In this document: piece after piece, positions 1 through 64,000 of the stretch
Layout of the letters: the number at the start of each line of letters is the position of its first letter
Numbering within the stretch: the stretch's first letter is position 1
Source: Lacrimispora saccharolytica
GTDB lineage: Bacteria; Bacillota; Clostridia; Lachnospirales; Lachnospiraceae
Assembly: GCA_016899975.1 (NCBI GenBank)
Contig: JACJJN010000015.1
Coordinates: 1 to 64,000 of the forward strand
Direction: 5' to 3'
Length of the DNA: 64,000 nt
The notes under the pieces: generated by a model
Database searches by the model: none
Told to the model about the DNA's origin: nothing
Seen by the model: only the letters and a program-made list of their open reading frames with translations
Translations under genes and position numbers: made by a program

Positions 1-56
1 TTTTTTTCCTGTCTGCAGTCTGTTACTGTGCTTACATAATCTAAAAGTGCTTTCAT
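1..56 (-). CDS. N-terminus of a probable ISAs1-type transposase (runs off the window)
   Basis: An ATG at 56 opens a frame that continues out of the left edge. The visible 18 residues read MKALLDYVSTVTDCRQEK. The pattern Y-V-S-x-V-x-D-x-R-Q resembles the start of ISAs1/H-repeat transposases, which begin with a short leader followed by a D-P-R-Q-like motif. A weak AAGGA lies 12 bases upstream. Too little is visible to prove the family, and no terminal inverted repeat was identified between this start and the rhodanese gene. Confidence 0.35.
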   Translation of the reverse strand, partial: MKALLDYVSTVTDCRQEK

Positions 57-120
57 AGAAGAACCCCATCCTTTTTTCTTTGAGTATACCAGAAAATCAG
101 GATGGGTGTTCACAATTTAT

Positions 121-426
121 TCATTCATGCGTTTGTCGTGCCCTGTAAGCATGCATCCCTCCGACTACCGTTACCACACGATAGCCCTCTGCAGCCAGCT
201 TCTTTCCCTGCACCATGCTCAGAGAACCTCTGTCACAGTACAGGACCAGCAGACGGTTCTTCGGGAGGCAGACATGTGCCAACAGATCATCATAAGGCAT
301 ATTGACGGCATTTTTGATATGTCCCGCGTCATACTCCCAGCGGTCCCGCAGATCAATCAACAGACAGTCCCTTCGGTCTGCGTACTCATCCAGCTGGTCC
401 GCCGAGATCATTTCCAGTTCAGCCAT
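121..426 (-). CDS. rhodanese-like domain protein
   Basis: A 101-residue single rhodanese domain. It shows the conserved D-L-R-D-x-W-E-Y-D-A-G-H-I-x-x-A-V-N-M-P segment near residues 26-45 and a catalytic loop C-D-R-G-S near residues 64-68, so the persulfide-forming cysteine is present. Such stand-alone domains act in the cytoplasm in sulfur transfer or as phosphatase-like relatives; the partner is unknown. The start is supported by AAAGGAGG seven bases before the ATG. It has no operon partner in the window and is separated from the next gene by a very long hairpin. Confidence 0.85.
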   Translation of the reverse strand: MAELEMISADQLDEYADRRDCLLIDLRDRWEYDAGHIKNAVNMPYDDLLAHVCLPKNRLLVLYCDRGSLSMVQGKKLAAEGYRVVTVVGGMHAYRARQTHE

Positions 427-497
427 CCGGATGCCTCCTTTCCTATTTTATAGTATAAAATATAATATGACCGTTTCTGCAAATGGTACGAAACTCA

Positions 498-602
498 AAA
501 AAGAATCCCGAAAGTCCTTTTCCGTTCCCATAGAGCATCCGCAACCTTTCATAAACGGATGCTCTATGGGAACGGAAAACGGTTCCTTTCGGGATTCTTT
601 TT
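498..602 (-). terminator. very long hairpin, probable terminator of the small gene at 623
   Basis: Two inverted arms face each other around a 14-base loop (542-555). The inner 24 bp (518-541 against 556-579) and the outer 16 bp (498-513 against 587-602) pair perfectly and are separated by a 4x7 internal loop. On the minus strand the outer stem is followed by a T run (TTCTTTTTTGAG), as in a rho-independent terminator. Forty paired bases is far longer than a normal terminator. Confidence 0.6.
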
Positions 603-622
603 CACCCTTCCTGGCCAGTTAT

Positions 623-799
623 TTATTCTTCGCCATAGGAATTACGGTTGTCCTGACTTCCGCGGTAGCAGTTTCTGGAATTCTGGCCTGCGGAATTTGT
701 GGTCTTATTGCTTTCATGGTTATTCTTCATACCATTCTTCTGGCTGTTCTTTCCAGTATTTTTGTTTGTTTCAGATGCATAATTCTGCTTGTTTGACAT
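623..799 (-). CDS. small Asn/Lys/Ser-rich protein of unknown function
   Basis: A 58-residue, very polar low-complexity protein made almost entirely of N, K, S, Q, G, E and T, with one cysteine near the C-terminus. The start is the ATG at 799, because AGGAGG sits eight bases upstream. A TTG further upstream would be only two bases from that site. The composition recalls small spore or disordered proteins such as gamma-type small acid-soluble proteins, but I see no diagnostic motif and do not assign one. It is followed directly by the long hairpin at 498-602. Confidence 0.55.
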   Translation of the reverse strand: MSNKQNYASETNKNTGKNSQKNGMKNNHESNKTTNSAGQNSRNCYRGSQDNRNSYGEE

Positions 800-887
800 A
801 TTCAATACCTCCTGTGTAATACCTTTTGTTTCTGATTACAGGAATAGTATGACTTTTTTTGTTCCAAATATGCATCTGAAAATTTTT

Positions 888-3143
888 TTATAAAGAACGA
901 AGTTTTTCAACCAGCTGATTCAGTCCTTCTTCACTCAGTCCGGCAAAACTCCTCAGACCGCGCAGCGGCATGCTTTCCAGCATCCCCTGGATCATTTCCG
1001 GTGAAATCGCTTCCGTGGACGCTTCTCCGCCTCCGCCCAGGGTTTTCATCATCTCACCCATGGTTTCCTGTAGAAACGCCGCTGCCTTCGGATCGCGCAT
1101 CAGCTGTCCGACCGTCGTGTTTTTATGGATCTCCACCGGTACTGTTACGTCTGTTGTCACTTCCACCGTATCCGAAAGCACGATCTCCCTGGAAGATTTT
1201 CCGAGCTGGATCTCATAGGTTCCGCTTGCCGCATACCAGTCATGAAGCTTTACATTGTACCATGCGAAGCTTCGTTTGTTCAGTTCCATCTGAACCGTCT
1301 TTGTCTCTCCCGGAGCCAATGATACTTTGACGAAATTCTTCAGTTCCCGTACCGGACGGTTGGCGCTGCCTGTCTGATCCGCCACATAAAGCTGGACGAT
1401 CTCCTTGCCTTCCCGGTTTCCGGTATTGGATACATCCACGCTCACCGTCAGGGTATCCGTATCCTTCATGGATTTCTTATCCAGTTTCAGGTTACTGTAA
1501 GCGAATTCCGTGTAGCTCAGTCCATAACCGAACGGATAACGCACCGGCATTTCCTTCTTATCATAATAACGGTAGCCGACAAAAATCCCTTCCTTATATT
1601 CCACGGTTTCTCCATCGCCCGGGAAATTCAGATAAGACGGGTTATCAGAAAGTTTATACGGAATGGTCTCCGCCAGTTTGCCGCACGGATTGGCATCACC
1701 AAACAGGATCTTCGCTTCCGCTGCTCCCACAGCCTGTCCACCAAGATACGCCTCAAGAATGCCTTTGACTTCATCCGCCCACGGCATTTCCACCGGCGAA
1801 CCATTATGGAGTACCACAACAACGTTCGGCTGCACGTTGCACACTTCTTGAATCAAGTGATTCTGGCAGTTCGGCATCTTCATATGTACACGATCGTAAC
1901 CTTCCGATTCGAACGCATCCGGAAGACCAGCAAAGATGACAGCCGCTTCCGCTTCTTTTGCCGCTTTTACCGCCTCTGTCACCAGAGCTTCATCGATCTC
2001 GTCTTTCTCCAGTCCATAGCCTTCCGCGTAGGTGATATCCGCCATGCCTTCCGCCGCTTCCAGCGCTCCGGTTACCCGGAAGGAATTAATGTGAGAACTT
2101 CCGCCGCCCTGATATCTCGGGTTCTTGGCAAACGCACCGATAAACGCCACACGGCTTCCCTTCTTCAGCGGCAGGATCCCTTCATTTTTCAGCAGGACCA
2201 TGGACTCTGTTTCTACTTTTTCTGCCAGCGCATGGTCTTTTTCCATATCAAACACTTCATCCTTCTTATGATCCACATAATCAAAGATCACATTCAGAAT
2301 CCGTTCCACCGCGCGGTCCAGAATCTCCTCTTTCAGGGTTCCGTTTTTGACAGCCTCCACGATCTGACGGTCTGTCTCCCCGCCGGATGCCGGCATTTCC
2401 AGTTCCAGCCCTGCCTTCAGCCCGGGAACACGTTCATTGACTGCGCCCCAGTCAGACATTACATACCCTTCATAACCCCATTCTTTTCGGAGTACTTCAT
2501 CCAGCAGCCACGGATCCTCCGATGCGAAGACTCCGTTGATCTGATTATAAGAGCACATAACCGTTTTGGGCTTTGCCTCTTTGATCGGTGTCTCAAAAGC
2601 CGCCAGATAAATCTCCCGAAGCGTTCTCTCATCCACTTCGGAGGAGGCGGACATTCTGTGGTATTCCTGATTGTTTGCCGCAAAATGCTTGATCGACGTT
2701 CCTACGCCTTCCTTCTGGACACCCTGAATATGAGCCTTCGCCATCTGACCGGCAAGATACGGGTCCTCAGAAAAATATTCAAAGTTTCTGCCGCACAGCG
2801 GGGAACGTTTGATATTCACCGCCGGTCCAAGCAGAACAGAAACATTTTCCGCCTGGCATTCTTTTCCAAGGGCAGATCCCATCTCCTCCAGCAGATCGCG
2901 GTCAAAGGAGCATGCCGTCGCACAAGCCGTGGGGAAACATACCGCCTTGATACTCTCATTGATTCCCAGATGATCGGCGTTTTCCGCCTGCTTTCTCAGT
3001 CCGTGAGGTCCGTCGGAAACCATCACTTCCGGAATTCCCAGACGTTCCACCGATTTCAGATGCCAGAAATCCTTGCCGGAACACATGCCTGCCTTTTCTT
3101 CCAGTGTCATCTGACTCACGATCTTTTTTACATTTCTTTCCAT
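888..3143 (-). CDS. GH3 family beta-glucosidase, cytoplasmic
   Basis: A 751-residue GH3 enzyme. The (beta/alpha)8 domain contains K-H-F near residues 152-154 and the nucleophile aspartate at about residue 231 in the motif M-S-D-W-G-A. The second domain and a fibronectin-III-like C-terminal domain follow (R-Y-P-F-G-Y-G-L-S-Y-T-E-F linker). There is no signal peptide, so it should cleave imported oligosaccharides or glycosides inside the cell. After the usual family end there is an extra ~70-residue tail containing G-G-G-G and predicted helices. The ATG at 3143 is chosen because AAAGGAG lies upstream; the longer frame would start inside that site. The gene is divergent from an AraC regulator, its probable controller. 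The exact sugar specificity is not determined. Confidence 0.88.
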   Translation of the reverse strand: MERNVKKIVSQMTLEEKAGMCSGKDFWHLKSVERLGIPEVMVSDGPHGLRKQAENADHLGINESIKAVCFPTACATACSFDRDLLEEMGSALGKECQAENVSVLLGPAVNIKRSPLCGRNFEYFSEDPYLAGQMAKAHIQGVQKEGVGTSIKHFAANNQEYHRMSASSEVDERTLREIYLAAFETPIKEAKPKTVMCSYNQINGVFASEDPWLLDEVLRKEWGYEGYVMSDWGAVNERVPGLKAGLELEMPASGGETDRQIVEAVKNGTLKEEILDRAVERILNVIFDYVDHKKDEVFDMEKDHALAEKVETESMVLLKNEGILPLKKGSRVAFIGAFAKNPRYQGGGSSHINSFRVTGALEAAEGMADITYAEGYGLEKDEIDEALVTEAVKAAKEAEAAVIFAGLPDAFESEGYDRVHMKMPNCQNHLIQEVCNVQPNVVVVLHNGSPVEMPWADEVKGILEAYLGGQAVGAAEAKILFGDANPCGKLAETIPYKLSDNPSYLNFPGDGETVEYKEGIFVGYRYYDKKEMPVRYPFGYGLSYTEFAYSNLKLDKKSMKDTDTLTVSVDVSNTGNREGKEIVQLYVADQTGSANRPVRELKNFVKVSLAPGETKTVQMELNKRSFAWYNVKLHDWYAASGTYEIQLGKSSREIVLSDTVEVTTDVTVPVEIHKNTTVGQLMRDPKAAAFLQETMGEMMKTLGGGGEASTEAISPEMIQGMLESMPLRGLRSFAGLSEEGLNQLVEKLRSL

Positions 3144-3200
3144 GAATAAGATTCTCCTTTCCAAAATTCATTTCGGTCTTCCTTTTTGCATGCAGAATGG

Positions 3201-3242
3201 TACATTGAAAAATAAATAACCAGAAATCTATTTTTCAATGTA
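3201..3242. promoter_or_regulatory. 14-bp perfect inverted repeat between the GH3 and AraC genes
   Basis: TACATTGAAAAATA (3201-3214) is repeated inverted at 3229-3242 with a 14-base loop, 58 bases upstream of the GH3 start and in the divergent spacer 3144-3457. It could be an operator for the adjacent regulator or a leader hairpin of the GH3 transcript. The rest of the spacer is AT-rich. Confidence 0.4.
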
Positions 3243-3457
3243 TGATCCTTTCGATATCCTTAACTTATCACAGTTCCCTCCTTATTCCTACTAATATTTT
3301 GTTCTAAATAACAAATTCTTGCACTCTTTCTGTTTCTGTGATATTTTATTTTCAGACGCAAACAAAAGAATAAATTCAAAAGTCTTTGAGCGAATTTCGT
3401 GCAAAGTACAATGGCAGAAATAAATTTTCGACTACGCACTGGCATAGGGAGGTTTTT

Positions 3458-4213
3458 ATGCATTTTAAAAAGAATCAGAAGCCATCATCATCCAGTTCCA
3501 TCTCCGCACTCACCGAGCATACGCTTTTTGAACGGAGAGAAAGCAGAAATTTTCATAACACTTATGAGGAGGAACAGCGGATGCTCTCACTCATCCGCAG
3601 CGGCGATGTTCAGCATCTGCCTGATCACCCCCTCATCTTCACCGGAGGCTGTCCCGGGATCCTGTCACGCAATCAGCTGCGCCAGGAACAGAATCTTTTT
3701 ATCGCCTTCATTACGCTGGTCACAAGAGCAGCCATCGAAGGCGGACTCCCGGAGGAAACTGCCTTCTCTCTCAGCGACAGCTTTATCCAGACGTCTGAGG
3801 CCGCACACTCGCCGGAGGAAGTCCGCCGGCTCTCTCTTCAGGCCATGCAGACTTTCGCCCAGGAAGTGGCCGTCCGCCGGCACGGAAGCTATTCTGCTCC
3901 GGTGGAACAAGCTCTCGATTATATTCACCGGCACCTTCATTCTCCTCTGACCCTGACGATTATTTCTGATGCAATCGGCCTGAGTCCCTGTTATCTCTCA
4001 CGGCTGTTCCGCAAAGAAACCGGCGATTCCATCGTCACCTATATCCAGCGGGAGCGCGTGGAAGCCGCGAAAAACATGCTGCGCTATTCCGACTATACGC
4101 TGACAGAAATCGGAAATTATCTCTCCTTCAGCACACAGAGTTATTTTATCCGCGTTTTCCGCCAGTACACCGGCACTACACCAGCTATCTGGAGAAAAAG
4201 CAACCTTTCGTAA
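3458..4213 (+). CDS. AraC family transcriptional regulator
   Basis: A 251-residue regulator. The last ~100 residues form the double helix-turn-helix of the AraC/XylS family (region from A-L-D-Y-I-H-R-H through L-S-R-L-F-R-K-E-T-G to F-I-R-V-F-R-Q-Y-T-G-T-T-P). The N-terminal ~140 residues are helical and match a type often found in these gut clostridia, without an obvious cupin. The start is the ATG at 3458, preceded by AGGGAGG at six bases. It is divergent from the GH3 beta-glucosidase and probably activates it in response to a glycoside. Confidence 0.85.
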   Translation: MHFKKNQKPSSSSSISALTEHTLFERRESRNFHNTYEEEQRMLSLIRSGDVQHLPDHPLIFTGGCPGILSRNQLRQEQNLFIAFITLVTRAAIEGGLPEETAFSLSDSFIQTSEAAHSPEEVRRLSLQAMQTFAQEVAVRRHGSYSAPVEQALDYIHRHLHSPLTLTIISDAIGLSPCYLSRLFRKETGDSIVTYIQRERVEAAKNMLRYSDYTLTEIGNYLSFSTQSYFIRVFRQYTGTTPAIWRKSNLS

Positions 4214-4436
4214 ATTTAACTGTAAAAGTGGGGGACACCGCTTTAATTTCCGCCATTTTTTAAGATTTTGGCACAGAAAATACCATTATGTGGTAAATTT
4301 TTAAGAAGATGCGAATTTCTTTATTGCATTTTTCCATTATATGTATTATAATCATACTTGTAAAAAGAATTTACCCTTCGAAAAATTTTTTTTACAATTA
4401 ATAACCCCTTATTAATTATTTATACTCCCCTCGAAG

Positions 4437-4459
4437 CCCCGGCAGCTCCCCTGCCGGGG
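4437..4459 (+). terminator. GC-rich hairpin terminator
   Basis: CCCCGGCAG and CTGCCGGGG pair around a five-base loop and are followed by TTTCACTTTTC. The hairpin lies in the 305-base gap 4214-4518, which is otherwise AT-rich with no gene visible. It may end a transcript from the AraC gene, although it is 220 bases downstream. Confidence 0.55.
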
Positions 4460-4518
4460 TTTCACTTTTCAATTTGAATTACGACCGCCCAAATTGTTTT
4501 TCCCTTCCCCAGAGTCTC

Positions 4519-4779
4519 TCACCACCTCGGATGCACCAACGGACAGGCGCGCACCCGGACGGCGGCCCGCAGTTCCACATAACATCCGCAGACCCGGCAC
4601 ATACCGGACAACAGCTGGTCGCACATCTTGCACTGTTCCAGCCGTTCCCGGTAAACAGCCTCTTCCGCCCGTTCCTCATCGGGTATCTGTTCTATGTATC
4701 TGCGCAGATCTGCATAGACTGCTTCTTCATCCATCTCTTCCAACAGACATTTCCGGCAGATCCTGATTCCTTCCTGCAT
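4519..4779 (-). CDS. DUF6171 family cysteine-rich protein
   Basis: An 86-residue protein with an N-terminal C-x2-C pair (C-R-K-C) and a C-terminal set C-x2-C, C-x2-C-x-C and one more Cys, ending in P-R-W. This matches the small DUF6171 family of Lachnospiraceae. The spaced cysteines suggest one or two zinc-binding sites, but the function is unknown. AGGAGG precedes the ATG. It follows the CapA gene by 23 bases and is probably co-transcribed with it. Confidence 0.75.
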   Translation of the reverse strand: MQEGIRICRKCLLEEMDEEAVYADLRRYIEQIPDEERAEEAVYRERLEQCKMCDQLLSGMCRVCGCYVELRAAVRVRACPLVHPRW

Positions 4780-4802
4780 ATTTTCCCTCCTGTAGCTGCT
4801 GT

Positions 4803-6017
4803 TTACTCTGTCACGGACGGAAGCTGTGTGCCAAATCCCTGGCTGTATTCCTGAATCCTTCCAAGGATTCTCTGTGCTTCCTCGCCCTCTGCAGGCGTCG
4901 GCTGATAATTGTTGTAGTCATCTTCCGATGAAATGCGGCACGGAATAATATTGATCGCATCATCCTCCACAACCTCACCATTCTCCAGCGTAAAAGTCTG
5001 CTGAAAAATCATGGTGTCTTTGTCCGATGGATTCTTATTGCCTCCGAAACAGAAATTTCCGAGACTGTATACAATGTATTTTCCCTGATATTTCTCGATT
5101 CCCTGAAGCACATGGGGATGGTGACCCAGTACAAGATCCGCGCCCTGGTCGATGGCTGCATGCGCCAGCGCCTGCTGTGTCTCGTCCGGATAGTTTTCTT
5201 TCTCGACACCCCAATGGAAGCTGACGATCACAAGATCCGCACCTGCGTCTTTCAGCGACTGGATAGCCGCCGTCATATCGTCCTGACAGTCCATACCTTC
5301 CGCCAGCTCATAGACTCCCGCCAGTCCCACTTTCACTCCGTTCGTTTCCCAGATCGCTGTCCTCTCGTAACCGAACGTTTTGATACCGGCAGCCTCCACA
5401 TTGGCGATGGTATCTTCATATCCCTGAATTCCATAGTCCTTACTGTGATTATTTGCCAGATTGCAGGCTTCCACAGATCCGCTGGTGAGAATCTCCGTAT
5501 AAGAAGGATCTCCCTTAAAGGAAAACTGCTTGTCCGCCCGTTCTTCCGATGTCGTCAAGGGTCCCTCCAGATTAACGATCGTCAGATCATCCGACGCGAA
5601 AATATCTTTTACATTCTGAAGAAAATATCCCGGATCCTGGACTTCTTCATACCGTGCCGGAAGACTTGTGCTGTAATCAAAGTTTTCATCGGTTCCCAGC
5701 GTAAAATCTCCGGCTGCTGAGATGGTTACCTGTGCGCTGACCCCCATGTCTTCTTCCTCCACCGGTACCGTGTCCAGCGTCTCTTCATCCTGATTTTCCT
5801 GCGCCTTCTGGCTCTTCTCTGTTTCCGTTTCTTTCGCCGCTGCCTCCTGATTTTGCTTTTCTCTGGCCGCCTGCTCCTCCGCGCGCAGATCCAGGATTCC
5901 CCTCGCGATCACCACGATCAACACCAGGCAGACGATCCCCGCCGCTCCAAAGAAAACTGCCTGCTTTCTTCTTCTGGCTTTTTGTCTTTTTTTCCTTAGT
6001 TCTTCCTTGTTCGCCAT
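4803..6017 (-). CDS. CapA family protein (poly-gamma-glutamate/capsule type metallophosphoesterase fold)
   Basis: A 404-residue protein with a basic N-terminus and one membrane segment (about residues 19-41), then a Glu/Gln-rich linker and an extracellular CapA domain. Family motifs are visible: A-A-G-D-F-T-L-G near the domain start, N-L-A-N-N-H-S, S-F-H-W-G, G-H-H-P-H-V-L-Q-G and S-L-G-N-F. CapA proteins belong to the calcineurin-like phosphoesterase fold and are linked to poly-gamma-glutamate or capsule metabolism, but many copies outside a cap operon have no proven substrate. The ATG at 6017 is chosen because AAAGGA lies seven bases upstream. There are no capB/capC neighbours, so capsule synthesis is unlikely. 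Confidence 0.85.
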   Translation of the reverse strand: MANKEELRKKRQKARRRKQAVFFGAAGIVCLVLIVVIARGILDLRAEEQAAREKQNQEAAAKETETEKSQKAQENQDEETLDTVPVEEEDMGVSAQVTISAAGDFTLGTDENFDYSTSLPARYEEVQDPGYFLQNVKDIFASDDLTIVNLEGPLTTSEERADKQFSFKGDPSYTEILTSGSVEACNLANNHSKDYGIQGYEDTIANVEAAGIKTFGYERTAIWETNGVKVGLAGVYELAEGMDCQDDMTAAIQSLKDAGADLVIVSFHWGVEKENYPDETQQALAHAAIDQGADLVLGHHPHVLQGIEKYQGKYIVYSLGNFCFGGNKNPSDKDTMIFQQTFTLENGEVVEDDAINIIPCRISSEDDYNNYQPTPAEGEEAQRILGRIQEYSQGFGTQLPSVTE

Positions 6018-6129
6018 CTTCTTTGTTCCTTTCAAATCCACTTTACCGCTGATTTATCCATGGTACGTCCCGGTACCTGTTCAGCTGTCTGAATTGTTGC
6101 AAGTCTGGTATTATTTTATCATATGACAA

Positions 6130-6158
6130 TTGAATTTTCACCTGAAATATGGTACTAT
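6130..6158 (+). promoter_or_regulatory. sigma-A type promoter of the DtxR-family gene
   Basis: TTGAAT (6130-6135) and TACTAT (6153-6158) are separated by 17 bases, about 80 bases before the start codon. Confidence 0.5.
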
Positions 6159-6179
6159 CTTCTGTATACAGGTCAGAAC

Positions 6180-6214
6180 GTGTTTGAAAATTCATTCTTA
6201 AAAGTTTCAAACAC
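6180..6214. promoter_or_regulatory. inverted repeat in the leader of the DtxR-family gene
   Basis: GTGTTTGAAA (6180-6189) and TTTCAAACAC (6205-6214) form a perfect 10-bp inverted repeat just downstream of the predicted promoter. It could be the regulator's own operator or a leader hairpin. A related string GTGTTTGAAAA also occurs at about 10064, before the acetyltransferase remnant. Confidence 0.4.
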
Positions 6215-6239
6215 ATTCAGATGAAAGGAGACACGTCTC

Positions 6240-6626
6240 ATGATGAAAATACAGGAATCTGCCGAAAACTATCTGGAAACCATTCTTCGTCTGAGCGAAA
6301 GGCTTCCTCACGTTCGTTCTATCGATATCGTAAATGAACTGGATTTCTCAAAACCCAGCGTCAGTGTCGCCATGAAAAATCTCCGCCAGAACGGATATAT
6401 CCTTATGGATTCTGACGGATACATCACTCTGACAGATGCGGGAATGGAAATCGCCTCCAAGATTTATGAACGTCATAAAATTCTAACCAGCGTTCTGACC
6501 CAGCTGGGCGTAGACCCGGAAGTTGCCGCACAGGACGCCTGCAAAATGGAACACGTGATCAGCGAAACCAGTTTTCAGGCGATCAAAAAACACATCAAAG
6601 AAAATGAGGGCAAATCTCTTCTGTGA
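6240..6626 (+). CDS. DtxR/MntR family metal-dependent repressor
   Basis: A 128-residue protein with a winged helix-turn-helix (residues 5-65) and the dimerisation/metal domain. Ligand positions resemble the iron-type DtxR rather than MntR: the motif A-C-K-M-E-H supplies Cys, Glu and His, and H in Y-E-R-H-K matches the conserved first-site His. At the position of DtxR Met10/MntR Asp8 an Asn is found, so metal preference is uncertain. There is no C-terminal SH3-like domain. Two in-frame ATGs are adjacent; the first is nine bases from AAAGGAG. No metal transporter lies next to it, so the targets are elsewhere. Confidence 0.85.
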   Translation: MMKIQESAENYLETILRLSERLPHVRSIDIVNELDFSKPSVSVAMKNLRQNGYILMDSDGYITLTDAGMEIASKIYERHKILTSVLTQLGVDPEVAAQDACKMEHVISETSFQAIKKHIKENEGKSLL

Positions 6627-6656
6627 AAGTATTTTTCACAAAAGAGGCTTGCCCTC
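6606..6656 (+). terminator. terminator overlapping the end of the DtxR-family gene
   Basis: GAGGGCAA (6606-6613) pairs with TTGCCCTC (6649-6656), with an inner stem between, followed by TTCTTTTTTTC. The 5' arm lies inside the coding sequence, including the last codons. Confidence 0.7.
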
Positions 6657-6671
6657 TTCTTTTTTTCTTTA

Positions 6672-7328
6672 TCAAATCACAACAGCCTTTCCCATCGTCA
6701 TCGCATTCATTTTGCAGGTACTGCAGTCCTTCTCAACGCATTCCTGATGAGGCGTCTTGTAAAACAGATAGTTGATATCATCTCCGTACAGCGTCTCCGC
6801 CCGTTCCTGCATGTAATCTGTAGTTTCTTTCTCATCGTTGATAAATAAAACCGCTTTTCCGTCTTCCTTCAATATCATGCTCTGTCCCTGAGGAGTCTGA
6901 TACATTTCCTGTACTTTTCCTGTAAAGATCTGAATACTCATATCGATTTGCATGGTTTCATCCATAAACACAATCCGTTCCAGCCACTTTTTCATCGCAT
7001 CGGTTGCGGAATACACGAACATCTTATTACATAATTCAAAGAAATGCTTTTCATAGGTAAGTCTTGGCAAATAGATCTGAGCATTCTGGTTACGTACAAG
7101 AAAGCGTTCCAGTTCCCGGATCGGATCTTCACATCCCTGCGGAAGAAGAATCGTATCGATCGCTCTGACATCGATTCCCATCTGTCCGGCATATTTCCAA
7201 AAACTGTCACTCTTTCCTGCCACAAACAAGATTCTGTGATTCTTTGTGCGGATGTACCAAGTAGGTTCATAGGTTACCATTCGCCCATATAACTTGGCCG
7301 GGCTTTCTGTAAATACCGTTACTTTCAT
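6672..7328 (-). CDS. degenerate metallo-beta-lactamase-fold protein, probably without the metal site
   Basis: A 218-residue protein whose N-terminal half follows the layout of small MBL-fold hydrolases: a start like V-F-T-E-S, a strand ending H-R-I-L-F-V-A-G-K-S-D-x-F-W (equivalent to I-L-F-D-T-G), then G-I-D-V-R-A-I-D-T-I-L-L. Where active members have the zinc motif H-x-H-x-D-H after this point, the sequence reads P-Q-G-C-E-D-P. The first aspartate/histidine set is therefore lost. The C-terminus carries a cysteine cluster C-V-E-K-D-C-S-T-C-K. It is probably a pseudo-enzyme with a redox, metal or structural role, or a decaying gene. AGGAGG lies eight bases before the ATG at 7328. Confidence 0.55.
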   Translation of the reverse strand: MKVTVFTESPAKLYGRMVTYEPTWYIRTKNHRILFVAGKSDSFWKYAGQMGIDVRAIDTILLPQGCEDPIRELERFLVRNQNAQIYLPRLTYEKHFFELCNKMFVYSATDAMKKWLERIVFMDETMQIDMSIQIFTGKVQEMYQTPQGQSMILKEDGKAVLFINDEKETTDYMQERAETLYGDDINYLFYKTPHQECVEKDCSTCKMNAMTMGKAVVI

Positions 7329-7650
7329 AAACAACACCTCCTTACGTGTCCAACAGGTACTACAATTCCCGCCACAAATACTGTCCGCAGACACTCCGTA
7401 TCTGAACTTTGGATTTTTTATCTTTATTTCCCGCGTTCCAAACAGAGTCTCCTGAATATTTGGACAATCACAACAGTTTCACTTTAACTGAATTATATCA
7501 TTGTTTTTTAGCATTCGCAACAATACTTCCATAAACTTTCTATTAAATTCAAAACATTTTTGCTATTCTCTCTTTACCATTTATGCAATTAAGAGTATTT
7601 CTCCCTGTTTTCTTACGAAGTATAAAATACCCGTTTTCAAACGCAAACAA

Positions 7651-7723
7651 AAACACCGTCAGAAGCGTTATCGGAACATCGAAAATCTCTGAAGGTTCCA
7701 ATACCTCTTCTGACGGTGTTTTT
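7651..7723 (-). terminator. terminator of the smsCB operon
   Basis: Arms AAACACCGTCAGAAG (7651-7665) and its complement (7707-7721) enclose a loop with an inner GGAAC/GTTCC stem. On the minus strand it ends in a T run. It lies 10 bases after the smsB stop. The remaining part of the gap 7329-7650 is AT-rich, with no convincing gene. Confidence 0.75.
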
Positions 7724-7731
7724 TCAGGATC

Positions 7732-8670
7732 TTACTGCAGGAAATTATCGATGATCACGCTCTCCGCCTCTTCCTCGGAAAGCCCGAGAGTCCGAAGTTT
7801 CATGATCTGTTCATCGTTGATCCTTCCGATGGCTGCCTCATGGATGATCGCCGCATCCACATGCCGCGCGTCAATCTCCGGAATCGATGCCACCTGTGCA
7901 TGTTCCATGATAATGGAATCGCATTGGATATGCGCATGGCAGGCTGCATTTCCGATGGCTCTCGGATGGAAATTCTGCCGGGAAGTGCCTTTTGCCACGG
8001 ATCGCGAAATAATCTGGGCGTTGGTGCCGGAACCATTCATTTCCACATCAATATCGGAAACGGCGGTCTGCGCGTCGTGAGTCATCAGACGTTCCGTCAC
8101 ATTCAGACGGGAATTCTCTTTCATCCGTACATAGGTCTTGCGCACGGTGGAATCCACACCGCGGATCTGGGCGGTATCCAGTGTAAACACCGCTCCTTCT
8201 TCCAGTTCAATTTCTGTCACCGGGTTCAGGATCTTCTCTCCTGTTCCTTCGCCTTCTCCGTAGTGCTTTTCTTCATACCGGACATTGGCGTTTTTGCCCA
8301 CATGGAAAGCATGAATTCCATCATGGCGGGCATTGTCACAGCCGGCATTATGGATTCCGCAGCCGGCTACGATCGTCACATCCGCTCCTTCTTCTATATA
8401 AAAATCATTGTACACAATATCCGTCATTCCCGGAACTGCCAGGACAACAGGGATATGTACCTGTTCTCCCTGAGCCTCTTTGCTGATATATACATCGATT
8501 CCCTGACGGTCCGTCTTTCTCTTGATCTTGATATGCTCGCTGTCTCCATGGCAGAGGGAAGTTCCATTGTAGCGCAGGTTGTACGCGCCTTCCTTCCCGA
8601 AACTCTCCGTATCAATCTGGGCGAGTACCTGACGGGTAATCGCGTCCAGTTCTTCCATATCCCATTCCAT
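7732..8670 (-). CDS. smsB: SufB/SufD-like Fe-S cluster scaffold (SMS-type SmsB)
   Basis: A 312-residue member of the SufB/SufD beta-helix family, shorter than classical SufB (~465) and lacking its N-terminal domain. The core has A-G-C-G-I-H-N-A-G-C followed by A-R-H-D-G-I-H, and the C-terminal part contains H-A-H-I-Q-C-D-S-I-I and I-P-E-I-D-A-R, the segment that contacts the SufC ATPase and includes cluster ligands. It starts with TGATG overlap on the upstream ATPase gene, so the two are translationally coupled. Two-gene sufC-sufB-like systems without sufS/sufU are known from anaerobes as a minimal SUF-like (SMS) machinery; the role assigned here rests on that knowledge. Confidence 0.82.
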   Translation of the reverse strand: MEWDMEELDAITRQVLAQIDTESFGKEGAYNLRYNGTSLCHGDSEHIKIKRKTDRQGIDVYISKEAQGEQVHIPVVLAVPGMTDIVYNDFYIEEGADVTIVAGCGIHNAGCDNARHDGIHAFHVGKNANVRYEEKHYGEGEGTGEKILNPVTEIELEEGAVFTLDTAQIRGVDSTVRKTYVRMKENSRLNVTERLMTHDAQTAVSDIDVEMNGSGTNAQIISRSVAKGTSRQNFHPRAIGNAACHAHIQCDSIIMEHAQVASIPEIDARHVDAAIIHEAAIGRINDEQIMKLRTLGLSEEEAESVIIDNFLQ

Positions 8671-9401
8671 CAGTGCACACTCCTTTCTTTCATGCAGACA
8701 CAGGACGGCTGATCCTCAAAAAGCACGGGCAGCATATCCTCTCTCTTTCCGCACCGATCAACCTCCGCGTCATTGATGATCAGAATTCTGTCCGCCATCT
8801 GTATGATCCTTTCCTGATGGGAGATCAGGATCAGGCTCTGATCCTTCGCCTCGTGAATCTGTTCAAACTGTTTCACCAGCATGGAAAAGCTCCAAAGGTC
8901 GATTCCTGCCTCCGGCTCATCAAAGATACAGATCTTATGCTGCTTTGCCAGCACCGTGGCAATCTCGATCCGCTTGCGCTCGCCGCCGGAAAGGGTGGCA
9001 TCTACCTCCCGTTTCAGGTACTCTCTGGCACACAGTCCAACGTTGCTGAGCAATGTGCAGCACACCTCCTCAGGCAGTTCCCTGCCCGCCGCCAGATTCA
9101 AAAGACGTTCCACCGTCATTCCCTTAAAAACCGGAGGCTGCTGGAACGCATAGCCGATCCCCGCCTTTGCTCTTTCATCCGGAGTCATCTGTGTCAGATC
9201 CACCCCATCCAGTATGATCTTTCCGCTGCTGGCAGGAACGATCCCCATCAGTACCTTTGCAAGCGTAGATTTTCCTCCGCCGTTGGGTCCTGTGATCACC
9301 AACATTTCTCCGTCCTGTACATCAAAACTCACATCCCGGAGAAGTGTCACTTCTTTTCCGTTTTCCATGACTTTATAAGTCAGATTTTCTACCTGAAGCA
9401 T
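8670..9401 (-). CDS. smsC: SufC-like ABC ATPase of the minimal Fe-S assembly system (SmsC)
   Basis: A 243-residue soluble ABC ATPase with Walker A G-P-N-G-G-G-K-S-T (about residues 39-47), signature L-S-G-G-E-R-K-R-I-E, Walker B I-C-I-F-D-E-P-E-A-G-I-D and the switch histidine in I-S-H-Q-E. The E-P-E-A-G-I-D variant is typical of SufC-like proteins, which form a soluble complex with SufB/SufD and have no membrane partner. AAAGGA precedes the ATG. It is the first gene of a two-gene operon and its stop codon overlaps the smsB start by one base. Confidence 0.88.
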   Translation of the reverse strand: MLQVENLTYKVMENGKEVTLLRDVSFDVQDGEMLVITGPNGGGKSTLAKVLMGIVPASSGKIILDGVDLTQMTPDERAKAGIGYAFQQPPVFKGMTVERLLNLAAGRELPEEVCCTLLSNVGLCAREYLKREVDATLSGGERKRIEIATVLAKQHKICIFDEPEAGIDLWSFSMLVKQFEQIHEAKDQSLILISHQERIIQMADRILIINDAEVDRCGKREDMLPVLFEDQPSCVCMKERSVH

Positions 9402-9443
9402 CTTATCATCATCCTTTTTCTGTGATTCCTTTATCGTCCGGCG

Positions 9444-9468
9444 CCATATACCCTATACCCGTATATGG
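9444..9468. promoter_or_regulatory. inverted repeat in the smsCB leader
   Basis: CCATATAC and GTATATGG are arranged around a nine-base centre (9452-9460), about 18 bases downstream of the predicted -10 element of the smsCB promoter. The position suits a repressor, for example an Fe-S responsive Rrf2-type regulator, but the motif is not one I can assign. Confidence 0.45.
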
Positions 9469-9485
9469 ATTGCCTGATAAATCTA

Positions 9486-9514
9486 ATGCTATCACATTTC
9501 GTACCGGATTTCAA
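9486..9514 (-). promoter_or_regulatory. promoter of smsCB
   Basis: On the minus strand TTGAAA (9514-9509) and TAGCAT (9491-9486) are 17 bases apart, 85 bases before the smsC start. The -10 is imperfect. Confidence 0.5.
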
Positions 9515-9542
9515 CGGTTGCCAAGGCTTTTCTGCGGAACCG

Positions 9543-9854
9543 TTATCCTGCCAGCACCTTCCACCGGCAGGTTTCCGGCTGAAACAACAGCGTGACCAGT
9601 CTCTGCTGGTTCCGAAAGACAATCCTGCATTTATATTCCCATGCAACACTTCCGGCATAATATTTTTTCTCACAGCTCGTCACAAAGATCTCATCCACAG
9701 AAAAAATTTCTCCATCCTGATCCTGTAGCTTCATCGAAAGCGGGATCGCACGGCCGGAGGCGGTAAACCAACATTTTACCGCCGCCTCCTGCGGTCTCCG
9801 CCGAATGGTTTCTGTACCAGGCATCTGCTGTTTTTCTATTGTTCCCCACGTCAT
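9543..9854 (-). CDS. SOS-controlled small protein of unknown function
   Basis: A ~103-residue protein of unknown family. The N-terminal third is polar and basic. The rest looks beta-rich: K-C-W-F-T-A-S-G-R-A-I-P-L, a K-K-Y-Y-A-G turn, then W-E-Y-K-C-R-I-V-F and a final E-T-C-R-W-K-V. I believe similar short hypothetical proteins occur in other Lachnospiraceae, but I know no function. The ATG at 9854 has GGAAG seven bases upstream; an ATG at 9869 in the same frame is possible but has no ribosome site. Directly upstream is a strong promoter containing two LexA-type boxes, which points to a DNA damage response role. Confidence 0.6.
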   Translation of the reverse strand: MTWGTIEKQQMPGTETIRRRPQEAAVKCWFTASGRAIPLSMKLQDQDGEIFSVDEIFVTSCEKKYYAGSVAWEYKCRIVFRNQQRLVTLLFQPETCRWKVLAG

Positions 9855-9878
9855 TTTACCACTTCCCATTCTTATGGC

Positions 9879-9904
9879 TTAAGCAGAACATACGTTCTGC
9901 TTAA
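9879..9904. promoter_or_regulatory. LexA/DinR-type operator 1 (extended palindrome)
   Basis: TTAAGCAGAAC-ATAC-GTTCTGCTTAA is a perfect 11-bp inverted repeat. Its core GAAC-N4-GTTC matches 12 of 14 positions of the Gram-positive SOS box CGAACRNRYGTTYG. It begins next to the -10 element and covers the expected transcription start. Confidence 0.7.
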
Positions 9905-9933
9905 ATTATACAAACATTTGTTCGGTATTTCAA
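9905..9933 (-). promoter_or_regulatory. strong sigma-A promoter of the SOS-controlled gene
   Basis: TTGAAA (9933-9928) and a consensus TATAAT (9910-9905) are separated by exactly 17 bases. The spacer holds a complete SOS box. Confidence 0.8.
9911..9924. promoter_or_regulatory. LexA/DinR-type operator 2, inside the promoter spacer
   Basis: Read on the minus strand the site is CGAACAAATGTTTG, matching all 14 positions of the Gram-positive SOS consensus CGAACRNRYGTTYG. It lies between the -35 and -10 elements, so bound LexA would block RNA polymerase. Confidence 0.78.
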
Positions 9934-9953
9934 GTGGAAGTTTTTGTAATCGT

Positions 9954-9981
9954 GTAACAGTTCAGCCAGCTGAACTGTTAC
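9954..9981. repeat. dispersed palindromic repeat, copy 1 (perfect)
   Basis: GTAACAGTTCAGC-CA-GCTGAACTGTTAC: 13-bp arms without mismatch and a two-base centre. It belongs to a family of at least five clear or partial copies in intergenic parts of this window. Confidence 0.75.
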
Positions 9982-10086
9982 GTAATCGTTCCTCTTCAAA
10001 CACTCCAGCCGTGACTTTTTGTGCTCTGCTATGATATGATAGATACATCAGAGCATATTAGAGCGTGTTTGAAAAGGAGGAGAAAA

Positions 10087-10438
10087 ATGATTCGAATGTT
10101 TGATGCCTGCAATCTTGACCAGGTCATGGAGCTCTGGCTTAACGGCAATATCGAAGCCCATGATTTTATCCCAAGGAATTACTGGGAGTCAAATGCCCCG
10201 ATGGTCCGGGAACAGCTCTTACAGGCAGAAATTTATGTATATGAAACCGATGGGAAGATCCTTGGATTTGTCGGACTGCAGGGAGACTATCTGGCAGGAA
10301 TTTTTGTGAACAGACATGCGCGCCATGGAATTTTACCTGAGAGAAGGATTTTCTGCCCTTTCCGAAGATATCGATGAAGCTACCGGGGAAACAGATATTG
10401 TTCTGTCATGGAAATTTGAAGAAAGGAACCGCCTCTGA
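10087..10438 (+). pseudogene. GNAT acetyltransferase with an internal deletion and frameshift
   Basis: The frame from the ATG at 10087 (AGGAGG upstream) encodes the N-terminal half of a GNAT acetyltransferase, up to the strand Y-L-A-G-I-F-V before the acetyl-CoA loop, then runs into foreign codons after H-A-R. A second frame from 10325 encodes the C-terminal end (E-F-Y-L-R-E-G-F ... V-L-S-W-K-F) and stops at 10438. The CoA-binding R/Q-x-x-G-x-G/A loop and the following helix, about 25 codons, are missing. GCGC sequence at the junction would fit a short-homology deletion. The product cannot be active. Confidence 0.8.
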
Positions 10439-10458
10439 TTCTGACAGAGGCGGTTCCT
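10424..10458. terminator. hairpin between convergent genes
   Basis: AGGAACCGCCTCTG and its exact complement pair around a seven-base loop, overlapping the end of the acetyltransferase remnant. No long T run follows on the plus strand; on the minus strand TTCTTCAAATTT follows. It probably separates the remnant from the convergent queL gene. Confidence 0.55.
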
Positions 10459-10497
10459 GCATCCATTTCATTCTCTTATTTTACTCCGGCAGTTGTT

Positions 10498-11187
10498 TCA
10501 GTCTCCGACACCGAAGTCTGTCTTCTCATACAGCACTTCCACGGTCGGGTCGTCCAGAAGCCATGCATATTTTTCCATAAACCAGTCTACAAGCTCCTGG
10601 TCGCGTTTGACATCCGTGGAATTATCGGTAAATACGTTGACCGTTCCCAGTTCGAAGTGCTCCTTCAGCATACGGATATCGTAATCGATCATCTCTTTTG
10701 TCTGCCCTTTGATTCCAACCATCAGGCACGGGGAGTCAAAGTATCGGCGCACCTCTTCCGGTGAATGGAAATCCGCATGCTTGTTCAGGTATCCCTCACG
10801 AAATTCCTCATCGAATGTCTCGACGCCGATCTTAAATGTGATCGGAATTCTCATAAACTCCCTCATCTGCTGAAGCCGGTTTCGGTACATCCAGTGCGCC
10901 TCAAAGAAGAGACGGTGTATGTGCTTTTCCCGGACAATCCTGCGGATCAGCTCCAGCGTCTCATCCGGCAGCTCAAAGCAGCTTCCGGAATTGATCACTT
11001 CCAGAACGCCGAATTCACCTGTGACATTGGAGAGCACCTCAGCGTTCAGCGTAAGCATCTCCTCCCTGTCCCTGGAATTGTCGTCGATGTAGTCACAAAA
11101 GCGGCACTTGCCCCATGCGCAGGGGCGGCTTTTGAGAAGAACGATCTCTCTTTGATTTTTATTCGTGATACGGTTATAACGCTCCAC
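10498..11187 (-). CDS. queL: radical SAM protein, probable queuine lyase (QueL)
   Basis: A 229-residue radical SAM protein. The cluster motif near residue 23 is C-x4-C-x2-C (C-A-W-G-K-C-R-F-C), wider than the classical C-x3-C-x2-C. Later segments S-G-S-C-F-E-L-P and G-V-E-T-F-D-E are consistent with SAM binding strands. It is the third gene of an operon with a nucleoside hydrolase-like gene and an ECF S subunit, overlapping the latter by 14 bases. In Clostridioides difficile such a set salvages queuine: QueK releases the base and the radical SAM enzyme QueL converts it to preQ1. The start is GTG, eight bases after GGAGG. The assignment rests on context and the upstream preQ1 aptamer. Confidence 0.75.
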   Translation of the reverse strand: MERYNRITNKNQREIVLLKSRPCAWGKCRFCDYIDDNSRDREEMLTLNAEVLSNVTGEFGVLEVINSGSCFELPDETLELIRRIVREKHIHRLFFEAHWMYRNRLQQMREFMRIPITFKIGVETFDEEFREGYLNKHADFHSPEEVRRYFDSPCLMVGIKGQTKEMIDYDIRMLKEHFELGTVNVFTDNSTDVKRDQELVDWFMEKYAWLLDDPTVEVLYEKTDFGVGD

Positions 11188-11770
11188 GATGTTTTCCTCC
11201 GTTTTTCATTATCATTCTGAACGGTGCGGGAAGTGCCCGCACCAGAACTGCCGCCAGCGCCAGGCAGGCGAAGCGGTCCAGGTAATCGGTCAGTGCCTGA
11301 ACGGCGCACACGCTTACCGTCAGATTCCATCCAAGTCCATGGAGAAACTGCACGAGAATCGTGGAGCCTGAGGACGTGATGCCGCCGAATAAAAACGCGG
11401 TCACGGAAGCGCTCACCACAGTTCCCGGAAGGGATACCAGGATCGCGGCAGGGAAGAGGCGCGGCAGGCGAAGCTGCCTGTCCTGCACAATTCTGATCTT
11501 CTGAAATACAACTCCCGCAAGTGCTCCTGTGATGAGCTGCACCGGCAGGTAGTAAAGCGCATAGGGGTCTGTGGTGACGCCGTTCAGGAGCGCGCTCGCC
11601 GCTCCGGTCACCGCGCCCCAAAGCGGTCCGAACAGCGCCCCTGCCGCCATTGTCCCGATGGAATCCAGATACAGCGGAAGCCTGAGCATCAGCGCCAGAT
11701 TTGCTCCGATGATATTTACGACAGCAAGCACCGCAAGTGCGCAGAGCTGCACAGATGGAAGTTTCTTCAT
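11174..11770 (-). CDS. ECF transporter S component, probable queuosine/queuine precursor importer
   Basis: A 198-residue very hydrophobic protein with about six membrane segments. The N-terminal portion (L-R-L-P-L-Y-L-D-S-I-G-T, then G-P-x-W-G-A-V-T-G-x-x-S-A-L-L-N-G) is typical of ECF-type substrate-binding S subunits of the QueT/QrtT group. Such subunits dock on a shared EcfA/EcfA'/EcfT module encoded elsewhere. It overlaps the hydrolase stop by four bases (ATGA) and the radical SAM gene by 14, so all three are translated from one mRNA. The ligand is inferred from the operon and riboswitch, not from the sequence itself. Confidence 0.75.
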   Translation of the reverse strand: MKKLPSVQLCALAVLAVVNIIGANLALMLRLPLYLDSIGTMAAGALFGPLWGAVTGAASALLNGVTTDPYALYYLPVQLITGALAGVVFQKIRIVQDRQLRLPRLFPAAILVSLPGTVVSASVTAFLFGGITSSGSTILVQFLHGLGWNLTVSVCAVQALTDYLDRFACLALAAVLVRALPAPFRMIMKNGGKHRGAL

Positions 11771-12786
11771 CGCAGCACCCTCCCCATCAGTTCCTCCAGC
11801 ACCTGTTCCTCACACTCGCCGATGACACGCGTGAAGAAAAATTTCATAAACCGCAGCGCATCGGTCTTTGTCAGAATATGGCTGTTCTTCTCACGTTTCC
11901 AGAAGTCATGGTCATCCACTACCGTCTGTCCCAGGCAGATGCCCTCGGTCTCCACCTCGGTGTGTGCCGCAAAACCGCTGCACATGGTACGATCGATAAA
12001 GTATGCCACTGCCAGCGGATCGTTGATCACACAGCCAATGATCCCCTCCTGCTTCCAGTGGAAATCAAAATAAAACCGCGTGATTCTTCGAATAAAATCT
12101 CCTCTCTCAGGATTCAGGCAGCACATATATTCCAACAGGTTCGGCGTCAGCACGATCTCGCGGGTGACGTCAAGACCGATCATGTGAATTCTTTTCCCGC
12201 GCAAAACAGGAAGCGCGGCAAATCCTGCGTAGACTTCCCCTGCCGCATGGGGATCGCACCAGTAATTGTATTCCGCCACCGGCGAACAGTTTCCATGGCT
12301 CTTATAGCTTCCGCCCATAGACACCAATTCTCCAAGTCCGGCAAGGCTCTCCGGATACTGCCGCATCAAACGCGCCAGATTCGTCATCGGTCCCAGAGCA
12401 ATAATGGAAATCTTTGCCTCCTCGGGAGCCTTTGCCGCCTGTTCCAGCATCCGGGCAAGAAATTGTACTGCCCCTGTCCTGGGGCGCATTTTTGTAACTT
12501 CGGGGTAATGGGATTCTCCGAGCCCGTCCTCCCCATGAGTGTCCATGGCATCCACATACGTGCGGACAAGAGGGCTCTCCTCTCCGATATAGACTGGTAT
12601 GTCCATTCTGCCCATCTGTTTTAAAATCTTCAGGGCATTCTCGGCGCCCATACGCGCCGGGACGTTACCGCAGACGACCGTGATGCCCAGGATTTCCAGT
12701 TCCGGCGACGCGAGCGCCAACATCAGCGCCAGGGCGTCGTCAATCCCCGGGTCACAGTCTATAATGACTTTCTTTGCTGCATTCAT
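11767..12786 (-). CDS. queK: nucleoside hydrolase family protein, probable queuosine hydrolase (QueK)
   Basis: A 339-residue inosine-uridine-preferring nucleoside hydrolase fold protein. The calcium-binding motif D-C-D-P-G-I-D-D-A is at residues 10-18; later family positions include the A-L-G-P-M-T-N-L-A segment and the C-terminal N-D-P-L-A. It is a little longer than common purine/pyrimidine nucleoside hydrolases. In the presence of a queuine-type lyase, an S subunit and a preQ1 aptamer, hydrolysis of queuosine (or its 5'-phosphate) to queuine is the likely role. AAGGAG precedes the ATG at 12786. It is the first gene of the operon. An ordinary nucleoside hydrolase is the main alternative. 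Confidence 0.78.
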   Translation of the reverse strand: MNAAKKVIIDCDPGIDDALALMLALASPELEILGITVVCGNVPARMGAENALKILKQMGRMDIPVYIGEESPLVRTYVDAMDTHGEDGLGESHYPEVTKMRPRTGAVQFLARMLEQAAKAPEEAKISIIALGPMTNLARLMRQYPESLAGLGELVSMGGSYKSHGNCSPVAEYNYWCDPHAAGEVYAGFAALPVLRGKRIHMIGLDVTREIVLTPNLLEYMCCLNPERGDFIRRITRFYFDFHWKQEGIIGCVINDPLAVAYFIDRTMCSGFAAHTEVETEGICLGQTVVDDHDFWKREKNSHILTKTDALRFMKFFFTRVIGECEEQVLEELMGRVLR

Positions 12787-12837
12787 TCTCCAATCTCCTT
12801 TTCTTTTTCTGTTTCCGCCGTGCGGCGGTACGAGATA

Positions 12838-12872
12838 CTTGGTTTTTTATACTGGGAAGTTCACGAACCAGT
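12838..12872 (-). promoter_or_regulatory. preQ1-I riboswitch aptamer
   Basis: Read on the minus strand, ACTGG and CCAGT form a five-bp stem around a 12-base loop that begins TTCG, followed directly by the A-rich tail TATAAAAAACCAAG. Stem length, 12-base loop and tail closely follow preQ1-I aptamers. It lies 52 bases before the queK start. Upstream are a TATAAT at 12903-12898 (its -35 is weak) and a strong hairpin at 12874-12897. A short CCGCCG/CGGCGG hairpin follows the aptamer; no terminator T run is seen, so control may act on translation. Confidence 0.72.
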
Positions 12873-12988
12873 CCGAAGCTGCGTATACGCGGCTTCGATT
12901 ATATAAATGCAACAGTGAGTATATCACAGATTTTTCCAAAAAGAAACCTTTGAAAGTATCTTTTCCTGCTTTCGTAAACAGAATTGAA

Positions 12989-13017
12989 AAAAGCACCCTG
13001 ATCTACAGAGTGCTTTT
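12989..13017 (-). terminator. terminator after tRNA-Arg
   Basis: AAAAGCAC and GTGCTTTT pair around a 13-base loop, and the minus strand ends in TTTTTT. It lies 30 bases beyond the tRNA 3' end. Confidence 0.7.
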
Positions 13018-13046
13018 CATTGACCTGCAATCCTGCAGGCATTATC

Positions 13047-13120
13047 CGTGCGTTAGAAGATTCGAACTCCCGACCTTTTGGTCCGTAGCCAAACGCTCTA
13101 TCCAGCTGAGCTAAACGCAC
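13047..13120 (-). tRNA. tRNA-Arg (anticodon ACG)
   Basis: The cloverleaf can be drawn directly: acceptor GTGCGTT with AACGCAC, D stem GCTC/GAGC, anticodon stem TTTGG/CCAAA with loop CTACGGA (anticodon ACG, read as ICG), and a T arm with loop TTCGAAT. The 3' CCA is not encoded. Confidence 0.95.
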
Positions 13121-13262
13121 ATATCTGTTGAACTCGTCAACAAAATATAATATATCCTATTTGACACAATTTGTCAACAGATTTTTTGATTTTTTCAAAG
13201 AAAAAAAATTCTTGCCATATGGTTTCAAAAACTATATAATGTAGCTAGTGAGGTGATAACAG

Positions 13263-13862
13263 ATGCATATTGACACAACTGAAATGATTGACGAATTACT
13301 TGAATCTCTTTCCAAAGTAGACGGTATTCATCCGGAAGATGTTCCGAATATTGATTTATATATGGATCAGGTAACCACTTTTATGGATGCACACCTGGAA
13401 TCCTCCAAACGTTACCAGGAAGACAAGATTCTGACCAAAACCATGATCAACAATTATGCAAAAAATCATCTTCTCCCTCCGCCGGAGAAGAAAAAGTATT
13501 CCAAAGAGCATATGCTGATCCTGATCTTTATTTATTATTTAAAAAGTATTCTTTCCATCAACGATATTCAGACACTTCTCGAACCGATCACAGACAAATA
13601 TTTTCATTCAGAAGAAGGGTTCTCGATCACGGATCTGTATCAGGGTGTTTTCGTTTTGGAGCGTTCCGAAATCGAAGCGGTACGGGAAGATCTTCTCAAA
13701 ACTTTCGAAATGGCAAAGACCTCTTTCCCGGACGCACCGGAGGAAGAAAAGGATTTTCTCCAGATGTTTTCTTTTGTCTGCATGCTCAGTTTCGACGTCT
13801 ATCTGAAAAAACAGATGATTGAAGAACTGATTGACAGAATGCCTCCAAAAAAAGCAAAATAA
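13263..13862 (+). CDS. DUF1836 domain protein (putative MerR-like DNA-binding)
   Basis: A 199-residue protein of the DUF1836 family. It carries the characteristic region with L-T-K-T-M-I-N-N-Y-A-K (residues ~58-68) and K-Y-S-K-E-H-M-L-I-L-I-F-I-Y-Y-L-K, a helical winged-helix-like fold suggested to be related to MerR DNA-binding domains. The function is unknown. GAGGTGATAACAG before the ATG provides the ribosome site. It is a single gene, closed by the strong hairpin at 13873-13940. Confidence 0.82.
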   Translation: MHIDTTEMIDELLESLSKVDGIHPEDVPNIDLYMDQVTTFMDAHLESSKRYQEDKILTKTMINNYAKNHLLPPPEKKKYSKEHMLILIFIYYLKSILSINDIQTLLEPITDKYFHSEEGFSITDLYQGVFVLERSEIEAVREDLLKTFEMAKTSFPDAPEEEKDFLQMFSFVCMLSFDVYLKKQMIEELIDRMPPKKAK

Positions 13863-13872
13863 AAAATAGCAG

Positions 13873-13940
13873 AAAAAATCCGGATTCCATGCTTCTGAAC
13901 TGCTCCTGCAGTCAGACAGACCATGGAATCCGGATTTTTT
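13873..13940. terminator. long bidirectional terminator
   Basis: Nineteen-bp arms (13873-13891 against 13922-13940), with A6 on one side and T6 on the other, enclose a second imperfect stem (CTGA.CTGC/GCAGTCAG). It lies between the convergent DUF1836 and YerC genes and can serve both. Confidence 0.8.
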
Positions 13941-13959
13941 CATGGAATACAGGCGTTCT

Positions 13960-14265
13960 TTATTCCTCCGGTGTCTCTTCTGCTGCCATCCGTTCAAAAA
14001 CCATCTCATATCCGTCATTCCCATAACTGAGGGAACGGTTGACACGGCTGATCGTCGCAGTGGAAGCACCTGTCTTTTCTGAAATTTCCAGATATGTCTT
14101 CTTCTCCCGAAGCATTTTCGCCACTTCAAAGCGCTGGGAAAGAGAAAGAAGCTCATTGATCGTACATACATCCTCAAAAAACGTATAACACTCGTCCCTG
14201 TTGCGCAGGCTCAGGATTGCATCAAACAACTGATCTACTGCTTCTGTATGAATCTTTTTGTTCAT
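13960..14265 (-). CDS. YerC/YecD family TrpR-related protein
   Basis: A 101-residue member of the YerC/YecD group, related to the Trp repressor. It has the leader segment L-x-x-L-x-x-x-D-E-C-Y-x-F-F-E-D-V-C-T-I-x-E-L and a helix-turn-helix T-Y-L-E-I-S-E-K-T-G-A-S-T-A-T-I-S-R-V. The targets are not known; homologs occur as single genes in many Firmicutes. GGGAGG lies nine bases before the ATG. Confidence 0.88.
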   Translation of the reverse strand: MNKKIHTEAVDQLFDAILSLRNRDECYTFFEDVCTINELLSLSQRFEVAKMLREKKTYLEISEKTGASTATISRVNRSLSYGNDGYEMVFERMAAEETPEE

Positions 14266-14381
14266 ATTTTAAAAACCTCCCGATAAGCCCATTTTCTGTG
14301 GGTACATTTCTCAGCAAGCACAATAGTATTTTAGCACACTAAAGTTTTAAATACAAGCAAAATTTTCAGGCTCAAAACGAG

Positions 14382-14429
14382 CTGTAACCGCCCGCCTCTT
14401 CACGTCTGTGAAGAAACGGGCGGTTACAG
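14382..14429 (-). terminator. hairpin downstream of the PHP gene
   Basis: CTGTAACCGCCCG and CGGGCGGTTACAG (13 bp) enclose an inner CTTCAC/GTGAAG stem. It follows the end of the xylan operon's last gene by 17 bases. The T run after it on the minus strand is weak (CTCGTTTTG). The outer GTAAC/GTTAC ends resemble the dispersed palindromes. Confidence 0.55.
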
Positions 14430-14446
14430 AGGGACGTACAGGAAGG

Positions 14447-15190
14447 TTATCTTTTTCCAAGATGATAACAATTCACATAGGTTTTAAATTTTTCCAGATT
14501 CGTATTCAAGATCAATTCTTCCGGAAATTCCAGTTGTTTGACCAGCGCCCATGCATGTTCGTGGCTTCCCACTTTCGTGTCCGTATGGGCATCTGAATTC
14601 AACACCACCGGCACCTGATATTTCATACACCAGCGGAGCATTTCCGTATCATTTTTCACCGCATTCTGCCTGTTCCCTGTGCCATCCAGGGAATGGTCAT
14701 TGATCTCCAGCACAACGCCGCAGTCTTTTGCACCGCGCACCAGTTCCTGGTAATCTACCGGAAACCGCCCGTCATCCGGGTGGCCGATGATATTCACCAG
14801 CGGATTTTCCATTACCTTCCGATAAGCCCTCGTAATCTCAGCTTTTGTACCTTTCGGCATGCAGGGAACATGCATGCTGGCAATGGTCACATCCATCTTT
14901 TCCAGCAGCGACGGTTTCATATCCACCGTTCCCTCAAAATCCATAATATTCAGCTCCACACCAAACAGCAGTTCCACGCCGAACCGATGACGGAGCTGTG
15001 CCCGGTCGATCATCGGTGAATTCTCGAAATAGTACAGCGGTGTTGTTCCCTTCATACCGCTTCCGTGGTCCGTCACGCCAAGCAGAGACAGCCCCTTTTG
15101 CGCCGCCGCAGCCAGCATTTCATTGAGGGTATTGTATGCATGGCCGCTGGCCGTAGTGTGTGTATGTGTATCCAGATAATCTCTTCTCAT
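14447..15190 (-). CDS. PHP domain phosphatase (YcdX-like)
   Basis: A 247-residue PHP-fold hydrolase with the metal motifs in order: D-T-H-T-H near residues 7-11, T-D-H-G near 40, G-V-E-L, S-M-H-V-P, I-G-H-P-D and the final N-S-D-A-H. This set binds a trinuclear metal centre, and YcdX-like members hydrolyse phosphate esters. It overlaps the preceding sugar dehydrogenase by four bases (ATGA) with only a weak ribosome site, so translation is coupled. The coupling suggests it dephosphorylates or detoxifies an intermediate of the same sugar pathway; the substrate is unknown. Confidence 0.82.
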   Translation of the reverse strand: MRRDYLDTHTHTTASGHAYNTLNEMLAAAAQKGLSLLGVTDHGSGMKGTTPLYYFENSPMIDRAQLRHRFGVELLFGVELNIMDFEGTVDMKPSLLEKMDVTIASMHVPCMPKGTKAEITRAYRKVMENPLVNIIGHPDDGRFPVDYQELVRGAKDCGVVLEINDHSLDGTGNRQNAVKNDTEMLRWCMKYQVPVVLNSDAHTDTKVGSHEHAWALVKQLEFPEELILNTNLEKFKTYVNCYHLGKR

Positions 15191-16242
15191 TCTTCTGTTC
15201 CGATCCTGATTACTCCTTTTACGATATCCGCTTTGTTCTTCACACAGGAATCCAACGCGTTTTTGATATCATCCAGTTCAAAATAGTTGGTTACAACATC
15301 CTTGATATTGATCTTGCCCTGTGCAACTGCCTCGATGGCGATCGGATAAATATTGCGGTAACGGAATACCGTCTTAAAGGTCAGTTCTTTGTCCAGAGAC
15401 ATTCCGATCGGCAGTGTCATCTCTCCGCTTGCACTGTATCCGACAAATACGATGGTAGCGCCTTTCTTCGCGCCGCGGATCAGCTGGGACGCGGTGATCT
15501 GGTTTCCTGCCGTCTCTATTCCCAGGTCAAATCCTTTTCCATCCGTCAATTCTTTGATGCGTGCCACAGTGTCTTCTTCTTTTCCGTTGATCACCGCATC
15601 CGCACCCAGCTCCAATGCTTTCTGCAGCCGTTTTTCCATAACATCCACAACAATGACTTTCGTCACGCCCATAGCTTTTAAAGAAAGGAGGGTAACCAGG
15701 CCGATGCATCCTGCACCGGTTACCACTGCGGTCTGTCCCAGCTTTGCCTCGCCCTGGCGTGCCGCATGCATACCTACAGCCAGCGGCTCGATCAGCGCGC
15801 CTTCCAGTGTGCTCACATTATCCGGAAGTTTGAAGCACAGTCCTGCCTCATGCGCCACGTATTCCTGAAATACTCCGTCTACCGGCGGAGTTGCAAAAAA
15901 TACAACGTCTTCACAGAGATTGTATTTTCCGGATTTGCAGAACTCACACTGTCCACAGGTCTTTCCCGGTTCCATAGCGACACGGTCGCCGACCTTCAGG
16001 TTCTTTACGTTCGCTCCGACTTCCACTACAGTACCGCCTGCCTCATGTCCCAGAACGAACGGCGGTTTTACAACAAAATCACCAATGCGTCCGGACTCGT
16101 AATAGTGCAGATCGGAACCGCAGATTCCCACATATTCTACTTTTACCAGTACCTCGTCATCCTTTGGCTGCGGGATCAGACGCTCCTGAATCTCTACTTG
16201 CATGATGTCCGTCATTACCGCTGTCTTCATTGTTCCTTCCAT
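15187..16242 (-). CDS. zinc-dependent polyol/sugar dehydrogenase (sorbitol/xylitol dehydrogenase type)
   Basis: A 351-residue medium-chain dehydrogenase. The catalytic zinc region G-I-C-G-S-D-L-H-Y and G-H-E-A-G-G are present, the structural zinc loop is C-G-Q-C-E-F-C-K-S-G-K-Y-N-L-C, and the nucleotide site is G-A-G-C-I-G. Overall it matches L-iditol/xylitol 2-dehydrogenases that interconvert polyols and ketoses with NAD. GGAGG lies eight bases before the ATG. It sits 32 bases after the GH115 gene, so a role in pentitol or uronate-derived product handling from xylan is likely, but the substrate cannot be read. Confidence 0.85.
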   Translation of the reverse strand: MEGTMKTAVMTDIMQVEIQERLIPQPKDDEVLVKVEYVGICGSDLHYYESGRIGDFVVKPPFVLGHEAGGTVVEVGANVKNLKVGDRVAMEPGKTCGQCEFCKSGKYNLCEDVVFFATPPVDGVFQEYVAHEAGLCFKLPDNVSTLEGALIEPLAVGMHAARQGEAKLGQTAVVTGAGCIGLVTLLSLKAMGVTKVIVVDVMEKRLQKALELGADAVINGKEEDTVARIKELTDGKGFDLGIETAGNQITASQLIRGAKKGATIVFVGYSASGEMTLPIGMSLDKELTFKTVFRYRNIYPIAIEAVAQGKINIKDVVTNYFELDDIKNALDSCVKNKADIVKGVIRIGTEE

Positions 16243-16274
16243 CTCAATATCCTCCTTCTCTGTTTATCAAATTT

Positions 16275-19193
16275 TTATTTTACCCGGAAACTTTCCTCCG
16301 GTCCAAGATAGGACTGCTTCGGTTCCTGCCGATACAGGAGCAGCCGTTCCAGAACCAGCGGAGCGTCTGCGGCATAAATACGCAGGCTGTTCAGCCCCTC
16401 ATTCAGACGTACCTTCACTCTGCATCGATGCACCTGATTCAGTACACCCTGACACCAGTATTCACAGGTCGGATCTCCCGCATGATAACCGGCCGGAATC
16501 GTGTCGATCCGCCGAATCTCTTCCTCATTCAGAGCATAAGCCAGCTTCAGACCCTTTCCCTCATCCACAGGATTTCCAGGCGCACTCTGTATCTCCAGTA
16601 TATATTCTCCCGGCGTTTCTGTAAAGAGACGATACTCCAAAAACGGCGCCTTTTCCGCAGCGGAAAACTCCGCAGTCACAGGAAATACTTTCATACCTGA
16701 GCCATATCTTCCATAGTCTTCCAGCTGTATATAACCTGCAGGAACACCTTTCCACTCACCATCCTCTTTTCCCACAAAATGGGCAGGATCAATGACGAAG
16801 CCATCCGGCCCTTCCAGACAGGTTCCCGACGGAATCCCCTGCGTCTTCCACGCTTTGGCAAAGACCAGAATCCTCACTTTTTCTTTCTCTGTACATACAA
16901 ACAGTTCGCATGGACTGTCTTCGTTCTCCGGCGCAGAATATTTTTCCGGAAGAAATTTCAGTGTGAACGTGTCCTGTGTCTCTGTCCGCCCGCTGTCCAT
17001 AGAGGTCTCCAGCCAGCTGCAGCCGCCTTCAAGATGCCAGGAAATCTCTCCGGCACCTCCATTGGCAACCTGAATCTGAACGCTGGTACAGCCCGGGTAC
17101 ATGAAATCACGCACCAGAACATCGTCGCCGAAATAGTCATTGGTATGCACTTCCGTCTCATCTGCGCGGCTGACCAGAAGATAGGATTCCGGTTTTTCCT
17201 CCACAAAGCAGCGCACCGGATATTTCCAGTTTTCACTGTTCCACTTGGTAAAGCCGATGTGCTCTGCCATCTCCATTCCGCTCCATTTTCCGTCCAGGAT
17301 CCGGGCAAAATGTTCTGCCAGACGGCGGTCTTTTTCGATGCATTCTTTTATCTTCGCCCCCAACTCATTTGCCGCTGTCTTTCCCTGCTCCGCATAGAGA
17401 TGATTCATTCCTGCGTAAAGGTGCATCTGCAGAAGATTGGCGGTTCCTGCCGCCGGATAGTAAATCATTGACTCATAGGCATCACAGCATTCCGCCGGAA
17501 GAAGGCTGAGCACTTTCTCATTTTCCTGTTCCAGGCGGACTGCCCTCTGCAGCATCTTCCTGCCTTCCAGATAATGCGCCGGATGATAAATCCTGTCGTT
17601 CAGCGATTCCGGACGCCGAAGCCCGTTGAGCCGCACATATTCCTCGATCACACAGGCGATCCTCTCCTGCAGTGTGCTGTCCGCCTGCGGGAATATCGCC
17701 CTGACAGTTTCTCTGGTGTAACGGCCGGTCTGATTCGGCGCACTGGTTCCCCACTGCTCAAAGTCGTAAGCCAGCTTCATGAAGTAGCCCAGAAAGAATT
17801 CCTCAAACTTCAGATCACCCACATTGACGATCCACATCTGACGGACACCGTACTCCCATGCCTGGGTCATCTGCTCCCAGGTTCGGGTCAGCGGTGTGGA
17901 GCCTACCCACTCGTAGGAGATCGGACTTCCATGGTAATCCAGATGGTAATACATTCCGTATCCGCCGACACGCTCCCGGCGTTTTTCATCCGGCAGGAAA
18001 CGCATATTTCCGAAATTGTCTTCGCAGAGCATAACCGTCACACCATCCAGACCATCCCAGTCTTTCAGTCCCGGGGTATCCTTGTCCCCATAGTAATAAT
18101 CCTCCACTTCCTTATATACGGCAAGCAGCATCGGAACCTTGGACAGATCCGGGTTTACGTATTTCTGAATCAGTTTTTTCTGCTCACAGATAATATCCTT
18201 CAGTATCTCTATATTTTCCGCCAGAGAAGACTGACCCTCCAGGGCGCTGTCACGTTCCCCGCGCATACCGATGGTGATGAATTTCTCATGTCCTGCACTT
18301 CGTTTCAGACCGTCGGCCCAGTAATTCAGAAGGCCTTCTTTGTTTACCTTATAATTCCATGCCGTTCCATAAAGGGTATCCTCACCCTTTACCTTGTCCC
18401 ACTCCTCGCTGGCACGCATACAGGGCTCATGATGAGAGTTTCCGATGATAACGCCATATGCATCTGCCAGGTCCATACTTGCCATCCCTGGACCGTCCAG
18501 GAAAAAGGAGGATGTCCACATCGCCGGCCACAGATAATTGCCTTTCATACGGAGCAGCAGCTCAAATACATGGTCATACATTTCGGCATTGAAACCGCCG
18601 AAATGACGGAACGTCCAGTTTCCAAAGCATGGCCATTCATCGTTGATGAAGAATCCACGGAATTTTACCGACGGTTCCCTGGAAGTCATCGGCAGTTCTG
18701 TGACCATTCGCGTTTTTACGGAACTTTCTGTCTGACTCTGGCCTTCTCCATCGATAAACTGAATCCTGTCATATTTCTCAGGCGCCGCATCTCCAAAATA
18801 TACGAACGGCGTTACGCCAATGAGTTCAGAAAGCTGAAACAGACCATAGATCGTTCCCCGTTTGTCGCTTCCCGCAACTACAAGAGCGCGTTCCACGCCT
18901 TCTGCCGGTTTCTCCACAAACCGAATGGAAAATACCTCCCATTTGCCGCGCACATCCGCAAGGTCAAGTCTGCCCTGTCGTTCCATCTCCTCCAGAAGAG
19001 AACTGTGTCCAACGGTTGCCGCAAAAATCACTGTCTCCTCTTCGCAAACAGTTTCAACGATTTCCGGCTTCGCGCCGCAGACTTTCTCAAAATCCTGAGC
19101 TACCTTTTCCGCTGTCTTTTTTACGCCCGGAAGCGCTTCCGGTTCCAGATAAAAAACGAGTTTCTTCCCTCTTTCAAACGTTATGTTTTCCAT
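16275..19193 (-). CDS. GH115 xylan alpha-1,2-glucuronidase, cytoplasmic
   Basis: A 972-residue GH115 enzyme, which removes (4-O-methyl-)glucuronic acid from xylan or long xylo-oligosaccharides. Conserved blocks are clear: K-R-G-T-I-Y-G-L-F-Q-L-S-E near residue 135, F-R-G-F-F-I-N-D-E-W-P, M-K-G-N-Y-L-W-P-A-M-W, the G-N-S-H-H-E-P-C-M-R segment, G-M-R-G-E-R-D, and C-E-D-N-F-G-N. The family C-terminal beta-sandwich follows. There is no signal peptide, so it acts on imported oligosaccharides. The start is the ATG at 19193, preceded by AAAGGA; a longer upstream frame has no ribosome site. It is part of the minus-strand xylan cluster. Confidence 0.92.
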   Translation of the reverse strand: MENITFERGKKLVFYLEPEALPGVKKTAEKVAQDFEKVCGAKPEIVETVCEEETVIFAATVGHSSLLEEMERQGRLDLADVRGKWEVFSIRFVEKPAEGVERALVVAGSDKRGTIYGLFQLSELIGVTPFVYFGDAAPEKYDRIQFIDGEGQSQTESSVKTRMVTELPMTSREPSVKFRGFFINDEWPCFGNWTFRHFGGFNAEMYDHVFELLLRMKGNYLWPAMWTSSFFLDGPGMASMDLADAYGVIIGNSHHEPCMRASEEWDKVKGEDTLYGTAWNYKVNKEGLLNYWADGLKRSAGHEKFITIGMRGERDSALEGQSSLAENIEILKDIICEQKKLIQKYVNPDLSKVPMLLAVYKEVEDYYYGDKDTPGLKDWDGLDGVTVMLCEDNFGNMRFLPDEKRRERVGGYGMYYHLDYHGSPISYEWVGSTPLTRTWEQMTQAWEYGVRQMWIVNVGDLKFEEFFLGYFMKLAYDFEQWGTSAPNQTGRYTRETVRAIFPQADSTLQERIACVIEEYVRLNGLRRPESLNDRIYHPAHYLEGRKMLQRAVRLEQENEKVLSLLPAECCDAYESMIYYPAAGTANLLQMHLYAGMNHLYAEQGKTAANELGAKIKECIEKDRRLAEHFARILDGKWSGMEMAEHIGFTKWNSENWKYPVRCFVEEKPESYLLVSRADETEVHTNDYFGDDVLVRDFMYPGCTSVQIQVANGGAGEISWHLEGGCSWLETSMDSGRTETQDTFTLKFLPEKYSAPENEDSPCELFVCTEKEKVRILVFAKAWKTQGIPSGTCLEGPDGFVIDPAHFVGKEDGEWKGVPAGYIQLEDYGRYGSGMKVFPVTAEFSAAEKAPFLEYRLFTETPGEYILEIQSAPGNPVDEGKGLKLAYALNEEEIRRIDTIPAGYHAGDPTCEYWCQGVLNQVHRCRVKVRLNEGLNSLRIYAADAPLVLERLLLYRQEPKQSYLGPEESFRVK

Positions 19194-19369
19194 GATGTCC
19201 TTTCTCTTTGTTTTCCCGCAAAAAATTCCTATCGCTCTGCTGGAAAACAGTATTTTATATTTGGTTTTTTTCATTATAAACGGGTCCCGGCAGAGCTTCT
19301 CTGACACTTTTGCTCTTCTTCTTTCACATATTGCTCTTCGCCAAACTGCCTCAATAATGCCAGAAAAGC

Positions 19370-19390
19370 CTGTCCGCTTGCCGCGGACAG
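19370..19390 (-). terminator. terminator behind the binding-protein remnant
   Basis: CTGTCCGC and GCGGACAG pair around a five-base loop and are followed on the minus strand by GCTTTTC. It lies in the 242-base gap before GH115. Confidence 0.55.
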
Positions 19391-19435
19391 ACTTCCCTCA
19401 ATTCTGCTCAGAAACAAATTTCCGTCAGATTTTTA

Positions 19436-19846
19436 TTACATTCCAAGAAGATCCTTGGTATTCTGGAAGATTTCGTTTGCCATATCAACGTACTCCGTCG
19501 ATCCTTTGGCCTCGCACTGAGATACGTAAGAATCCCAATCGGCTTCAAGGTCAAGCTCTCCGGTAATAAACTGGAGTGCGGACTGGTTGACATAGTCCAT
19601 CAGGTTGGTCTGGATCAGGCTCAGTTCTTCCTTCTCCTCCTCGTTGGACATAATCGGCGGATCAAGCTGCTGCGGCTCTGTACTGTTCAGAACACGCTCA
19701 TTCCAGTCTTTCTCGCCCTCTGTGAACTTGGAGAATCTCAGCCATTCGGAACCGCCGTATGCAAACACGCCGCCTCCAAAACCGTAATCAACATTCAGCT
19801 GCTTGGATGCATCCGGGTTGATACCATTGTAATAGATATCGGAATT
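19436..19846 (-). pseudogene. C-terminal remnant of an ABC sugar-binding lipoprotein
   Basis: About 137 codons correspond to the C-terminal end of a large (LplA-like) solute-binding protein: G-F-G-G-G-V-F-A-Y-G-G, then W-L-R-F-S-K-F-T-E-G and D-W-N-E-R-V-L, and a final D-W-D-S-Y-V ... E-I-F-Q-N-T. The remaining ~400 residues, signal peptide and permease genes are absent. The frame extends a few codons upstream to an ATG at 19867, but no ribosome site is present. It is the trace of a xylo-oligosaccharide importer deleted from between GH2 and GH115. Confidence 0.75.
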
Positions 19847-19909
19847 CAGTAAAAAGAAAAAATGCATTCGGCCAATTCGTCATTTCTACTTGCGCCCATT
19901 GACCAAACG

Positions 19910-22900
19910 CTATTTCACGAACCTGAACCAGTGAAAATCGAAATTACTTCCCGGCAGGAAGACAAAACTCACATTCCAGGTGCCACTGACCGGCTGCAGC
20001 GAAAATTCCTGCTCTGTCTCCTGTTCCGAATGGCAAAATTCGACAATTTGTGTAATTTCTTCCTCTTCCGAGGTAAATCGGATCTGGATCATATTCTTTT
20101 CCATCGGTGTGTAACCGCAGACCACGATGCCGGAGGCTCCCTGCTCTCCCATATCCATGTCCGTGTATTCCAGCGTTACGTTATTGCCGATCTCAGTTAC
20201 CCGGTCTTCCTTCCGGCAGAAGCTGTCCCCATAAAGGTGATCGCTCTCAACTGCCAAAAGCTTTTCATACGCCTTCTCCAGCCTGGTAAAAGAAAATCCT
20301 TTCAGATGGATCTTGGCATGAAGGACAAAACAGATACTGGTGATCCCTTTCAGCCGTTTTTTCAGCCGGTAGGTCTCCGGCTGATAGGTATTCCAGATTG
20401 ACGGCTTCTGATAATGCAGTTCACCGATCCGTTCGCTGCCTTCTTCTCCCGGCATTCCTTCATAAACCAGGATCTCGTAATCTTCATCTGTCAGCGCGAA
20501 GATTGGAAGCTGGATCTCATCGGACCCGAAGGGACCGAAATCCAGATTGTGAAATCCTACCTGCGTCTCTCCATCCCGTGATGTTGCCACGCCATGCTCG
20601 TTTCCATTGGAGGCAGTCCCCTGTACATAGTCGTAAAGGCCTCCGGCGATGAAACCATATGGATCCAGATATGCCTCTCCAAAACCGTTGACCGAAAAAT
20701 TCATCTCCGAGATAATCCGTATACCCTGTGTCCCTGACTTTGACATGCAGCGCAGACGGAACTCTCCGTCGCTGACTGCGGTGACCTTTGCGCAGTTTCC
20801 GCTGCTTTCCACTTTTGCCAGATTGGACGGAATCCCGCCATCATCCACAACGCTCCAGATCACTTCCCGGTCCAGCGCATTCTCCGGACAAATTTGTGCA
20901 GTCACTTCTGTCCATGCATTCTCCGGAGTCAGAATGGTTCCGTTGGAAGCCTGAAGCCTCAGCGCCCGTACCGGTATGTCTTCACAGTATTGTTCTGTTT
21001 CCTTCTGCGCACGGCTTTCATCGATCCTCCAGGCATCCGCTCCAATACCTTCCTCTGTCTCACAGGCTTCAGCCTGCAGGACTACCGTGGCAGGCTCCAT
21101 ACCGCTGGAAGAAATCTCCACCTTGATCTCCCCAGGCTCAGTGCCTGCCGCCACCACCGCCAGCAGTTTTCCGCTGAACAGACGGCGGCTTATGGTCTTA
21201 TACTCTTCCCGGTCGGTACTGTCACCATTGTCCAGTCCGGCAAGATATCCTTTTCCGCTCACCCGGACAAACACGCGGCTGGTCGCATTTTCCACCGGAT
21301 GTCCGTCCCGGTCTTCCATCGAGATTTCCAGAAAAGCAAGATCTCTTCCATCTGCTTTCAGTACCGTGCGGTCCGGTTTCACCGAAATCTTTTCCGCCTC
21401 TCCGAAAGAATATCTCGTCTCGCTGGCAATCTCATTTCCATATTCATCATAAGCTTTCGCTGTGATCTCTCCCGGCTCAAAAGGCAGCTGCCAGTGCCCG
21501 GACAGTTCTTTTTCACTTCCATGTGCATGATCGATCTCAAAAGTCCCCTGGCTTCGGCCGTTCATAAACAGCTCTACCAGCGGGGCATTGGAGCAGACAC
21601 GCACATCGATCAGCTGGCCCTCATTGAAATCCCAGTAAGGGAACAGATGCACCATCGGATGCTTCCGGTAATCGGTCCATTCCGCCTGATAGATATAGTA
21701 AGAATCCTTCGGAAAACCTGCTGTATCCAGCTGTCCGAAATAGGAATTCCTGGTATGATATGGAGTCGGCTCCCCAATATAATCAAATCCTGTCCAGAGG
21801 AACTGTCCGCAGGAAAACGCGTGGTCCCTCTCAGCAATCACACATGCCTCGGAAGATTTTGCCCCCCAGCTGGTCGTGGAATTGCCAAGTGCCGAACACT
21901 GCTCATCCACATCCGCCAATACGGACTGGCTGTACGGGAAACGATAGATTCCCCGGCTCTGTACCGTGGAAGCAGTCTCACTTCCATAAATGATCCAGTC
22001 CGGATGCTTCTTGTGGTGTTCGTCATAATATTTCTCCGAATAATTATAACCGGCCACTTTTACCAGATCCGCACACTTCTGGGCGTTCTCCCACGGCATG
22101 TAGTTGGAACCAATGGTGATTTCCGCATTTTTACGGGGATCGTGGATCCGTACTTCACGCATCAGATCTTTCGTAACTTCCTGTCCCCGTTCGCTGACGT
22201 GGGTATCATAAATCTCATTTCCGATGCTCCACAGGATCAGGCTGGGATGGTTCCGGTCCCGGCGCACCCAGCTCGCCACATCTTTCGGATACCATTCCGG
22301 AAAGAAACGCCCGTAATCATATGGATTTTTGGGACGCTCCCACATATCAAACGCCTCAGACACTACGAGAAATCCCATGGAATCCGCCAGTTCCATCACG
22401 TCCGGAGCAAACATATTGTGGGTAAGTCGGAGGGCATTCACGCCCATGGCTTTCAGTTTTTCCAGCTTCCGCTCCATCGCCCGGTGATTGTATGCCGCGC
22501 CGAGGCAGCCAAGGTCATGGTGTTCACATACACCGTTGAGCTTTACTTTGCTGCCGTTCAGCAGAAATCCCTGATCCGGACGGAATTCTTTTGTACAGAA
22601 ACCGATCGTATCACGTTCCGCCTGTACACATTCCCCCTCCAGATAAAGCTCCGTTTTCAGATCATACAGATGCGGATGTTCCACCGACCAGCACTTTACC
22701 TTTGGAACCGCCACTGTATTGGTGATTGTCTGAATACCTTCCTGCCCCCGGGCCTCTACCACAAACTCTCCGGCTCCCTTTTCATCCAGCGGCATTGCCT
22801 TCCCGCTCTCACGTTCCGTCAGTGTATACCGGATCTCACCTTTCTGGCGGAAAATTCCCTCGGTGCTGATCTCCATCTCCCAGCTTCCGTTTCCAGCCGG

Positions 22901-23413
22901 TCGTACAGAGATGTAACTTCCATCCGAAACCAGATAGGTCTGTTTCACCACTTTCAACCAGACATCACGATAGATGCCTGCACCTGAGTACCAGCGGCTG
23001 TTGGGGCTCTGGAAATTCACACTCACCATGATCTCATTTTCTCCGTCCTTCAGCCGACCGGCCAAAGGCACTTCAAAGGTGGAATACCCATATTTCCACT
23101 CCATGGCTCTCTCTCCGTTTACATAGATCACACTGTCCATGTAAACGCCTTCAAATCTCAGAAATGCAATCTCATCTTCCCCTGGTCGGTAAACGAAACG
23201 TTTCCGATACCATCCGGTTCCGTTTTCATACAAATCTGTCCCCTGAAAGATCAGCCAGTCATGAGGAAGCCCAACCGGAACAAACACTTCCGGATGCTGC
23301 TTCACCTCCTCACAGGAAGTGAACAGCGGCTGTTTGGCAAATTCCCATCCATCGTTAAACAGATGTGTTCCTGTTCCGTAGTATCCCATACTGCGGTTTG
23401 TCTCAGTTTTCAT
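19910..23413 (-). CDS. GH2 family glycoside hydrolase with DUF4982 and extra C-terminal domains
   Basis: A 1167-residue GH2 enzyme. The sugar-binding jelly roll (to ~160), Ig-like domain and TIM barrel are present. The acid/base is E400 in S-I-G-N-E-I and the nucleophile E479 in Y-G-S-E-T-A-S. A DUF4982 domain follows (F-P-Y-W-D-F-N-E-G-Q ... L-F-M-N-G-R-S), then Big-like and carbohydrate-binding-type domains. There is no signal peptide. Annotation as beta-galactosidase is common for this layout, but in this xylan locus the substrate could be a side-chain sugar. AGGAG precedes the ATG. It lies 27 bases after the esterase gene in the same transcript. Confidence 0.87.
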   Translation of the reverse strand: MKTETNRSMGYYGTGTHLFNDGWEFAKQPLFTSCEEVKQHPEVFVPVGLPHDWLIFQGTDLYENGTGWYRKRFVYRPGEDEIAFLRFEGVYMDSVIYVNGERAMEWKYGYSTFEVPLAGRLKDGENEIMVSVNFQSPNSRWYSGAGIYRDVWLKVVKQTYLVSDGSYISVRPAGNGSWEMEISTEGIFRQKGEIRYTLTERESGKAMPLDEKGAGEFVVEARGQEGIQTITNTVAVPKVKCWSVEHPHLYDLKTELYLEGECVQAERDTIGFCTKEFRPDQGFLLNGSKVKLNGVCEHHDLGCLGAAYNHRAMERKLEKLKAMGVNALRLTHNMFAPDVMELADSMGFLVVSEAFDMWERPKNPYDYGRFFPEWYPKDVASWVRRDRNHPSLILWSIGNEIYDTHVSERGQEVTKDLMREVRIHDPRKNAEITIGSNYMPWENAQKCADLVKVAGYNYSEKYYDEHHKKHPDWIIYGSETASTVQSRGIYRFPYSQSVLADVDEQCSALGNSTTSWGAKSSEACVIAERDHAFSCGQFLWTGFDYIGEPTPYHTRNSYFGQLDTAGFPKDSYYIYQAEWTDYRKHPMVHLFPYWDFNEGQLIDVRVCSNAPLVELFMNGRSQGTFEIDHAHGSEKELSGHWQLPFEPGEITAKAYDEYGNEIASETRYSFGEAEKISVKPDRTVLKADGRDLAFLEISMEDRDGHPVENATSRVFVRVSGKGYLAGLDNGDSTDREEYKTISRRLFSGKLLAVVAAGTEPGEIKVEISSSGMEPATVVLQAEACETEEGIGADAWRIDESRAQKETEQYCEDIPVRALRLQASNGTILTPENAWTEVTAQICPENALDREVIWSVVDDGGIPSNLAKVESSGNCAKVTAVSDGEFRLRCMSKSGTQGIRIISEMNFSVNGFGEAYLDPYGFIAGGLYDYVQGTASNGNEHGVATSRDGETQVGFHNLDFGPFGSDEIQLPIFALTDEDYEILVYEGMPGEEGSERIGELHYQKPSIWNTYQPETYRLKKRLKGITSICFVLHAKIHLKGFSFTRLEKAYEKLLAVESDHLYGDSFCRKEDRVTEIGNNVTLEYTDMDMGEQGASGIVVCGYTPMEKNMIQIRFTSEEEEITQIVEFCHSEQETEQEFSLQPVSGTWNVSFVFLPGSNFDFHWFRFVK

Positions 23414-23440
23414 AATATCCAGTATCTCCTATTGTTGTAA

Positions 23441-25396
23441 TCAGTGACCCATCACCTTTTCTGTAAACGGAGCAGCAAGAAGTCCGCAGGGACTGCACAG
23501 CAGCCCCCTGTCCGGCGCGTTTCTCCAGCCGTAACGTACCTGTACCGGCCGCTGTACTTCGGAACATTTCAGTTCCACCTCAAGTCCCTGGATCGCGGCC
23601 TGTGCCGGATGCCAGACACCGTCCTCTCCTGCCAGTTCAAACTCCCCCGGAGCCATTCCATCCTGGGTCATAAGGAACTTTTCCCTTTCCCATGGATCCA
23701 GCCGAAAGCTTATCTGCACCCGAAGACTTTCACAGTTCTCAGTTCCCGGTTCTGCACCGGTACCGGCAGACGTCCGGATTTGTACCGGAACCGGTCCGCT
23801 GCATGGAACTTCTTCCTTGTATACAGTCTGAAGCGCCGCCCGGTACATCCGGTATGCCACTTCCCTCTTTCCTGTGGGATGCAGATCATTCTTCTCTCCC
23901 AGATCCAGATTGACCGTTACCGCCACATTCGGAAGCTCTTCCGCCTCTTTCTGTGCCTGTCGTATCTTCGGCCATCGGTTGTCTTCCTCCAGATCGATGG
24001 AGAATCCTGGAAGCTGGGCAACCACAAACGGCAGGTGCTCCTGGCGCCATTGGATCCGCCAGGATTGTATCATTTTTTTCAGCAGACGTCCATAGCTGTC
24101 CGGCCGCTTGTCGTTGGACTCTCCCTGATACCAAAGGATCCCTTTCACGGTATAATTCTGGCAGGGATGCAGCATCCCCTGGTAAAGTCCTGTCGCCATC
24201 CAGCTGATGAAGGTCTGTTCCGGCGCGGGAGTCTCCAGCCGGCAGCCGATCCGATATTTCCAGCTTCCCTTCAGCTCGATGCTCCCCCGTTCATTGAAAA
24301 TACGGTATTCCTTGTCCGGTGTCAGACGTCCATGCCCATTTTCGCAGATCAGACGGACCGTCACTTCATTCCGTCCTTTTTTCAGAAGGCCTTCCGGAAT
24401 CTCATACTTTCTCGGAGGGTACTGATATGGGGTCTGTCCGACTTTTACGCCGTTGATCCAGGTTTCATCGCTGTCCACCATGGTTCCCAGCCAAAGTTTT
24501 GCCTTCGTTCCTGCCAGTTCTTCTGTCACCTGAAATTCCCGTTTCAGCCAGATGCTTCCGACAAAATCTTCCAGCCCTCTGTCTTTGAGAAATCCGGGAA
24601 GAGAAATTTCCTTCCATCTTTCACCCGCGTGCTCTTTCGGCTCATTTTGATCATCAGCCGGAGCCATCCAGCCGCCGCCGTTTTCCGGAAGTCCTTTGTC
24701 CTGTGCCTGAAGGCTCTGCTGCCACAGATTCAGGGCGGCGGCATCTTCTCTCTGCCGCTCTTCGATCCTGCCCGGAACACGCCAGAAATCCGCTTCTTTC
24801 AGCGCTTCCGGTTCTCCTTCCAGCGCTTCCCTGCTCATCCATGCCTCAATAGGAGAACCGCCCAGGCTTACATTGATGATACCCACCGGAATCCGCAGGT
24901 GTTCCTGCAGAAACTGCGTAAAAAACAAAGAAAGAGCAGAAAAATCCCGAACACTCTCCGGACAAGCCGCCTTCCATTCTCCAGTCTGGCAGTCTTCCAG
25001 AGCTTCTTCGAAATCATAATGCTCACTCACTTGAAACATATGGATCTGTGGGTTGGCGCTGTTTTCAATGGCTCCCGGATAACGGTCCCTGACACGCTCC
25101 ATCGGCAGTTCCATGTTGGACTGCCCGGAGGACAGCCAGACCTCACCCACATAAACTTCTTCCAGACGGAGGCATTCTCCGGACCCGCTCTCCACCGTCA
25201 TGGAAAACGGGCCTCCGGGACGCAGATGACTCAGATACAGATCAAATCTTCCGCTCCCGTCGGCTGCCCCGCAGGCAAGACAGTCCTGCAGCCGTACAGA
25301 AACTGTCTCGCCCGGATCGGCAAATCCGAAAATCCTCGTCTTCTCCCCCTGCTGCAGGACGCAGCCGTTGCTGATCAGGCGCGGGAGTCTAAGCAT
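23441..25396 (-). CDS. SGNH sialate O-acetylesterase-like carbohydrate acetylesterase
   Basis: A 651-residue protein of the sialate O-acetylesterase family (SASA domain). The nucleophile serine is at about residue 93 in S-S-G-Q-S-N-M-E-L-P, the oxyanion block is W-Y-Q-G-E-S-N, and D-L-H-P-T-G near the end supplies the Asp/His pair. A beta-galactosidase-like jelly-roll insert lies in the middle. No signal peptide is seen. Members of this family in xylan clusters remove acetyl groups from xylo-oligosaccharides, which fits this context. The start overlaps the end of the GH3 xylosidase gene by 22 bases, indicating coupled translation. Confidence 0.85.
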   Translation of the reverse strand: MLRLPRLISNGCVLQQGEKTRIFGFADPGETVSVRLQDCLACGAADGSGRFDLYLSHLRPGGPFSMTVESGSGECLRLEEVYVGEVWLSSGQSNMELPMERVRDRYPGAIENSANPQIHMFQVSEHYDFEEALEDCQTGEWKAACPESVRDFSALSLFFTQFLQEHLRIPVGIINVSLGGSPIEAWMSREALEGEPEALKEADFWRVPGRIEERQREDAAALNLWQQSLQAQDKGLPENGGGWMAPADDQNEPKEHAGERWKEISLPGFLKDRGLEDFVGSIWLKREFQVTEELAGTKAKLWLGTMVDSDETWINGVKVGQTPYQYPPRKYEIPEGLLKKGRNEVTVRLICENGHGRLTPDKEYRIFNERGSIELKGSWKYRIGCRLETPAPEQTFISWMATGLYQGMLHPCQNYTVKGILWYQGESNDKRPDSYGRLLKKMIQSWRIQWRQEHLPFVVAQLPGFSIDLEEDNRWPKIRQAQKEAEELPNVAVTVNLDLGEKNDLHPTGKREVAYRMYRAALQTVYKEEVPCSGPVPVQIRTSAGTGAEPGTENCESLRVQISFRLDPWEREKFLMTQDGMAPGEFELAGEDGVWHPAQAAIQGLEVELKCSEVQRPVQVRYGWRNAPDRGLLCSPCGLLAAPFTEKVMGH

Positions 25397-27546
25397 ACCG
25401 GTACCAGCACCTCACTGTGTGCTGCCGTAACTTTCAGACACTCCGGCTGTTTTCCTGTCAGTTCCCTGCTGCGCTCATCCGGCTGCTGGGTTCCTACATA
25501 TACCAGGTAGTCTCCTTCGCCCAGAACCATATCGCCGTTTTCGTTGTGCAACCCGAAAGATTTTGCAGAAAGGGTCAGGGTAACCTCTTTTTCCTCACCT
25601 GCCGCCAGTTCTACTTTCTTCAACGCTTTCAGCTGTGCATTCGGTGCACCTTCCCGATCCGCCTTCACATAAACCTGCACGGTCTCCGCGCCTGCCATCT
25701 TTCCGGTATTTTTCAGAACCGCTTTTACGGTGATCTCACTGTCTTTGTCCACGGTATCCTGGCTGAGCGTAATATTGCTCAATTCAAAATCCGTATAAGA
25801 AAGACCATATCCAAACGGATAAAGCGCTTTCTGTGTCATATAGCGATAGGTGCGTCCCTTCATGGAATAATCCGTGAAATCCGGAAGCTCCTCTGTTGTA
25901 CGGTAGAAGGTAACCGGCAGCTTGCCTTCCGGTGAATAATCTCCAAACAGCACGCTTGCCAGCGCACGTCCGCCCTGCGCGCCCGGATACCATCCCTGGA
26001 TGATTGCCGGAATATGTTCATCCGCCCAGCTGACCGCCAGAGCGCTTCCTGACAGCAGAACCAGCACCACCGGTTTTCCGCTGGCATAGATTGCCTCCAG
26101 AACCTCCTGCTGTAAGCCCGGCAGGTTCAGATTCGGTTTGTCACCGCTGGCAAACTCGTTTCCTTCGTCTCCTTCTTCCCCTTCCAGGCTGGAATCCAGA
26201 CCCATACAGGCGATGATCACGTCGCTCATCTCGCAGACGCCTTTTACTTCCGACATACGGTCGTTCTCCTGGCCAAGTCCGCTGACCTTCGGTTTGCACA
26301 GATGGCAGCCTTCCGATACCAGAACGCGCACATCGTCGCCCACATAATCCTGGATACCCTCCGAAAGTGTGATATAACGGGAAGCAGTTCCCTCATAGTT
26401 GCCAACCAGCGCCTTGCGGTTGTCCGCGTTCGGACCGATGATTCCGATGGTCTTGATCTTGTCTTTGTTCAGCGGAAGCATACCGTTTTCATTCTTCAGA
26501 AGGACAAAGGACTTTCTGGATGCCTTGAAGTTCAATTCTCTGTGTTCTCTTGTATCGTTGTCCGCATAAGTAATGGTGCTGTAAGGAACTTTTTCCGGAT
26601 CATCGAACAATCCCAGTTTCATACGGGTAGTCATCAGATTGACAACGGCATCGTTGAGACGTTCCTCGGAAACCATGCCGCGTTTTACCGCTTCTTCCAG
26701 ATAGATAAACAGGTTTCCACAGTTCAGGTCACAGCCGTTTTTCATTGCCAGTGCAACAGATTCCAGCGCGGAATTGGTCACATGATGATACTCATGAAAA
26801 TCCTTGATCGCCCAGCAGTCGGAAGTCACATGGCCTTCGAAGCCCCATGCATCTCTCAGGATATCCTGAAGCAATGTCTTGCTTCCGCAGCACGGCTCAC
26901 CGTTAGTACGATTGTAGGCGCCCATCACCGTCTCTACCTTCGCTTCCTTTACACAGGCTTCAAACGCCGGAAGATAAGTCTCGAACATATCCTGACGGGA
27001 AGCTATCGCATTGAAAGAATGACGCTCGTCTTCCGGACCGGAGTGTACCGCGAAATGCTTTGCACATGCTGCCGCTTTCATGTAATTGTCATCGTCCCCC
27101 TGGATTCCCTCGATAAAGCGCACACCCAGACGGGAAGTAAGGTACGGGTCCTCACCGAAAGTTTCATGGCCGCGTCCCCATCTCGGATCACGGAAAATAT
27201 TTACGTTGGGCGCCCAGAAGGTCAGCCCCTTGTAAATGTCCGTATCATCAAATTCCTGCTGCATGTTGAATTTTGCGCGCCCCTCTGTAGACACCACATC
27301 CGCCACTTCCTGAAGCAGATCCTCATCAAAAGTAGCCGCCATTCCGATTGCCTGCGGAAAGACCGTCGCCACACCTGCCCTGGCTACTCCGTGCAGCGCT
27401 TCATTCCACCAGTTGTACGCCTTAACGCCCAGGCGCGGGATCGCCGCTGCGCTGTGAAGGGTCTGAGATACCTTCTCCTCGAGAGTCATCTGAGCCACCA
27501 GCTCTTCTGCCCGCTTCCGATACTCTTTTACTTTTTCTGCTTTCAT
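25375..27546 (-). CDS. GH3 family beta-xylosidase, cytoplasmic
   Basis: A 723-residue GH3 enzyme of the xylosidase type. Features are N-W-W-N-E-A-L-H-G-V near residue 45, F-R-D-P-R-W-G-R-G-H-E-T at 118-129, K-H-F-A-V-H-S-G at 163-170, the nucleophile D243 in V-T-S-D-C-W-A-I, and a C-terminal fibronectin-III-like domain after Y-P-F-G-Y-G-L-S-Y-T-D-F. The W-W-N-E-A-L-H-G and S-D-C motifs separate it from the glucosidase at 888. No signal peptide is seen. It is the first gene of the minus-strand xylan cluster, with CGAGGT before the ATG. It should release xylose from the non-reducing ends of imported xylo-oligosaccharides. Confidence 0.9.
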   Translation of the reverse strand: MKAEKVKEYRKRAEELVAQMTLEEKVSQTLHSAAAIPRLGVKAYNWWNEALHGVARAGVATVFPQAIGMAATFDEDLLQEVADVVSTEGRAKFNMQQEFDDTDIYKGLTFWAPNVNIFRDPRWGRGHETFGEDPYLTSRLGVRFIEGIQGDDDNYMKAAACAKHFAVHSGPEDERHSFNAIASRQDMFETYLPAFEACVKEAKVETVMGAYNRTNGEPCCGSKTLLQDILRDAWGFEGHVTSDCWAIKDFHEYHHVTNSALESVALAMKNGCDLNCGNLFIYLEEAVKRGMVSEERLNDAVVNLMTTRMKLGLFDDPEKVPYSTITYADNDTREHRELNFKASRKSFVLLKNENGMLPLNKDKIKTIGIIGPNADNRKALVGNYEGTASRYITLSEGIQDYVGDDVRVLVSEGCHLCKPKVSGLGQENDRMSEVKGVCEMSDVIIACMGLDSSLEGEEGDEGNEFASGDKPNLNLPGLQQEVLEAIYASGKPVVLVLLSGSALAVSWADEHIPAIIQGWYPGAQGGRALASVLFGDYSPEGKLPVTFYRTTEELPDFTDYSMKGRTYRYMTQKALYPFGYGLSYTDFELSNITLSQDTVDKDSEITVKAVLKNTGKMAGAETVQVYVKADREGAPNAQLKALKKVELAAGEEKEVTLTLSAKSFGLHNENGDMVLGEGDYLVYVGTQQPDERSRELTGKQPECLKVTAAHSEVLVPVCLDSRA

Positions 27547-27604
27547 TCCATTTACCTCGTTTTCCTTTTTCTAGTTTTCCTTCTTTTCATTCTGTTGATT
27601 TTCC

Positions 27605-27632
27605 GTAACCATTCAGCCCGCTGAATGGTTAC
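27605..27632. repeat. dispersed palindromic repeat, copy 2 (perfect)
   Basis: GTAACCATTCAGC-CC-GCTGAATGGTTAC: 13-bp perfect arms. The two changed positions on the left arm are compensated on the right, which indicates selection on pairing. It lies 58 bases upstream of the GH3 xylosidase start. Confidence 0.75.
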
Positions 27633-27908
27633 GATTTCTCAGCGTTACTGTTTTGTATTTACAGCAGCTTTTCGTCGTTTTTACTCAAATCTACAGTCGT
27701 ATATTCCTTAGAATATCAGTTCTGACGATTACCTGCATTACGATTCTTGCCTCGTTTGGTGCAGATATTGCGATTCGTGCAGACAAGCAACATTTTCACG
27801 GACAAATGTATCCGGAGAGTTGTTTTTTCGAATTGTTTCATTGCATGACAGAAAAAAATGTATTATGCTTATGAATATGAGGCACAAAAATTTAATGGGA
27901 GGTATCAT

Positions 27909-28427
27909 ATGAAATTCGCAATTATTTATTACAGCCAGACGGGACATACCCGTGAAATGGGTGAAGTGATCGCTGAAGGAATTTCTTCCGCAGGCGGAGA
28001 AGCGCGTCTTTTTTCCATTGAGGAAGAAATGGACATTGACTATATCAACAGCTGTGACGGCGTAATCTTTGGAACGCCCACCTGGGTGGCAAGCACCTGC
28101 TGGCAGATGAAAAAATGGTTCGATGTGGACAGCCGTCCGCTGAAGCTGGGAGGCAAGCTTGGCGGCGTTTATGCCACCGCCCACTATGCGCAGGGAGGCG
28201 CAGATATCGCGATCATGACTTTGATCGGACATCTGCTGGTAAAAGGCATGCTGGTATATTCCGGCGGAGCTTCCCTTGGAAAACCATTTATCCATCTCGG
28301 GCCTGTAGCTCTCGATGCTGTGGAAGGACACTATGAAAACTGCAAATCTGACTTCCGGATCTTCGGAGAGCGGTTTGCTGAAAAAGCGGAAGAGCTGTTC
28401 TCAGAGCATCCTGCCGCCGAAGTTTGA
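27909..28427 (+). CDS. flavodoxin-like NAD(P)H:quinone/FMN protein
   Basis: A 172-residue flavodoxin fold protein. The FMN phosphate loop is Y-S-Q-T-G-H-T-R at residues 8-15; the second loop G-T-P-T-W and the third A-T-A-H-Y-A-Q-G-G-A match WrbA/NQO-like flavodoxins. It acts as a cytoplasmic electron carrier or quinone reductase. The ATG at 27909 has GGGAGG six bases upstream. It is 89 bases ahead of GH43 on the same strand and divergent from the xylosidase cluster, which gives no clear functional link. Confidence 0.82.
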   Translation: MKFAIIYYSQTGHTREMGEVIAEGISSAGGEARLFSIEEEMDIDYINSCDGVIFGTPTWVASTCWQMKKWFDVDSRPLKLGGKLGGVYATAHYAQGGADIAIMTLIGHLLVKGMLVYSGGASLGKPFIHLGPVALDAVEGHYENCKSDFRIFGERFAEKAEELFSEHPAAEV

Positions 28428-28516
28428 CCCGTGCAGGAGCCATCCCGCAAATTTTCCCCAGGACATACTGGAAGACACATCTTCAGCCGAACTTTCACAT
28501 TCAAGAGGACTTCTAC

Positions 28517-30100
28517 ATGAAACAGAAAACTTTTCAAAATCCGCTGAAAAGCGGTTTCTACCCTGACCCGTCCATCTGCCGTGTCGGGGACGATTATTAT
28601 ATGGTGACCTCTTCTTTCGTCTATTTCCCCGGGCTTCCGATCTTTCACAGCAAGGATCTGGTCCACTGGGAGCAGATTGGTCACGGAATCCATTCCCCGG
28701 AACAGCTGGATTACAAAAACTGCGAGACTTCTCTCGGTCTGTGGGCGCCGTCCATCCGTTACCATGACGGCACCTTCTATATTATCAATACTTTCATATC
28801 TGAAGGCCGTGAGGCGAGACGGGACAACTATATCATCACCGCAAAAGACCCCGCCGGACCGTGGAGCAAGGCATGCTTCGTGGAAGGTGCCGACGGCATC
28901 GATTCCAGCCTTTTTTTCGACGATGACGGAAGGATGTACTATGCCGGAAATTATATCGTCAGCGACCCGGTTTACGAAGGTCATCACGGCATCTATCTGT
29001 GTGAACTGGATCCGGAAACCTTCCAGTTCAAAGGCGAGCGGACAGTCATCTGGAACGGCCTGAAATCCCGCAGCAAATGGATCGAAGCTCCGCACATCTA
29101 CAAGCACGACGGCTGGTATTACCTGATCGTCGCAGAGGGCGGCACTTTCACCAACCACAGCGTTATGATGGCGCGCTGCCGCACCATCGACGGAGATTAT
29201 GAGATCTGCCCCCGGAATCCGATCGTCAGTCACCGGCATATGTCCCTGATGAGCGAGATTTCCGTGGTCGGCCATGCGGATATCGTAGAAACCCAGAGAG
29301 GCGAATGGTGGATGGTCCTGCTCGGCGTACGTCCCTACGACGGATTCGGCGGACCCCATTTCAACCTTGGCAGGGAAACCTTCATGGTTCCCGTAGTCTG
29401 GGAATCCGACGGATGGCTGCGGGTGGACAACGACAACGGAATCGTCAACTCAGAGGAACGTCTTCCCGATCTTCCTGTTTATCTGGCGGCGCCTTCTTTC
29501 TTCAGCGACAACTTTGAATCCGACCGTCTCGACATGCGCTGGAATACCATCCATCCGGCCGCTGAGCCTTTTTGGTCTCTCACCGAACGTCCCGGATGCC
29601 TGCGCCTGTTCCTGAAGGAAGAAGTCCTCCACGAAATCTGCACCCCTGCTTTCATCGGCAGGAGACAGCAGCACAAAAACTTCCGGATGCAGTTCGCAAT
29701 GGACTTCCAGCCGACCAATCCCTGCGAGGAGGCAGGAGCCGCTCTGGTACAGGATGACCGCTATCACTATACGTTCACGGTCGGCCTGAAAAACGGGTCC
29801 AGAGTGCTGACTCTCACAGAAGTAAAAAATCATGTGCGCACTGTGCTGGCGGAAACACCACTGGAAAAAAACGGACGTATCTATCTCACCGTTGCCGCCA
29901 CACCGGAAGGATATCATTTCTATTACGGTTACAGCGATCAGGAATTCCGGCTTCTCTGCAAAAACGTGGATCCAACCCTGCTGAGCTCTCTGGTCAATGA
30001 GGGATTTACCGGCGCTTATATCGGAATGTACGCGACCTCCAACCACAGTCCAGTGAAAAATCACGCAGACTTCGACTGGGTTCTGTACGAAGCGGAGTAA
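28517..30100 (+). CDS. GH43 family beta-xylosidase/alpha-L-arabinofuranosidase, cytoplasmic
   Basis: A 527-residue GH43 enzyme with the five-bladed propeller and a C-terminal concanavalin-like beta-sandwich (from about residue 320), the architecture of bifunctional xylosidase/arabinofuranosidases. Catalytic residues are visible: base D17 in F-Y-P-D-P-S-I, pKa-modulating D129 in G-I-D-S-S-L-F-F-D, and acid E190 in W-I-E-A-P-H-I-Y-K. No signal peptide is seen. AAGAGGA precedes the ATG at 28517. It complements the GH3, GH115 and esterase genes across the divergent spacer. Confidence 0.9.
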   Translation: MKQKTFQNPLKSGFYPDPSICRVGDDYYMVTSSFVYFPGLPIFHSKDLVHWEQIGHGIHSPEQLDYKNCETSLGLWAPSIRYHDGTFYIINTFISEGREARRDNYIITAKDPAGPWSKACFVEGADGIDSSLFFDDDGRMYYAGNYIVSDPVYEGHHGIYLCELDPETFQFKGERTVIWNGLKSRSKWIEAPHIYKHDGWYYLIVAEGGTFTNHSVMMARCRTIDGDYEICPRNPIVSHRHMSLMSEISVVGHADIVETQRGEWWMVLLGVRPYDGFGGPHFNLGRETFMVPVVWESDGWLRVDNDNGIVNSEERLPDLPVYLAAPSFFSDNFESDRLDMRWNTIHPAAEPFWSLTERPGCLRLFLKEEVLHEICTPAFIGRRQQHKNFRMQFAMDFQPTNPCEEAGAALVQDDRYHYTFTVGLKNGSRVLTLTEVKNHVRTVLAETPLEKNGRIYLTVAATPEGYHFYYGYSDQEFRLLCKNVDPTLLSSLVNEGFTGAYIGMYATSNHSPVKNHADFDWVLYEAE

Positions 30101-30103
30101 ACT

Positions 30104-30169
30104 GCAGCATTTCAGCCAGCGGAACTGTAGCAAGAAATGTGTATCAATTCCGCCGCCTGAACCGTTACA
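30104..30169. repeat. two degenerate copies of the dispersed palindrome in tandem
   Basis: At 30104-30131 the centre TTTCAGC-CA-GCGGAA keeps the family core with mismatched outer arms. At about 30140-30169 a second copy ends in CTGAACCGTTAC with a poorly matching left arm. Both lie in the gap between GH43 and ddh. Confidence 0.45.
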
Positions 30170-30196
30170 GAAATATGATAAATTTTTATGAAAAAC

Positions 30197-30224
30197 TTGC
30201 ATTTCATCTGAACTCGTGTAAAAT
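30197..30224 (+). promoter_or_regulatory. promoter of ddh
   Basis: TTGCAT (30197-30202) and TAAAAT (30219-30224) with a 16-base spacer, about 30 bases before the ddh start. Confidence 0.55.
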
Positions 30225-30255
30225 GTAGTTGAGACTAACAAGGAGGAAATAAACG

Positions 30256-31242
30256 ATGAGTATTAGAATCGGTATTTTAGGATATGGCAATCTGGGAAGA
30301 GGCGTAGAATGCGCGATCAAACAGAATCCGGATATGGAACTGGTTGCAGTATTCACCCGCCGGAACCCGGAAAGCGTAAGCGTTCTCACAGAAGGAGCGA
30401 AAGTATATTCTGTAGACGAAGCAAAAAACATGACCAATGACATTGATGTTATGATCCTTTGCGGCGGCAGCGCGACAGATCTTCCGGTACAGACACCGGA
30501 ATTCGCAAAAATGTTCAACACCATCGACAGCTTCGACACACACGCAAAGATTCCGGAGCACTTCGATGCCGTAGACGCTGCTGCAAAAGAAAGCAATCAT
30601 GTGAGCATCATTTCCGTAGGCTGGGATCCCGGAATGTTCTCCCTCAACCGTCTGTACGCAAACGCAATCCTTCCGCAGGGCAAGGACTATACCTTCTGGG
30701 GAAAAGGCGTCAGCCAGGGACATTCTGACGCGGTGCGCCGCGTGGAAGGCGTAAAAGATGCCCGCCAGTATACCATTCCGAAGGATAAGGCGCTGAAAGC
30801 AGTCCGCGCAGGAGAAAATCCTGACCTGACCACAAGAGAGAAGCATCTCCGTGAATGCTTCGTCGTTGCTGAGGAAGGCGCTGACCTTGCGAAGATCGAA
30901 GAAAGCATCAAGACCATGCCGAACTACTTCGACGAGTACGATACGATCGTACACTTCATCAGCGAAGAAGAAATGCAGAAAAACCACAGCGGCATCCCGC
31001 ACGGCGGCTTCGTGATCCGCAGCGGAAAGACCGGCTGGAACGAAGAACACAACCATCTGATCGAGTACAGCCTGAAACTGGATTCCAACCCGGAATTCAC
31101 TTCTTCTGTTCTGGTTTCATATGCGAGAGCGGCTTACCGCCTGAGCAAAGAAGGACAGAGCGGATGCAAGACCGTATTTGATATTGCTCCGGCATACCTG
31201 TCCGCACAGGATGGCGCAGAGCTGAGAAAACATCTGCTGTAA
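30256..31242 (+). CDS. ddh: meso-diaminopimelate D-dehydrogenase
   Basis: A 328-residue enzyme that converts tetrahydrodipicolinate directly to meso-diaminopimelate with NADPH and ammonia, feeding lysine and peptidoglycan synthesis. The Rossmann motif G-I-L-G-Y-G-N-L-G-R is at residues 6-15. Diagnostic blocks follow: C-G-G-S-A-T-D-L-P, S-F-D-T-H, S-V-G-W-D-P-G-M-F-S-L-N-R, G-K-G-V-S-Q-G-H-S-D-A-V-R and the G-G-F-V-I-R segment. Length is as usual for the family. AGGAGG precedes the ATG, and the gene has its own promoter and terminator. Confidence 0.96.
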   Translation: MSIRIGILGYGNLGRGVECAIKQNPDMELVAVFTRRNPESVSVLTEGAKVYSVDEAKNMTNDIDVMILCGGSATDLPVQTPEFAKMFNTIDSFDTHAKIPEHFDAVDAAAKESNHVSIISVGWDPGMFSLNRLYANAILPQGKDYTFWGKGVSQGHSDAVRRVEGVKDARQYTIPKDKALKAVRAGENPDLTTREKHLRECFVVAEEGADLAKIEESIKTMPNYFDEYDTIVHFISEEEMQKNHSGIPHGGFVIRSGKTGWNEEHNHLIEYSLKLDSNPEFTSSVLVSYARAAYRLSKEGQSGCKTVFDIAPAYLSAQDGAELRKHLL

Positions 31243-31272
31243 AGACATAACTTAATCTTCTATATAGTGATT

Positions 31273-31297
31273 CAGCCGGCAAGAAGATTGCCGGCTG
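31273..31297 (+). terminator. terminator of ddh
   Basis: CAGCCGGCAA and TTGCCGGCTG pair around GAAGA and are followed by TATCATTTC. Confidence 0.65.
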
Positions 31298-31478
31298 TAT
31301 CATTTCAAAAAATAATTTATAAAATTTTTTCTGGATTTCATAAGCATAATATCGTATACTTATTGTAATCATTCGAAAGGATGTTCGTTCCTTCAAAAAT
31401 CAACGGCAATTCACCGAAAGAATCCAATAACTTTAACCATTTTACGAAGCATATAGAAACCAAAGGAGTGATTCCCAT

Positions 31479-32140
31479 ATGGATGAAAAAAATACAATCC
31501 AGTTGTTTGAAGATCAGGCGATCCGTACCGCGTGGGATGAAGAACAGCAAGCACCTATTGGGCGGTTCTGAAAAAACGCCTCAAAAACGAAGGTGCAAAT
31601 GAACTGCTTACAAATTGTAAGCAGTTGAAAATGACCGCCACTGACGGAAAAAAACGATTAACAGATGTTGCCAACACAGAACAGCTTTTAAGAATTATTC
31701 AGTCAATTCCATCTCCAAAGGCAGAACCATTTAAACAGTGGCTGGCACAAGTGGGACGAGAGCGGATCGAAGAAACGATTGATTCAGAACTGACCATTGA
31801 CCGGGCATTGGAAACCTATTTAAAGAAAGGCTATACCCGTGAATGGATCAACCAAAGGCTGCAGGCAATCCAAGTCCGCAAAGAACTGACAGACGAATGG
31901 AAGGACCGTGGTGTAAAACAGGGAAAAGAGTTTGCAATCCTCACCGATGAAATCACCCGTGCATGGGCGGGTTTGAGTACCCGGCAGTATAAAAACCTGA
32001 AAGGTTTAAAAAAAGAAAATTTACGCGATAACATGACTACACTTGAACTTGTCCTGAATATGCTTGCCGAGGCAACCACGACAGAGCTTTCTAAAACAAC
32101 AAAGCCCGCCACCTTTTCAGAGGACAAACAAGAATCATAG
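31479..32140 (+). pseudogene. BRO-N (phage antirepressor-like) gene with an internal deletion and frameshift
   Basis: The ATG at 31479 with AAAGGAG begins the typical BRO-N start (Q-L-F-E-D-Q-A-I-R-T-A-W-D-E-E-Q). After the CAG codon the frame is lost and ends at a TGA near 31571. A second frame resumes with A-S-T-Y-W-A-V-L-K-K-R-L and continues to 32140, including R-L-T-D-V-A-N-T-E-Q, S-I-P-S-P-K-A-E-P-F-K-Q-W-L-A and the C-terminal R-Q-Y-K-N-L-K-G-L. About 25 codons containing the W-Y-F-S-x-x-D-V region are missing, so the domain is broken. The gene stands alone with no other phage genes nearby. Confidence 0.8.
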
Positions 32141-32190
32141 CCTCATACCTAATCTAATGTCTGCAAAAATCCAGCGTGGTGAAAAGAATA

Positions 32191-32228
32191 TTTTTAACGC
32201 TGTGTGCCCCAACACACAGCGTTAAAAA
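32191..32228. terminator. bidirectional terminator
   Basis: Perfect 16-bp arms TTTTTAACGCTGTGTG and complement around CCCCAA, between the BRO-N remnant and the convergent gene ending at 32237. Confidence 0.8.
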
Positions 32229-32236
32229 CATCTCTT

Positions 32237-33460
32237 TTACAACACATACCAGTCCGCATTCGCCATCCGGCTGACACCCTCGCCTACCAGCAAATGATTG
32301 ATCAGGTCCATTCCATTGTCTGTATCTTTCTCATCTCCACTGTCACAGATCTTTGCGACATTTTTGGAAACCACTTCCACAGCGCTTTTCTGTTCCGACG
32401 TGCAGACAATTTTGGCACAATTGCGAAATTCCACATCAGAAAGAATCCTCTCACGGCTTACCTCCGGATCTACATACACGGAAGCACAGTTTCGAAATTG
32501 AATTCCCTCCGGTGTATCTTCCAATACCAGCAGATCCAGGGTAGCGTTCACTCTGTTTTTCAGGATTTTCCCTTTTTTCAAAATGATATTTTTATACTTC
32601 GCACGGATCTTCCGGAAGGCTTCCAGCTGTTTTTCTGTCATCAGAATGTCCTGTGTCACTTCCAGTCCTTCCAGCCGCGGCAGAAGTTCTGTACTTTCCG
32701 GCGTAAACTGTAAATCCCCGTCAATGTACAGACGGCTTCCATATCTGCAGAACAGTTCCTCTGTCAGTTCTGCGTTCCCCTGCACATAAGCATATCCAGC
32801 CGGAATTACCTGAAGATCTGTCTTTTCATTCACCAGAAGAATGGCATCTTCCAGTTTTTCCTCCGGAATAACCAGTGTCTTCGTGAGAAAATGTACGTCC
32901 TTCTCCGCTAAGCCTGCCACATCGAGCTCTGGATCTGTCAGAAGCACTTTTTCATGTGCATAATAATTCGCCCCTCTTCTGGCACGAAGTACAAAATATT
33001 TGTCCGGGACAAATACAGAGTCCAGAAGAATACTGTCGTCCGGATAACACTCCACAGCCCCGTTGGCATGAATGTTTCCCACGTAAGCCGTCATACTCTC
33101 CGGATAGCGGACGAGTCCGTTGGCAAAGATCCTGCAGTAATTCTCCATCGCGTGTTCACTTCCCGGATGAATCATCAGCGTTCCATTGACTACCATCACC
33201 GTCTTTTTCGGCGCAGAAGCATCTCCACTGATCTCACACGCGCCGTTGCGTACCACAAACTCGGTATCCTGCTCCAATTCCATCACCTGATCGACATTAT
33301 ACACAATGGGCAGACGGTTCAAAGCTTCCTTGCTCCGTTCATCTACAACCAGGACGTCTCCGTTGATGATAATTTTCTCATATTCTGCCAGTGTCTCCTC
33401 GTTTACCTTTCTGGCGTCACAAATGTCACAGTTAATAATAAATGTTTTCTTTTCTTCCAT
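32237..33460 (-). CDS. beta-repeat protein of unknown function, partner of an ECF sigma factor
   Basis: A 407-residue protein that I do not recognise. It contains recurring short units of the form hydrophobic-x-N/D-G-x-hydrophobic-x-hydrophobic: I-I-I-N-G-D-V-L-V-V, V-V-N-G-T-L-M-I, H-A-N-G-A-V-E-C, Y-V-Q-G-N-A-E-L, Y-I-D-G-D-L-Q-F. These are spaced by 20-60 residues and look like turns of a beta-helix or stacked beta structure, as in bactofilin-like polymers. There is no signal peptide or membrane segment. An early C-D-I-C-D motif is present. GGAGG precedes the ATG. It lies 56 bases after a sigma factor gene in the same orientation. Confidence 0.6.
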   Translation of the reverse strand: MEEKKTFIINCDICDARKVNEETLAEYEKIIINGDVLVVDERSKEALNRLPIVYNVDQVMELEQDTEFVVRNGACEISGDASAPKKTVMVVNGTLMIHPGSEHAMENYCRIFANGLVRYPESMTAYVGNIHANGAVECYPDDSILLDSVFVPDKYFVLRARRGANYYAHEKVLLTDPELDVAGLAEKDVHFLTKTLVIPEEKLEDAILLVNEKTDLQVIPAGYAYVQGNAELTEELFCRYGSRLYIDGDLQFTPESTELLPRLEGLEVTQDILMTEKQLEAFRKIRAKYKNIILKKGKILKNRVNATLDLLVLEDTPEGIQFRNCASVYVDPEVSRERILSDVEFRNCAKIVCTSEQKSAVEVVSKNVAKICDSGDEKDTDNGMDLINHLLVGEGVSRMANADWYVL

Positions 33461-33516
33461 GTTTCTTTCCTCCGTTTTCCTTAAAGCATGTTTGAATATT
33501 GCTTTCTTCCGGGCAA

Positions 33517-33972
33517 TTATCTCAAAAGTTCTCTCAGATGTTTCCTTGCCGAAAGCAGCTTGGACCGTACCGTTCCCTCTGGAAGTTCAAACATCTGTCC
33601 CAGTTCTCTGGAGTTATATCCCTGAAGATACCGCATCGTAAACAGCACCCCTTCTTCTCCGGGAAGCTGTTCCAGAAGCTGTGCCCAGTCGATCTCCGCA
33701 TAGACATTCCTGATCTCCGTCTGTTCCGGAACATTTTCCTGAGCCGTCTCGTAGGCGGAATGGCGTACACGGTCAAGATAGAGATTTTTCACCGTGCGGT
33801 ACAGCCATGCCCGTCTCTGATTTTCCCTGAGATGTTCCAGCAACTGGGAATTTATCAGCGCACGCAGGAATGCTTCCTGCACCAGATCGTCGGCAAGGCT
33901 TGCGTTCTGCGTCATTCCGCGGCACCATGCGGTCAGCTCCTTTTGATAGCTGTGATACAATTCTTCAATCAT
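33517..33972 (-). CDS. ECF-type RNA polymerase sigma factor
   Basis: A 151-residue sigma-70 family protein with region 2 (Y-H-S-Y-Q-K-E-L ... L-A-D-D-L-V-Q-E-A-F-L-R-A-L and W-L-Y-R-T-V-K-N-L-Y-L-D) and region 4 (L-P-G-E-E-G-V-L-F-T-M-R-Y-L-Q-G-Y-N-S-R-E-L-G-Q-M). It is compact, with no extra domain. No anti-sigma factor is adjacent; the following gene is the beta-repeat protein, which could be a target or a regulator. GGGAGGAG precedes the ATG. Its own promoter was not identified; a palindromic repeat lies upstream at 34065. Confidence 0.87.
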   Translation of the reverse strand: MIEELYHSYQKELTAWCRGMTQNASLADDLVQEAFLRALINSQLLEHLRENQRRAWLYRTVKNLYLDRVRHSAYETAQENVPEQTEIRNVYAEIDWAQLLEQLPGEEGVLFTMRYLQGYNSRELGQMFELPEGTVRSKLLSARKHLRELLR

Positions 33973-34064
33973 CGGTCTCCTCCCTGTTGTCCATTGGTGT
34001 ACGTTTTCTCCTGTTGTCTGCCGGCAGCAGAGTCTGCATTTCTGAACGACTGTGTTTCTGTCTG

Positions 34065-34092
34065 GTAACCGTTCATCCAGCTGAACTGTTAC
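34065..34092. repeat. dispersed palindromic repeat, copy 3
   Basis: GTAACCGTTCATC-CA-GCTGAACTGTTAC, with two arm mismatches, in the 247-base gap between the sigma factor start and the ABC permease end. Confidence 0.65.
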
Positions 34093-34219
34093 TCTGTCTG
34101 TTCAGATTTCCGGATGTTTTATCTGCTTTCATCTATATAACGTTTGAAAACCGCAAAGTGTTGAGAAAAAACAAAAAGAAAAGTAATTTATATTTTTCTT
34201 CCTTTTCGGCAATCATCCC

Positions 34220-35344
34220 TTATGCCGCCTGATGCCTCCGGAAGCCTCTCCCTGCCAGCGGAAGCAGGATCAGCGCCAGTACCGCATACAGAACAGTCCT
34301 CACTGCAAACGCATCCAAGACCACCGGTCCAAACTGATATGAAAGATACGATCCGAAGTTCGGCACAAGGTACGGGCTTTTCATCCTGGCTGACAGGAAA
34401 AGCGTCACGCCGATCATTGCGAGCAGTACCAGATAAATGACTCCCAAATTGATCAGGGTTCCTTCCAGGAAAGTAAGGGGATACGGAACCGTGGTTCCGT
34501 TGATCTGCAGGGGAAGATTCCAGCCATCAGTTCCAAATGCTGCAAGAGGCAGACCGAAGGCAAGGAGCACATGGAGTGTGAATGCCAATACTCCGAAAAA
34601 AAGCGCAGCCAGAATTTTCGCCGTGGTCAGCTTGGTCTTCCCATATTTGCCGGACAAAAGGACCGCGTCCGTACCCGCCTGATATTCCCCGGAGAAAACA
34701 GGCGCGATCACGATACAGACTGCCAAAACCGCGAACATCAGAAGTTCAAAGGCGGAAATGATCACTTCCCATCCTTCATAATATCCGTATTGAAACGGCT
34801 CTTCCACTTTGCTGTTCAGATTCCTCCAATAGTCTTTTTCTGCTTCCGACAATTCTTTGGAAGAGTCATTCAGTATCTTTTCGATTTTATCCTGTCTTGC
34901 CTGATAGAAATCCGTCCCGTCAGAAACATCCAGATCCGTAAGCGCAGAATAGCCAGCGCTTACATTGGGGTCTGCGTAGTTTCCCGCGATCAGATCCAGC
35001 AGACTTTCCCTCGGAGCGATACCGTTCCAGTATGCATCCTCAATTAAGAACTGCTCGTTTCCATCATACCCTACGTTCTCAGGATCTTCAAACAGTTCCT
35101 GCACTTCCCGGATTGTTTTGGTGACATACTCGTTGGTCAGGGGAACGGAAATTTCCGTATACTGCTCTTTTTCATATTGAATGCCCGCAAGTCCCTGGAG
35201 AACCCCGTCCTGATTGTAAGTCTGAAACTGCAGCACCGGCAGTCCAAAGAAAAAGGCCGTGATCAGCAGACTCGCCGCCATGACAATCAAAGTAGATTTT
35301 TTTCGCAGGATTTTCAGAAATTCATACTTGATCAAAGTTTTCAT
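34220..35344 (-). CDS. ABC transporter permease (ABC-2 type), possibly shortened near the C-terminus
   Basis: A 374-residue ABC-2 permease. One membrane segment lies at residues ~18-38, a long extracytoplasmic part of about 150 residues follows (with S-G-Y-S-A-L-T-D-L-D-V-S-D-G), and then a set of membrane segments from about residue 200. Near the end the text runs S-A-R-M-K-S-P-Y-L-V straight into P-N-F-G-S-Y-L-S-Y-Q-F-G, where I would expect about 40 residues including a membrane helix, so an in-frame deletion is suspected. The start at 35344 overlaps the ATPase gene by 23 bases. It pairs with that ATPase as an exporter of unknown substrate. Confidence 0.75.
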   Translation of the reverse strand: MKTLIKYEFLKILRKKSTLIVMAASLLITAFFFGLPVLQFQTYNQDGVLQGLAGIQYEKEQYTEISVPLTNEYVTKTIREVQELFEDPENVGYDGNEQFLIEDAYWNGIAPRESLLDLIAGNYADPNVSAGYSALTDLDVSDGTDFYQARQDKIEKILNDSSKELSEAEKDYWRNLNSKVEEPFQYGYYEGWEVIISAFELLMFAVLAVCIVIAPVFSGEYQAGTDAVLLSGKYGKTKLTTAKILAALFFGVLAFTLHVLLAFGLPLAAFGTDGWNLPLQINGTTVPYPLTFLEGTLINLGVIYLVLLAMIGVTLFLSARMKSPYLVPNFGSYLSYQFGPVVLDAFAVRTVLYAVLALILLPLAGRGFRRHQAA

Positions 35345-36230
35345 CCTTTTCTCTCCTTTCTCCCTGCACCTCTTCACCAAAATGGTACAGGAAAAGATCT
35401 TCCAGGCTTGGTTCCACCGCACGGGCATCCGGCGCGGGTGCAGTATCCTCTACCATGCGCAAACGAACCTGATTTCCTTCGTGGTGTAAATTGACAACGC
35501 GAAGATTCCTGCTGTATCTGTCGGCTTCCCGGTCATCCACAAGCACCTCCCATACTTTTCCCCGGATACTGTCCGTGACTTCTTCCATCGATCCCTGAAG
35601 CAAAATTTTGCCCTGTTTCATCATCAGGATCGTATCCGCAATGTAAGAAATATCCGAAACGATATGGGTGGACAGGATCACGATTTTGTCCCTGGCAAAG
35701 CCGGAGATAATATTTCGAAAACGTACCCGCTCTTTCGGATCCAGTCCCGTGGTCGGCTCATCCAGGATCAGAATGTCCGGAGCATTCAGCTCTGCCTGCG
35801 CGATTCCCAGGCGCTGCTTCATGCCGCCGGAATAGGATTTGATTTTTTTGTCTGCCGCATCACGCAGATTTACCAGTTCCAGTAATTCCTCTGTCCGGGC
35901 TTTTGCGGCTTTTTTCTCCATCCCTTTTACCGCCGCCATATAGAGCATAAACTCGCGGGCCGTGAAATCGGGATAAAATCCAAAGTCCTGCGGCATATAA
36001 CCCAAATGGGTGTAATACTGTTCTCCCAGTTCCTGCATGGTCTTTCCATCCAGCCGGATGCTTCCGGAAGTGGGCTTCAAAACACCGCAGATCATACGCA
36101 TCAACGTGGTTTTTCCCGCTCCATTGGCGCCAAGCAGACCGTACACTCCGGGCTCCAAATGAACACTCACCTGATCCACCGCCGCCTTTATTCCATATTG
36201 TTTACACAAGCGCTGTAATTGCAGTTCCAT
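35322..36230 (-). CDS. ABC transporter ATP-binding protein
   Basis: A 302-residue ATPase with Walker A G-A-N-G-A-G-K-T-T (residues 34-42), Q loop M-P-Q-D-F-G, signature Y-S-G-G-M-K-Q-R, Walker B I-L-I-L-D-E-P-T-T-G-L-D and H loop S-T-H-I-V-S-D. The C-terminal ~80 residues form an accessory domain. It is the energy subunit for the overlapping permease. AGGAGG precedes the ATG. It lies downstream of a two-component system remnant, which suggests the exporter was once controlled by it, as in peptide-antibiotic resistance modules. Confidence 0.88.
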   Translation of the reverse strand: MELQLQRLCKQYGIKAAVDQVSVHLEPGVYGLLGANGAGKTTLMRMICGVLKPTSGSIRLDGKTMQELGEQYYTHLGYMPQDFGFYPDFTAREFMLYMAAVKGMEKKAAKARTEELLELVNLRDAADKKIKSYSGGMKQRLGIAQAELNAPDILILDEPTTGLDPKERVRFRNIISGFARDKIVILSTHIVSDISYIADTILMMKQGKILLQGSMEEVTDSIRGKVWEVLVDDREADRYSRNLRVVNLHHEGNQVRLRMVEDTAPAPDARAVEPSLEDLFLYHFGEEVQGERREKDENFDQV

Positions 36231-36275
36231 ACAACCCCTCCTGTTCCTTATGATTCGATCAAACTGAAAAATGGA

Positions 36276-36300
36276 TGATCTATGGTTATATCATAGATCA
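36276..36300. promoter_or_regulatory. inverted repeat upstream of the ABC transporter
   Basis: TGATCTATG and CATAGATCA are nine-bp arms around seven bases, 46 bases before the ATPase start. It is a candidate operator for the transporter operon. Confidence 0.4.
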
Positions 36301-36339
36301 CCCACCTTAGGTCTGACTTTTCCGTATCTTAAGTTATCC

Positions 36340-36990
36340 TTAATTTCCAGGAAGGCGGATGGTAAATTCCGTACCCTCGCCCACTCTGCTCTTCACCGCG
36401 ATTTCTCCGCCATGCAAAGAAACAATCTGCTTTGCGATCGCAAGTCCCAGGCCGCTGCCCTCGAGCTTTTCTTTTGTATTTGTCCCCCGGTAATACCGGG
36501 TAAACAATTTTGCCTGCTCTTCCTCGCTGATGCCTTTGCCATCATCCCGGACCGAAATACATACGCTGTTTCCCGTATCTTCCCAGACAGATACTGTTAC
36601 TTTCGTGTCCGGCGGGTTATGCACAAGGGCATTGATCAGCTTTTCCGTGTGTTCTGCGTTTTTCAGGATCAGAGAACCATATTCCCGAACCGTCTGCGGT
36701 TCGCCCGCGGTCCCGTCCGCAAGCAGCTCCGCATATCCCTTGATCGGAGAAAGCGGCGTTTTCAGATCATGGGTAATGTTTGCGATCCATTCCCGGCGTG
36801 TGCGTTCTGTTTCCTCTTTCATCCGGTCACTGCGCCGGATTTCCGCGTCCATTTGATTCAGCGCCGCATAGATACTGCGGAATACTCCTTTTTCCGGAAG
36901 CTTCTGAAATCCCTCGATTTTTAATGCCTTTTCGAGTAATTCCGAAATATCCGGCTCATCGTCAACAATCATGATCTTATATTTGTTCAC
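36340..36990 (-). pseudogene. fused remnant of a VanR/VanS-like two-component system
   Basis: A 216-codon open frame joins two proteins. Residues ~1-28 are the start of a response regulator receiver domain (K-I-M-I-V-D-D-E-P-D-I-S-E-L-L-E). From residue 29 it is the cytoplasmic part of a histidine kinase: HAMP-like linker, H box I-T-H-D-L-K-T-P-L-S, then directly N-A-L-V-H-N-P-P-D-T and the G boxes (D-D-G-K-G-I-S, G-S-G-L-G-L-A-I). The rest of the regulator, the kinase membrane domains and about 70 residues between the H box helix and the N box are missing. Both junctions happen to be in frame. The start is GTG behind AAAGGA. A normal sensor function is impossible; residual kinase activity cannot be excluded. 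Confidence 0.8.
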
Positions 36991-37013
36991 TGTATCCCGT
37001 CCTTTCAAGCGTC

Positions 37014-37904
37014 TCAATCGCTTCCTGTTCCGCCCATTCTTCCGGTCAGACGTTTCTTTCGGAAATCACTGGGCGAACAATGTCTCAGCGCCTTAAAAGT
37101 GCGGTTGAACGCGCTCAGAGAGCTGAACCCTGAATTCATCGCCACATCCGTGATGCTCATTTCCTTGTTGTACAGCAATTCCTCTGCCCGCTTGACACGT
37201 TTGGAGTTCAGATATTCATAAAAGGTCATGTTCATATACTGCTTGAACACTCTGGTGAAATGGAACTTGGAAAATCCGCTGACAGAAGCCACTTCCTCCA
37301 GGGTGAGATTCTCCATGTATTTCTGATTAATATAGGTACAGGCACTCATCACCGCCTCGATATATTCCTGCTGTTTCGTGTCCGACTGGTGCTTGTCCTT
37401 GTGCTCGTCACTGTATACCTCAAAACGCCCAAGACCTACGTACATTTCAATCAGACAGGCATAAATGGACGCCTCACGGAATGTACTGTTTCCGTCATAT
37501 TCTTTGATGATCCGGTTTAATCTTTCTCTCAGGTACTGATACAGTTCTGTATTCTCCTGCTGTTTCAGAAAGATTGCCGGCGGCATCATAAAGAGAAGCG
37601 TCTCCATTTCCTTCAGATTGTACAGGAGTGCGGGATCAAACTGCAGAATCATACGCTCTCCCCGGGGAGGCGCCTGCAGCGCATGAATCACACCGGAGTT
37701 TATGATAATGATATCCCCGGTTTCCAGATCATACCACTGTTCTCCAATCCCGACCCGGTAAGTATCTTCCACCGGCATAATAATTTCAATCCCTACATGC
37801 CAGTGCTCCGGATAATCCTCATAATCAACGTTGTGATACAGGCGAAGCCCGAGGGAATTTCCGTAATTGATGGTTTCATGCATTCCGTTTAGTATTTCAA
37901 TCAT
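37014..37904 (-). CDS. AraC family regulator with N-terminal cupin sensor domain
   Basis: A 296-residue regulator. The N-terminal cupin carries H-W-H-V-G-I-E-I near residue 35 and the G-D-I-I-I-I-N-S-G-V-I-H-A block. The C-terminal AraC helix-turn-helix pair runs from I-N-Q-K-Y-M-E-N-L-T-L-E-E-V-A to F-N-R-T-F-K-A. Such proteins sense sugars or small metabolites. AGAGGAG precedes the ATG at 37904. It lies between the two-component remnant and the xylulokinase operon, on the same strand as both, and could govern carbohydrate genes nearby. Confidence 0.87.
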   Translation of the reverse strand: MIEILNGMHETINYGNSLGLRLYHNVDYEDYPEHWHVGIEIIMPVEDTYRVGIGEQWYDLETGDIIIINSGVIHALQAPPRGERMILQFDPALLYNLKEMETLLFMMPPAIFLKQQENTELYQYLRERLNRIIKEYDGNSTFREASIYACLIEMYVGLGRFEVYSDEHKDKHQSDTKQQEYIEAVMSACTYINQKYMENLTLEEVASVSGFSKFHFTRVFKQYMNMTFYEYLNSKRVKRAEELLYNKEMSITDVAMNSGFSSLSAFNRTFKALRHCSPSDFRKKRLTGRMGGTGSD

Positions 37905-38129
37905 CGCAAATATCACTCCTCTGATTTTCCGTCACCCATCCACAGGCAGATTCCCCATCGGATAGAATGCGTTATTATTATATCCAATTCATAATTGTCC
38001 GTCAACAAGCGCCCTTCCCGACGGCTGTAAAAACAGAAAACAGCCCCGGGCAGTGGAGGTGTGTGTACCGGGACCATCTGCCTTTGGGCTGCTTTCGTCC
38101 GCCTTGGATTCTGTATGATACCCGCCTCT

Positions 38130-39599
38130 TTACAGCAGTTCGCTGAACAGATCTTTCACTGTCGGGTAAATTTTCGCAAATTTGCGGTATTTCTCTTCAT
38201 ATTTTGCCACCAGTTCCGGTTCCGGTTCGATGGTCTCAGTCACTTTCACGATCTTCGCCGCAGCATCCTCCACAGACGCAAATTCTCCGTTGGCAACCGC
38301 CGCCAGCATCGCTCCGCCCATCGCCGGGCCTTCCTCAGATTCAATGCTGTCCACTTTGATGTTCAGGATGTTGGCGATCATCTTCTTCCACAGCGGGCTC
38401 TTTGCTCCGCCGCCGCAGATCTTGGTGCGCTCGATCTGGATACCCAGAGATTTCGCCACCTCGAAGGAATCACGGATTGCGAAAGCAACGCCTTCCAGAA
38501 CCGCCTGGGTCATATCCGCACGGCTGGTGTCCATCGTCAGGCCGATAAAGGTTCCGCGGGCATTTGGATTGTTGTGCGGAGAACGCTCTCCCATCAGATA
38601 CGGCAGGAAGAACACGTTGTTCTCGCCAAGCTTCTCAATCTTCGCCTGCTCTGCGGAATAATCCTTCGTGCCGATGATCTCGTCCATCCACCATTTGTTG
38701 CAGGAAGCGGCGCTCAGCATACATCCCATCAGATGATAATGTCCGTCTGCATGAGCAAATGCATGGAGGGCATTGTTGCTGTCCACACCGAAATTCTCGC
38801 TGGAGATAAAGATCGTTCCGCTGGTTCCCAGGGAAACATTGCACATTCCGTCGCCGACCGTTCCGGTTCCTACTGCGGCTGCAGCGTTGTCTCCTGCTCC
38901 GGCTACTACTTTACAGCTCTCCGACAGTCCCAGCTCTGCTGCTACCTCCGGTTTCAGAGTTCCCACGACTTCATAGCTTTCATACAGTTTTGCCAGCTGC
39001 TCTTCTCTGATTCCGCAGATTTCCATCATCTCTTTGGACCAGCATTTATGCTCCACATCCAGCAGAAGCATTCCGGACGCATCGGAGTAATCGGTGCAGA
39101 AAGATCCGGACAGCTTGTATGCCAGATAATCCTTCGGCAGCATGATCTTGCAGATCTTCGCAAAATTCTCCGGCTCGTTTTCCTTCACCCAGAGGATCTT
39201 CGGAGCGGTAAAACCTGCAAACGCAATATTTGCCGTATACTGGGACAGTTTGTCTTTTCCGATCTCATTGTTCAGGTAATCGGTCTGCTTCTGGGTACGG
39301 CCGTCGTTCCACAGGATCGCCGGACGGATCACATGGTCTTCGCTGTCCAGAATCACCAGTCCGTGCATCTGTCCGCCGAAGCTGATGCCTGCCACCTGAG
39401 ACTTGTCAAAGCCTTCGGTCAGTTCCTTGATACCTTCTTTGCTCTGCTCCCACCAGTCTTCCGGTTTCTGCTCCGACCAGCCCGGATGCGGGAAAGAAAG
39501 CGGATATTCGCGGGATACAATATTCATGATTTTTCCGGAACCGTCCATTAACAGCAGTTTAACCGCTGAGGTTCCAAGATCGACACCGATATAATACAT
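38130..39599 (-). CDS. xylB: xylulokinase
   Basis: A 489-residue FGGY kinase. It begins Y-Y-I-G-V-D-L-G-T-S-A-V-K and has the xylulokinase-specific G-G-Q-M-H-G-L-V near residue 78, the conserved D in L-W-N-D-G-R-T, the ATP-site G-T-S-G-T and the C-terminal G-G-G-A-K-S-P-L-W. It phosphorylates D-xylulose, feeding the pentose phosphate pathway, and is the natural sink for xylose from the xylan locus. AAAGGAG precedes the ATG. It is the last gene of the DUF4867 - isomerase - kinase operon. Confidence 0.93.
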   Translation of the reverse strand: MYYIGVDLGTSAVKLLLMDGSGKIMNIVSREYPLSFPHPGWSEQKPEDWWEQSKEGIKELTEGFDKSQVAGISFGGQMHGLVILDSEDHVIRPAILWNDGRTQKQTDYLNNEIGKDKLSQYTANIAFAGFTAPKILWVKENEPENFAKICKIMLPKDYLAYKLSGSFCTDYSDASGMLLLDVEHKCWSKEMMEICGIREEQLAKLYESYEVVGTLKPEVAAELGLSESCKVVAGAGDNAAAAVGTGTVGDGMCNVSLGTSGTIFISSENFGVDSNNALHAFAHADGHYHLMGCMLSAASCNKWWMDEIIGTKDYSAEQAKIEKLGENNVFFLPYLMGERSPHNNPNARGTFIGLTMDTSRADMTQAVLEGVAFAIRDSFEVAKSLGIQIERTKICGGGAKSPLWKKMIANILNIKVDSIESEEGPAMGGAMLAAVANGEFASVEDAAAKIVKVTETIEPEPELVAKYEEKYRKFAKIYPTVKDLFSELL

Positions 39600-39629
39600 G
39601 TCAGAACTCCTTTCCATTCGCACAGAAAA

Positions 39630-39681
39630 GGCGGATGCTGCCCTGGGGCAGGCAGTCCCTGCCGCAGATGCCGCATCCGCC
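39630..39681 (-). terminator. intra-operon hairpin between isomerase and xylB
   Basis: GGCGGATGC and GCATCCGCC pair around an inner CTGCC/GGCAG stem, 42 bases after the isomerase stop. On the minus strand it is followed by TTTTCTGTG. It may attenuate, end some transcripts or protect the upstream mRNA from decay. Confidence 0.55.
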
Positions 39682-39723
39682 CCTGCTTTTCTTTTTATCT
39701 TTTCACAGAATTCCAGTCAGGAC

Positions 39724-41190
39724 TTATGCCCACGGATTCTCTGTCGGGTAACGTACGCCCTTCGGCTGATTGTATCCGATGCTGTTTACATCAACACCCA
39801 GCATCTTGAATACTTCGAACATTTCTTTTCCGAAGTGTCCGAATGCTACGGCGCCGTGATGCGGATAGTTGCCCTCTACCAGAACGTGACGGTAGAATCT
39901 GCCCATCTCCGGAATTGCGAAGATACCAATGCCTCCGAAGGATTTTGTCGCTACCGGAAGAACTTCACCCTGTGCGATGTAAGCAACCAGTTTTGCGTCG
40001 GATGTGCTCTGCAGACGGTAGAATGTGATGTCTCCAGGTACGATATCTCCTTCCAGAGTTCCCTGTGTTACCTCTTCCGGCAGATTTCTTGCCATGATGA
40101 ACTGATATTTCATCTCACAGAAGGACAGTTTGCAGGACGGAGTATTTCCGCAGTGGAAGCCCATGAAAGTATCATTGAACTGATAATCATATTTTCCTTT
40201 GATCTCAGACTCATACATATCTCTCGGTACGGTATTGTTGATATCCAGCAGAGTAACTGCATCTTTGGATACAACGCTTCCGATAAACTCAGACAGTGCG
40301 CCGTAGATATCCACCTCACAGGATACCGGGATTCCTCTTCCAGTCAGACGGCTGTTGACATAGCACGGTACAAATCCGAACTGTGTCTGGAATGCCGGCC
40401 AGCATTTTCCTGCGATCGCAACGTATTTGCGGGAGCCCTTGTGAGCCTCTACCCAGTCTAACAGAGTGATCTCATACTGAGCCAGTTTCTCCAGGACTTC
40501 CGGCTTCTTGTTGCCTTCACCCAGTTCTTTTTCCATATCCTTTACAACTTCCGGAATACGCTCGTCGCCTGCATGGTTGTTGAATGCTTCGAACAAGTCA
40601 AGCTCAGAGTTTTCCTCGATCTCAACACCCAGGTTGTACAGCTGTTTGATCGGAGCGTTGCATGCCAGGAAGTCCTGCGGACGCGGTCCAAAGCTGATGA
40701 TCTTCAGGTTGCGTACGCCTACGACTGCGCTTGCGATGGTCTTGAACTCTTTGATCATCTCTGCTACTTCCTGTGCGTTTCCAAGAGGATACTCAGGAAT
40801 ATATGCATGCAGGTTGCGCAGTTTCAGGTTGTAGCTTGCGTTCAGCATTCCGCAGTAAGCGTCTCCACGTCCGCCTACCAGGTTGTCGCCGGTTTCCTCA
40901 GCGGCAGCTACGATCATGCACGGTCCGTCGAAGTATTTTACCAGCAGAGTTTCTGCGGTCTCCGGTCCGAAGTTTCCAAGGTAAACAACCAGAGCGTCGC
41001 ATCCCGCTTCGTTTACTTCAGCCAGAGCTTTCATCATATCTTTTTCGCTCTCTACTACGGTAGGACATTCGTAGATTTCTCCGTCGTATGCAGCTACGAC
41101 AGCTTTTCTTCTGTTCTCGGACAGAGTCATCGGAAAGCAGTCACGGCTTACTGCAACGATTCCCAGTTTGATTTCAGGCATGTTGATCAT
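39724..41190 (-). CDS. L-fucose/L-arabinose isomerase family protein (pentose isomerase candidate)
   Basis: A 488-residue protein with the fold of the FucI/AraA family. The first ~150 residues are Rossmann-like (G-I-V-A-V-S-R-D ... L-V-V-Y-L-G-N-F-G-P-E). The active-site glutamate lies in C-E-V-D-I-Y-G-A-L, the metal aspartate in L-L-D-I-N-N and a C-terminal His pair in Y-P-H-H-G-A. It is shorter than true FucI (~590). The family interconverts aldoses and ketoses using a divalent metal. In an operon with xylulokinase it may make xylulose or ribulose from xylose, lyxose or arabinose; the substrate is not settled. No xylA homolog is in the window. GGAGG precedes the ATG. Confidence 0.8.
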   Translation of the reverse strand: MINMPEIKLGIVAVSRDCFPMTLSENRRKAVVAAYDGEIYECPTVVESEKDMMKALAEVNEAGCDALVVYLGNFGPETAETLLVKYFDGPCMIVAAAEETGDNLVGGRGDAYCGMLNASYNLKLRNLHAYIPEYPLGNAQEVAEMIKEFKTIASAVVGVRNLKIISFGPRPQDFLACNAPIKQLYNLGVEIEENSELDLFEAFNNHAGDERIPEVVKDMEKELGEGNKKPEVLEKLAQYEITLLDWVEAHKGSRKYVAIAGKCWPAFQTQFGFVPCYVNSRLTGRGIPVSCEVDIYGALSEFIGSVVSKDAVTLLDINNTVPRDMYESEIKGKYDYQFNDTFMGFHCGNTPSCKLSFCEMKYQFIMARNLPEEVTQGTLEGDIVPGDITFYRLQSTSDAKLVAYIAQGEVLPVATKSFGGIGIFAIPEMGRFYRHVLVEGNYPHHGAVAFGHFGKEMFEVFKMLGVDVNSIGYNQPKGVRYPTENPWA

Positions 41191-41263
41191 GATTTCATTC
41201 CTCCATTGTTATGTATTTTTGATTGCATCGGGTTCCTTTTCGGATGTTCCCCGTTGGTTCCGG

Positions 41264-41884
41264 TCAGCGTACGCTCAGGTTCTCTCCCTGGATTCCTGCA
41301 ACGCTTCCTTCAATGTTCGCCTCCGGATGGCTGAGCAGCCACTTGTTTCTCGCAAACAGCATCTCGTCTTCCTTCGTCGCTTTTGTGTACGGATCAAGGT
41401 CTGTGTTGGTTCCCTTCGGCAGTACGACCACTGCTTTGAAACCGGACTCCGCCACATTGCACGGTGCATAGTGGAGCGTTGTCGCATATACCTCGATCAC
41501 AGTGCCTGCCGGAACAAGAAATGCTTCCATTTTGGAAGAATCATAAGTCTGCTCCGGTGTGATATCCTGCTCCTTTCCCAGGATCAGGATCATATCGGTC
41601 ACCGCTACGTTGATCTCGCTGTCGCGGTGATATTCCACTGCATTCAGAAGATAGTTGTTTCCGTTGCAGTAGCCAATCTGGATCGGCATTCCTCCGTACA
41701 GGCTGTCAGAAATCTGCTTTGCGCTGCCGCAGACTTCCAGATCTGCCTCTGATGCCACATATACCACATCGTCCTTCGGGCACGGCGTTTTCTCCATCGC
41801 ACGGATGATATCGCTGACATCAATGCCGGTGATCACCTTTCCGTATGGACGGAATGCTTCATCTGTCACTTTCAGAATCTGCAT
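41264..41884 (-). CDS. DUF4867 family protein
   Basis: A 206-residue protein of the DUF4867 family, which resembles cupin/ureidoglycolate lyase-like folds: a start like F-R-P-Y-G-K-V, a V-E-Y-H-R-D-S-E-I-N-V-A segment, and a P-A-G-T-V-I-E-V-Y-A-T-T-L-H-Y-A-P-C block with His and Cys that could bind metal. No activity is known. It is the first gene of the operon with the isomerase and xylulokinase, suggesting an accessory catalytic step such as mutarotase or epimerase. AAAGGAGG precedes the ATG, and a strong promoter lies upstream. Confidence 0.82.
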   Translation of the reverse strand: MQILKVTDEAFRPYGKVITGIDVSDIIRAMEKTPCPKDDVVYVASEADLEVCGSAKQISDSLYGGMPIQIGYCNGNNYLLNAVEYHRDSEINVAVTDMILILGKEQDITPEQTYDSSKMEAFLVPAGTVIEVYATTLHYAPCNVAESGFKAVVVLPKGTNTDLDPYTKATKEDEMLFARNKWLLSHPEANIEGSVAGIQGENLSVR

Positions 41885-41904
41885 GGTAAGGACCTCCTTT
41901 TTAT

Positions 41905-41925
41905 TTAGTTTATTGCTTGAACTAA
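41905..41925. promoter_or_regulatory. XylR-like operator in front of the DUF4867-isomerase-xylB operon
   Basis: TTAGTT and AACTAA half-sites are separated by nine bases, just downstream of the -10 element. They resemble the outer half-sites of the ROK-family XylR operator (TTAGTTT ... AAACTAA), though the spacing is four bases shorter. A bound repressor would block the start site. No xylR gene is in the window. Confidence 0.5.
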
Positions 41926-41929
41926 TTGT

Positions 41930-41958
41930 AGTTTAACACTTGTATTCTATGATGTCAA
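41930..41958 (-). promoter_or_regulatory. promoter of the DUF4867-isomerase-xylB operon
   Basis: A consensus TTGACA (41958-41953) and TAAACT (41935-41930) are separated by 17 bases. Confidence 0.65.
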
Positions 41959-42355
41959 CTTGTATTTTTTGATTTTTTTCGTCGCTTTCAGGCAATGGAA
42001 CTCGGAATTTCAGGAGCAGCTGTCTCCATTGCCCTGCCGGACATTGTTTTACGCAAGGTTAAGAAAAAACTTGTTTTTTTCCGCCCGTCTATGTTACACT
42101 TTATAAGAAATTAAATTTTCACCGCAATTATGTAACTCGTCATTTTGTTTCATTCACAGCCACAATTCTGTAAATGATTTCCTTCCGGATCCTGTGATCT
42201 TCCGGAAATTCCGCATAAACGGGCAGATACCCGAAAATTCTTTTCTGTAATTTTCTCAAAAACATTTTTTCCTTTCTGTGCTCTGCACAATTTTCCATGT
42301 TTTTGTTTCCGTTGACTGCTTTTCAGACATTTTTGGCTGTTCAGGAGGTGCTGAT
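41959..42355. other. 397-base intergenic region before the antiporter gene
   Basis: It holds a nine-bp inverted repeat (GGCAATGGA at 41991-41999, TCCATTGCC at 42025-42033), TCCGGA-containing inverted repeats near 42186-42215 and otherwise AT-rich sequence. I found no gene and no recognisable riboswitch, including the c-di-AMP class expected for some potassium transporters. Confidence 0.5.
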
Positions 42356-43945
42356 ATGGCTCAATTCTTACTATTTGCAGGTGTCGTTACCGTTATCTGC
42401 ATCCTGATGAACCGAATCGCCGAAAAGATCCCGGTTCCGTCCCTGATTTTTTTCCTGCTTCTTGGCATGTGTTTTGGTGTAGATGGAATCTTTCATATTC
42501 CGTTTGATGATTACAGTCTTTCGGAAACCATCTGTTCTACCTGTCTCGTTTTCATTATGTTTTACGGAGGATTCGGAACCAACCTGAAAACCGCGCGCCC
42601 GGTGGCGGTTCCTTCTTTCCTGCTTTCCTCCCTGGGCGTCATCCTTACCGCCGGTCTGGTCGGAGGATTTGTCCACTTTGTGTTTGGTCTGGAATGGCTG
42701 GAAAGTCTTCTGATCGGCTCTGTAATTTCTTCCACAGACGCCGCTTCCGTTTTCAATGTGCTCCGTTCCCGGAAGCTGGCTCTGAAAAACCATACGGACT
42801 CTCTGCTGGAACTGGAATCCGGATCCAACGATCCTGTCTCCTATATGCTGACGATCCTTCTGCTTTCCATGATCTCCGGCCGGGAAATATCCATTCCGCT
42901 GACGCTGTTTCTCCAGCTGGCTCTGGGAATCGCCGGAGGTCTGCTCATCGGATGGATCGCTGTCCAGTGTATGACCAGATACAGCTTTCTCTCCTCTCCG
43001 GGCAGAACCATCTTTTTGTTCGCGATCGCCCTGATCGCCTATGCGCTTCCCTCGGTTCTGGGCGGAAACGGATATCTGGGCGTTTATTTCTGCGGAATCC
43101 TGATGGGGAATCATTACCTGCCGGAAAAACGGTCGATGGTCCACTTTTTTGACGTCCTGACAGAAATCTGCCAGATGGCGATCTTTTTCCTTCTGGGGCT
43201 CCTGGTTACGCCTTCGCAGCTTCCTGACGTATTTATTCCCGCCCTTTCCATCATGGTCTTCCTGACTTTTATTGGGCGTCCTGCTGCTGTTTTCTGTATC
43301 CTGGCTCCCTTCCGTGCCTCCCTGGCACAGATGTCCCTGGTCTCCTTTGCAGGCCTCAGGGGTGTCGCATCCATTGTATTTTCCATCTATGTAGTGCTGG
43401 AAGGTGTATCTTTACAGTATGATATCTTCAACCTGGTCTTTGTGATCGTTCTGCTGTCGCTGGCTTTTCAGGGAACGCTCCTTCCCTGGGCTTCCGAAAA
43501 GCTGAAAATGACCGATCCCAATGCGGACATCCTGAAGACCTTTAACGATTATCAGGCGGAATCCGATGTGTCCTTTATCAAACTTCATGTTACGGACAGT
43601 CATCCGTATTCCGAAAAGAAACTGAAGGATCTCCCTCTCCCCGGAGAGCTCCTGGTAGTTCTTCTGCTGAGGGAACAAAAAACCATTCTTCCGTCGGGAG
43701 ATACCATTCTCAGACCCGGAGACCTGTTGGTAATGGCAGCGCCGGAATTTGAAGACCGGAGAAATCTGACCCTGTATGAAACCAGTATCTCCAAAAATCA
43801 TAAACTGAAAGGAAAATACCTGAAAGAACTGCCAAAGAACAAGAGTTATCTCATCGTCATGATCAAACGGGGCGAATCCACGATCATCCCCAACGGCGAC
43901 ACTCAGATCCTTGCAGGCGATGTCCTTGTATCCGCAAGATTATGA
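42356..43945 (+). CDS. K+/H+ antiporter of the CPA1 type (NhaP2/CvrA-like)
   Basis: A 529-residue protein. About 12 membrane segments span residues 1-385, with the CPA motif region S-S-T-D-A-A-S-V-F around residue 130 and E-S-G-S-N-D-P-V near 160. The cytoplasmic tail carries two RCK_C/TrkA-C domains (from about residue 400: H-P-Y-S-E-K-K-L-K-D-L ... L-R-P-G-D-L-L-V-M, then L-K-G-K-Y-L-K-E-L ... L-A-G-D-V-L-V-S). These tails often bind a nucleotide regulator. It exports potassium in exchange for protons. AGGAGG precedes the ATG. It is a single-gene unit. Confidence 0.9.
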   Translation: MAQFLLFAGVVTVICILMNRIAEKIPVPSLIFFLLLGMCFGVDGIFHIPFDDYSLSETICSTCLVFIMFYGGFGTNLKTARPVAVPSFLLSSLGVILTAGLVGGFVHFVFGLEWLESLLIGSVISSTDAASVFNVLRSRKLALKNHTDSLLELESGSNDPVSYMLTILLLSMISGREISIPLTLFLQLALGIAGGLLIGWIAVQCMTRYSFLSSPGRTIFLFAIALIAYALPSVLGGNGYLGVYFCGILMGNHYLPEKRSMVHFFDVLTEICQMAIFFLLGLLVTPSQLPDVFIPALSIMVFLTFIGRPAAVFCILAPFRASLAQMSLVSFAGLRGVASIVFSIYVVLEGVSLQYDIFNLVFVIVLLSLAFQGTLLPWASEKLKMTDPNADILKTFNDYQAESDVSFIKLHVTDSHPYSEKKLKDLPLPGELLVVLLLREQKTILPSGDTILRPGDLLVMAAPEFEDRRNLTLYETSISKNHKLKGKYLKELPKNKSYLIVMIKRGESTIIPNGDTQILAGDVLVSARL

Positions 43946-43988
43946 TTGCATTTTACGGATAACTGTCGTATACTTTTTTCAAAAAAAG

Positions 43989-44049
43989 AAAGGCCCTGAC
44001 AGGAAACTGCGGCATCTCATTGCCGCTGTTTTTCCCTGTCAGGGCTTTT
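43989..44049. terminator. bidirectional terminator between the antiporter and spoIIIAH
   Basis: GCCCTGACAGG (43993-44003) pairs with CCTGTCAGGGC (44035-44045), flanked by A and T runs, with GCGGC/GCCGC in the loop. It can end both convergent transcripts. Confidence 0.8.
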
Positions 44050-44068
44050 GCTTGCTTATTGTTGTCTT

Positions 44069-44869
44069 CTATTCTTCCCCATCCTGCGCCTCTGCCGGAT
44101 CCGGCGTCGGTGTCTCCGTCGTATCGGTTCCGGACGTATCTGTGCCTGTTTCGCTGTTCACTTCACTCATCGGCGTGATGACGATATTTTCCACGCTTAC
44201 TTCCGCTTTTCGTGTGATAATATCCTCAATCTGCGCACGCTGTTCATCGCTGACCTGGGTCTGGGGCACAACCACATCCGCTGTCTCTCCCGTCAGATTC
44301 ACCACCACATCCGAAAATCCCTGGGCTTCCAGCATCTGTTCCGCTGCCGTCTCCTTCTCCACAAGATCCGTCATTTCCACGAGACTCTGCACGGCGCTCT
44401 GCCGCTCTGCCTCAGACAGGTTTGTATTGTTGATAATCTCATTCAGAGCTTCTTTGTTCTGAGAACGGATCTGTTCCCGGTCGATTCTTGCCTGTGCCAT
44501 GTATGTAGAAGCACCGGTCAGAACCGCCTCCCCCGGCGTCTCCGTGACAGTTCCGGCGTCCTCTGTCTGAGTGTCCCCGGAATTGCTCGCCGTCATATCT
44601 TCATCGGTGATATCATAATCCAGGCTTTCGATATCCTGCAGCACCTGACTGTTGTTGGTATCCACCGCACCGTCCGCCGCAGCGCTGTCCGTATCGGACA
44701 GTGTACTGTCCGCATAATTGATATATCCGGCAACGGCGATCATAACAGCAAGCGCTGTGATGATGATCTGGTTCTTTCGAAAAAGCTTTCTCTTCCCGGA
44801 CGGTTTTTCCTCTGTGCCCTCCTCGATCCTTTCCTCTGGCGCCTCCTTCTGATTTTCCAGCTTTTCCAC
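44069..44869 (-). CDS. spoIIIAH: stage III sporulation protein AH
   Basis: A 266-residue protein with an acidic-basic cytoplasmic leader, a membrane segment at about residues 34-52 and an extracytoplasmic domain of the YscJ/FliF ring type (M-A-Q-A-R-I-D-R-E-Q-I-R-S-Q-N to V-S-V-E-N-I-V-I). It binds SpoIIQ across the intermembrane space of the developing forespore, forming the feeding-tube channel. A low-complexity T/D-rich tail of ~30 residues is unusual. The start is GTG and overlaps the spoIIIAG stop by one base. Confidence 0.88.
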   Translation of the reverse strand: MEKLENQKEAPEERIEEGTEEKPSGKRKLFRKNQIIITALAVMIAVAGYINYADSTLSDTDSAAADGAVDTNNSQVLQDIESLDYDITDEDMTASNSGDTQTEDAGTVTETPGEAVLTGASTYMAQARIDREQIRSQNKEALNEIINNTNLSEAERQSAVQSLVEMTDLVEKETAAEQMLEAQGFSDVVVNLTGETADVVVPQTQVSDEQRAQIEDIITRKAEVSVENIVITPMSEVNSETGTDTSGTDTTETPTPDPAEAQDGEE

Positions 44870-45441
44870 TAACTACCGCTCCTTTCCTTCATCTTCATCA
44901 CTTTTATTTTATGGGCATCCACATCAAATAATGCCATTACTGCCTCCTGAATTTCCTGAATCACCACCGGATCGTCTCCTCCCTCGGCAACCACCAGAAC
45001 CCCGCGCACTGCCGGATATTCTTCCGAAACCACATAGGGAATTTCCGCGCCGCTGCCGTCCCTTTCGTAAACGGTGGATTCTTCCTGGGAAGAAGAAACA
45101 CTCTCGCTGGATTCCTCCCCGTTCTTTCGGATCTCCGAACTCTGGGAATCCGGCATATCCTTCTCCACAATCTTTCTGTTTGTAGATTCCAACGTCAGCG
45201 CCACCTGAACAGCGCCGACACCATTCACCTGGGACAGTGTATCCGCCAGTGCCTGCTCCATCACCTCTTCCTGGCTCTGGACACCCGAAACATCCTCCTG
45301 GTTTTCCGCCTCCACAGAAGGCTCCTCATCCCGGGAACCGGTCGGCCATAAGATCACAACCAGCAAAGCCAGCAGCAAAAGCCAGACCACGATCTGTTCC
45401 TTCTTCAGCTTCCCAAAAGCCGCCTGAAATTTTTCTTTCAT
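44869..45441 (-). CDS. spoIIIAG: stage III sporulation protein AG
   Basis: A 190-residue protein with a membrane segment at about residues 18-33 and a ring-forming extracytoplasmic domain (V-N-G-V-G-A-V-Q-V-A-L-T and P-A-V-R-G-V-L-V-V-A-E-G-G). SpoIIIAG forms the large secretin-like ring of the mother cell-forespore channel. The Ser/Glu-rich loop in the middle is where the extra ring-building insertion sits in the family. GGAG precedes the ATG. Confidence 0.9.
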   Translation of the reverse strand: MKEKFQAAFGKLKKEQIVVWLLLLALLVVILWPTGSRDEEPSVEAENQEDVSGVQSQEEVMEQALADTLSQVNGVGAVQVALTLESTNRKIVEKDMPDSQSSEIRKNGEESSESVSSSQEESTVYERDGSGAEIPYVVSEEYPAVRGVLVVAEGGDDPVVIQEIQEAVMALFDVDAHKIKVMKMKERSGS

Positions 45442-45444
45442 ACC

Positions 45445-45975
45445 CTACTCCTGCAGCTTTACTATAATATGCGCTTCCGACACCTGATAGACCTCGGACA
45501 ATTCTTTTTTCAGCTCCCTTTCTCTTTTTCCCGTCTCTTCCTCTTCCATCTCCATGCCCGCCGTCACCTCAATCCGCTCCACCAGAATCTCACCATCCGA
45601 ACCGTCTCCGATGGAAACATCTACCTCCACCGGTTCCATCCCCTTTCCCTCAAGAAACACCCCAATCTGATTTTCAATCTCCCCCTCATAAGCCCCGTAC
45701 AGCACTTTCTGCTGCATACCGTCGATCTGGATCTGACTCTCCTCCATTCCCTGGATCTCTTCCTCCAGTGTCAGCCTCCCAAGCATATCCTCCAGCTCAC
45801 TCTCAAGATTTCCCAACGCCAGGATCGGCCTGCAAAGCACCACCACCATCACAAGTCCCAGGAAAAACTGCACATACTTCCGATATTTCGCCTCCGGCAA
45901 AATATTCAGGACCGCTGTCATCAAAATAAAAAACACCGCCACATCCCGAAGCCACCCGTAAATTCCGTCAAACAC
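45445..45975 (-). CDS. spoIIIAF: stage III sporulation protein AF
   Basis: A 176-residue protein with two N-terminal membrane segments (L-R-D-V-A-V-F-F-I-L-M-T and Y-V-Q-F-F-L-G-L-V-M-V-V-V-L-C-R-P-I) and an extracytoplasmic ring-type domain. It is part of the SpoIIIA export complex. The start is GTG, three bases after GGGAGGAGCAAG. Spacing to spoIIIAG is three bases. Confidence 0.88.
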   Translation of the reverse strand: MFDGIYGWLRDVAVFFILMTAVLNILPEAKYRKYVQFFLGLVMVVVLCRPILALGNLESELEDMLGRLTLEEEIQGMEESQIQIDGMQQKVLYGAYEGEIENQIGVFLEGKGMEPVEVDVSIGDGSDGEILVERIEVTAGMEMEEEETGKRERELKKELSEVYQVSEAHIIVKLQE

Positions 45976-45987
45976 CTTGCTCCTCCC

Positions 45988-47247
45988 TCACGAAAAAGAC
46001 CCTGCCAGGATTGCGATCGTCAGCAGAAACAGCATCTCCACCGTCAGCAGCACTTTCAGCAGAAGCCCATATCCTTTCCCCACCGTTGCCAGACAGTTAC
46101 AGATCCTCTTGTCGCACACCGGCTGTGAAAAAGCTGCCAGTACCCGGTACGCCAACCCTGTCACCAGCAGCTCCAGAACCGGATACAGCCCCGCCAGCAC
46201 CAGCACAAGGATCGCCGTCACTCCAAAGCAGTTCCGTATGAGCACCGCTGATCCGATCACCATTTCCGTCACCGCATTCACCGCGTTTCCCACACCCGGA
46301 ATCGCGCCTGCCGTTCTCCCTAGAAGCGTCCTGCGGAAAGCGTCCAGCGCCGGTGCGATCAGGCTGCGGACGATCTGGAGCCCCACCAGGATTCCGAGAG
46401 ACGTTTTCAGCGCCCACTCAATCCCGGTTTCCAGCAGTTCTGTCATATGAGAGAGAAATTCTTCCTTGCTCAAATGGTTGATCATCGCCAGCAGAACATA
46501 AATATGTGTCGCCGGAAGGATCACCGTGACCATCAGCCCTTCCACAACTCCGATGACAACCAGTACAATCTGATAAAACATCTCGGCAGTGGATGCCCCG
46601 TTTGCAGCGGCCACCGTCAGATAATAGGCGGGTGTCAGTACTTTCATAAATTCCACCAGACCCTGGATCGTCGCTGTCAGATTCTGACTCACCGACTGGA
46701 AAGCTCCCACCAGCAGCACAAACACCAGCAGATAAACCACATAAAAGCTTGTCTCCCACAGCTGCCCCTCAGAAAACAGTCCGGAAAGGTTGGACAGAAA
46801 CGCACAGGCAAGTACAAGAACAATCAGCTGCACAAGAATCTTTTTCTGACCTTCCATGGTTCCCGTAAGGATCTTGCCGATCAATGCTCCCAGCGTATCC
46901 GCACTCAGGTCCTCCTCCCCGCTCATCAGCCGTTCCAGCATTTCCGTAAAGGAAAAATCCGTACTCTCCAGCAGCCCGTCCACCGCCTGTTCAATCTCCG
47001 CCAGATCCATTTCCGACAGCAGCTCCTGTTCCAGCTCTTCCTGTGTCTGGGCGGATGTTGAGGTCTGCGTCTGACTGTCTCTCTCCTGTGCTGCCTCCGT
47101 AGATGTCCCCGAAAGAATCAATAAGAAAAAAAAAGTGAGAAATGTCAAAAACAACACTCTCTTCTCGTATCTGCCCGTTCTTCCCGTTTCTTCCAAAAAG
47201 CCCCCTCCAGCCAGTGCCCTGTCTTTTTTCCTTTCTCTTTCTTTCAT
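45988..47247 (-). CDS. spoIIIAE: stage III sporulation protein AE
   Basis: A 419-residue polytopic membrane protein with an N-terminal signal/anchor (V-L-F-L-T-F-L-T-F-F-F-L), a Gln/Glu-rich extracytoplasmic section and about eight membrane segments. The conserved A-I-P-G-V-G-N-A-V-N-A-V-T-E region is present. It is the presumed membrane core of the SpoIIIA channel. The start at 47247 overlaps the spoIIIAD stop (ATGA). Confidence 0.9.
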   Translation of the reverse strand: MKERERKKDRALAGGGFLEETGRTGRYEKRVLFLTFLTFFFLLILSGTSTEAAQERDSQTQTSTSAQTQEELEQELLSEMDLAEIEQAVDGLLESTDFSFTEMLERLMSGEEDLSADTLGALIGKILTGTMEGQKKILVQLIVLVLACAFLSNLSGLFSEGQLWETSFYVVYLLVFVLLVGAFQSVSQNLTATIQGLVEFMKVLTPAYYLTVAAANGASTAEMFYQIVLVVIGVVEGLMVTVILPATHIYVLLAMINHLSKEEFLSHMTELLETGIEWALKTSLGILVGLQIVRSLIAPALDAFRRTLLGRTAGAIPGVGNAVNAVTEMVIGSAVLIRNCFGVTAILVLVLAGLYPVLELLVTGLAYRVLAAFSQPVCDKRICNCLATVGKGYGLLLKVLLTVEMLFLLTIAILAGSFS

Positions 47248-47630
47248 GCCAGAAAACCATAGACCGTGTCCAACAACGCTAGAAGCACCGGCATGCTCAG
47301 CGCAAGGATCGAAAGTTTGGAAAAAAGCTCGATCTGCCCGGCAATAGACGAATAGCCGGCATCCTTGCACAGCCCCGCTCCGAACTGTCCGATATAAGTA
47401 ATCCCTATCATTTTCAGCAGCGTATTCAGATATGTAGTATCTACAGGCAAATACTCCTTCATCCGCTGCAGCATTTCCATCAGATAATTCAATTTACCGG
47501 AAGCTCCCAGCAGCAGGCAGATTCCTGTCGCAAGGCTGACATAGAGGGCATACTCCGGACGTACTTCCTTCAGGATTATGGCAAGCAAAAGCCCCGCCGT
47601 CCCGATCAATACAAACCGTATCACATCCAT
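47244..47630 (-). CDS. spoIIIAD: stage III sporulation protein AD
   Basis: A 128-residue integral membrane protein with four hydrophobic segments; the motif Y-I-G-Q-F-G-A-G-L-C-K-D-A-G-Y is characteristic. It is part of the SpoIIIA channel base. GGAGGG precedes the ATG at 47630. Confidence 0.9.
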   Translation of the reverse strand: MDVIRFVLIGTAGLLLAIILKEVRPEYALYVSLATGICLLLGASGKLNYLMEMLQRMKEYLPVDTTYLNTLLKMIGITYIGQFGAGLCKDAGYSSIAGQIELFSKLSILALSMPVLLALLDTVYGFLA

Positions 47631-47640
47631 CTTATCCCTC

Positions 47641-47835
47641 CTACAAGGAAAACAGTCGCCTGATATTCTCGAACAGGTCATAGATATAGGGCAGTATCCA
47701 GAACAACACCACGATCAATCCCGCCAAACTGGTCAGAAACGCCTGTTCCTCCCGCCCGCTGTGCTTGAGCACCTGGCAGAGTACCGACACCAGAATCCCC
47801 ACGGCTCCGATTTTGAAAATAATTCCTACCTCCAC
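47641..47835 (-). CDS. spoIIIAC: stage III sporulation protein AC
   Basis: A 64-residue protein with two membrane segments, the family length, with K-I-G-A-V-G-I-L-V near the start and A-F-L-T-S-L-A-G-L-I at the second segment. The start is GTG, eight bases from GGAGG. Confidence 0.9.
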   Translation of the reverse strand: MEVGIIFKIGAVGILVSVLCQVLKHSGREEQAFLTSLAGLIVVLFWILPYIYDLFENIRRLFSL

Positions 47836-47852
47836 CCAAGTGTCCTCCTCTG

Positions 47853-48371
47853 TTAAGCCAGAAAAATCACAAGAAACAGACCGCCCATCACCCCAAGACT
47901 CTGATACAGCTTCTTCTGGGCAGGCAGCCCTTCTTTCAGTTCACTGATCTTCTGTGCCAGCGTCTCATCAAAGCTTTTCAGCGTGGACAGCTGCATCTCT
48001 TTGTCCAGATAACCAAGCATCGCTCCAAACTGCTTCCATTCCTCACGGTCATCTTTGGAAAGACGTGTCTCCTTCAGGTGACACTCTGTATTCCGCGCAA
48101 AGATCTCGGCAAAAGAATCCCCGTCGTACCGCTGCATATCCACCGAAAGATCCTGGAGAAAATCCCGGTAAGGGGCTTCCAGTTTGCCGCCGATTCGGTA
48201 AAAGGCTTCCGGCAGCGGTGTCCCTGCATAAGAGATCTCCCCTTTCAGAAGCCGCAGAATCTTCCTCAGCGAAAGAAGATCTTCCACCCTTCCGGACAAC
48301 GCCTGGCTCTTGACAAATCCAAGTCCCGCACAGGAAACTGCGATCAGCGCCAGGGCTGCCGCCCGGATCAT
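47853..48371 (-). CDS. spoIIIAB: stage III sporulation protein AB
   Basis: A 172-residue protein with membrane segments at both ends (residues 3-20 and the last 20) and a helical cytoplasmic middle like a pilus GspF repeat: L-R-K-I-L-R-L-L-K-G-E-I-S-Y, then L-G-Y-L-D-K-E-M-Q. It probably links the SpoIIIAA ATPase to the membrane complex. It overlaps spoIIIAA by four bases. Confidence 0.9.
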   Translation of the reverse strand: MIRAAALALIAVSCAGLGFVKSQALSGRVEDLLSLRKILRLLKGEISYAGTPLPEAFYRIGGKLEAPYRDFLQDLSVDMQRYDGDSFAEIFARNTECHLKETRLSKDDREEWKQFGAMLGYLDKEMQLSTLKSFDETLAQKISELKEGLPAQKKLYQSLGVMGGLFLVIFLA

Positions 48372-49327
48372 ACCGTCACCTCCCTGTGATAGAGGGTGGT
48401 GCCCCTTCCGTCAAAAATCGCCTGGACACTGCCCGCTCTCGGAGTCCCCACCAGCACCACATACCGCTCAAACACATGCTCATCCACCAAACGCGAGAGC
48501 AGCGGCTTTTTCATCACGTCCTCCATGGAAGTTCCGTGTACCGTGGCAAGAATTTTGCACCCACAGTTGATCACCGCTTCCAGCGCACGGATGTCCTCGC
48601 TGGTGCCGATCTCGTCCACTGCCACCACCTCCGGCGACATAGAACGGATCAACATCATCATGCCTTCCGCTTTCGGACAGCAGTCCAGTACATCGGTGCG
48701 GATCCCCACATCGTTCTGTGCCACACCGAGATAACAGCCGGCAATCTCACTTCTCTCATCGACGACCCCCACCGTCAGTCCCGGCCGGTCCTTTGTACCG
48801 TCCGAAATCTGCCGGATGATATCCCGAAGCAGCGTCGTTTTCCCGCAGCGTGGCGCAGAGACGATCAGGGTATGGCAGAAACTCCCTTGTTTCATCAAAT
48901 ATGGTATCACTTTATCCGCACATCCTTTCTGCTGGTGCGCCACCCTCACGTTGATGCAGGAAATATGGCGGATCCCGCGGACTTTTTCATTTTCCAGCAC
49001 TGCCTTCCCTGCTATGCCGACCCTGTGTCCTCCCTGCACCGTCAAAAATCCCTGACGGAGTTCTTCTTCATATGCATACAGTGAATAATTTCCTATGTAT
49101 TCCATGGTTTCTCTGACATCCTCCGCCTGAATCTGATATCCCTTTTCCGCTTCTGTGGAAAGGGCTCCCTCTTCGGTAACAAAGAACTCTTCTCCGGCAT
49201 AGACCAACAGCAGCGGACTGTGTACCCGCAGACGAATCTCGTAGATATTTGCCATGTCCAATGTGGCGCGCTCCATGATCCTGCGCACTTTTCCGGAGAA
49301 GAGCCGGATCAGTTCTTCATGTTCCAA
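48368..49327 (-). CDS. spoIIIAA: stage III sporulation protein AA (AAA-type secretion ATPase)
   Basis: A 319-residue ATPase related to type II/IV secretion ATPases. It has R-L-R-V-H-S-P-L-L near the start, G-H-R-V-G-I-A-G-K, Walker A S-A-P-R-C-G-K-T-T-L (about residue 157), G-V-V-D-E-R-S-E-I-A, and Walker B V-V-A-V-D-E-I-G-T-S-E-D. It powers the mother cell-to-forespore channel. The start is not obvious. The TTG at 49327 has GAGGTG six bases upstream and gives the family N-terminus; a GTG at 49336 lies inside that site. Confidence 0.92.
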   Translation of the reverse strand: MEHEELIRLFSGKVRRIMERATLDMANIYEIRLRVHSPLLLVYAGEEFFVTEEGALSTEAEKGYQIQAEDVRETMEYIGNYSLYAYEEELRQGFLTVQGGHRVGIAGKAVLENEKVRGIRHISCINVRVAHQQKGCADKVIPYLMKQGSFCHTLIVSAPRCGKTTLLRDIIRQISDGTKDRPGLTVGVVDERSEIAGCYLGVAQNDVGIRTDVLDCCPKAEGMMMLIRSMSPEVVAVDEIGTSEDIRALEAVINCGCKILATVHGTSMEDVMKKPLLSRLVDEHVFERYVVLVGTPRAGSVQAIFDGRGTTLYHREVTV

Positions 49328-49346
49328 TATGCTCACCTCTTACTTC

Positions 49347-49376
49347 AATATATGGACACGCTGCTGTTTTTATGAG
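49347..49376 (-). promoter_or_regulatory. sigma-E-like promoter of the spoIIIA operon
   Basis: On the minus strand CTCATAAA (49376-49369) and CATATATT (49354-49347) are 14 bases apart, 20 bases before the start codon. Both resemble sigma-E elements (KCATATT and CATACAMT), the known controller of spoIIIA. Confidence 0.5.
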
Positions 49377-49422
49377 CATTTTCAGAACGGAGGAATATCG
49401 GACTGCCGTCAAAACATGAAAA

Positions 49423-49465
49423 GAGCGCGCCGGAACCTGCGTTTCTGCAGAATTCCGACGCGCTC
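49423..49465 (-). terminator. terminator of the MATE-phosphopantetheinyl transferase operon
   Basis: GAGCGCG and CGCGCTC with inner CGGAA/TTCCG stems, followed on the minus strand by TTTTCATG. Confidence 0.7.
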
Positions 49466-49475
49466 CGAAGAACTA

Positions 49476-50048
49476 TTATACCCACTGAATTTCTATCTCT
49501 TCCTGTTTTCCGGTCCACACCGCTCCCTGATACCCCGGCATAGGCTCAAACCAGCGGCAGAAACCTTCCTTTTTTTCCTTTCCAATGCTTTTCGGCAGGG
49601 TGGTTCCCAGCCACTTTGCATAGCTTTCTTCTTTGGTCCAGATCTGATAGAAGGCTTTTTGCCTGTCTGTTTCTTCTGTCCTTCTCAAAAGTTCTCTGTC
49701 CGCTTCCGTATAAAAACGATCCGCCATTCGGAAATAATCCGCCGCGGCACATTGCTGGATATCCAGCCCCAGAGGCTCATCACCGAATCCGCAGGCAGCC
49801 AGACAGCCGGAATGGCTGATGTTGAAATGAATCTCCGGATGACAGACAAGGAACGGCTTGCCCCAGGCATTCCGTTCTGTTGCAAGCTCTCTGTTCTTCT
49901 CTTCTTTGCAGTCCCACCGGACGCCGAACCACTGGCTGATTCCCTGTGCCAATAGCTCTTTTCCTGCGGCAGACAGCCATTTTGCCTGTTCTGTTTTGGT
50001 AAGCCCGCTCCAGCCTGTCCCTGCCTGTGTGATCAAAATCTTTATCAT
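49476..50048 (-). CDS. 4'-phosphopantetheinyl transferase (Sfp-like)
   Basis: A 190-residue Sfp-type transferase, which moves phosphopantetheine from CoA to carrier proteins. The core motifs are F-N-I-S-H-S-G near residue 75, L-G-L-D-I-Q near 92 and W-T-K-E-E-S-Y-A-K-W-L-G near 139, with Asp, Glu and Lys for magnesium and CoA. It is smaller than Sfp (224). No carrier-protein or synthase gene is in the window, so the substrate lies elsewhere. AAAGGA precedes the ATG, and the start overlaps the MATE stop by four bases. Confidence 0.87.
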   Translation of the reverse strand: MIKILITQAGTGWSGLTKTEQAKWLSAAGKELLAQGISQWFGVRWDCKEEKNRELATERNAWGKPFLVCHPEIHFNISHSGCLAACGFGDEPLGLDIQQCAAADYFRMADRFYTEADRELLRRTEETDRQKAFYQIWTKEESYAKWLGTTLPKSIGKEKKEGFCRWFEPMPGYQGAVWTGKQEEIEIQWV

Positions 50049-51433
50049 TGCGATTTTCCTTTTTCTTCGCTTTTTACTTTTTCGTTCTTCCTCAGCTCCG
50101 GCATAACCGTACAGAGCATGGTCACGAAACAAGCGGTACCACCGATGAAATTGGAGATGGGTTCCGCCAGAAAAACCCCCATCACTCCAAGCCCCCCGAT
50201 CCTTGGCAGGGCTAGAGTCAACGGCACAACAATCACCACTTTGCGAAGCAGTGAGAAAAAGACCGCGAATTTTGCTTTTCCAAGGGCGGTAAAGGCATTC
50301 TGTCCCGCAAACTGCAGTGCCATCATAAAAAAGCCGAAGAAATACACATGCATTGCCGGAATTGCCGCTTCCATCAATTCCGGTTCCCGGTTGAAGATTC
50401 CGATAAAGAACCTAGGACACAGGAACATCATGCCCCAGATCACCATCGTATAAATGATACAGACAGCCGCCACAAACCAGATGCCCTGCCGTACTTTTTT
50501 ATACTGTTTCTCACCATAGTTGAAACTGAGCACTGGAGAGGACCCGCTGGTCAGTCCGTTTGCCGGTGTCTGGGCGATCTCCCGGATAGAGTTCAGAATT
50601 GTCATGATACTGATATACAGATCCCCTCCGAACTGCTGCAGGGTAGCGTTGCACGCTACCTGCACCAGACTGTTGGTGAAAGACATCACAAAAGAAGACA
50701 GCCCCAGCGCCGTGATGTTTTTCACCCGTGTCGCGGAAAGCTTCATAGAACTCCTTTTCAGGCGCAGCACTGCCTGGCTGCCGGTGAGAAATTTTAATAC
50801 CCACACGGCGGAACATGCCTGAGAGATCACCGTGGCAATGGCAGCGCCGCGCACCCCCAGATCAAACACAAAAATAAAGATCGGATCCAAGACAATATTG
50901 ATGATCGCCCCAAGAAACACTGTCAGCATTCCGATCCTTGCAAATCCCTGGCTGTTAATATAAGGATTCATTCCCAGCGCGATCATCACCGGGATCGTGC
51001 CGAGGAGATAGATCGTCATATAATCTGCGGCATATTGATAAGTCACATCACTGGCCCCGAACAGATAGAGGATTGGTTTATGAAATACCAGCCCGACAGT
51101 CATCAGGACAACACCGGACACCAGCAGCATCGCAAAGGCATTTCCCATGATCCGTTCCGCTTCCTCCTCATCCCCGGCGCCCCGGGCAATCCCGCACAGA
51201 GGCGCCGCGCCGCCAAACAGATTGGTAAACGCAGTTACCATCATGATGATCGGAAAACAGAGGCCCAGTCCGCCCAGCGCCAGCTGTCCCACCTCGGGGA
51301 TCATTCCTATATATATCCTGTCCACGATATTATATAGAAGATTCAAAAGCTGCGCCGCGACCATCGGTATCGCAACCTCCATAATATTTCTTTTTACACT
51401 TCCTTTTGAAAAATCCGTCTGATGAACCTGCAT
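50045..51433 (-). CDS. MATE family efflux transporter
   Basis: A 462-residue protein with 12 predicted membrane segments and the MatE repeats: I-P-M-V-A-A-Q-L-L-N-L-L-Y-N-I-V-D-R-I-Y-I-G near residue 22, A-P-L-C-G-I-A-R-G-A-G-D, and the second half from about 240 with N-G-L-T-S-G-S-S-P-V-L-S-F-N-Y-G. It exports drugs or metabolites in exchange for Na+ or H+. AAGGAG precedes the ATG. It shares a transcript with the phosphopantetheinyl transferase. Confidence 0.9.
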   Translation of the reverse strand: MQVHQTDFSKGSVKRNIMEVAIPMVAAQLLNLLYNIVDRIYIGMIPEVGQLALGGLGLCFPIIMMVTAFTNLFGGAAPLCGIARGAGDEEEAERIMGNAFAMLLVSGVVLMTVGLVFHKPILYLFGASDVTYQYAADYMTIYLLGTIPVMIALGMNPYINSQGFARIGMLTVFLGAIINIVLDPIFIFVFDLGVRGAAIATVISQACSAVWVLKFLTGSQAVLRLKRSSMKLSATRVKNITALGLSSFVMSFTNSLVQVACNATLQQFGGDLYISIMTILNSIREIAQTPANGLTSGSSPVLSFNYGEKQYKKVRQGIWFVAAVCIIYTMVIWGMMFLCPRFFIGIFNREPELMEAAIPAMHVYFFGFFMMALQFAGQNAFTALGKAKFAVFFSLLRKVVIVVPLTLALPRIGGLGVMGVFLAEPISNFIGGTACFVTMLCTVMPELRKNEKVKSEEKGKSQ

Positions 51434-51573
51434 GTTTCTTTCTCCTTCGCGCTCTCTCGCCGCAGATAAGGCAATCCTCCTTTTTCTCCCGGCTTTTCTG
51501 ATTTTTTTATTATAACTTCTTTATTTTCAAGATGCAAGTTTTATACTTTCTTAAGATTTTCTTTTGGAAAGAA

Positions 51574-51602
51574 TTGAAATTTTCGCAGTAATATGCTACA
51601 GT
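51574..51602 (+). promoter_or_regulatory. promoter of the purine permease gene
   Basis: TTGAAA (51574-51579) and TACAGT (51597-51602) with a 17-base spacer, about 140 bases before the start codon. The seven-bp repeat ATGCTAC/GTAGCAT overlaps the -10. Confidence 0.5.
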
Positions 51603-51658
51603 GGATGGGTAGCATTCTGAAAAAGTGTCATATTTATGCAAATAGAGCAATATTTACA

Positions 51659-51703
51659 AAAGACGGCAGGAGATTCACTACGAAACCCTGCCGCCGTTCT
51701 TTT
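51659..51703 (+). terminator. leader hairpin (possible attenuator) before the purine permease
   Basis: AAAGACGGCAGG and CCTGCCGCCGTTCTTT form a stem with a bulge, followed by TTTTG, about 40 bases before the permease start. The leader before it does not match the purine riboswitch consensus. Confidence 0.5.
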
Positions 51704-51741
51704 GCAGAATGAACACGAATCAAATCTGGAGGTTTATTCTC

Positions 51742-53118
51742 ATGGAAAAGTTTTTTAAACTGAAAGAAAACAACACCACCGTATCCACAGAGATCACCGC
51801 CGGCATCACGACCTTTTTTGCGATGGCGTATATCATCGCCGTCAACCCGTCCGTGCTGTCTGCAACCGGAATGGAGTGGGGCGCTGTTTTCCTTGCAACG
51901 ATCATCGCCGCCATTATCGGTACACTGGTCATGGGACTGTTCGCCAACGTTCCTTATGCTCAGGCGCCCGGTATGGGACTGAACGCCTTCTTTACCTACA
52001 CGGTGTGTTTCGGTCTCGGCTTCACCTGGCAGCAGGCAATGTCGATGGTATTCATCTGCGGTCTGCTCAACATCCTGATCACCGTAACGAAAGTGCGCAA
52101 AATGATCATCAAGGCAATCCCGAAATCCCTGCAGCTGGCGATCAGCGGCGGTATCGGCGCTTTCATCGCGTATCTCGGTTTCCTGAACGTAGGCATGATC
52201 CAGTTCAGCCCGGATGAAACCCAGCCTGCCCTGGCAGTTCCCGGAATCGCATCCTTCAACACCCCTGTGCTTTGGGTTTTCCTGATTGGTCTTGTTCTTG
52301 CCATTGTGCTGACTGTTAAAAATGTCCGCGGCGGAATCCTGATCGCCATTGTAGTGACAACCATCGTCGGAATCCCCTTCGGAGTGACAAAACTGGGAGA
52401 CAGCATCAGCTTTGTGGACGCGGCATCCGCCCTTCCGACCACCTTTGGCGCGATTTTTACTGCAGAAGGTCTTCCCTCTCTGTTTTCCGATCTATCCAGA
52501 CTCCCGGTGGTACTGATTACAATCTTCGCCTTCTCTATGTCGGATACTTTTGATACCCTTGGAACCTTCCTTGGTACCGGAAGAAAGAGCGGCATTTTCA
52601 GTGAAGAAGACGAGCATGCCCTGGAGCAGACCAATGGCTTCAAATCCAAAATGGACAAGGCCCTGTTTGCCGACGCGACGGCAACTTCCATCGGCGCTGT
52701 CTTCGGTACTTCCAACACGACGACCTACGTGGAAAGCGCTGCCGGCATCGCTGCAGGAGGGCGCACCGGTCTCACTTCCGTCGTCACTGCTGTCTGCTTT
52801 GCACTGAGCGCCTTTCTCGCGCCTTTGGTCAGCGCTGTTCCGTCCGCTGCTACCGCTCCGGTACTGGTTATTGTCGGATGCATGATGGTTTCCTCTTTCC
52901 GGGATATTGACTGGAACGATCTGTCCGAAGCAATTCCTGCATTCTTTGCCGGAATCTTCATGGCATTCTGTTACAGTATCTCCTACGGTATCGCCACCGG
53001 ATTTATCTCCTACTGCATCGTAAAGATCTGCAAGAAGGAGACAAAAGATATCCATCCGGTCATCGTGGTGGTATCCCTGCTGTTCATCCTGAACTTTGTG
53101 CTGCAGGCGATCATCTGA
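51742..53118 (+). CDS. NCS2 family purine permease (adenine/guanine/hypoxanthine, AzgA-type)
   Basis: A 458-residue polytopic protein with the AzgA pattern: E-I-T-A-G-I-T-T-F-F-A-M-A-Y-I-I-A-V-N-P near residue 18, A-P-G-M-G-L-N-A-F-F near 75, and the second binding-site block T-S-I-G-A-V-F-G-T-S-N-T-T-T-Y-V-E-S-A-A-G. It imports purine bases with protons. GGAGG precedes the ATG. It is a single unit with its own promoter, leader hairpin and strong terminator. Confidence 0.9.
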   Translation: MEKFFKLKENNTTVSTEITAGITTFFAMAYIIAVNPSVLSATGMEWGAVFLATIIAAIIGTLVMGLFANVPYAQAPGMGLNAFFTYTVCFGLGFTWQQAMSMVFICGLLNILITVTKVRKMIIKAIPKSLQLAISGGIGAFIAYLGFLNVGMIQFSPDETQPALAVPGIASFNTPVLWVFLIGLVLAIVLTVKNVRGGILIAIVVTTIVGIPFGVTKLGDSISFVDAASALPTTFGAIFTAEGLPSLFSDLSRLPVVLITIFAFSMSDTFDTLGTFLGTGRKSGIFSEEDEHALEQTNGFKSKMDKALFADATATSIGAVFGTSNTTTYVESAAGIAAGGRTGLTSVVTAVCFALSAFLAPLVSAVPSAATAPVLVIVGCMMVSSFRDIDWNDLSEAIPAFFAGIFMAFCYSISYGIATGFISYCIVKICKKETKDIHPVIVVVSLLFILNFVLQAII

Positions 53119-53153
53119 TCCGCAGCTTTTATCCCTCAGATTTTGGGAAATTC

Positions 53154-53204
53154 AAATGAGGGTGTTTCAAAAGTTTTTCACTTTTGAAACACCCTCATTT
53201 TTTC
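53154..53204. terminator. strong bidirectional terminator
   Basis: Twenty-bp arms AAATGAGGGTGTTTCAAAAG and complement around a seven-base loop, followed by TTTTC. It separates the permease from the convergent YkgJ gene. Confidence 0.85.
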
Positions 53205-53243
53205 ATCCGCTGATTTCACGGCAGCTTACAATCGTTTTCTGTT

Positions 53244-53912
53244 TCAAAGACGCTCCAGCACTTCTCGTGCCTCAAAATACCTCTGATAAAACTGCGGATA
53301 AAATGCTTCTCCCATTTGATAGGGCTTCATATAAAACAGCTTCAGCAGATACAGATTCCAGTTTTTGGAAACCTCATCGTCCTTCTTTTCCTGAATTACC
53401 CGCTCTGCATCTTTGAGGAGATAATGCCAGTCGCAGATAAACTGTTCGTTTGTCGCAGCCTCCGGCGTGTCGATCCATTTTTTGACTTTGATCTTGGTCC
53501 GGTTCTGCTTTTTGCATTCATGGATCTGCAGAAAATAACGGAACGCTCCGTTCTCATACAGGCGCCCCAGCGGAAAGATCCTGCAGATACCCGGCCGCGC
53601 CGGGTGGATCGTACATCTCCCCTCGCGGTTTAAAAAGCTGCACGCCTCGTCCGCTCCCGCCATTTTCAGGTTTGGGAGGATCATTCCGTCCACCACCTGC
53701 AGTTCAATTCTTTCCTCCAGAAGCTGTTCAAAGCTACAGTTGAGATACCCGGTCATCCGGAAGATGTCCAAAGGATCCAAAATAATAGACGTTCCCATCC
53801 CCCTGCAGCAGGCAGAACATCCTTCACAGTCCCCGCAGTCCGCTTTCACCATATCATTAGCTCCGTAAAGCCTCCCGTCCGAAACTGCCTTTAAATCAAT
53901 TTCACGTTCCAT
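53244..53912 (-). CDS. YkgJ family cysteine cluster protein
   Basis: A 222-residue protein with the YkgJ zinc/iron cluster: C-x2-C-x2-C-x2-C-C near residue 26-36, then C-S-F-L-N-R-E-G-R-C-T-I-H-P-A-R-P-G-I-C-R-I-F-P. The clustered cysteines bind metal, probably Fe-S. Function is unknown in detail. GGAG precedes the ATG. Confidence 0.85.
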   Translation of the reverse strand: MEREIDLKAVSDGRLYGANDMVKADCGDCEGCSACCRGMGTSIILDPLDIFRMTGYLNCSFEQLLEERIELQVVDGMILPNLKMAGADEACSFLNREGRCTIHPARPGICRIFPLGRLYENGAFRYFLQIHECKKQNRTKIKVKKWIDTPEAATNEQFICDWHYLLKDAERVIQEKKDDEVSKNWNLYLLKLFYMKPYQMGEAFYPQFYQRYFEAREVLERL

Positions 53913-53936
53913 ACGCTCTCCATTTCTGCAGAACTG

Positions 53937-54458
53937 TCACCTGAATTTGGCTGTCGTACATTTTTCCTTCAGGAAAGACCGGAAGTCATCGGCATTCCCC
54001 CTCTGAAAGCCACTCTTGTCTACAAGCAGGATCCGTTTTTCCGGAATTCGGATCAAAAACAGATGTTTGGTTTCCATCACCTGAACAACCTTATCGTATG
54101 GCACCTGAATCTCCACACCAGACTGAAGATTTCTTCCCTTCATCTTATTTCCATAAAAAAAGATGTGGGTCTGCGGTTCACACTGATACTGCTCCTGATT
54201 GCCCTCGTAAGTGGTAAGCGCATTTTTTTTCGGCATCTGGATCATCCAGTTGCCGGAGAGCAGGATCACGATCACAAAAAATACGATATAAACCGGGGAA
54301 GATGCTCCCGTGATCAGGCTTGTAGCAAGAAAGCTGGCAAACAGGATCACTACAAGAATCCCATAAACCAGAAATCCTGCTCTCAGTGTGCGCTTATACA
54401 TTTCCTGCAGATTTTCCAACTTTTGTACACTGATATTTTCAAATACGCAATTCATCAT
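53937..54458 (-). CDS. YcxB-like membrane protein
   Basis: A 173-residue protein with two membrane segments (about residues 28-50 and 56-72) followed by a C-terminal PH-like domain (Q-V-P-Y-D-K-V-V-Q-V-M-E-T ... R-I-L-L-V-D-K-S-G-F) of the YcxB type. Function is unknown. Two adjacent ATGs share a GAGGA site; either may be used. Confidence 0.65.
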   Translation of the reverse strand: MMNCVFENISVQKLENLQEMYKRTLRAGFLVYGILVVILFASFLATSLITGASSPVYIVFFVIVILLSGNWMIQMPKKNALTTYEGNQEQYQCEPQTHIFFYGNKMKGRNLQSGVEIQVPYDKVVQVMETKHLFLIRIPEKRILLVDKSGFQRGNADDFRSFLKEKCTTAKFR

Positions 54459-54479
54459 TTCCTCGTTTTTCCGCGGCTG

Positions 54480-54992
54480 TTATCTTCCGCAGCAATATTT
54501 GTATTTCTTTCCGCTTCCGCATGGACATGGATCGTTGCGTCCGATCTTCTTCCCTTTGATAATCGTACCGGACTTCTTCTGCTCCATGTATAAGGTTTTC
54601 TTCTGCTCCGGTGTAAAGATCTCATCCCACATCGGCAGGTTATACAGCCAATCCGCTTTCGCGTCTACCATATTCTTATACAGCAGTTCTTTGTCGAACG
54701 CCAGCGTTACCTCCGTGTTCTCGTCCATCTCCTCGATCGGATTTTTAATCTTCAGGCTGTCGTTGATGCCATCCAGAAATCCAACCATTGTCATCACGTC
54801 TATGTTGTATTTCTCCGCCAGCTCTTTTACCGTTCCTTTTACCACTTCATCCGGGTTTGTCAGAAGCTGTTCATAGATTCCTTTTTCAATCAGGAAATAA
54901 TCCGTCCAAAATTTCTGAAGCTGATTCTTGTCGGTCTCCTGATTGTAGGCCATGTCGCGCCAATCCTGTAATAAACTCATTTTTTCATCCAT
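54480..54992 (-). CDS. SEC-C motif protein
   Basis: A 170-residue helical protein that ends in a SEC-C zinc motif ([18 protein letters not shown]). The remainder is an acidic all-helical domain. SEC-C motifs bind zinc and recur in proteins that interact with ribosomes or secretion factors; the role here is unknown. Two in-frame ATGs (54992 and 54980) are possible: the first is very close to AAAGG, the second 11 bases away. Confidence 0.78.
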
Positions 54993-55062
54993 CCTTTATT
55001 TTTTGTTTCTTCTTTTCTGTATAAAAATACCGCAGCCGTTCAGTGAACGGGACGGATACAAA

Positions 55063-55090
55063 ATATCTGCCGGAAATTTCCGGCAGATAT
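55063..55090 (-). terminator. terminator of the CorC/HlyC-like gene
   Basis: ATATCTGCCGGAAA and its complement form a 14-bp perfect palindrome followed on the minus strand by TTTTGTATCC. A second small palindrome CCGTTCAgTGAACGG lies at 55037-55051. Confidence 0.65.
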
Positions 55091-55127
55091 AGTATATACG
55101 ATATGCGACTGAAATGCAAGACAGAGA

Positions 55128-56480
55128 TTATTCTCTTTCTTTGCCCTTGCTTTCCTCTTCTTCCTCCTGGGGATGTTCAATTTTCTTTACCACCGTGTTC
55201 TCCACCCGGTGTTCTTTTACCTTCACTACTTTGATGATCAGATCTTTTGTCTTCAGTTCAAACTGGCTTCCGTCGTCCGGAACTGTACCCAGCTCTCCGA
55301 AAATATATCCGCCAAAGGTATCGTACTCATCCACCGGGAGCTCTACCCCCAGCGCATCCATTACATCGTCCAGTTCCGTCGTACCGACAATCTTCCAGGT
55401 ATCCTCTGAAATCTGTTCGATTTCCTGAGGCCGGTTGGCTTCTTCCTCATCGGACAGATCTCCAACCAGTTCCTCGATCAGGTCACGGACAGTAATAATA
55501 CCTTCCATTCCGCCGTATTCGTCGAGGACCACTGCGAAATAATTTCCGCTCTTCTTCATGTTCTGGAACAGAACCGATGCCTTAACTGTCTCCAGGACAA
55601 AATAAGGCGGGTTGATTGCTTCGCGCATAAGAATCTCATGGTTTTTCTCCTTCAGCCGGAAGTAATCCTTGGCGTCCAGAATACCAATGATATCATCCAC
55701 ATCCTCCCCACAGACCGGATAATAAGAATATCTGGTCTTATGGATCGTCTCGTCCCATTTTTCAATACTCTCATCCATCCAAAGAAGCGTCACATCCGTA
55801 CGATGGGTACATACCTCATCCACGGAAATATCGTTGAATTCAAAAACGTTTTGAATCAGCTCTTTTTCCTCACAATCGATCGCTCCCTTTTCGCTTCCGG
55901 CATCCACCATCATACGAATTTCTTCTTCCGTCACCTGCTCCTCCTGCTGATTGGGATCGATCCCCAGCAGCCGCAGGACTCCATTCGTGGAAGCTGTCAG
56001 CAGCCATACCAGCGGCGCAAAAATTTTGGAAACCGCTGTGATCATTCCAGAAAGACCGAGAGCAATGGATTCGGTCTTCTGCATTGCCACACGTTTCGGT
56101 ACCAGTTCTCCGAAAATCAGAGTAACATAAGATAAAATCAAAGTGATAAGGACAACTGCAATCGTATCCAGCGTTTTCTCCGGAATCGGCGTTCCAATGG
56201 ATACCAGCCATGCCACCAGGGGCTCCGAGAAATTATCCGCTGCAAACGCACTTCCCAGAAATCCTGAGAGTGTGATCGCGACCTGAATCGTCGCCAGGAA
56301 ACGGGAAGGCTGTGAGGTCAGCTTCTGCAGCCTCATCGCTTTCTTATTTCCATCACTCACCATTTTTTCCAGTTTCGTGTCATTAACTGAAACCACCGCG
56401 ATCTCCACACACGCGAAAATCGCGTTGATCGCAATCAATACGATCTGCAGTATAATACTGCCTGCTATGTCACCGTCCAA
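55128..56480 (-). CDS. CNNM/CorC-HlyC family membrane protein
   Basis: A 450-residue protein with an N-terminal CNNM domain of about four membrane segments (Q-I-V-L-I-A-I-N-A-I-F-A-C-V-E-I-A near the start; F-G-E-L-V-P-K-R in the family signature). Two CBS domains (from about residue 205, S-V-D-E-V-C-T-H-R-T-D) and a CorC_HlyC domain (T-Y-K/W-I-V-G-T-T-E-L-D-D-V ... T-F-G-G-Y-I-F) follow. Family members are linked to magnesium or cobalt transport. The start is a TTG: that at 56480 is ten bases from AGGAGG, whereas the TTG at 56489 would be too close. Downstream are SEC-C and YcxB-like genes on the same strand. Confidence 0.87.
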   Translation of the reverse strand: MDGDIAGSIILQIVLIAINAIFACVEIAVVSVNDTKLEKMVSDGNKKAMRLQKLTSQPSRFLATIQVAITLSGFLGSAFAADNFSEPLVAWLVSIGTPIPEKTLDTIAVVLITLILSYVTLIFGELVPKRVAMQKTESIALGLSGMITAVSKIFAPLVWLLTASTNGVLRLLGIDPNQQEEQVTEEEIRMMVDAGSEKGAIDCEEKELIQNVFEFNDISVDEVCTHRTDVTLLWMDESIEKWDETIHKTRYSYYPVCGEDVDDIIGILDAKDYFRLKEKNHEILMREAINPPYFVLETVKASVLFQNMKKSGNYFAVVLDEYGGMEGIITVRDLIEELVGDLSDEEEANRPQEIEQISEDTWKIVGTTELDDVMDALGVELPVDEYDTFGGYIFGELGTVPDDGSQFELKTKDLIIKVVKVKEHRVENTVVKKIEHPQEEEEESKGKERE

Positions 56481-56573
56481 GAAAATCAATCCTCCTAATT
56501 ATGTTTTTAAAATATATCATATATGATAAAACGCTCTGTGTCAAGCGTTCCGCCAATAATGCTATTACACAAT

Positions 56574-56602
56574 GTAACAGTTCAGCCTTGCTGAACCGTT
56601 AC
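56574..56602. repeat. dispersed palindromic repeat, copy 4
   Basis: GTAACAGTTCAGC-CTT-GCTGAACCGTTAC, one mismatch, three-base centre, between the CorC-like start and the aminopeptidase end. Confidence 0.7.
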
Positions 56603-56603
56603 A

Positions 56604-56646
56604 TGCAAAATCCATTTAAAATCGCCTTCGGCGATGGGATTTTGCA
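56604..56646 (-). terminator. hairpin downstream of the aminopeptidase
   Basis: TGCAAAATCC and GGATTTTGCA pair with an inner ATCGCC/GGCGAT stem around TTCG. It lies 55 bases after the aminopeptidase stop. Confidence 0.5.
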
Positions 56647-56701
56647 CTCCTGAATCACGTTCTTACGGTCTGCGCAGCATGTGCGCAGGACCGGAAACCC
56701 C

Positions 56702-58081
56702 TTATGCATTCTTCAGGAATGCCTCGTAGCCTTTTTCTGTCTCGTAGATATCCGCCTTGGATGTAATCTCCCACGGCGCATGCATATTCAGGACCGCCAC
56801 GCCGGAATCGATCACCTCCATGCCGTACAGCGCCAGGATATAAGCGATGGTTCCGCCGCCGCCGACATCTACTTTACCCAGCTCTGCGGTCTGCCAAGCA
56901 ACTCCCGCATCGTCCAGGATCCTGCGCAGATCGCTCAGGTATTCTGCATTGGCATCGTTGGAGCCGGATTTTCCGCGGGATCCTGTAAACTTGTTGAATA
57001 CCATACCTTTGCCGAAGAATGCCGCGTTTTTCTTCTCAAATGCGGAAGCGTACAGTGGATCGTAACCGGCGCTTACGTCGGAAGAAAGCATTCTGGAATT
57101 GCTCAGGCAGCGGCGCAGCTTCAGCTCGGAATACTCCCCGGTCAGGTTCATCAGCTCTGCCAGCACGTTCTCAAAGAACTTGGACTGCATTCCGGTAGCG
57201 CCGACGCTTCCGATCTCTTCCTTGTCCACCAGCAGGCAGCAGGTTGTTTTCTTTGTGTTTTTCACTTCCAGCATTGCCACCAGAGAGGTGTACGCACACA
57301 CACGGTCGTCCTGTCCGTATGCCATGATCATACTGGAATCAAGACCTGTCTCTCTCGCTTTTCCAGCCGGTACGATCTCCAGTTCCGCAGACAGGAAATC
57401 TTCTTCCTCGATACCGTATTTCTCATTGAGAAGCTTCAGGGTCATAGCTTTGACTGCCTCTTTTTCCTCACCTTCCAGCGGCTGGCTTCCTACCAGCAGA
57501 TCCAGGCCTTCGCCCTCGATCACTTTTGCCGCCTTTTTCTCCATCTGCTCTCCGGACAGATGAACCAGCAGATCCGTCACACAGAACACCGGATCCTTCT
57601 CGTCTTCTCCGATCACCACATCCACAACGGTGCCGTCTTTCTTTGCCACAACACCATGGATCGCCAGCGGAAGCGTTACCCACTGATATTTCTTGATTCC
57701 GCCGTAATAATGAGTATCCAGATAAGAGAATCCGGTATCCTCGTAAAGCGGATTCTGTTTTACATCCATACGCGGAGAATCGATATGCGCGCCGAGGATA
57801 TTCATTCCGTCGGTCAGCGGCTTGCTTCCGATCTGGAACAGCACGACAGATTTCTTCATGCATACTGCATAAACCTTATCCCCTGCGTGCAGCGGTGTAT
57901 TCTCCTCAATGCAGGCCTGAAGATTTCTGTAGCCTGCCTCCTCCGCCTGGCGCACGATCTCTGTCACGCACTCACGCTCGGTTTTTCCATTATCCAGGAA
58001 TTCCCGGTAAGCGTCACACAGTTTGTTCATTTTCTTCAGTTCTTTCTTTTTGTAGTCATTCCATGCTGTCTTTCTCTCCAT
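56702..58081 (-). CDS. M18 family zinc aminopeptidase
   Basis: A 459-residue peptidase of the M18 family. The first zinc ligand is in G-A-H-I-D-S-P-R near residue 95, the catalytic Glu pair region is L-V-D-K-E-E-I-G-S-V-G near residue 281, the second site D is in S-S-D-V-S-A-G-Y-D-P, and the C-terminal H is in N-M-H-A-P-W-E. It should trim acidic or other N-terminal residues from peptides in the cytoplasm. AAAGGAG precedes the ATG at 58081; the longer upstream frame has no ribosome site. It is not part of an evident operon. Confidence 0.9.
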   Translation of the reverse strand: MERKTAWNDYKKKELKKMNKLCDAYREFLDNGKTERECVTEIVRQAEEAGYRNLQACIEENTPLHAGDKVYAVCMKKSVVLFQIGSKPLTDGMNILGAHIDSPRMDVKQNPLYEDTGFSYLDTHYYGGIKKYQWVTLPLAIHGVVAKKDGTVVDVVIGEDEKDPVFCVTDLLVHLSGEQMEKKAAKVIEGEGLDLLVGSQPLEGEEKEAVKAMTLKLLNEKYGIEEEDFLSAELEIVPAGKARETGLDSSMIMAYGQDDRVCAYTSLVAMLEVKNTKKTTCCLLVDKEEIGSVGATGMQSKFFENVLAELMNLTGEYSELKLRRCLSNSRMLSSDVSAGYDPLYASAFEKKNAAFFGKGMVFNKFTGSRGKSGSNDANAEYLSDLRRILDDAGVAWQTAELGKVDVGGGGTIAYILALYGMEVIDSGVAVLNMHAPWEITSKADIYETEKGYEAFLKNA

Positions 58082-58236
58082 TGTACTTTTCTCCTTTATT
58101 TTTATTTTTGCTGCCAAAAGCTGCATATGGCCGCTCTCTTTTCTGGCTGCAGCCTATGTAGGTGGCTTCTGCGCAGCACCTGTGAAAAAACCAAAACTGA
58201 GCTTTGATTCTTTCACAGATGCTGCCCATACCGTTC

Positions 58237-59535
58237 TTAATTTTGATCCCTTCCGCTCACTTCACGCAGGATCTTTTCCGCCTGCTGATAGATCCGCTCC
58301 GGATCGACCGCTGTATGGAATCTGCCGTTCTCATAAAGAATCTTTCCGTCGATCATCGTCAGGCACACATTCTGTTTGCTGCCGCTGTACACAAGGTTTT
58401 TCTCCGGATCAGAAAACGGCCGCATATTCGGCTGATTCCGGTCGATCATGATCAGATCCGCCTTCTGTCCCCGGGTCAGCGTTACACAGTCATTCAGTCC
58501 CATCGCCCGCGCACCGTTGACTGTTGCCATCCGCAGAACCTTCTGTGCCGGAACCGCCGACGCGTCGTTTTCCCGGAGCTTTGCCAATCCGGTCACCAGA
58601 AACATTTCCCGGAACATATCCAGACAGTTGTTGCTTGCCGGCCCGTCCGTTCCCACAGCCACCGGAATGCCTCTTCTCAGTAATTCCGCCACAGGAGCAA
58701 TGCCGCTGGCAAGCTTTGTGTTGGAACCGGGACAAGTCACCGCGTACAGCCCTCTTTTCCGGAAAATCCCGAAGTCTTTTTCCCGCAGCCAGACACAGTG
58801 ATATCCTCCGCCGCCGTAGTCAAACAGGCCAAGATCCTCCATCACCTGTGTCGGCGTTTTCCCGTAGCGTCCGATGCACTCCCGGACTTCCTTCTCCGTC
58901 TCAGAATTGTGGGCGAACACCGGCGCCTGAAACTTATGGGCAAGCTCTGCCAGGGCTTCCATCCGCTCCCGGGAGGTGGTGTATTCCGCGTGAAAGCCCA
59001 GACGGTAACTGACAAGATCCCCCGGGCAGTTCCATTCGTGATAACACCGCTCTTCCTCCTCCGGCGACTGGCAGAAATTGTTCATCGCTCCCACCAGGAC
59101 CGTCCGGAATCCAAAATCCCTGGCGGCTTTTCCAACAGCATCCGGGATCAGATACATATCAAACGCAGCAGTGATCCCGCTGGTCAGGTACTCCAGAAAC
59201 GCCAGCATGGACAGCCAGTAAATCTTTTCTTCGTCCAGCTTTGCCTCCATGGGAAAGACCTGCCGGTTCAGCCATTCATCCAGCGGCATGTCGTCGGCAA
59301 AAGAACGGAGAAATGTCATGCCGGAATGTGTATGCGCATTTTTAAACCCCGGCATCAGAAGGTTTCCTCCGGCATCAATTTCCCGGTCAAATGGTTCCCG
59401 CCTTGAAATTTCCTCTGCGGAAAGACCAGGTCCCACATAAGTGATCCGGTCATCCTCCACATGGAGTTCTCCGTCAAAAGCCGGTCTGTTTTCCTCCATC
59501 GTCAGAATCTTCCCATGAAAAAAACGTATTTTCAT
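58237..59535 (-). CDS. amidohydrolase of the MtaD/SsnA type (purine-like or adenosine-derivative deaminase)
   Basis: A 432-residue amidohydrolase. Metal and substrate motifs are N-A-H-T-H-S-G-M-T near residue 65, H-A-E-Y-T, H-N-S-E-T-E-K-E and G-T-D-G-P-A-S-N-N-C-L-D-M near 290. This is the 5'-methylthioadenosine/S-adenosylhomocysteine deaminase pattern, with close relatives acting on other purines. It follows PNP by 23 bases, suggesting a purine salvage pair: PNP splits nucleosides and the deaminase acts on adenosine derivatives. GGAGG precedes the ATG at 59535. Confidence 0.82.
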   Translation of the reverse strand: MKIRFFHGKILTMEENRPAFDGELHVEDDRITYVGPGLSAEEISRREPFDREIDAGGNLLMPGFKNAHTHSGMTFLRSFADDMPLDEWLNRQVFPMEAKLDEEKIYWLSMLAFLEYLTSGITAAFDMYLIPDAVGKAARDFGFRTVLVGAMNNFCQSPEEEERCYHEWNCPGDLVSYRLGFHAEYTTSRERMEALAELAHKFQAPVFAHNSETEKEVRECIGRYGKTPTQVMEDLGLFDYGGGGYHCVWLREKDFGIFRKRGLYAVTCPGSNTKLASGIAPVAELLRRGIPVAVGTDGPASNNCLDMFREMFLVTGLAKLRENDASAVPAQKVLRMATVNGARAMGLNDCVTLTRGQKADLIMIDRNQPNMRPFSDPEKNLVYSGSKQNVCLTMIDGKILYENGRFHTAVDPERIYQQAEKILREVSGRDQN

Positions 59536-59558
59536 ACCAGCCACCTCCCTGCTGTATG

Positions 59559-60386
59559 TCAGCGGAACATCGCCTGAATGCTCTCGGTCACCAGCCGACG
59601 GAACAGCGGCGCCACCCGGTCCGCAGCCTCCTGCACTTCCTGATGGGACAACGGCTGTTCCGTCATGCCGCAGGCAAGATTGGAAATACAGGAGATTCCG
59701 CAAATCTTCATTCCCATATGATTGGCTGCCACCGCCTCACATGCTGTACTCATTCCCACCGCATCGGCTCCCAGGATCCGGCACATTTTCACCTCGTGGG
59801 GCGTCTCAAAATTCGGACCGGTCAGCTGGATATAAGTTCCTTCCCGCAGGGTGATCCCAAGATTCTTTGCCGTATCCCGGAGCACTTCCTGCAGATCCCT
59901 GTCATAAATCTGGCTCATATCCGGAAAACGGGGGCCCAGTTCCTCCGAATTCGGACCGATCAGCGGCGACGGCACAAAGCTGGAAATCTGATCCGTGATC
60001 ATCATAAAATCTCCCGCCTGAAATTCATAATTCACACCGCCTGCCGCGTTGGTCAGGAACAAAACCTCCGCCCCCATCTTTCTCATCAGCCGGATGGGAA
60101 GCACCACATCGTCCATCGGATATCCCTCATAATAATGCACACGTCCCTGCATCATAACCACAGGAACCTGACCGATATGCGCAAAGACGAAACGTCCTCT
60201 GTGGCCGGGTACTGTTGACACCGGAAAGCCCTCGATCTCCTGATAGGGGATCTCGCCCTCAATCGGAAAGTTCTCCGCGTAATCGCCAAGCCCGGAACCG
60301 AGGATCAGCGCCAGTTTCGGCGCGAAAGGAATTCTGTTCCTGCATGATTCGCAGCATCTCTGAAGTTTTTCATATCCCTGTCCCAT
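59559..60386 (-). CDS. purine-nucleoside phosphorylase (trimeric, inosine/guanosine type)
   Basis: A 275-residue PNP. The phosphate site G-S-G-L-G-D at residues 30-35, G-H-R-G-R near 61, R-V-H-Y-Y-E-G-Y near 82, N-A-A-G-G-V-N near 113, T-G-P-N-F-E-T-P-H-E-V and G-M-S-T-A-C-E-A near 190 are all present. It converts inosine or guanosine to base and ribose 1-phosphate. AAGGAG precedes the ATG. It is first in the pair with the amidohydrolase. Confidence 0.94.
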   Translation of the reverse strand: MGQGYEKLQRCCESCRNRIPFAPKLALILGSGLGDYAENFPIEGEIPYQEIEGFPVSTVPGHRGRFVFAHIGQVPVVMMQGRVHYYEGYPMDDVVLPIRLMRKMGAEVLFLTNAAGGVNYEFQAGDFMMITDQISSFVPSPLIGPNSEELGPRFPDMSQIYDRDLQEVLRDTAKNLGITLREGTYIQLTGPNFETPHEVKMCRILGADAVGMSTACEAVAANHMGMKICGISCISNLACGMTEQPLSHQEVQEAADRVAPLFRRLVTESIQAMFR

Positions 60387-60572
60387 AATTCTCTCCTTCC
60401 ATTTCCTGCTCCGATTTGCCGGAACATATTAAAAGGAACTCAAAATACCATGTAACTATTATATCCGATTCTGCTTTGGAACACAAGAATGTGTTTCCTT
60501 TGAAATTATGGCTACTATGACGCGGACGGCAATTATTACCGTTCCGGCTTCGGTCTGCATTACTCTGTTTAA

Positions 60573-60600
60573 TCAACTGTTCAGTCAGCTAAGCGATTGC
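60573..60600. repeat. degenerate copy of the dispersed palindrome
   Basis: AACTGTTCAGT-CA-GCTAAGCGATT keeps the TTCAG-TCA-GCT centre with several arm mismatches. It lies in the 395-base gap 60387-60781, which also holds the terminator at 60621 and no clear gene. Confidence 0.4.
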
Positions 60601-60620
60601 ATTTCATTGCTGCTCACAAA

Positions 60621-60652
60621 AGAAGGCTGCCGGAAAATTCCGGCAGCCTTCT
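60621..60652 (-). terminator. terminator of the DUF5685-J protein transcript
   Basis: AGAAGGCTGCCGGAA and its complement form a 15-bp perfect stem around AA, with TTTTG following on the minus strand. Confidence 0.75.
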
Positions 60653-60781
60653 TAAAAAGGGGAGGATAAGTATTTCAAGGTTATCTTTTGTAGCTTCTGT
60701 CCCTGGAGGGGGATCCAGCGGACATTCTTATTATATCCTCCCTGTTTTCTTTTATACATTTTCGCCGAACTTTTACAAACA

Positions 60782-61477
60782 TCAGCAGCAGTAAAATCCT
60801 CTGCCGCCGTAACAGCAGCAGTTGCACATTGCATTGATTGCGAGACACTCACAGCACCATTTTCCCATGTCTCCGCCGGCACGTTCATAGCCGTATCCCT
60901 GCCCCATGTCCGTGTACCACTGACCGCCTCCCTGAAGCTGGGAAAGCAGCTGACGGTACTGCATATTGTCCGGTTCCATGTTGACCGCAGTCTGTGCATC
61001 CTGCACGGCGCTGATATTGTTTCCAAGCCCGGCATTGGCAATGGCATGCAGATAATACCACTGGGCGTTGTGGCGGGAAATGTTGTTCAGCACACGCATC
61101 GCTTCCTGATATCTCATATTGTTCAGATAATTCGCCGCCGCACGAAGCTCCGCATCCTCCGTGGAACTTCCATAATTATATCCGCCATAATTTCCGCCAT
61201 AACCGCCGTTTCCATAAGAGCCGCCGTAACCGCCGCTGCCATAGGAACCGCCGTAGCTTCCCTGGGAACTGTAGGAGGATGTTCCGTTTTCCTTCTCCTC
61301 CATGATCTGTTTATATGCCTGCTGTACCTGCTTGAATTTCTCTTCTGCTTCTGCTTTATTGGGATTATTGATATTGGCGTCAGGATGGTATTTCCGGCTC
61401 AGCGTACGGTAAGCTTTCTTGATTTCCTCCGTACTGGCATCCCGGGACACTCCCAACACCTGATATGGATCTGTCAT
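60782..61477 (-). CDS. J-domain protein with Gly/Tyr-rich linker and cysteine-rich tail
   Basis: A 231-residue protein. The N-terminal J domain has the H-P-D motif (K-Y-H-P-D-A-N) at residues ~30-36 for stimulating DnaK. It is followed by a G-G-Y/G-S-Y repeat linker (~75-105), a helical TPR-like segment ([20 protein letters not shown]) and a cysteine cluster at the end (C-C-E-C ... C-N-C-C-C ... C-C). It lacks the DnaJ zinc-finger domain. The start ATG overlaps the DUF5685 stop by one base (TGATG), so both proteins are translated together. Confidence 0.85.
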
Positions 61478-62322
61478 CAATGTTTCTTCTCCTCATCTTC
61501 ACTTTCGCGTTTACGTTTGAGCATCTCGTACTTTGTCCAGATACCAGCATACAATATATTTCTCAAAATGTCCACATTTTCCAGTATCGGAAGTTTTTCA
61601 AACGCTCTGGAGGCCTCCGCCGTCATCATCAGCAGAATCCTCTCCACAGCTTCTTCAAAGCCATCGGTCTCCTGAAGAAAAACCAGAGGATTGTAATTTC
61701 CCGACTTTTTATCCTTCTCCACATCTTCATAGGCATCCATCAGATAAATAAACTTTCCGATGAAAAATCCCAGCCGTCCCAGATCTTCCTTCCAGATATC
61801 GTCCCGGAATTGATAGAGCTTTGCCAGCACCTCTCCGGTATAACCTGCCGCCTGATCCAGATCTCTGGATTTTTCCGCCTCACAGATATGGATTTTTTTC
61901 AGATACTCTTTTACCGCCCGGGTCTGCCGCGGGTATTTCTCCGCAACTTTCAGGAACGACCCGCGCAGCGCTTTCGCTCCCACATATGCCGCATGCTTTT
62001 TTTCATCCTCCCAGTCATCCAGCAAATTGTAATATGTAAGCAGGATATTCATATCCGCGGCGTAACGGGTAAACTCATTGCGCAGGCATACATGCTTCCT
62101 TCCCGGATGAGCAATACAGTAATGTTCCTCGCGGACAGTCTTGTCTTCATACAGACCGGTCAGAAGGATTGCGAGAAACGTCATATCATAAGTAAGCGTT
62201 GCCTGCCCCTTGAACCCATAGGACTCCTTCAGGTCCTGACAAACTCCGCAGTAATAAGCATGATATTTGTCATAGTCTTTTATTTTCAGATCGTCTTTTC
62301 TGATCGTAACATATCCAAACAT
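61477..62322 (-). CDS. DUF5685 family protein with two Asp-rich motifs
   Basis: A 281-residue helical protein of the DUF5685 family. Near the start is C-G-V-C. Two acidic segments stand out: L-L-D-D-W-E-D-E near residue 102 and [11 protein letters not shown] near 195, about 90 residues apart. This arrangement recalls the paired D-D-x-x-D sites of all-alpha isoprenoid synthases, but I see no proof of that fold or of a substrate. It is paired by overlap with a J-domain protein, hinting at a role in protein quality control or assembly. Confidence 0.7.
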
Positions 62323-62339
62323 GCAGTATTCATTCCCTT

Positions 62340-62741
62340 TCAGGTACGTTTGATAAATTTCGTATTACATTTCGGGCAGCGGATCTCGATGGTTCCCTTT
62401 CCTTTCGGCACGCGGACTTTCTGTTTGCAGTTCGGGCAGCGGAAATACGCATAGTTTTTATCCCTGTGTGTCCGGGAGCCGCCGCGGAAGAGACCGAAAA
62501 ATTTGTCTTTGATCTCCATGTACTTGTCATTCTCCGCAAGGCGCTTTGACTGATTTCTGGAGAACATACGAAAATAGCACCATACCAGAAGCAGGATCGA
62601 CAGCGTATAAAGCAGGCTGCTTCCGGTAAACAGCCCGATGATCATCAGTATAATGGCCGCCCAGAGTGAAAAATTCCCCAGCGGATCCATGCCGTAACGG
62701 CCATACATAAAATTTGACAGCCAATCTCTCAATTTGTTCAT
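62340..62741 (-). CDS. membrane protein with a C-terminal zinc ribbon
   Basis: A 133-residue protein with one or two membrane segments (residues ~25-60) and a C-terminal zinc ribbon C-P-N-C ... C-P-K-C of the type found on membrane-tethered proteins of unknown function. The start at 62741 gives the N-terminus M-N-K-L-R-D-W-L; an ATG at 62756 is also possible and neither has a well-placed ribosome site. It lies 17 bases before the DUF5685 gene on the same strand. Confidence 0.65.
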   Translation of the reverse strand: MNKLRDWLSNFMYGRYGMDPLGNFSLWAAIILMIIGLFTGSSLLYTLSILLLVWCYFRMFSRNQSKRLAENDKYMEIKDKFFGLFRGGSRTHRDKNYAYFRCPNCKQKVRVPKGKGTIEIRCPKCNTKFIKRT

Positions 62742-62933
62742 ATTGGTTTTACACATCCTTCATTTTATTATACCTAATACTGTATCGCTTTTATGCTGGA
62801 ATTGCAATTATCTGACAATAAATTTTTTCTTAAATTTTGCGGCAAAATGGAAAGTTGTGGTTTCGCAGGGGATTTTGTGGTATGGTAGAAAGGAAATGAC
62901 ACTGACAGAGAAAAATACGAGGTGACAAAAGGA

Positions 62934-63197
62934 ATGAAATGGAATTTGAAAAGGATCGGCGCCATTGCGGCAATTATTGTTTTGCTGGGCTTTGCCGCTG
63001 CGGCTTTGATCTTCGCTTTTATCGATGCCCCCTGGGCGCAGGAAGCACTGAGTGCCTCGCTGTTCTGCGCGATCACGGTTCCTGTCTTCATCTATCTTAT
63101 GATGCTCGTGGCAAAAGTGCTCCGCGGCAGAGGTGTAAACAGTGATAAAAAGACGGATCTCGATCAGCCACAGGCAAAAAACAGCAGCAAAAAATAA
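62934..63197 (+). CDS. small two-segment membrane protein of unknown function
   Basis: An 87-residue protein with two hydrophobic segments (I-G-A-I-A-A-I-I-V-L-L-G-F-A-A-A and C-A-I-T-V-P-V-F-I-Y-L-M-M-L-V) and a charged C-terminal tail rich in K, D, Q and S. GAGGTG lies 11 bases before the ATG. It is 22 bases upstream of the HAD gene and probably co-transcribed. No family is recognised. Confidence 0.65.
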   Translation: MKWNLKRIGAIAAIIVLLGFAAAALIFAFIDAPWAQEALSASLFCAITVPVFIYLMMLVAKVLRGRGVNSDKKTDLDQPQAKNSSKK

Positions 63198-63219
63198 CTG
63201 GAAAGGACTGGGAAATTTT

Positions 63220-63828
63220 ATGATCGATACAATAGTATTTGATGTTGGTAACGTACTTGTAGAGTGGAACTATTCTGATTATCTGGACGGGCTGGGATTT
63301 TCCCCGGAAACGAAAGCTGCCGTTATAAACGCCGTTTTTGAAAATCCCGTGTGGAATAAGCTGGATCAGGGAACGGTCTCAGCGGAAGATGCGCTGACTT
63401 CTTTTATCAGCGCCGCTCCGGAATATGAACCGGAAATCCGGAAAGCCTTTGCCGGCTGTGATGCCTGCATCCATCTGTTTCCTTACTCCGTGGACTGGAT
63501 CAAAGAGCTGAAAGAAAAAGGATACCGTGTACTGATCCTCTCCAATTACTCCGAATATCTTTTCGAAAAAACAAAAGGAAAAATGGCGTTTCTCCCTCTG
63601 ATGGACGGCACACTGTTCTCTTACCGTTACAAAATGGTAAAACCGGATGCGGAAATCTACCGTCAGCTGATTTCCATGTTTGATCTGGTACCGGAGCATA
63701 CGGTATTTATCGATGACCGGAAAGAGAATGTGGATGCAGCCGCGGCTTTTGGCATCCATCCGGTGCAGTTTTTCGGATACGAAGACGCCCGGAAAAAGCT
63801 GGAAGCCCTCGGCGTGACATGCCATTAA
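63220..63828 (+). CDS. HAD superfamily hydrolase (phosphatase)
   Basis: A 202-residue HAD-IA type phosphatase. Motif I is V-F-D-V-G-N-V-L-V (residues 6-14; the usual second Asp is Asn, as in several YihX/epoxide-hydrolase-like members), motif II I-L-S-N-Y, motif III K-P-D-A-E-I-Y and motif IV F-I-D-D-R-K-E-N. The helical cap covers residues ~15-90. Substrate is unknown. AAAGGA lies upstream of the ATG at 63220. Confidence 0.85.
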   Translation: MIDTIVFDVGNVLVEWNYSDYLDGLGFSPETKAAVINAVFENPVWNKLDQGTVSAEDALTSFISAAPEYEPEIRKAFAGCDACIHLFPYSVDWIKELKEKGYRVLILSNYSEYLFEKTKGKMAFLPLMDGTLFSYRYKMVKPDAEIYRQLISMFDLVPEHTVFIDDRKENVDAAAAFGIHPVQFFGYEDARKKLEALGVTCH

Positions 63829-63859
63829 ACATTTGCAATAACGATTCCCAAAAAATGGT

Positions 63860-63888
63860 TTGACATTTCCTCCCTACAGGTGTAGTAT
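63860..63888 (+). promoter_or_regulatory. promoter of the BlaI/CopY repressor gene
   Basis: TTGACA (63860-63865) and TAGTAT (63883-63888), spacer exactly 17 bases. The spacer and start region are occupied by the operator. Confidence 0.75.
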
Positions 63889-63917
63889 GGAATTAGGACA
63901 CTACACCTGTAGGGAGG
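63869..63917. promoter_or_regulatory. two cop-box operators within an 18-bp inverted repeat
   Basis: CCTCCCTACAGGTGTAGT (63869-63886) is repeated inverted at 63900-63917. Each arm contains a cop/BlaI box TACA-N2-TGTA (63875-63884 and 63902-63911). The left box covers the spacer and -10, and the right arm supplies the GGGAGG ribosome site. A dimeric BlaI/CopY repressor bound here would shut off its own gene. Confidence 0.75.
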
Positions 63918-63923
63918 TTTTTT

Positions 63924-64000
63924 ATGAATACATTATCAGATGCAGAATGGGCTGTGATGGAAATTCTGTGGGAGCACGAATCCTGCACCCTTGGTAAAAT
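63924..64000 (+). CDS. BlaI/MecI/CopY family transcriptional repressor (partial)
   Basis: The visible start encodes about 25 residues, M-N-T-L-S-D-A-E-W-A-V-M-E-I-L-W-E-H, the conserved N-terminal winged-helix of BlaI/MecI/CopY repressors (S-x-x-E-W-x-V-M-x-x-L-W). Family members respond to beta-lactams through a BlaR sensor or to copper. The gene runs off the right edge; downstream genes would tell which. GGGAGG precedes the ATG by six bases, and the operator above supports autoregulation. Confidence 0.85.
   Translation, partial: MNTLSDAEWAVMEILWEHESCTLGK

Follow-up and report, generated by a model that had tools for sequence, protein, structure and literature searches.

This locus raises the question of what a set of three overlapping genes on the minus strand of a Lacrimispora saccharolytica contig does, and how the leader in front of it may govern its expression. 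The genes lie at 12786-10498 of the window, the whole stretch of 64,000 nucleotides that was analysed, and are arranged as follows.

11767 to 12786, minus strand: queK, putative queuosine hydrolase of the IU_nuc_hydro family (Pfam PF01156, 309 bits)
11174 to 11770, minus strand: qrtT-like ECF transporter S subunit gene, overlapping queK by 4 nt
10498 to 11187, minus strand: queL, putative queuine lyase of the radical SAM type with a C-x4-C-x2-C motif; GTG start, 14-nt overlap with the S subunit gene

Taken together, the analysis points, with a probability of about 85%, to a queuine-salvage operon in which a type I preQ1-I switch in the leader senses the product, control is most likely translational, and preQ1 most likely represses. 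An operon consisting of a PreQ1-I riboswitch, queK, qrtT and queL has already been published for Clostridioides difficile (PMC11477304), and therefore the system itself is known. The comparison that the first-pass annotation had suggested with this operon (CD1682-84; L028, L038, L041 and L048 in our set) showed that the three genes, their order and the aptamer class are all shared with the window. The gene set is thus already known, and the new part is the control region.

The preQ1-I aptamer and its leader

The elements of the leader, in the order in which they would be transcribed, are listed below.

12918 to 12926, minus strand: extended -10 promoter element TGATATACT, inferred from conservation; predicted transcript start at 12911/12910
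12903 to 12911, minus strand: 5'-terminal element UGCAUUUAU, which provides the 5' strand of helix PA and complements the first three codons of queK (from the start codon on)
12873 to 12898, minus strand: P0 hairpin (UCGAAGC...GCUUCGG), directly before aptamer stem P1
12833 to 12877, minus strand: preQ1-I (type I) aptamer, RF00522, with P1 formed by 12872-12868 and 12855-12851
12832 to 12842, minus strand: 3' tail of the aptamer, CCAAGUAUCUC, a possible anti-Shine-Dalgarno strand with the same sequence in 22 leaders
12815 to 12828, minus strand: variable GC hairpin between the tail and the Shine-Dalgarno (SD) sequence, folded in the window model
12790 to 12801, minus strand: SD region AAAGGAGAUUGG, conserved in the group
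12778 to 12786, minus strand: start region of queK, AUGAAUGCA, whose three codons provide the 3' strand of PA

The preQ1-I element had been proposed in the first-pass annotation from its form, and a covariance search yielded a match at 12877-12833 that scored 48.5 bits, above the gathering score of 39 (E 8.6e-7 in the search of the window), and this was the single RF00522 match in the whole 3.25-Mb genome. The proposed architecture, a 5-bp stem (ACUGG/CCAGU) with a 12-nt loop starting UUCG and an A-rich tail, was found as well. In type I aptamers, the 5' strand of P1 is followed by UU, the 3' strand is preceded by UC and the tail contains a C (Kiliushik et al., PMC11625349), and all of these were present in the window aptamer (ACUGG-UU...UUC-CCAGU...AAAAAAC), which shares the P1-flanking UU/UC and the A-rich tail with C with the switch of Carnobacterium antarcticum and with RF00522, supporting its assignment as a type I preQ1-I riboswitch and putative preQ1 sensor, which as a type I member would bind (two) preQ1. 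The interval first annotated ended at 12872, whereas the leader extends further, to the predicted start at about 12911, with the promoter at about 12926.

Upstream of the aptamer, a pattern match, to which several leaders were added by eye, found TGn-TATAMT in the majority of the group's leaders, as a rule 5-8 nt upstream of the conserved 5' element. In the window's group, the TGn-TATACT element is followed by an almost invariant UGCAUUUAUAnAAUC and then by the P0 hairpin; a -10 element (TATAAT, 12903-12898) proposed by a scan was superseded by this conserved TGn-TATACT farther upstream. Counted from the AAUC motif, P0 reached 4 bp or more in 38 of 42 leaders, and its inner pairs mostly occurred as several standard pair types, up to six at one position. 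On comparison of the leaders, P0 is a covarying hairpin adjoining the aptamer in the Lachnospiraceae group and in some Lactobacillales.

The window differs from other type I preQ1-I switches in adding P0 and a 5'-terminal start-codon helix and in having its SD outside the pseudoknot. In switches with the SD in the pseudoknot (Tte, Can, E. coli), the SD lies within the aptamer tail, whereas that of the window starts 31 nt past the last tail base (12832 to 12801). The terminator-type preQ1-I switches of B. subtilis queC and Clostridium share the aptamer class and use an intrinsic terminator, whereas none was listed on the minus strand of the window leader by a terminator scan. The GC hairpin at 12815-12828, which varies in length and sequence among leaders, is not an intrinsic terminator because it has no U-run.

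A survey set of 80 queL loci was fetched, and RF00522 matches at or above the gathering score were found in 48, all upstream of queL on the same strand; a pattern scan recovered sub-threshold aptamers of like form (e.g., L012, L032, L035 and L037). A further 60 of 397 family genomes had an RF00522 match at E <=0.001, with 26 above the cut-off, and many of these 60 aptamers precede queT-like genes and have the SD inside the aptamer.

Predicted pairing between the mRNA 5' end and the start codon

Across the group, the 5'-terminal element and the start codon region can form 8 to 10 contiguous pairs (9 in the window fold), and changes on one strand are compensated on the other: ACAUUUAU with AUGAAUGU in L103, GUAUUUA with UGAAUAC in L024, UAUUCAU with AUGAAUA in L021 and L121, AAUUCAU with AUGGAUU in L123, and UGCAUUUA with UGAAUGCA in L162, where the start codon is UUG. 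Among the cells of PA, representing 17 distinct strand pairs, 93.5% were paired and both sides had changed in seven; none of 500 shuffles matched this pairing, and slid registers reached at most 50%, although PA was first conceived on inspection of the alignment, and this test used a register and rows picked with knowledge of PA. More independent tests are provided by a permutation of own against swapped start regions and by leaders found later. For 23 leaders not selected by score, the permutation gave p values of 1e-4 to 1.2e-3, and for a stricter set of 18 leaders, 3e-4 to 6e-3. L169 and L170, found after PA had been conceived, have compensations of their own that fit it (GCAUUAU against AUAAUGC). 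In a register shifted onto AUG-C, the complementarity recurs in an Enterococcus plasmid leader (UGCAUUU against AAAUGCA) and in L100 (UGCAUUG against CAAUGCG), and one position shows three different pairs. The 5' element was absent from nine Lachnospiraceae leaders of the set.

The window leader was predicted to fold into a closed structure of four helices (-39.5 kcal/mol, z -3.0), and none of 200 shuffles was equally stable. As a competing state, we considered a duplex between the 5' element and the A-rich loop of the aptamer; it fits the window but was dropped because L021, L121 and L123 lack it yet keep PA. We consider it probable that the Lachnospiraceae and some Lactobacillales have an enlarged preQ1-I switch, in which the 5' end would sit on the start codon and codons 2-3, with P0 and the aptamer between them and the SD closed as well. 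Such a closed leader would be an expression platform new to preQ1 switches, for which the direction of response could even be ON. Neither PA nor P0 is included in the RF00522 model (45 positions) or in the published descriptions of preQ1 switches that were compared, a comparison that covered work other than the original preQ1 papers; P0 may already have been noted in earlier literature.

Leaders of the same design were also seen on mobile or unusual records. A conjugative plasmid of Lacticaseibacillus paracasei (L162, NZ_CP050502.1, 4001-5535) carries queK and an S subunit gene without queL, flanked by IS5 transposases, and in an Enterococcus faecalis plasmid record (L168, NZ_CP142821.1, 2860-4520) a queK-S subunit pair and a leader, both similar, adjoin Mur ligase and glutamine amidotransferase genes. 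The two contigs L169 and L170, labelled Listeria phage, have a queK-like hydrolase gene behind the leader and probably represent bacterial DNA that entered a phage metagenome assembly; a phage collection gave no match to QueL, and viral contigs gave none to the aptamer pattern. In L121, the preQ1 aptamer, the 5' element and the start pairing stand directly before the S subunit gene, without queK.

Proposed action of preQ1 on the closed leader

Since the leader has no terminator, control probably acts at translation. In the model that we favor, the mRNA 5' end would be paired with the start codon through PA, P0 would stack beside the aptamer, the aptamer tail may pair with the SD, and preQ1 binding would most likely stabilize this closed, off state. 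Repression of the operon by preQ1 is likely by analogy, because all characterized preQ1 switches covered by the review repress (PMC11625349) and preQ1 is the pathway product. The first-pass annotation had reached the same direction; the direction itself is likely correct, but it was over-stated, as the platform is not of the characterized types and the fold is undecided on direction.

Pairing between the tail and the SD was rejected as the only mechanism and kept as suggestive, because the energy of the duplex was equalled in 8-25% of random or shuffled controls, within chance, and its covariation was weak. In partition functions, this pairing shifted little and inconsistently under a pseudoknot constraint. 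PA was closed in the fold model both with and without an imposed pseudoknot, and therefore the fold leaves the opening of the leader and the action of preQ1 unexplained. The closure of PA in both states would also agree with a constitutive role for PA and P0, such as message stabilization or a fixed low translation, with preQ1 acting through indirect occlusion by the pseudoknot, as has been proposed for the type I Can switch. Type I switches can act on an SD at a distance of up to 10 nt (PMC11625349), and in L012 the SD core lies only ~10 nt past the pseudoknot tail; however, the window SD, at ~31 nt past the aptamer, is outside the published reach, and the conserved tail and SD segments border freely varying linkers, so that we regard this reading as possible but doubtful.

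An ON switch, in which the CCA of the unbound tail would pair with UGG near the SD and keep it closed until the preQ1 pseudoknot takes up the tail bases and opens it, is unlikely. The pseudoknot does use tail bases 31-34, the same bases for which the unbound fold predicts pairing with UGG, and imposing the pseudoknot raised the mean unpaired probability of the SD from 0.32 to 0.41. However, PA was still closed in the bound model, the same folding test without the 5' element leaned slightly the opposite way in most leaders, and both the precedent of the characterized switches (PMC11625349) and feedback logic point to repression. A deduction of the ON response from thermodynamic linkage was also rejected, as the constrained partition functions had no consistent direction.

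The C. difficile leaders, unlike that of the window, are without PA and the AAUC-P0 motif; downstream of their aptamer they have AGUUCUC(C), which complements the aptamer loop (GAGAACU) and can also cover the SD. Loops of this type read GAGAACU, GAGAACC, GAGAUCC or GGGAACC and the downstream complements AGUUCUC, GGUUCUC or GGAUCUC, with compensatory changes at two pairs, and the downstream segment continues into a CUCC able to cover the SD. In folding, closure of the SD increased with a bound aptamer in 14 of 15 such leaders. The complementarity between loop and anti-SD, with the two compensated pairs, was observed in L028, L030, L032, L034, L042, L045, L051, L057 and L061 and suggests an anti-anti-SD off switch in C. 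difficile and its relatives; the review of C. difficile riboswitches that was consulted does not mention it. Terminators occur in many leaders of Clostridium and in some of Lachnospiraceae; neither a terminator nor the C. difficile-type complementarity is present in the group of the window.

Gene identities and the proposed salvage pathway

The first-pass annotation had read the three overlapping genes as a nucleoside hydrolase-like protein, an ECF S subunit and a radical SAM protein of queuine salvage; their coordinates and overlaps were reproduced, and the assignment as QueK, S subunit and QueL was supported by the match to PDB entry 6p78, a tree of QueK and the C. difficile operon. QueL showed 55% identity to the queuine lyase of 6p78 over residues 1-229, its full length (E 4.3e-82). 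Its cluster motif, CAWGKCRFC, has the CxWGKCxFC spacing of the solved 6p78 protein, and no structural difference between the two is detectable by sequence. The C-x4-C-x2-C motif is thus present as annotated, but its spacing, which had been called unusual, is a family mark, because it was found in 81 of 81 QueL homologues checked (window included) and in 6p78; this ruled out the spacing as a sign of novel chemistry. From this homology we infer that QueL cleaves queuine to preQ1 by radical SAM chemistry.

QueK, the product of the sole IU_nuc_hydro gene of the genome, showed 53% identity to the QueK of C. difficile, compared with 31-34% to RihA, RihB and RihC of E. coli. A maximum-likelihood tree placed every queL-linked hydrolase, including the C. 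difficile and window proteins, on one side of a branch with support 98/87, apart from RihA/B/C. Given this clade, scores far below the curated RihA and RihC cut-offs, and an operon shared with queL and a preQ1 aptamer, it is highly improbable that the hydrolase, albeit an IU_nuc_hydro member, serves a purine-salvage operon as an ordinary inosine-uridine or purine nucleoside hydrolase. QueK would instead hydrolyze queuosine to queuine. The S subunit scored just below the cut-off for PF12822 (27.7 versus 30.7 bits) and below that for NF045596, the CD3073 family (77.6 versus 180 bits), and no QrtT model for scoring it was found; since the scores miss the curated cut-offs, its assignment rests on homology (41% identity to the C. 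difficile S subunit) and an identical operon position.

TGT, QueA, QueH, EcfT and the QueT transporter were all found in the genome. In six-frame family searches of the genome, on which the gene absences rest, QueC gave two weak sub-threshold fragments only, and QueF and QPTR gave no match. The lack of a convincing QueC and of QueF, while TGT, QueA and QueH are kept, argues for salvage only, and this organism probably does not synthesize preQ1 de novo. In the proposed pathway, the S subunit and the shared ECF module would together import queuosine, queuine or preQ1 (putative substrates), QueK would release queuine from queuosine, QueL would convert queuine to preQ1, and TGT, QueA and QueH, encoded elsewhere in the genome, would complete tRNA queuosine.

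Two further features were observed near the operon. On the plus strand, 10021-10460 holds an apparent GNAT acetyltransferase remnant, with its N-terminal and RAMEFYLREGF parts in different frames, its middle seemingly missing and its first piece without a Pfam match. On the minus strand, ~1.1 kb past queL, 7732-9401 encodes a SufBD-core protein (PF01458) and a SufC-like ABC-type ATPase with a one-base overlap.

The operon adds one more gut bacterium to the known queuine salvagers, with a salvage-only lifestyle. One aptamer in front of one operon appears with platforms that differ by family, namely a terminator, the C. difficile-type competition of loop and anti-SD, or pairing of the 5' end with the start codon. 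In the last of these, the amino acids at codons 2-3 (MNA, MNV, MNT, MNM) track the RNA pairing. The smallest known riboswitch class can apparently be embedded in a larger closed structure, in which the first nucleotides of the transcript would mask the start codon.
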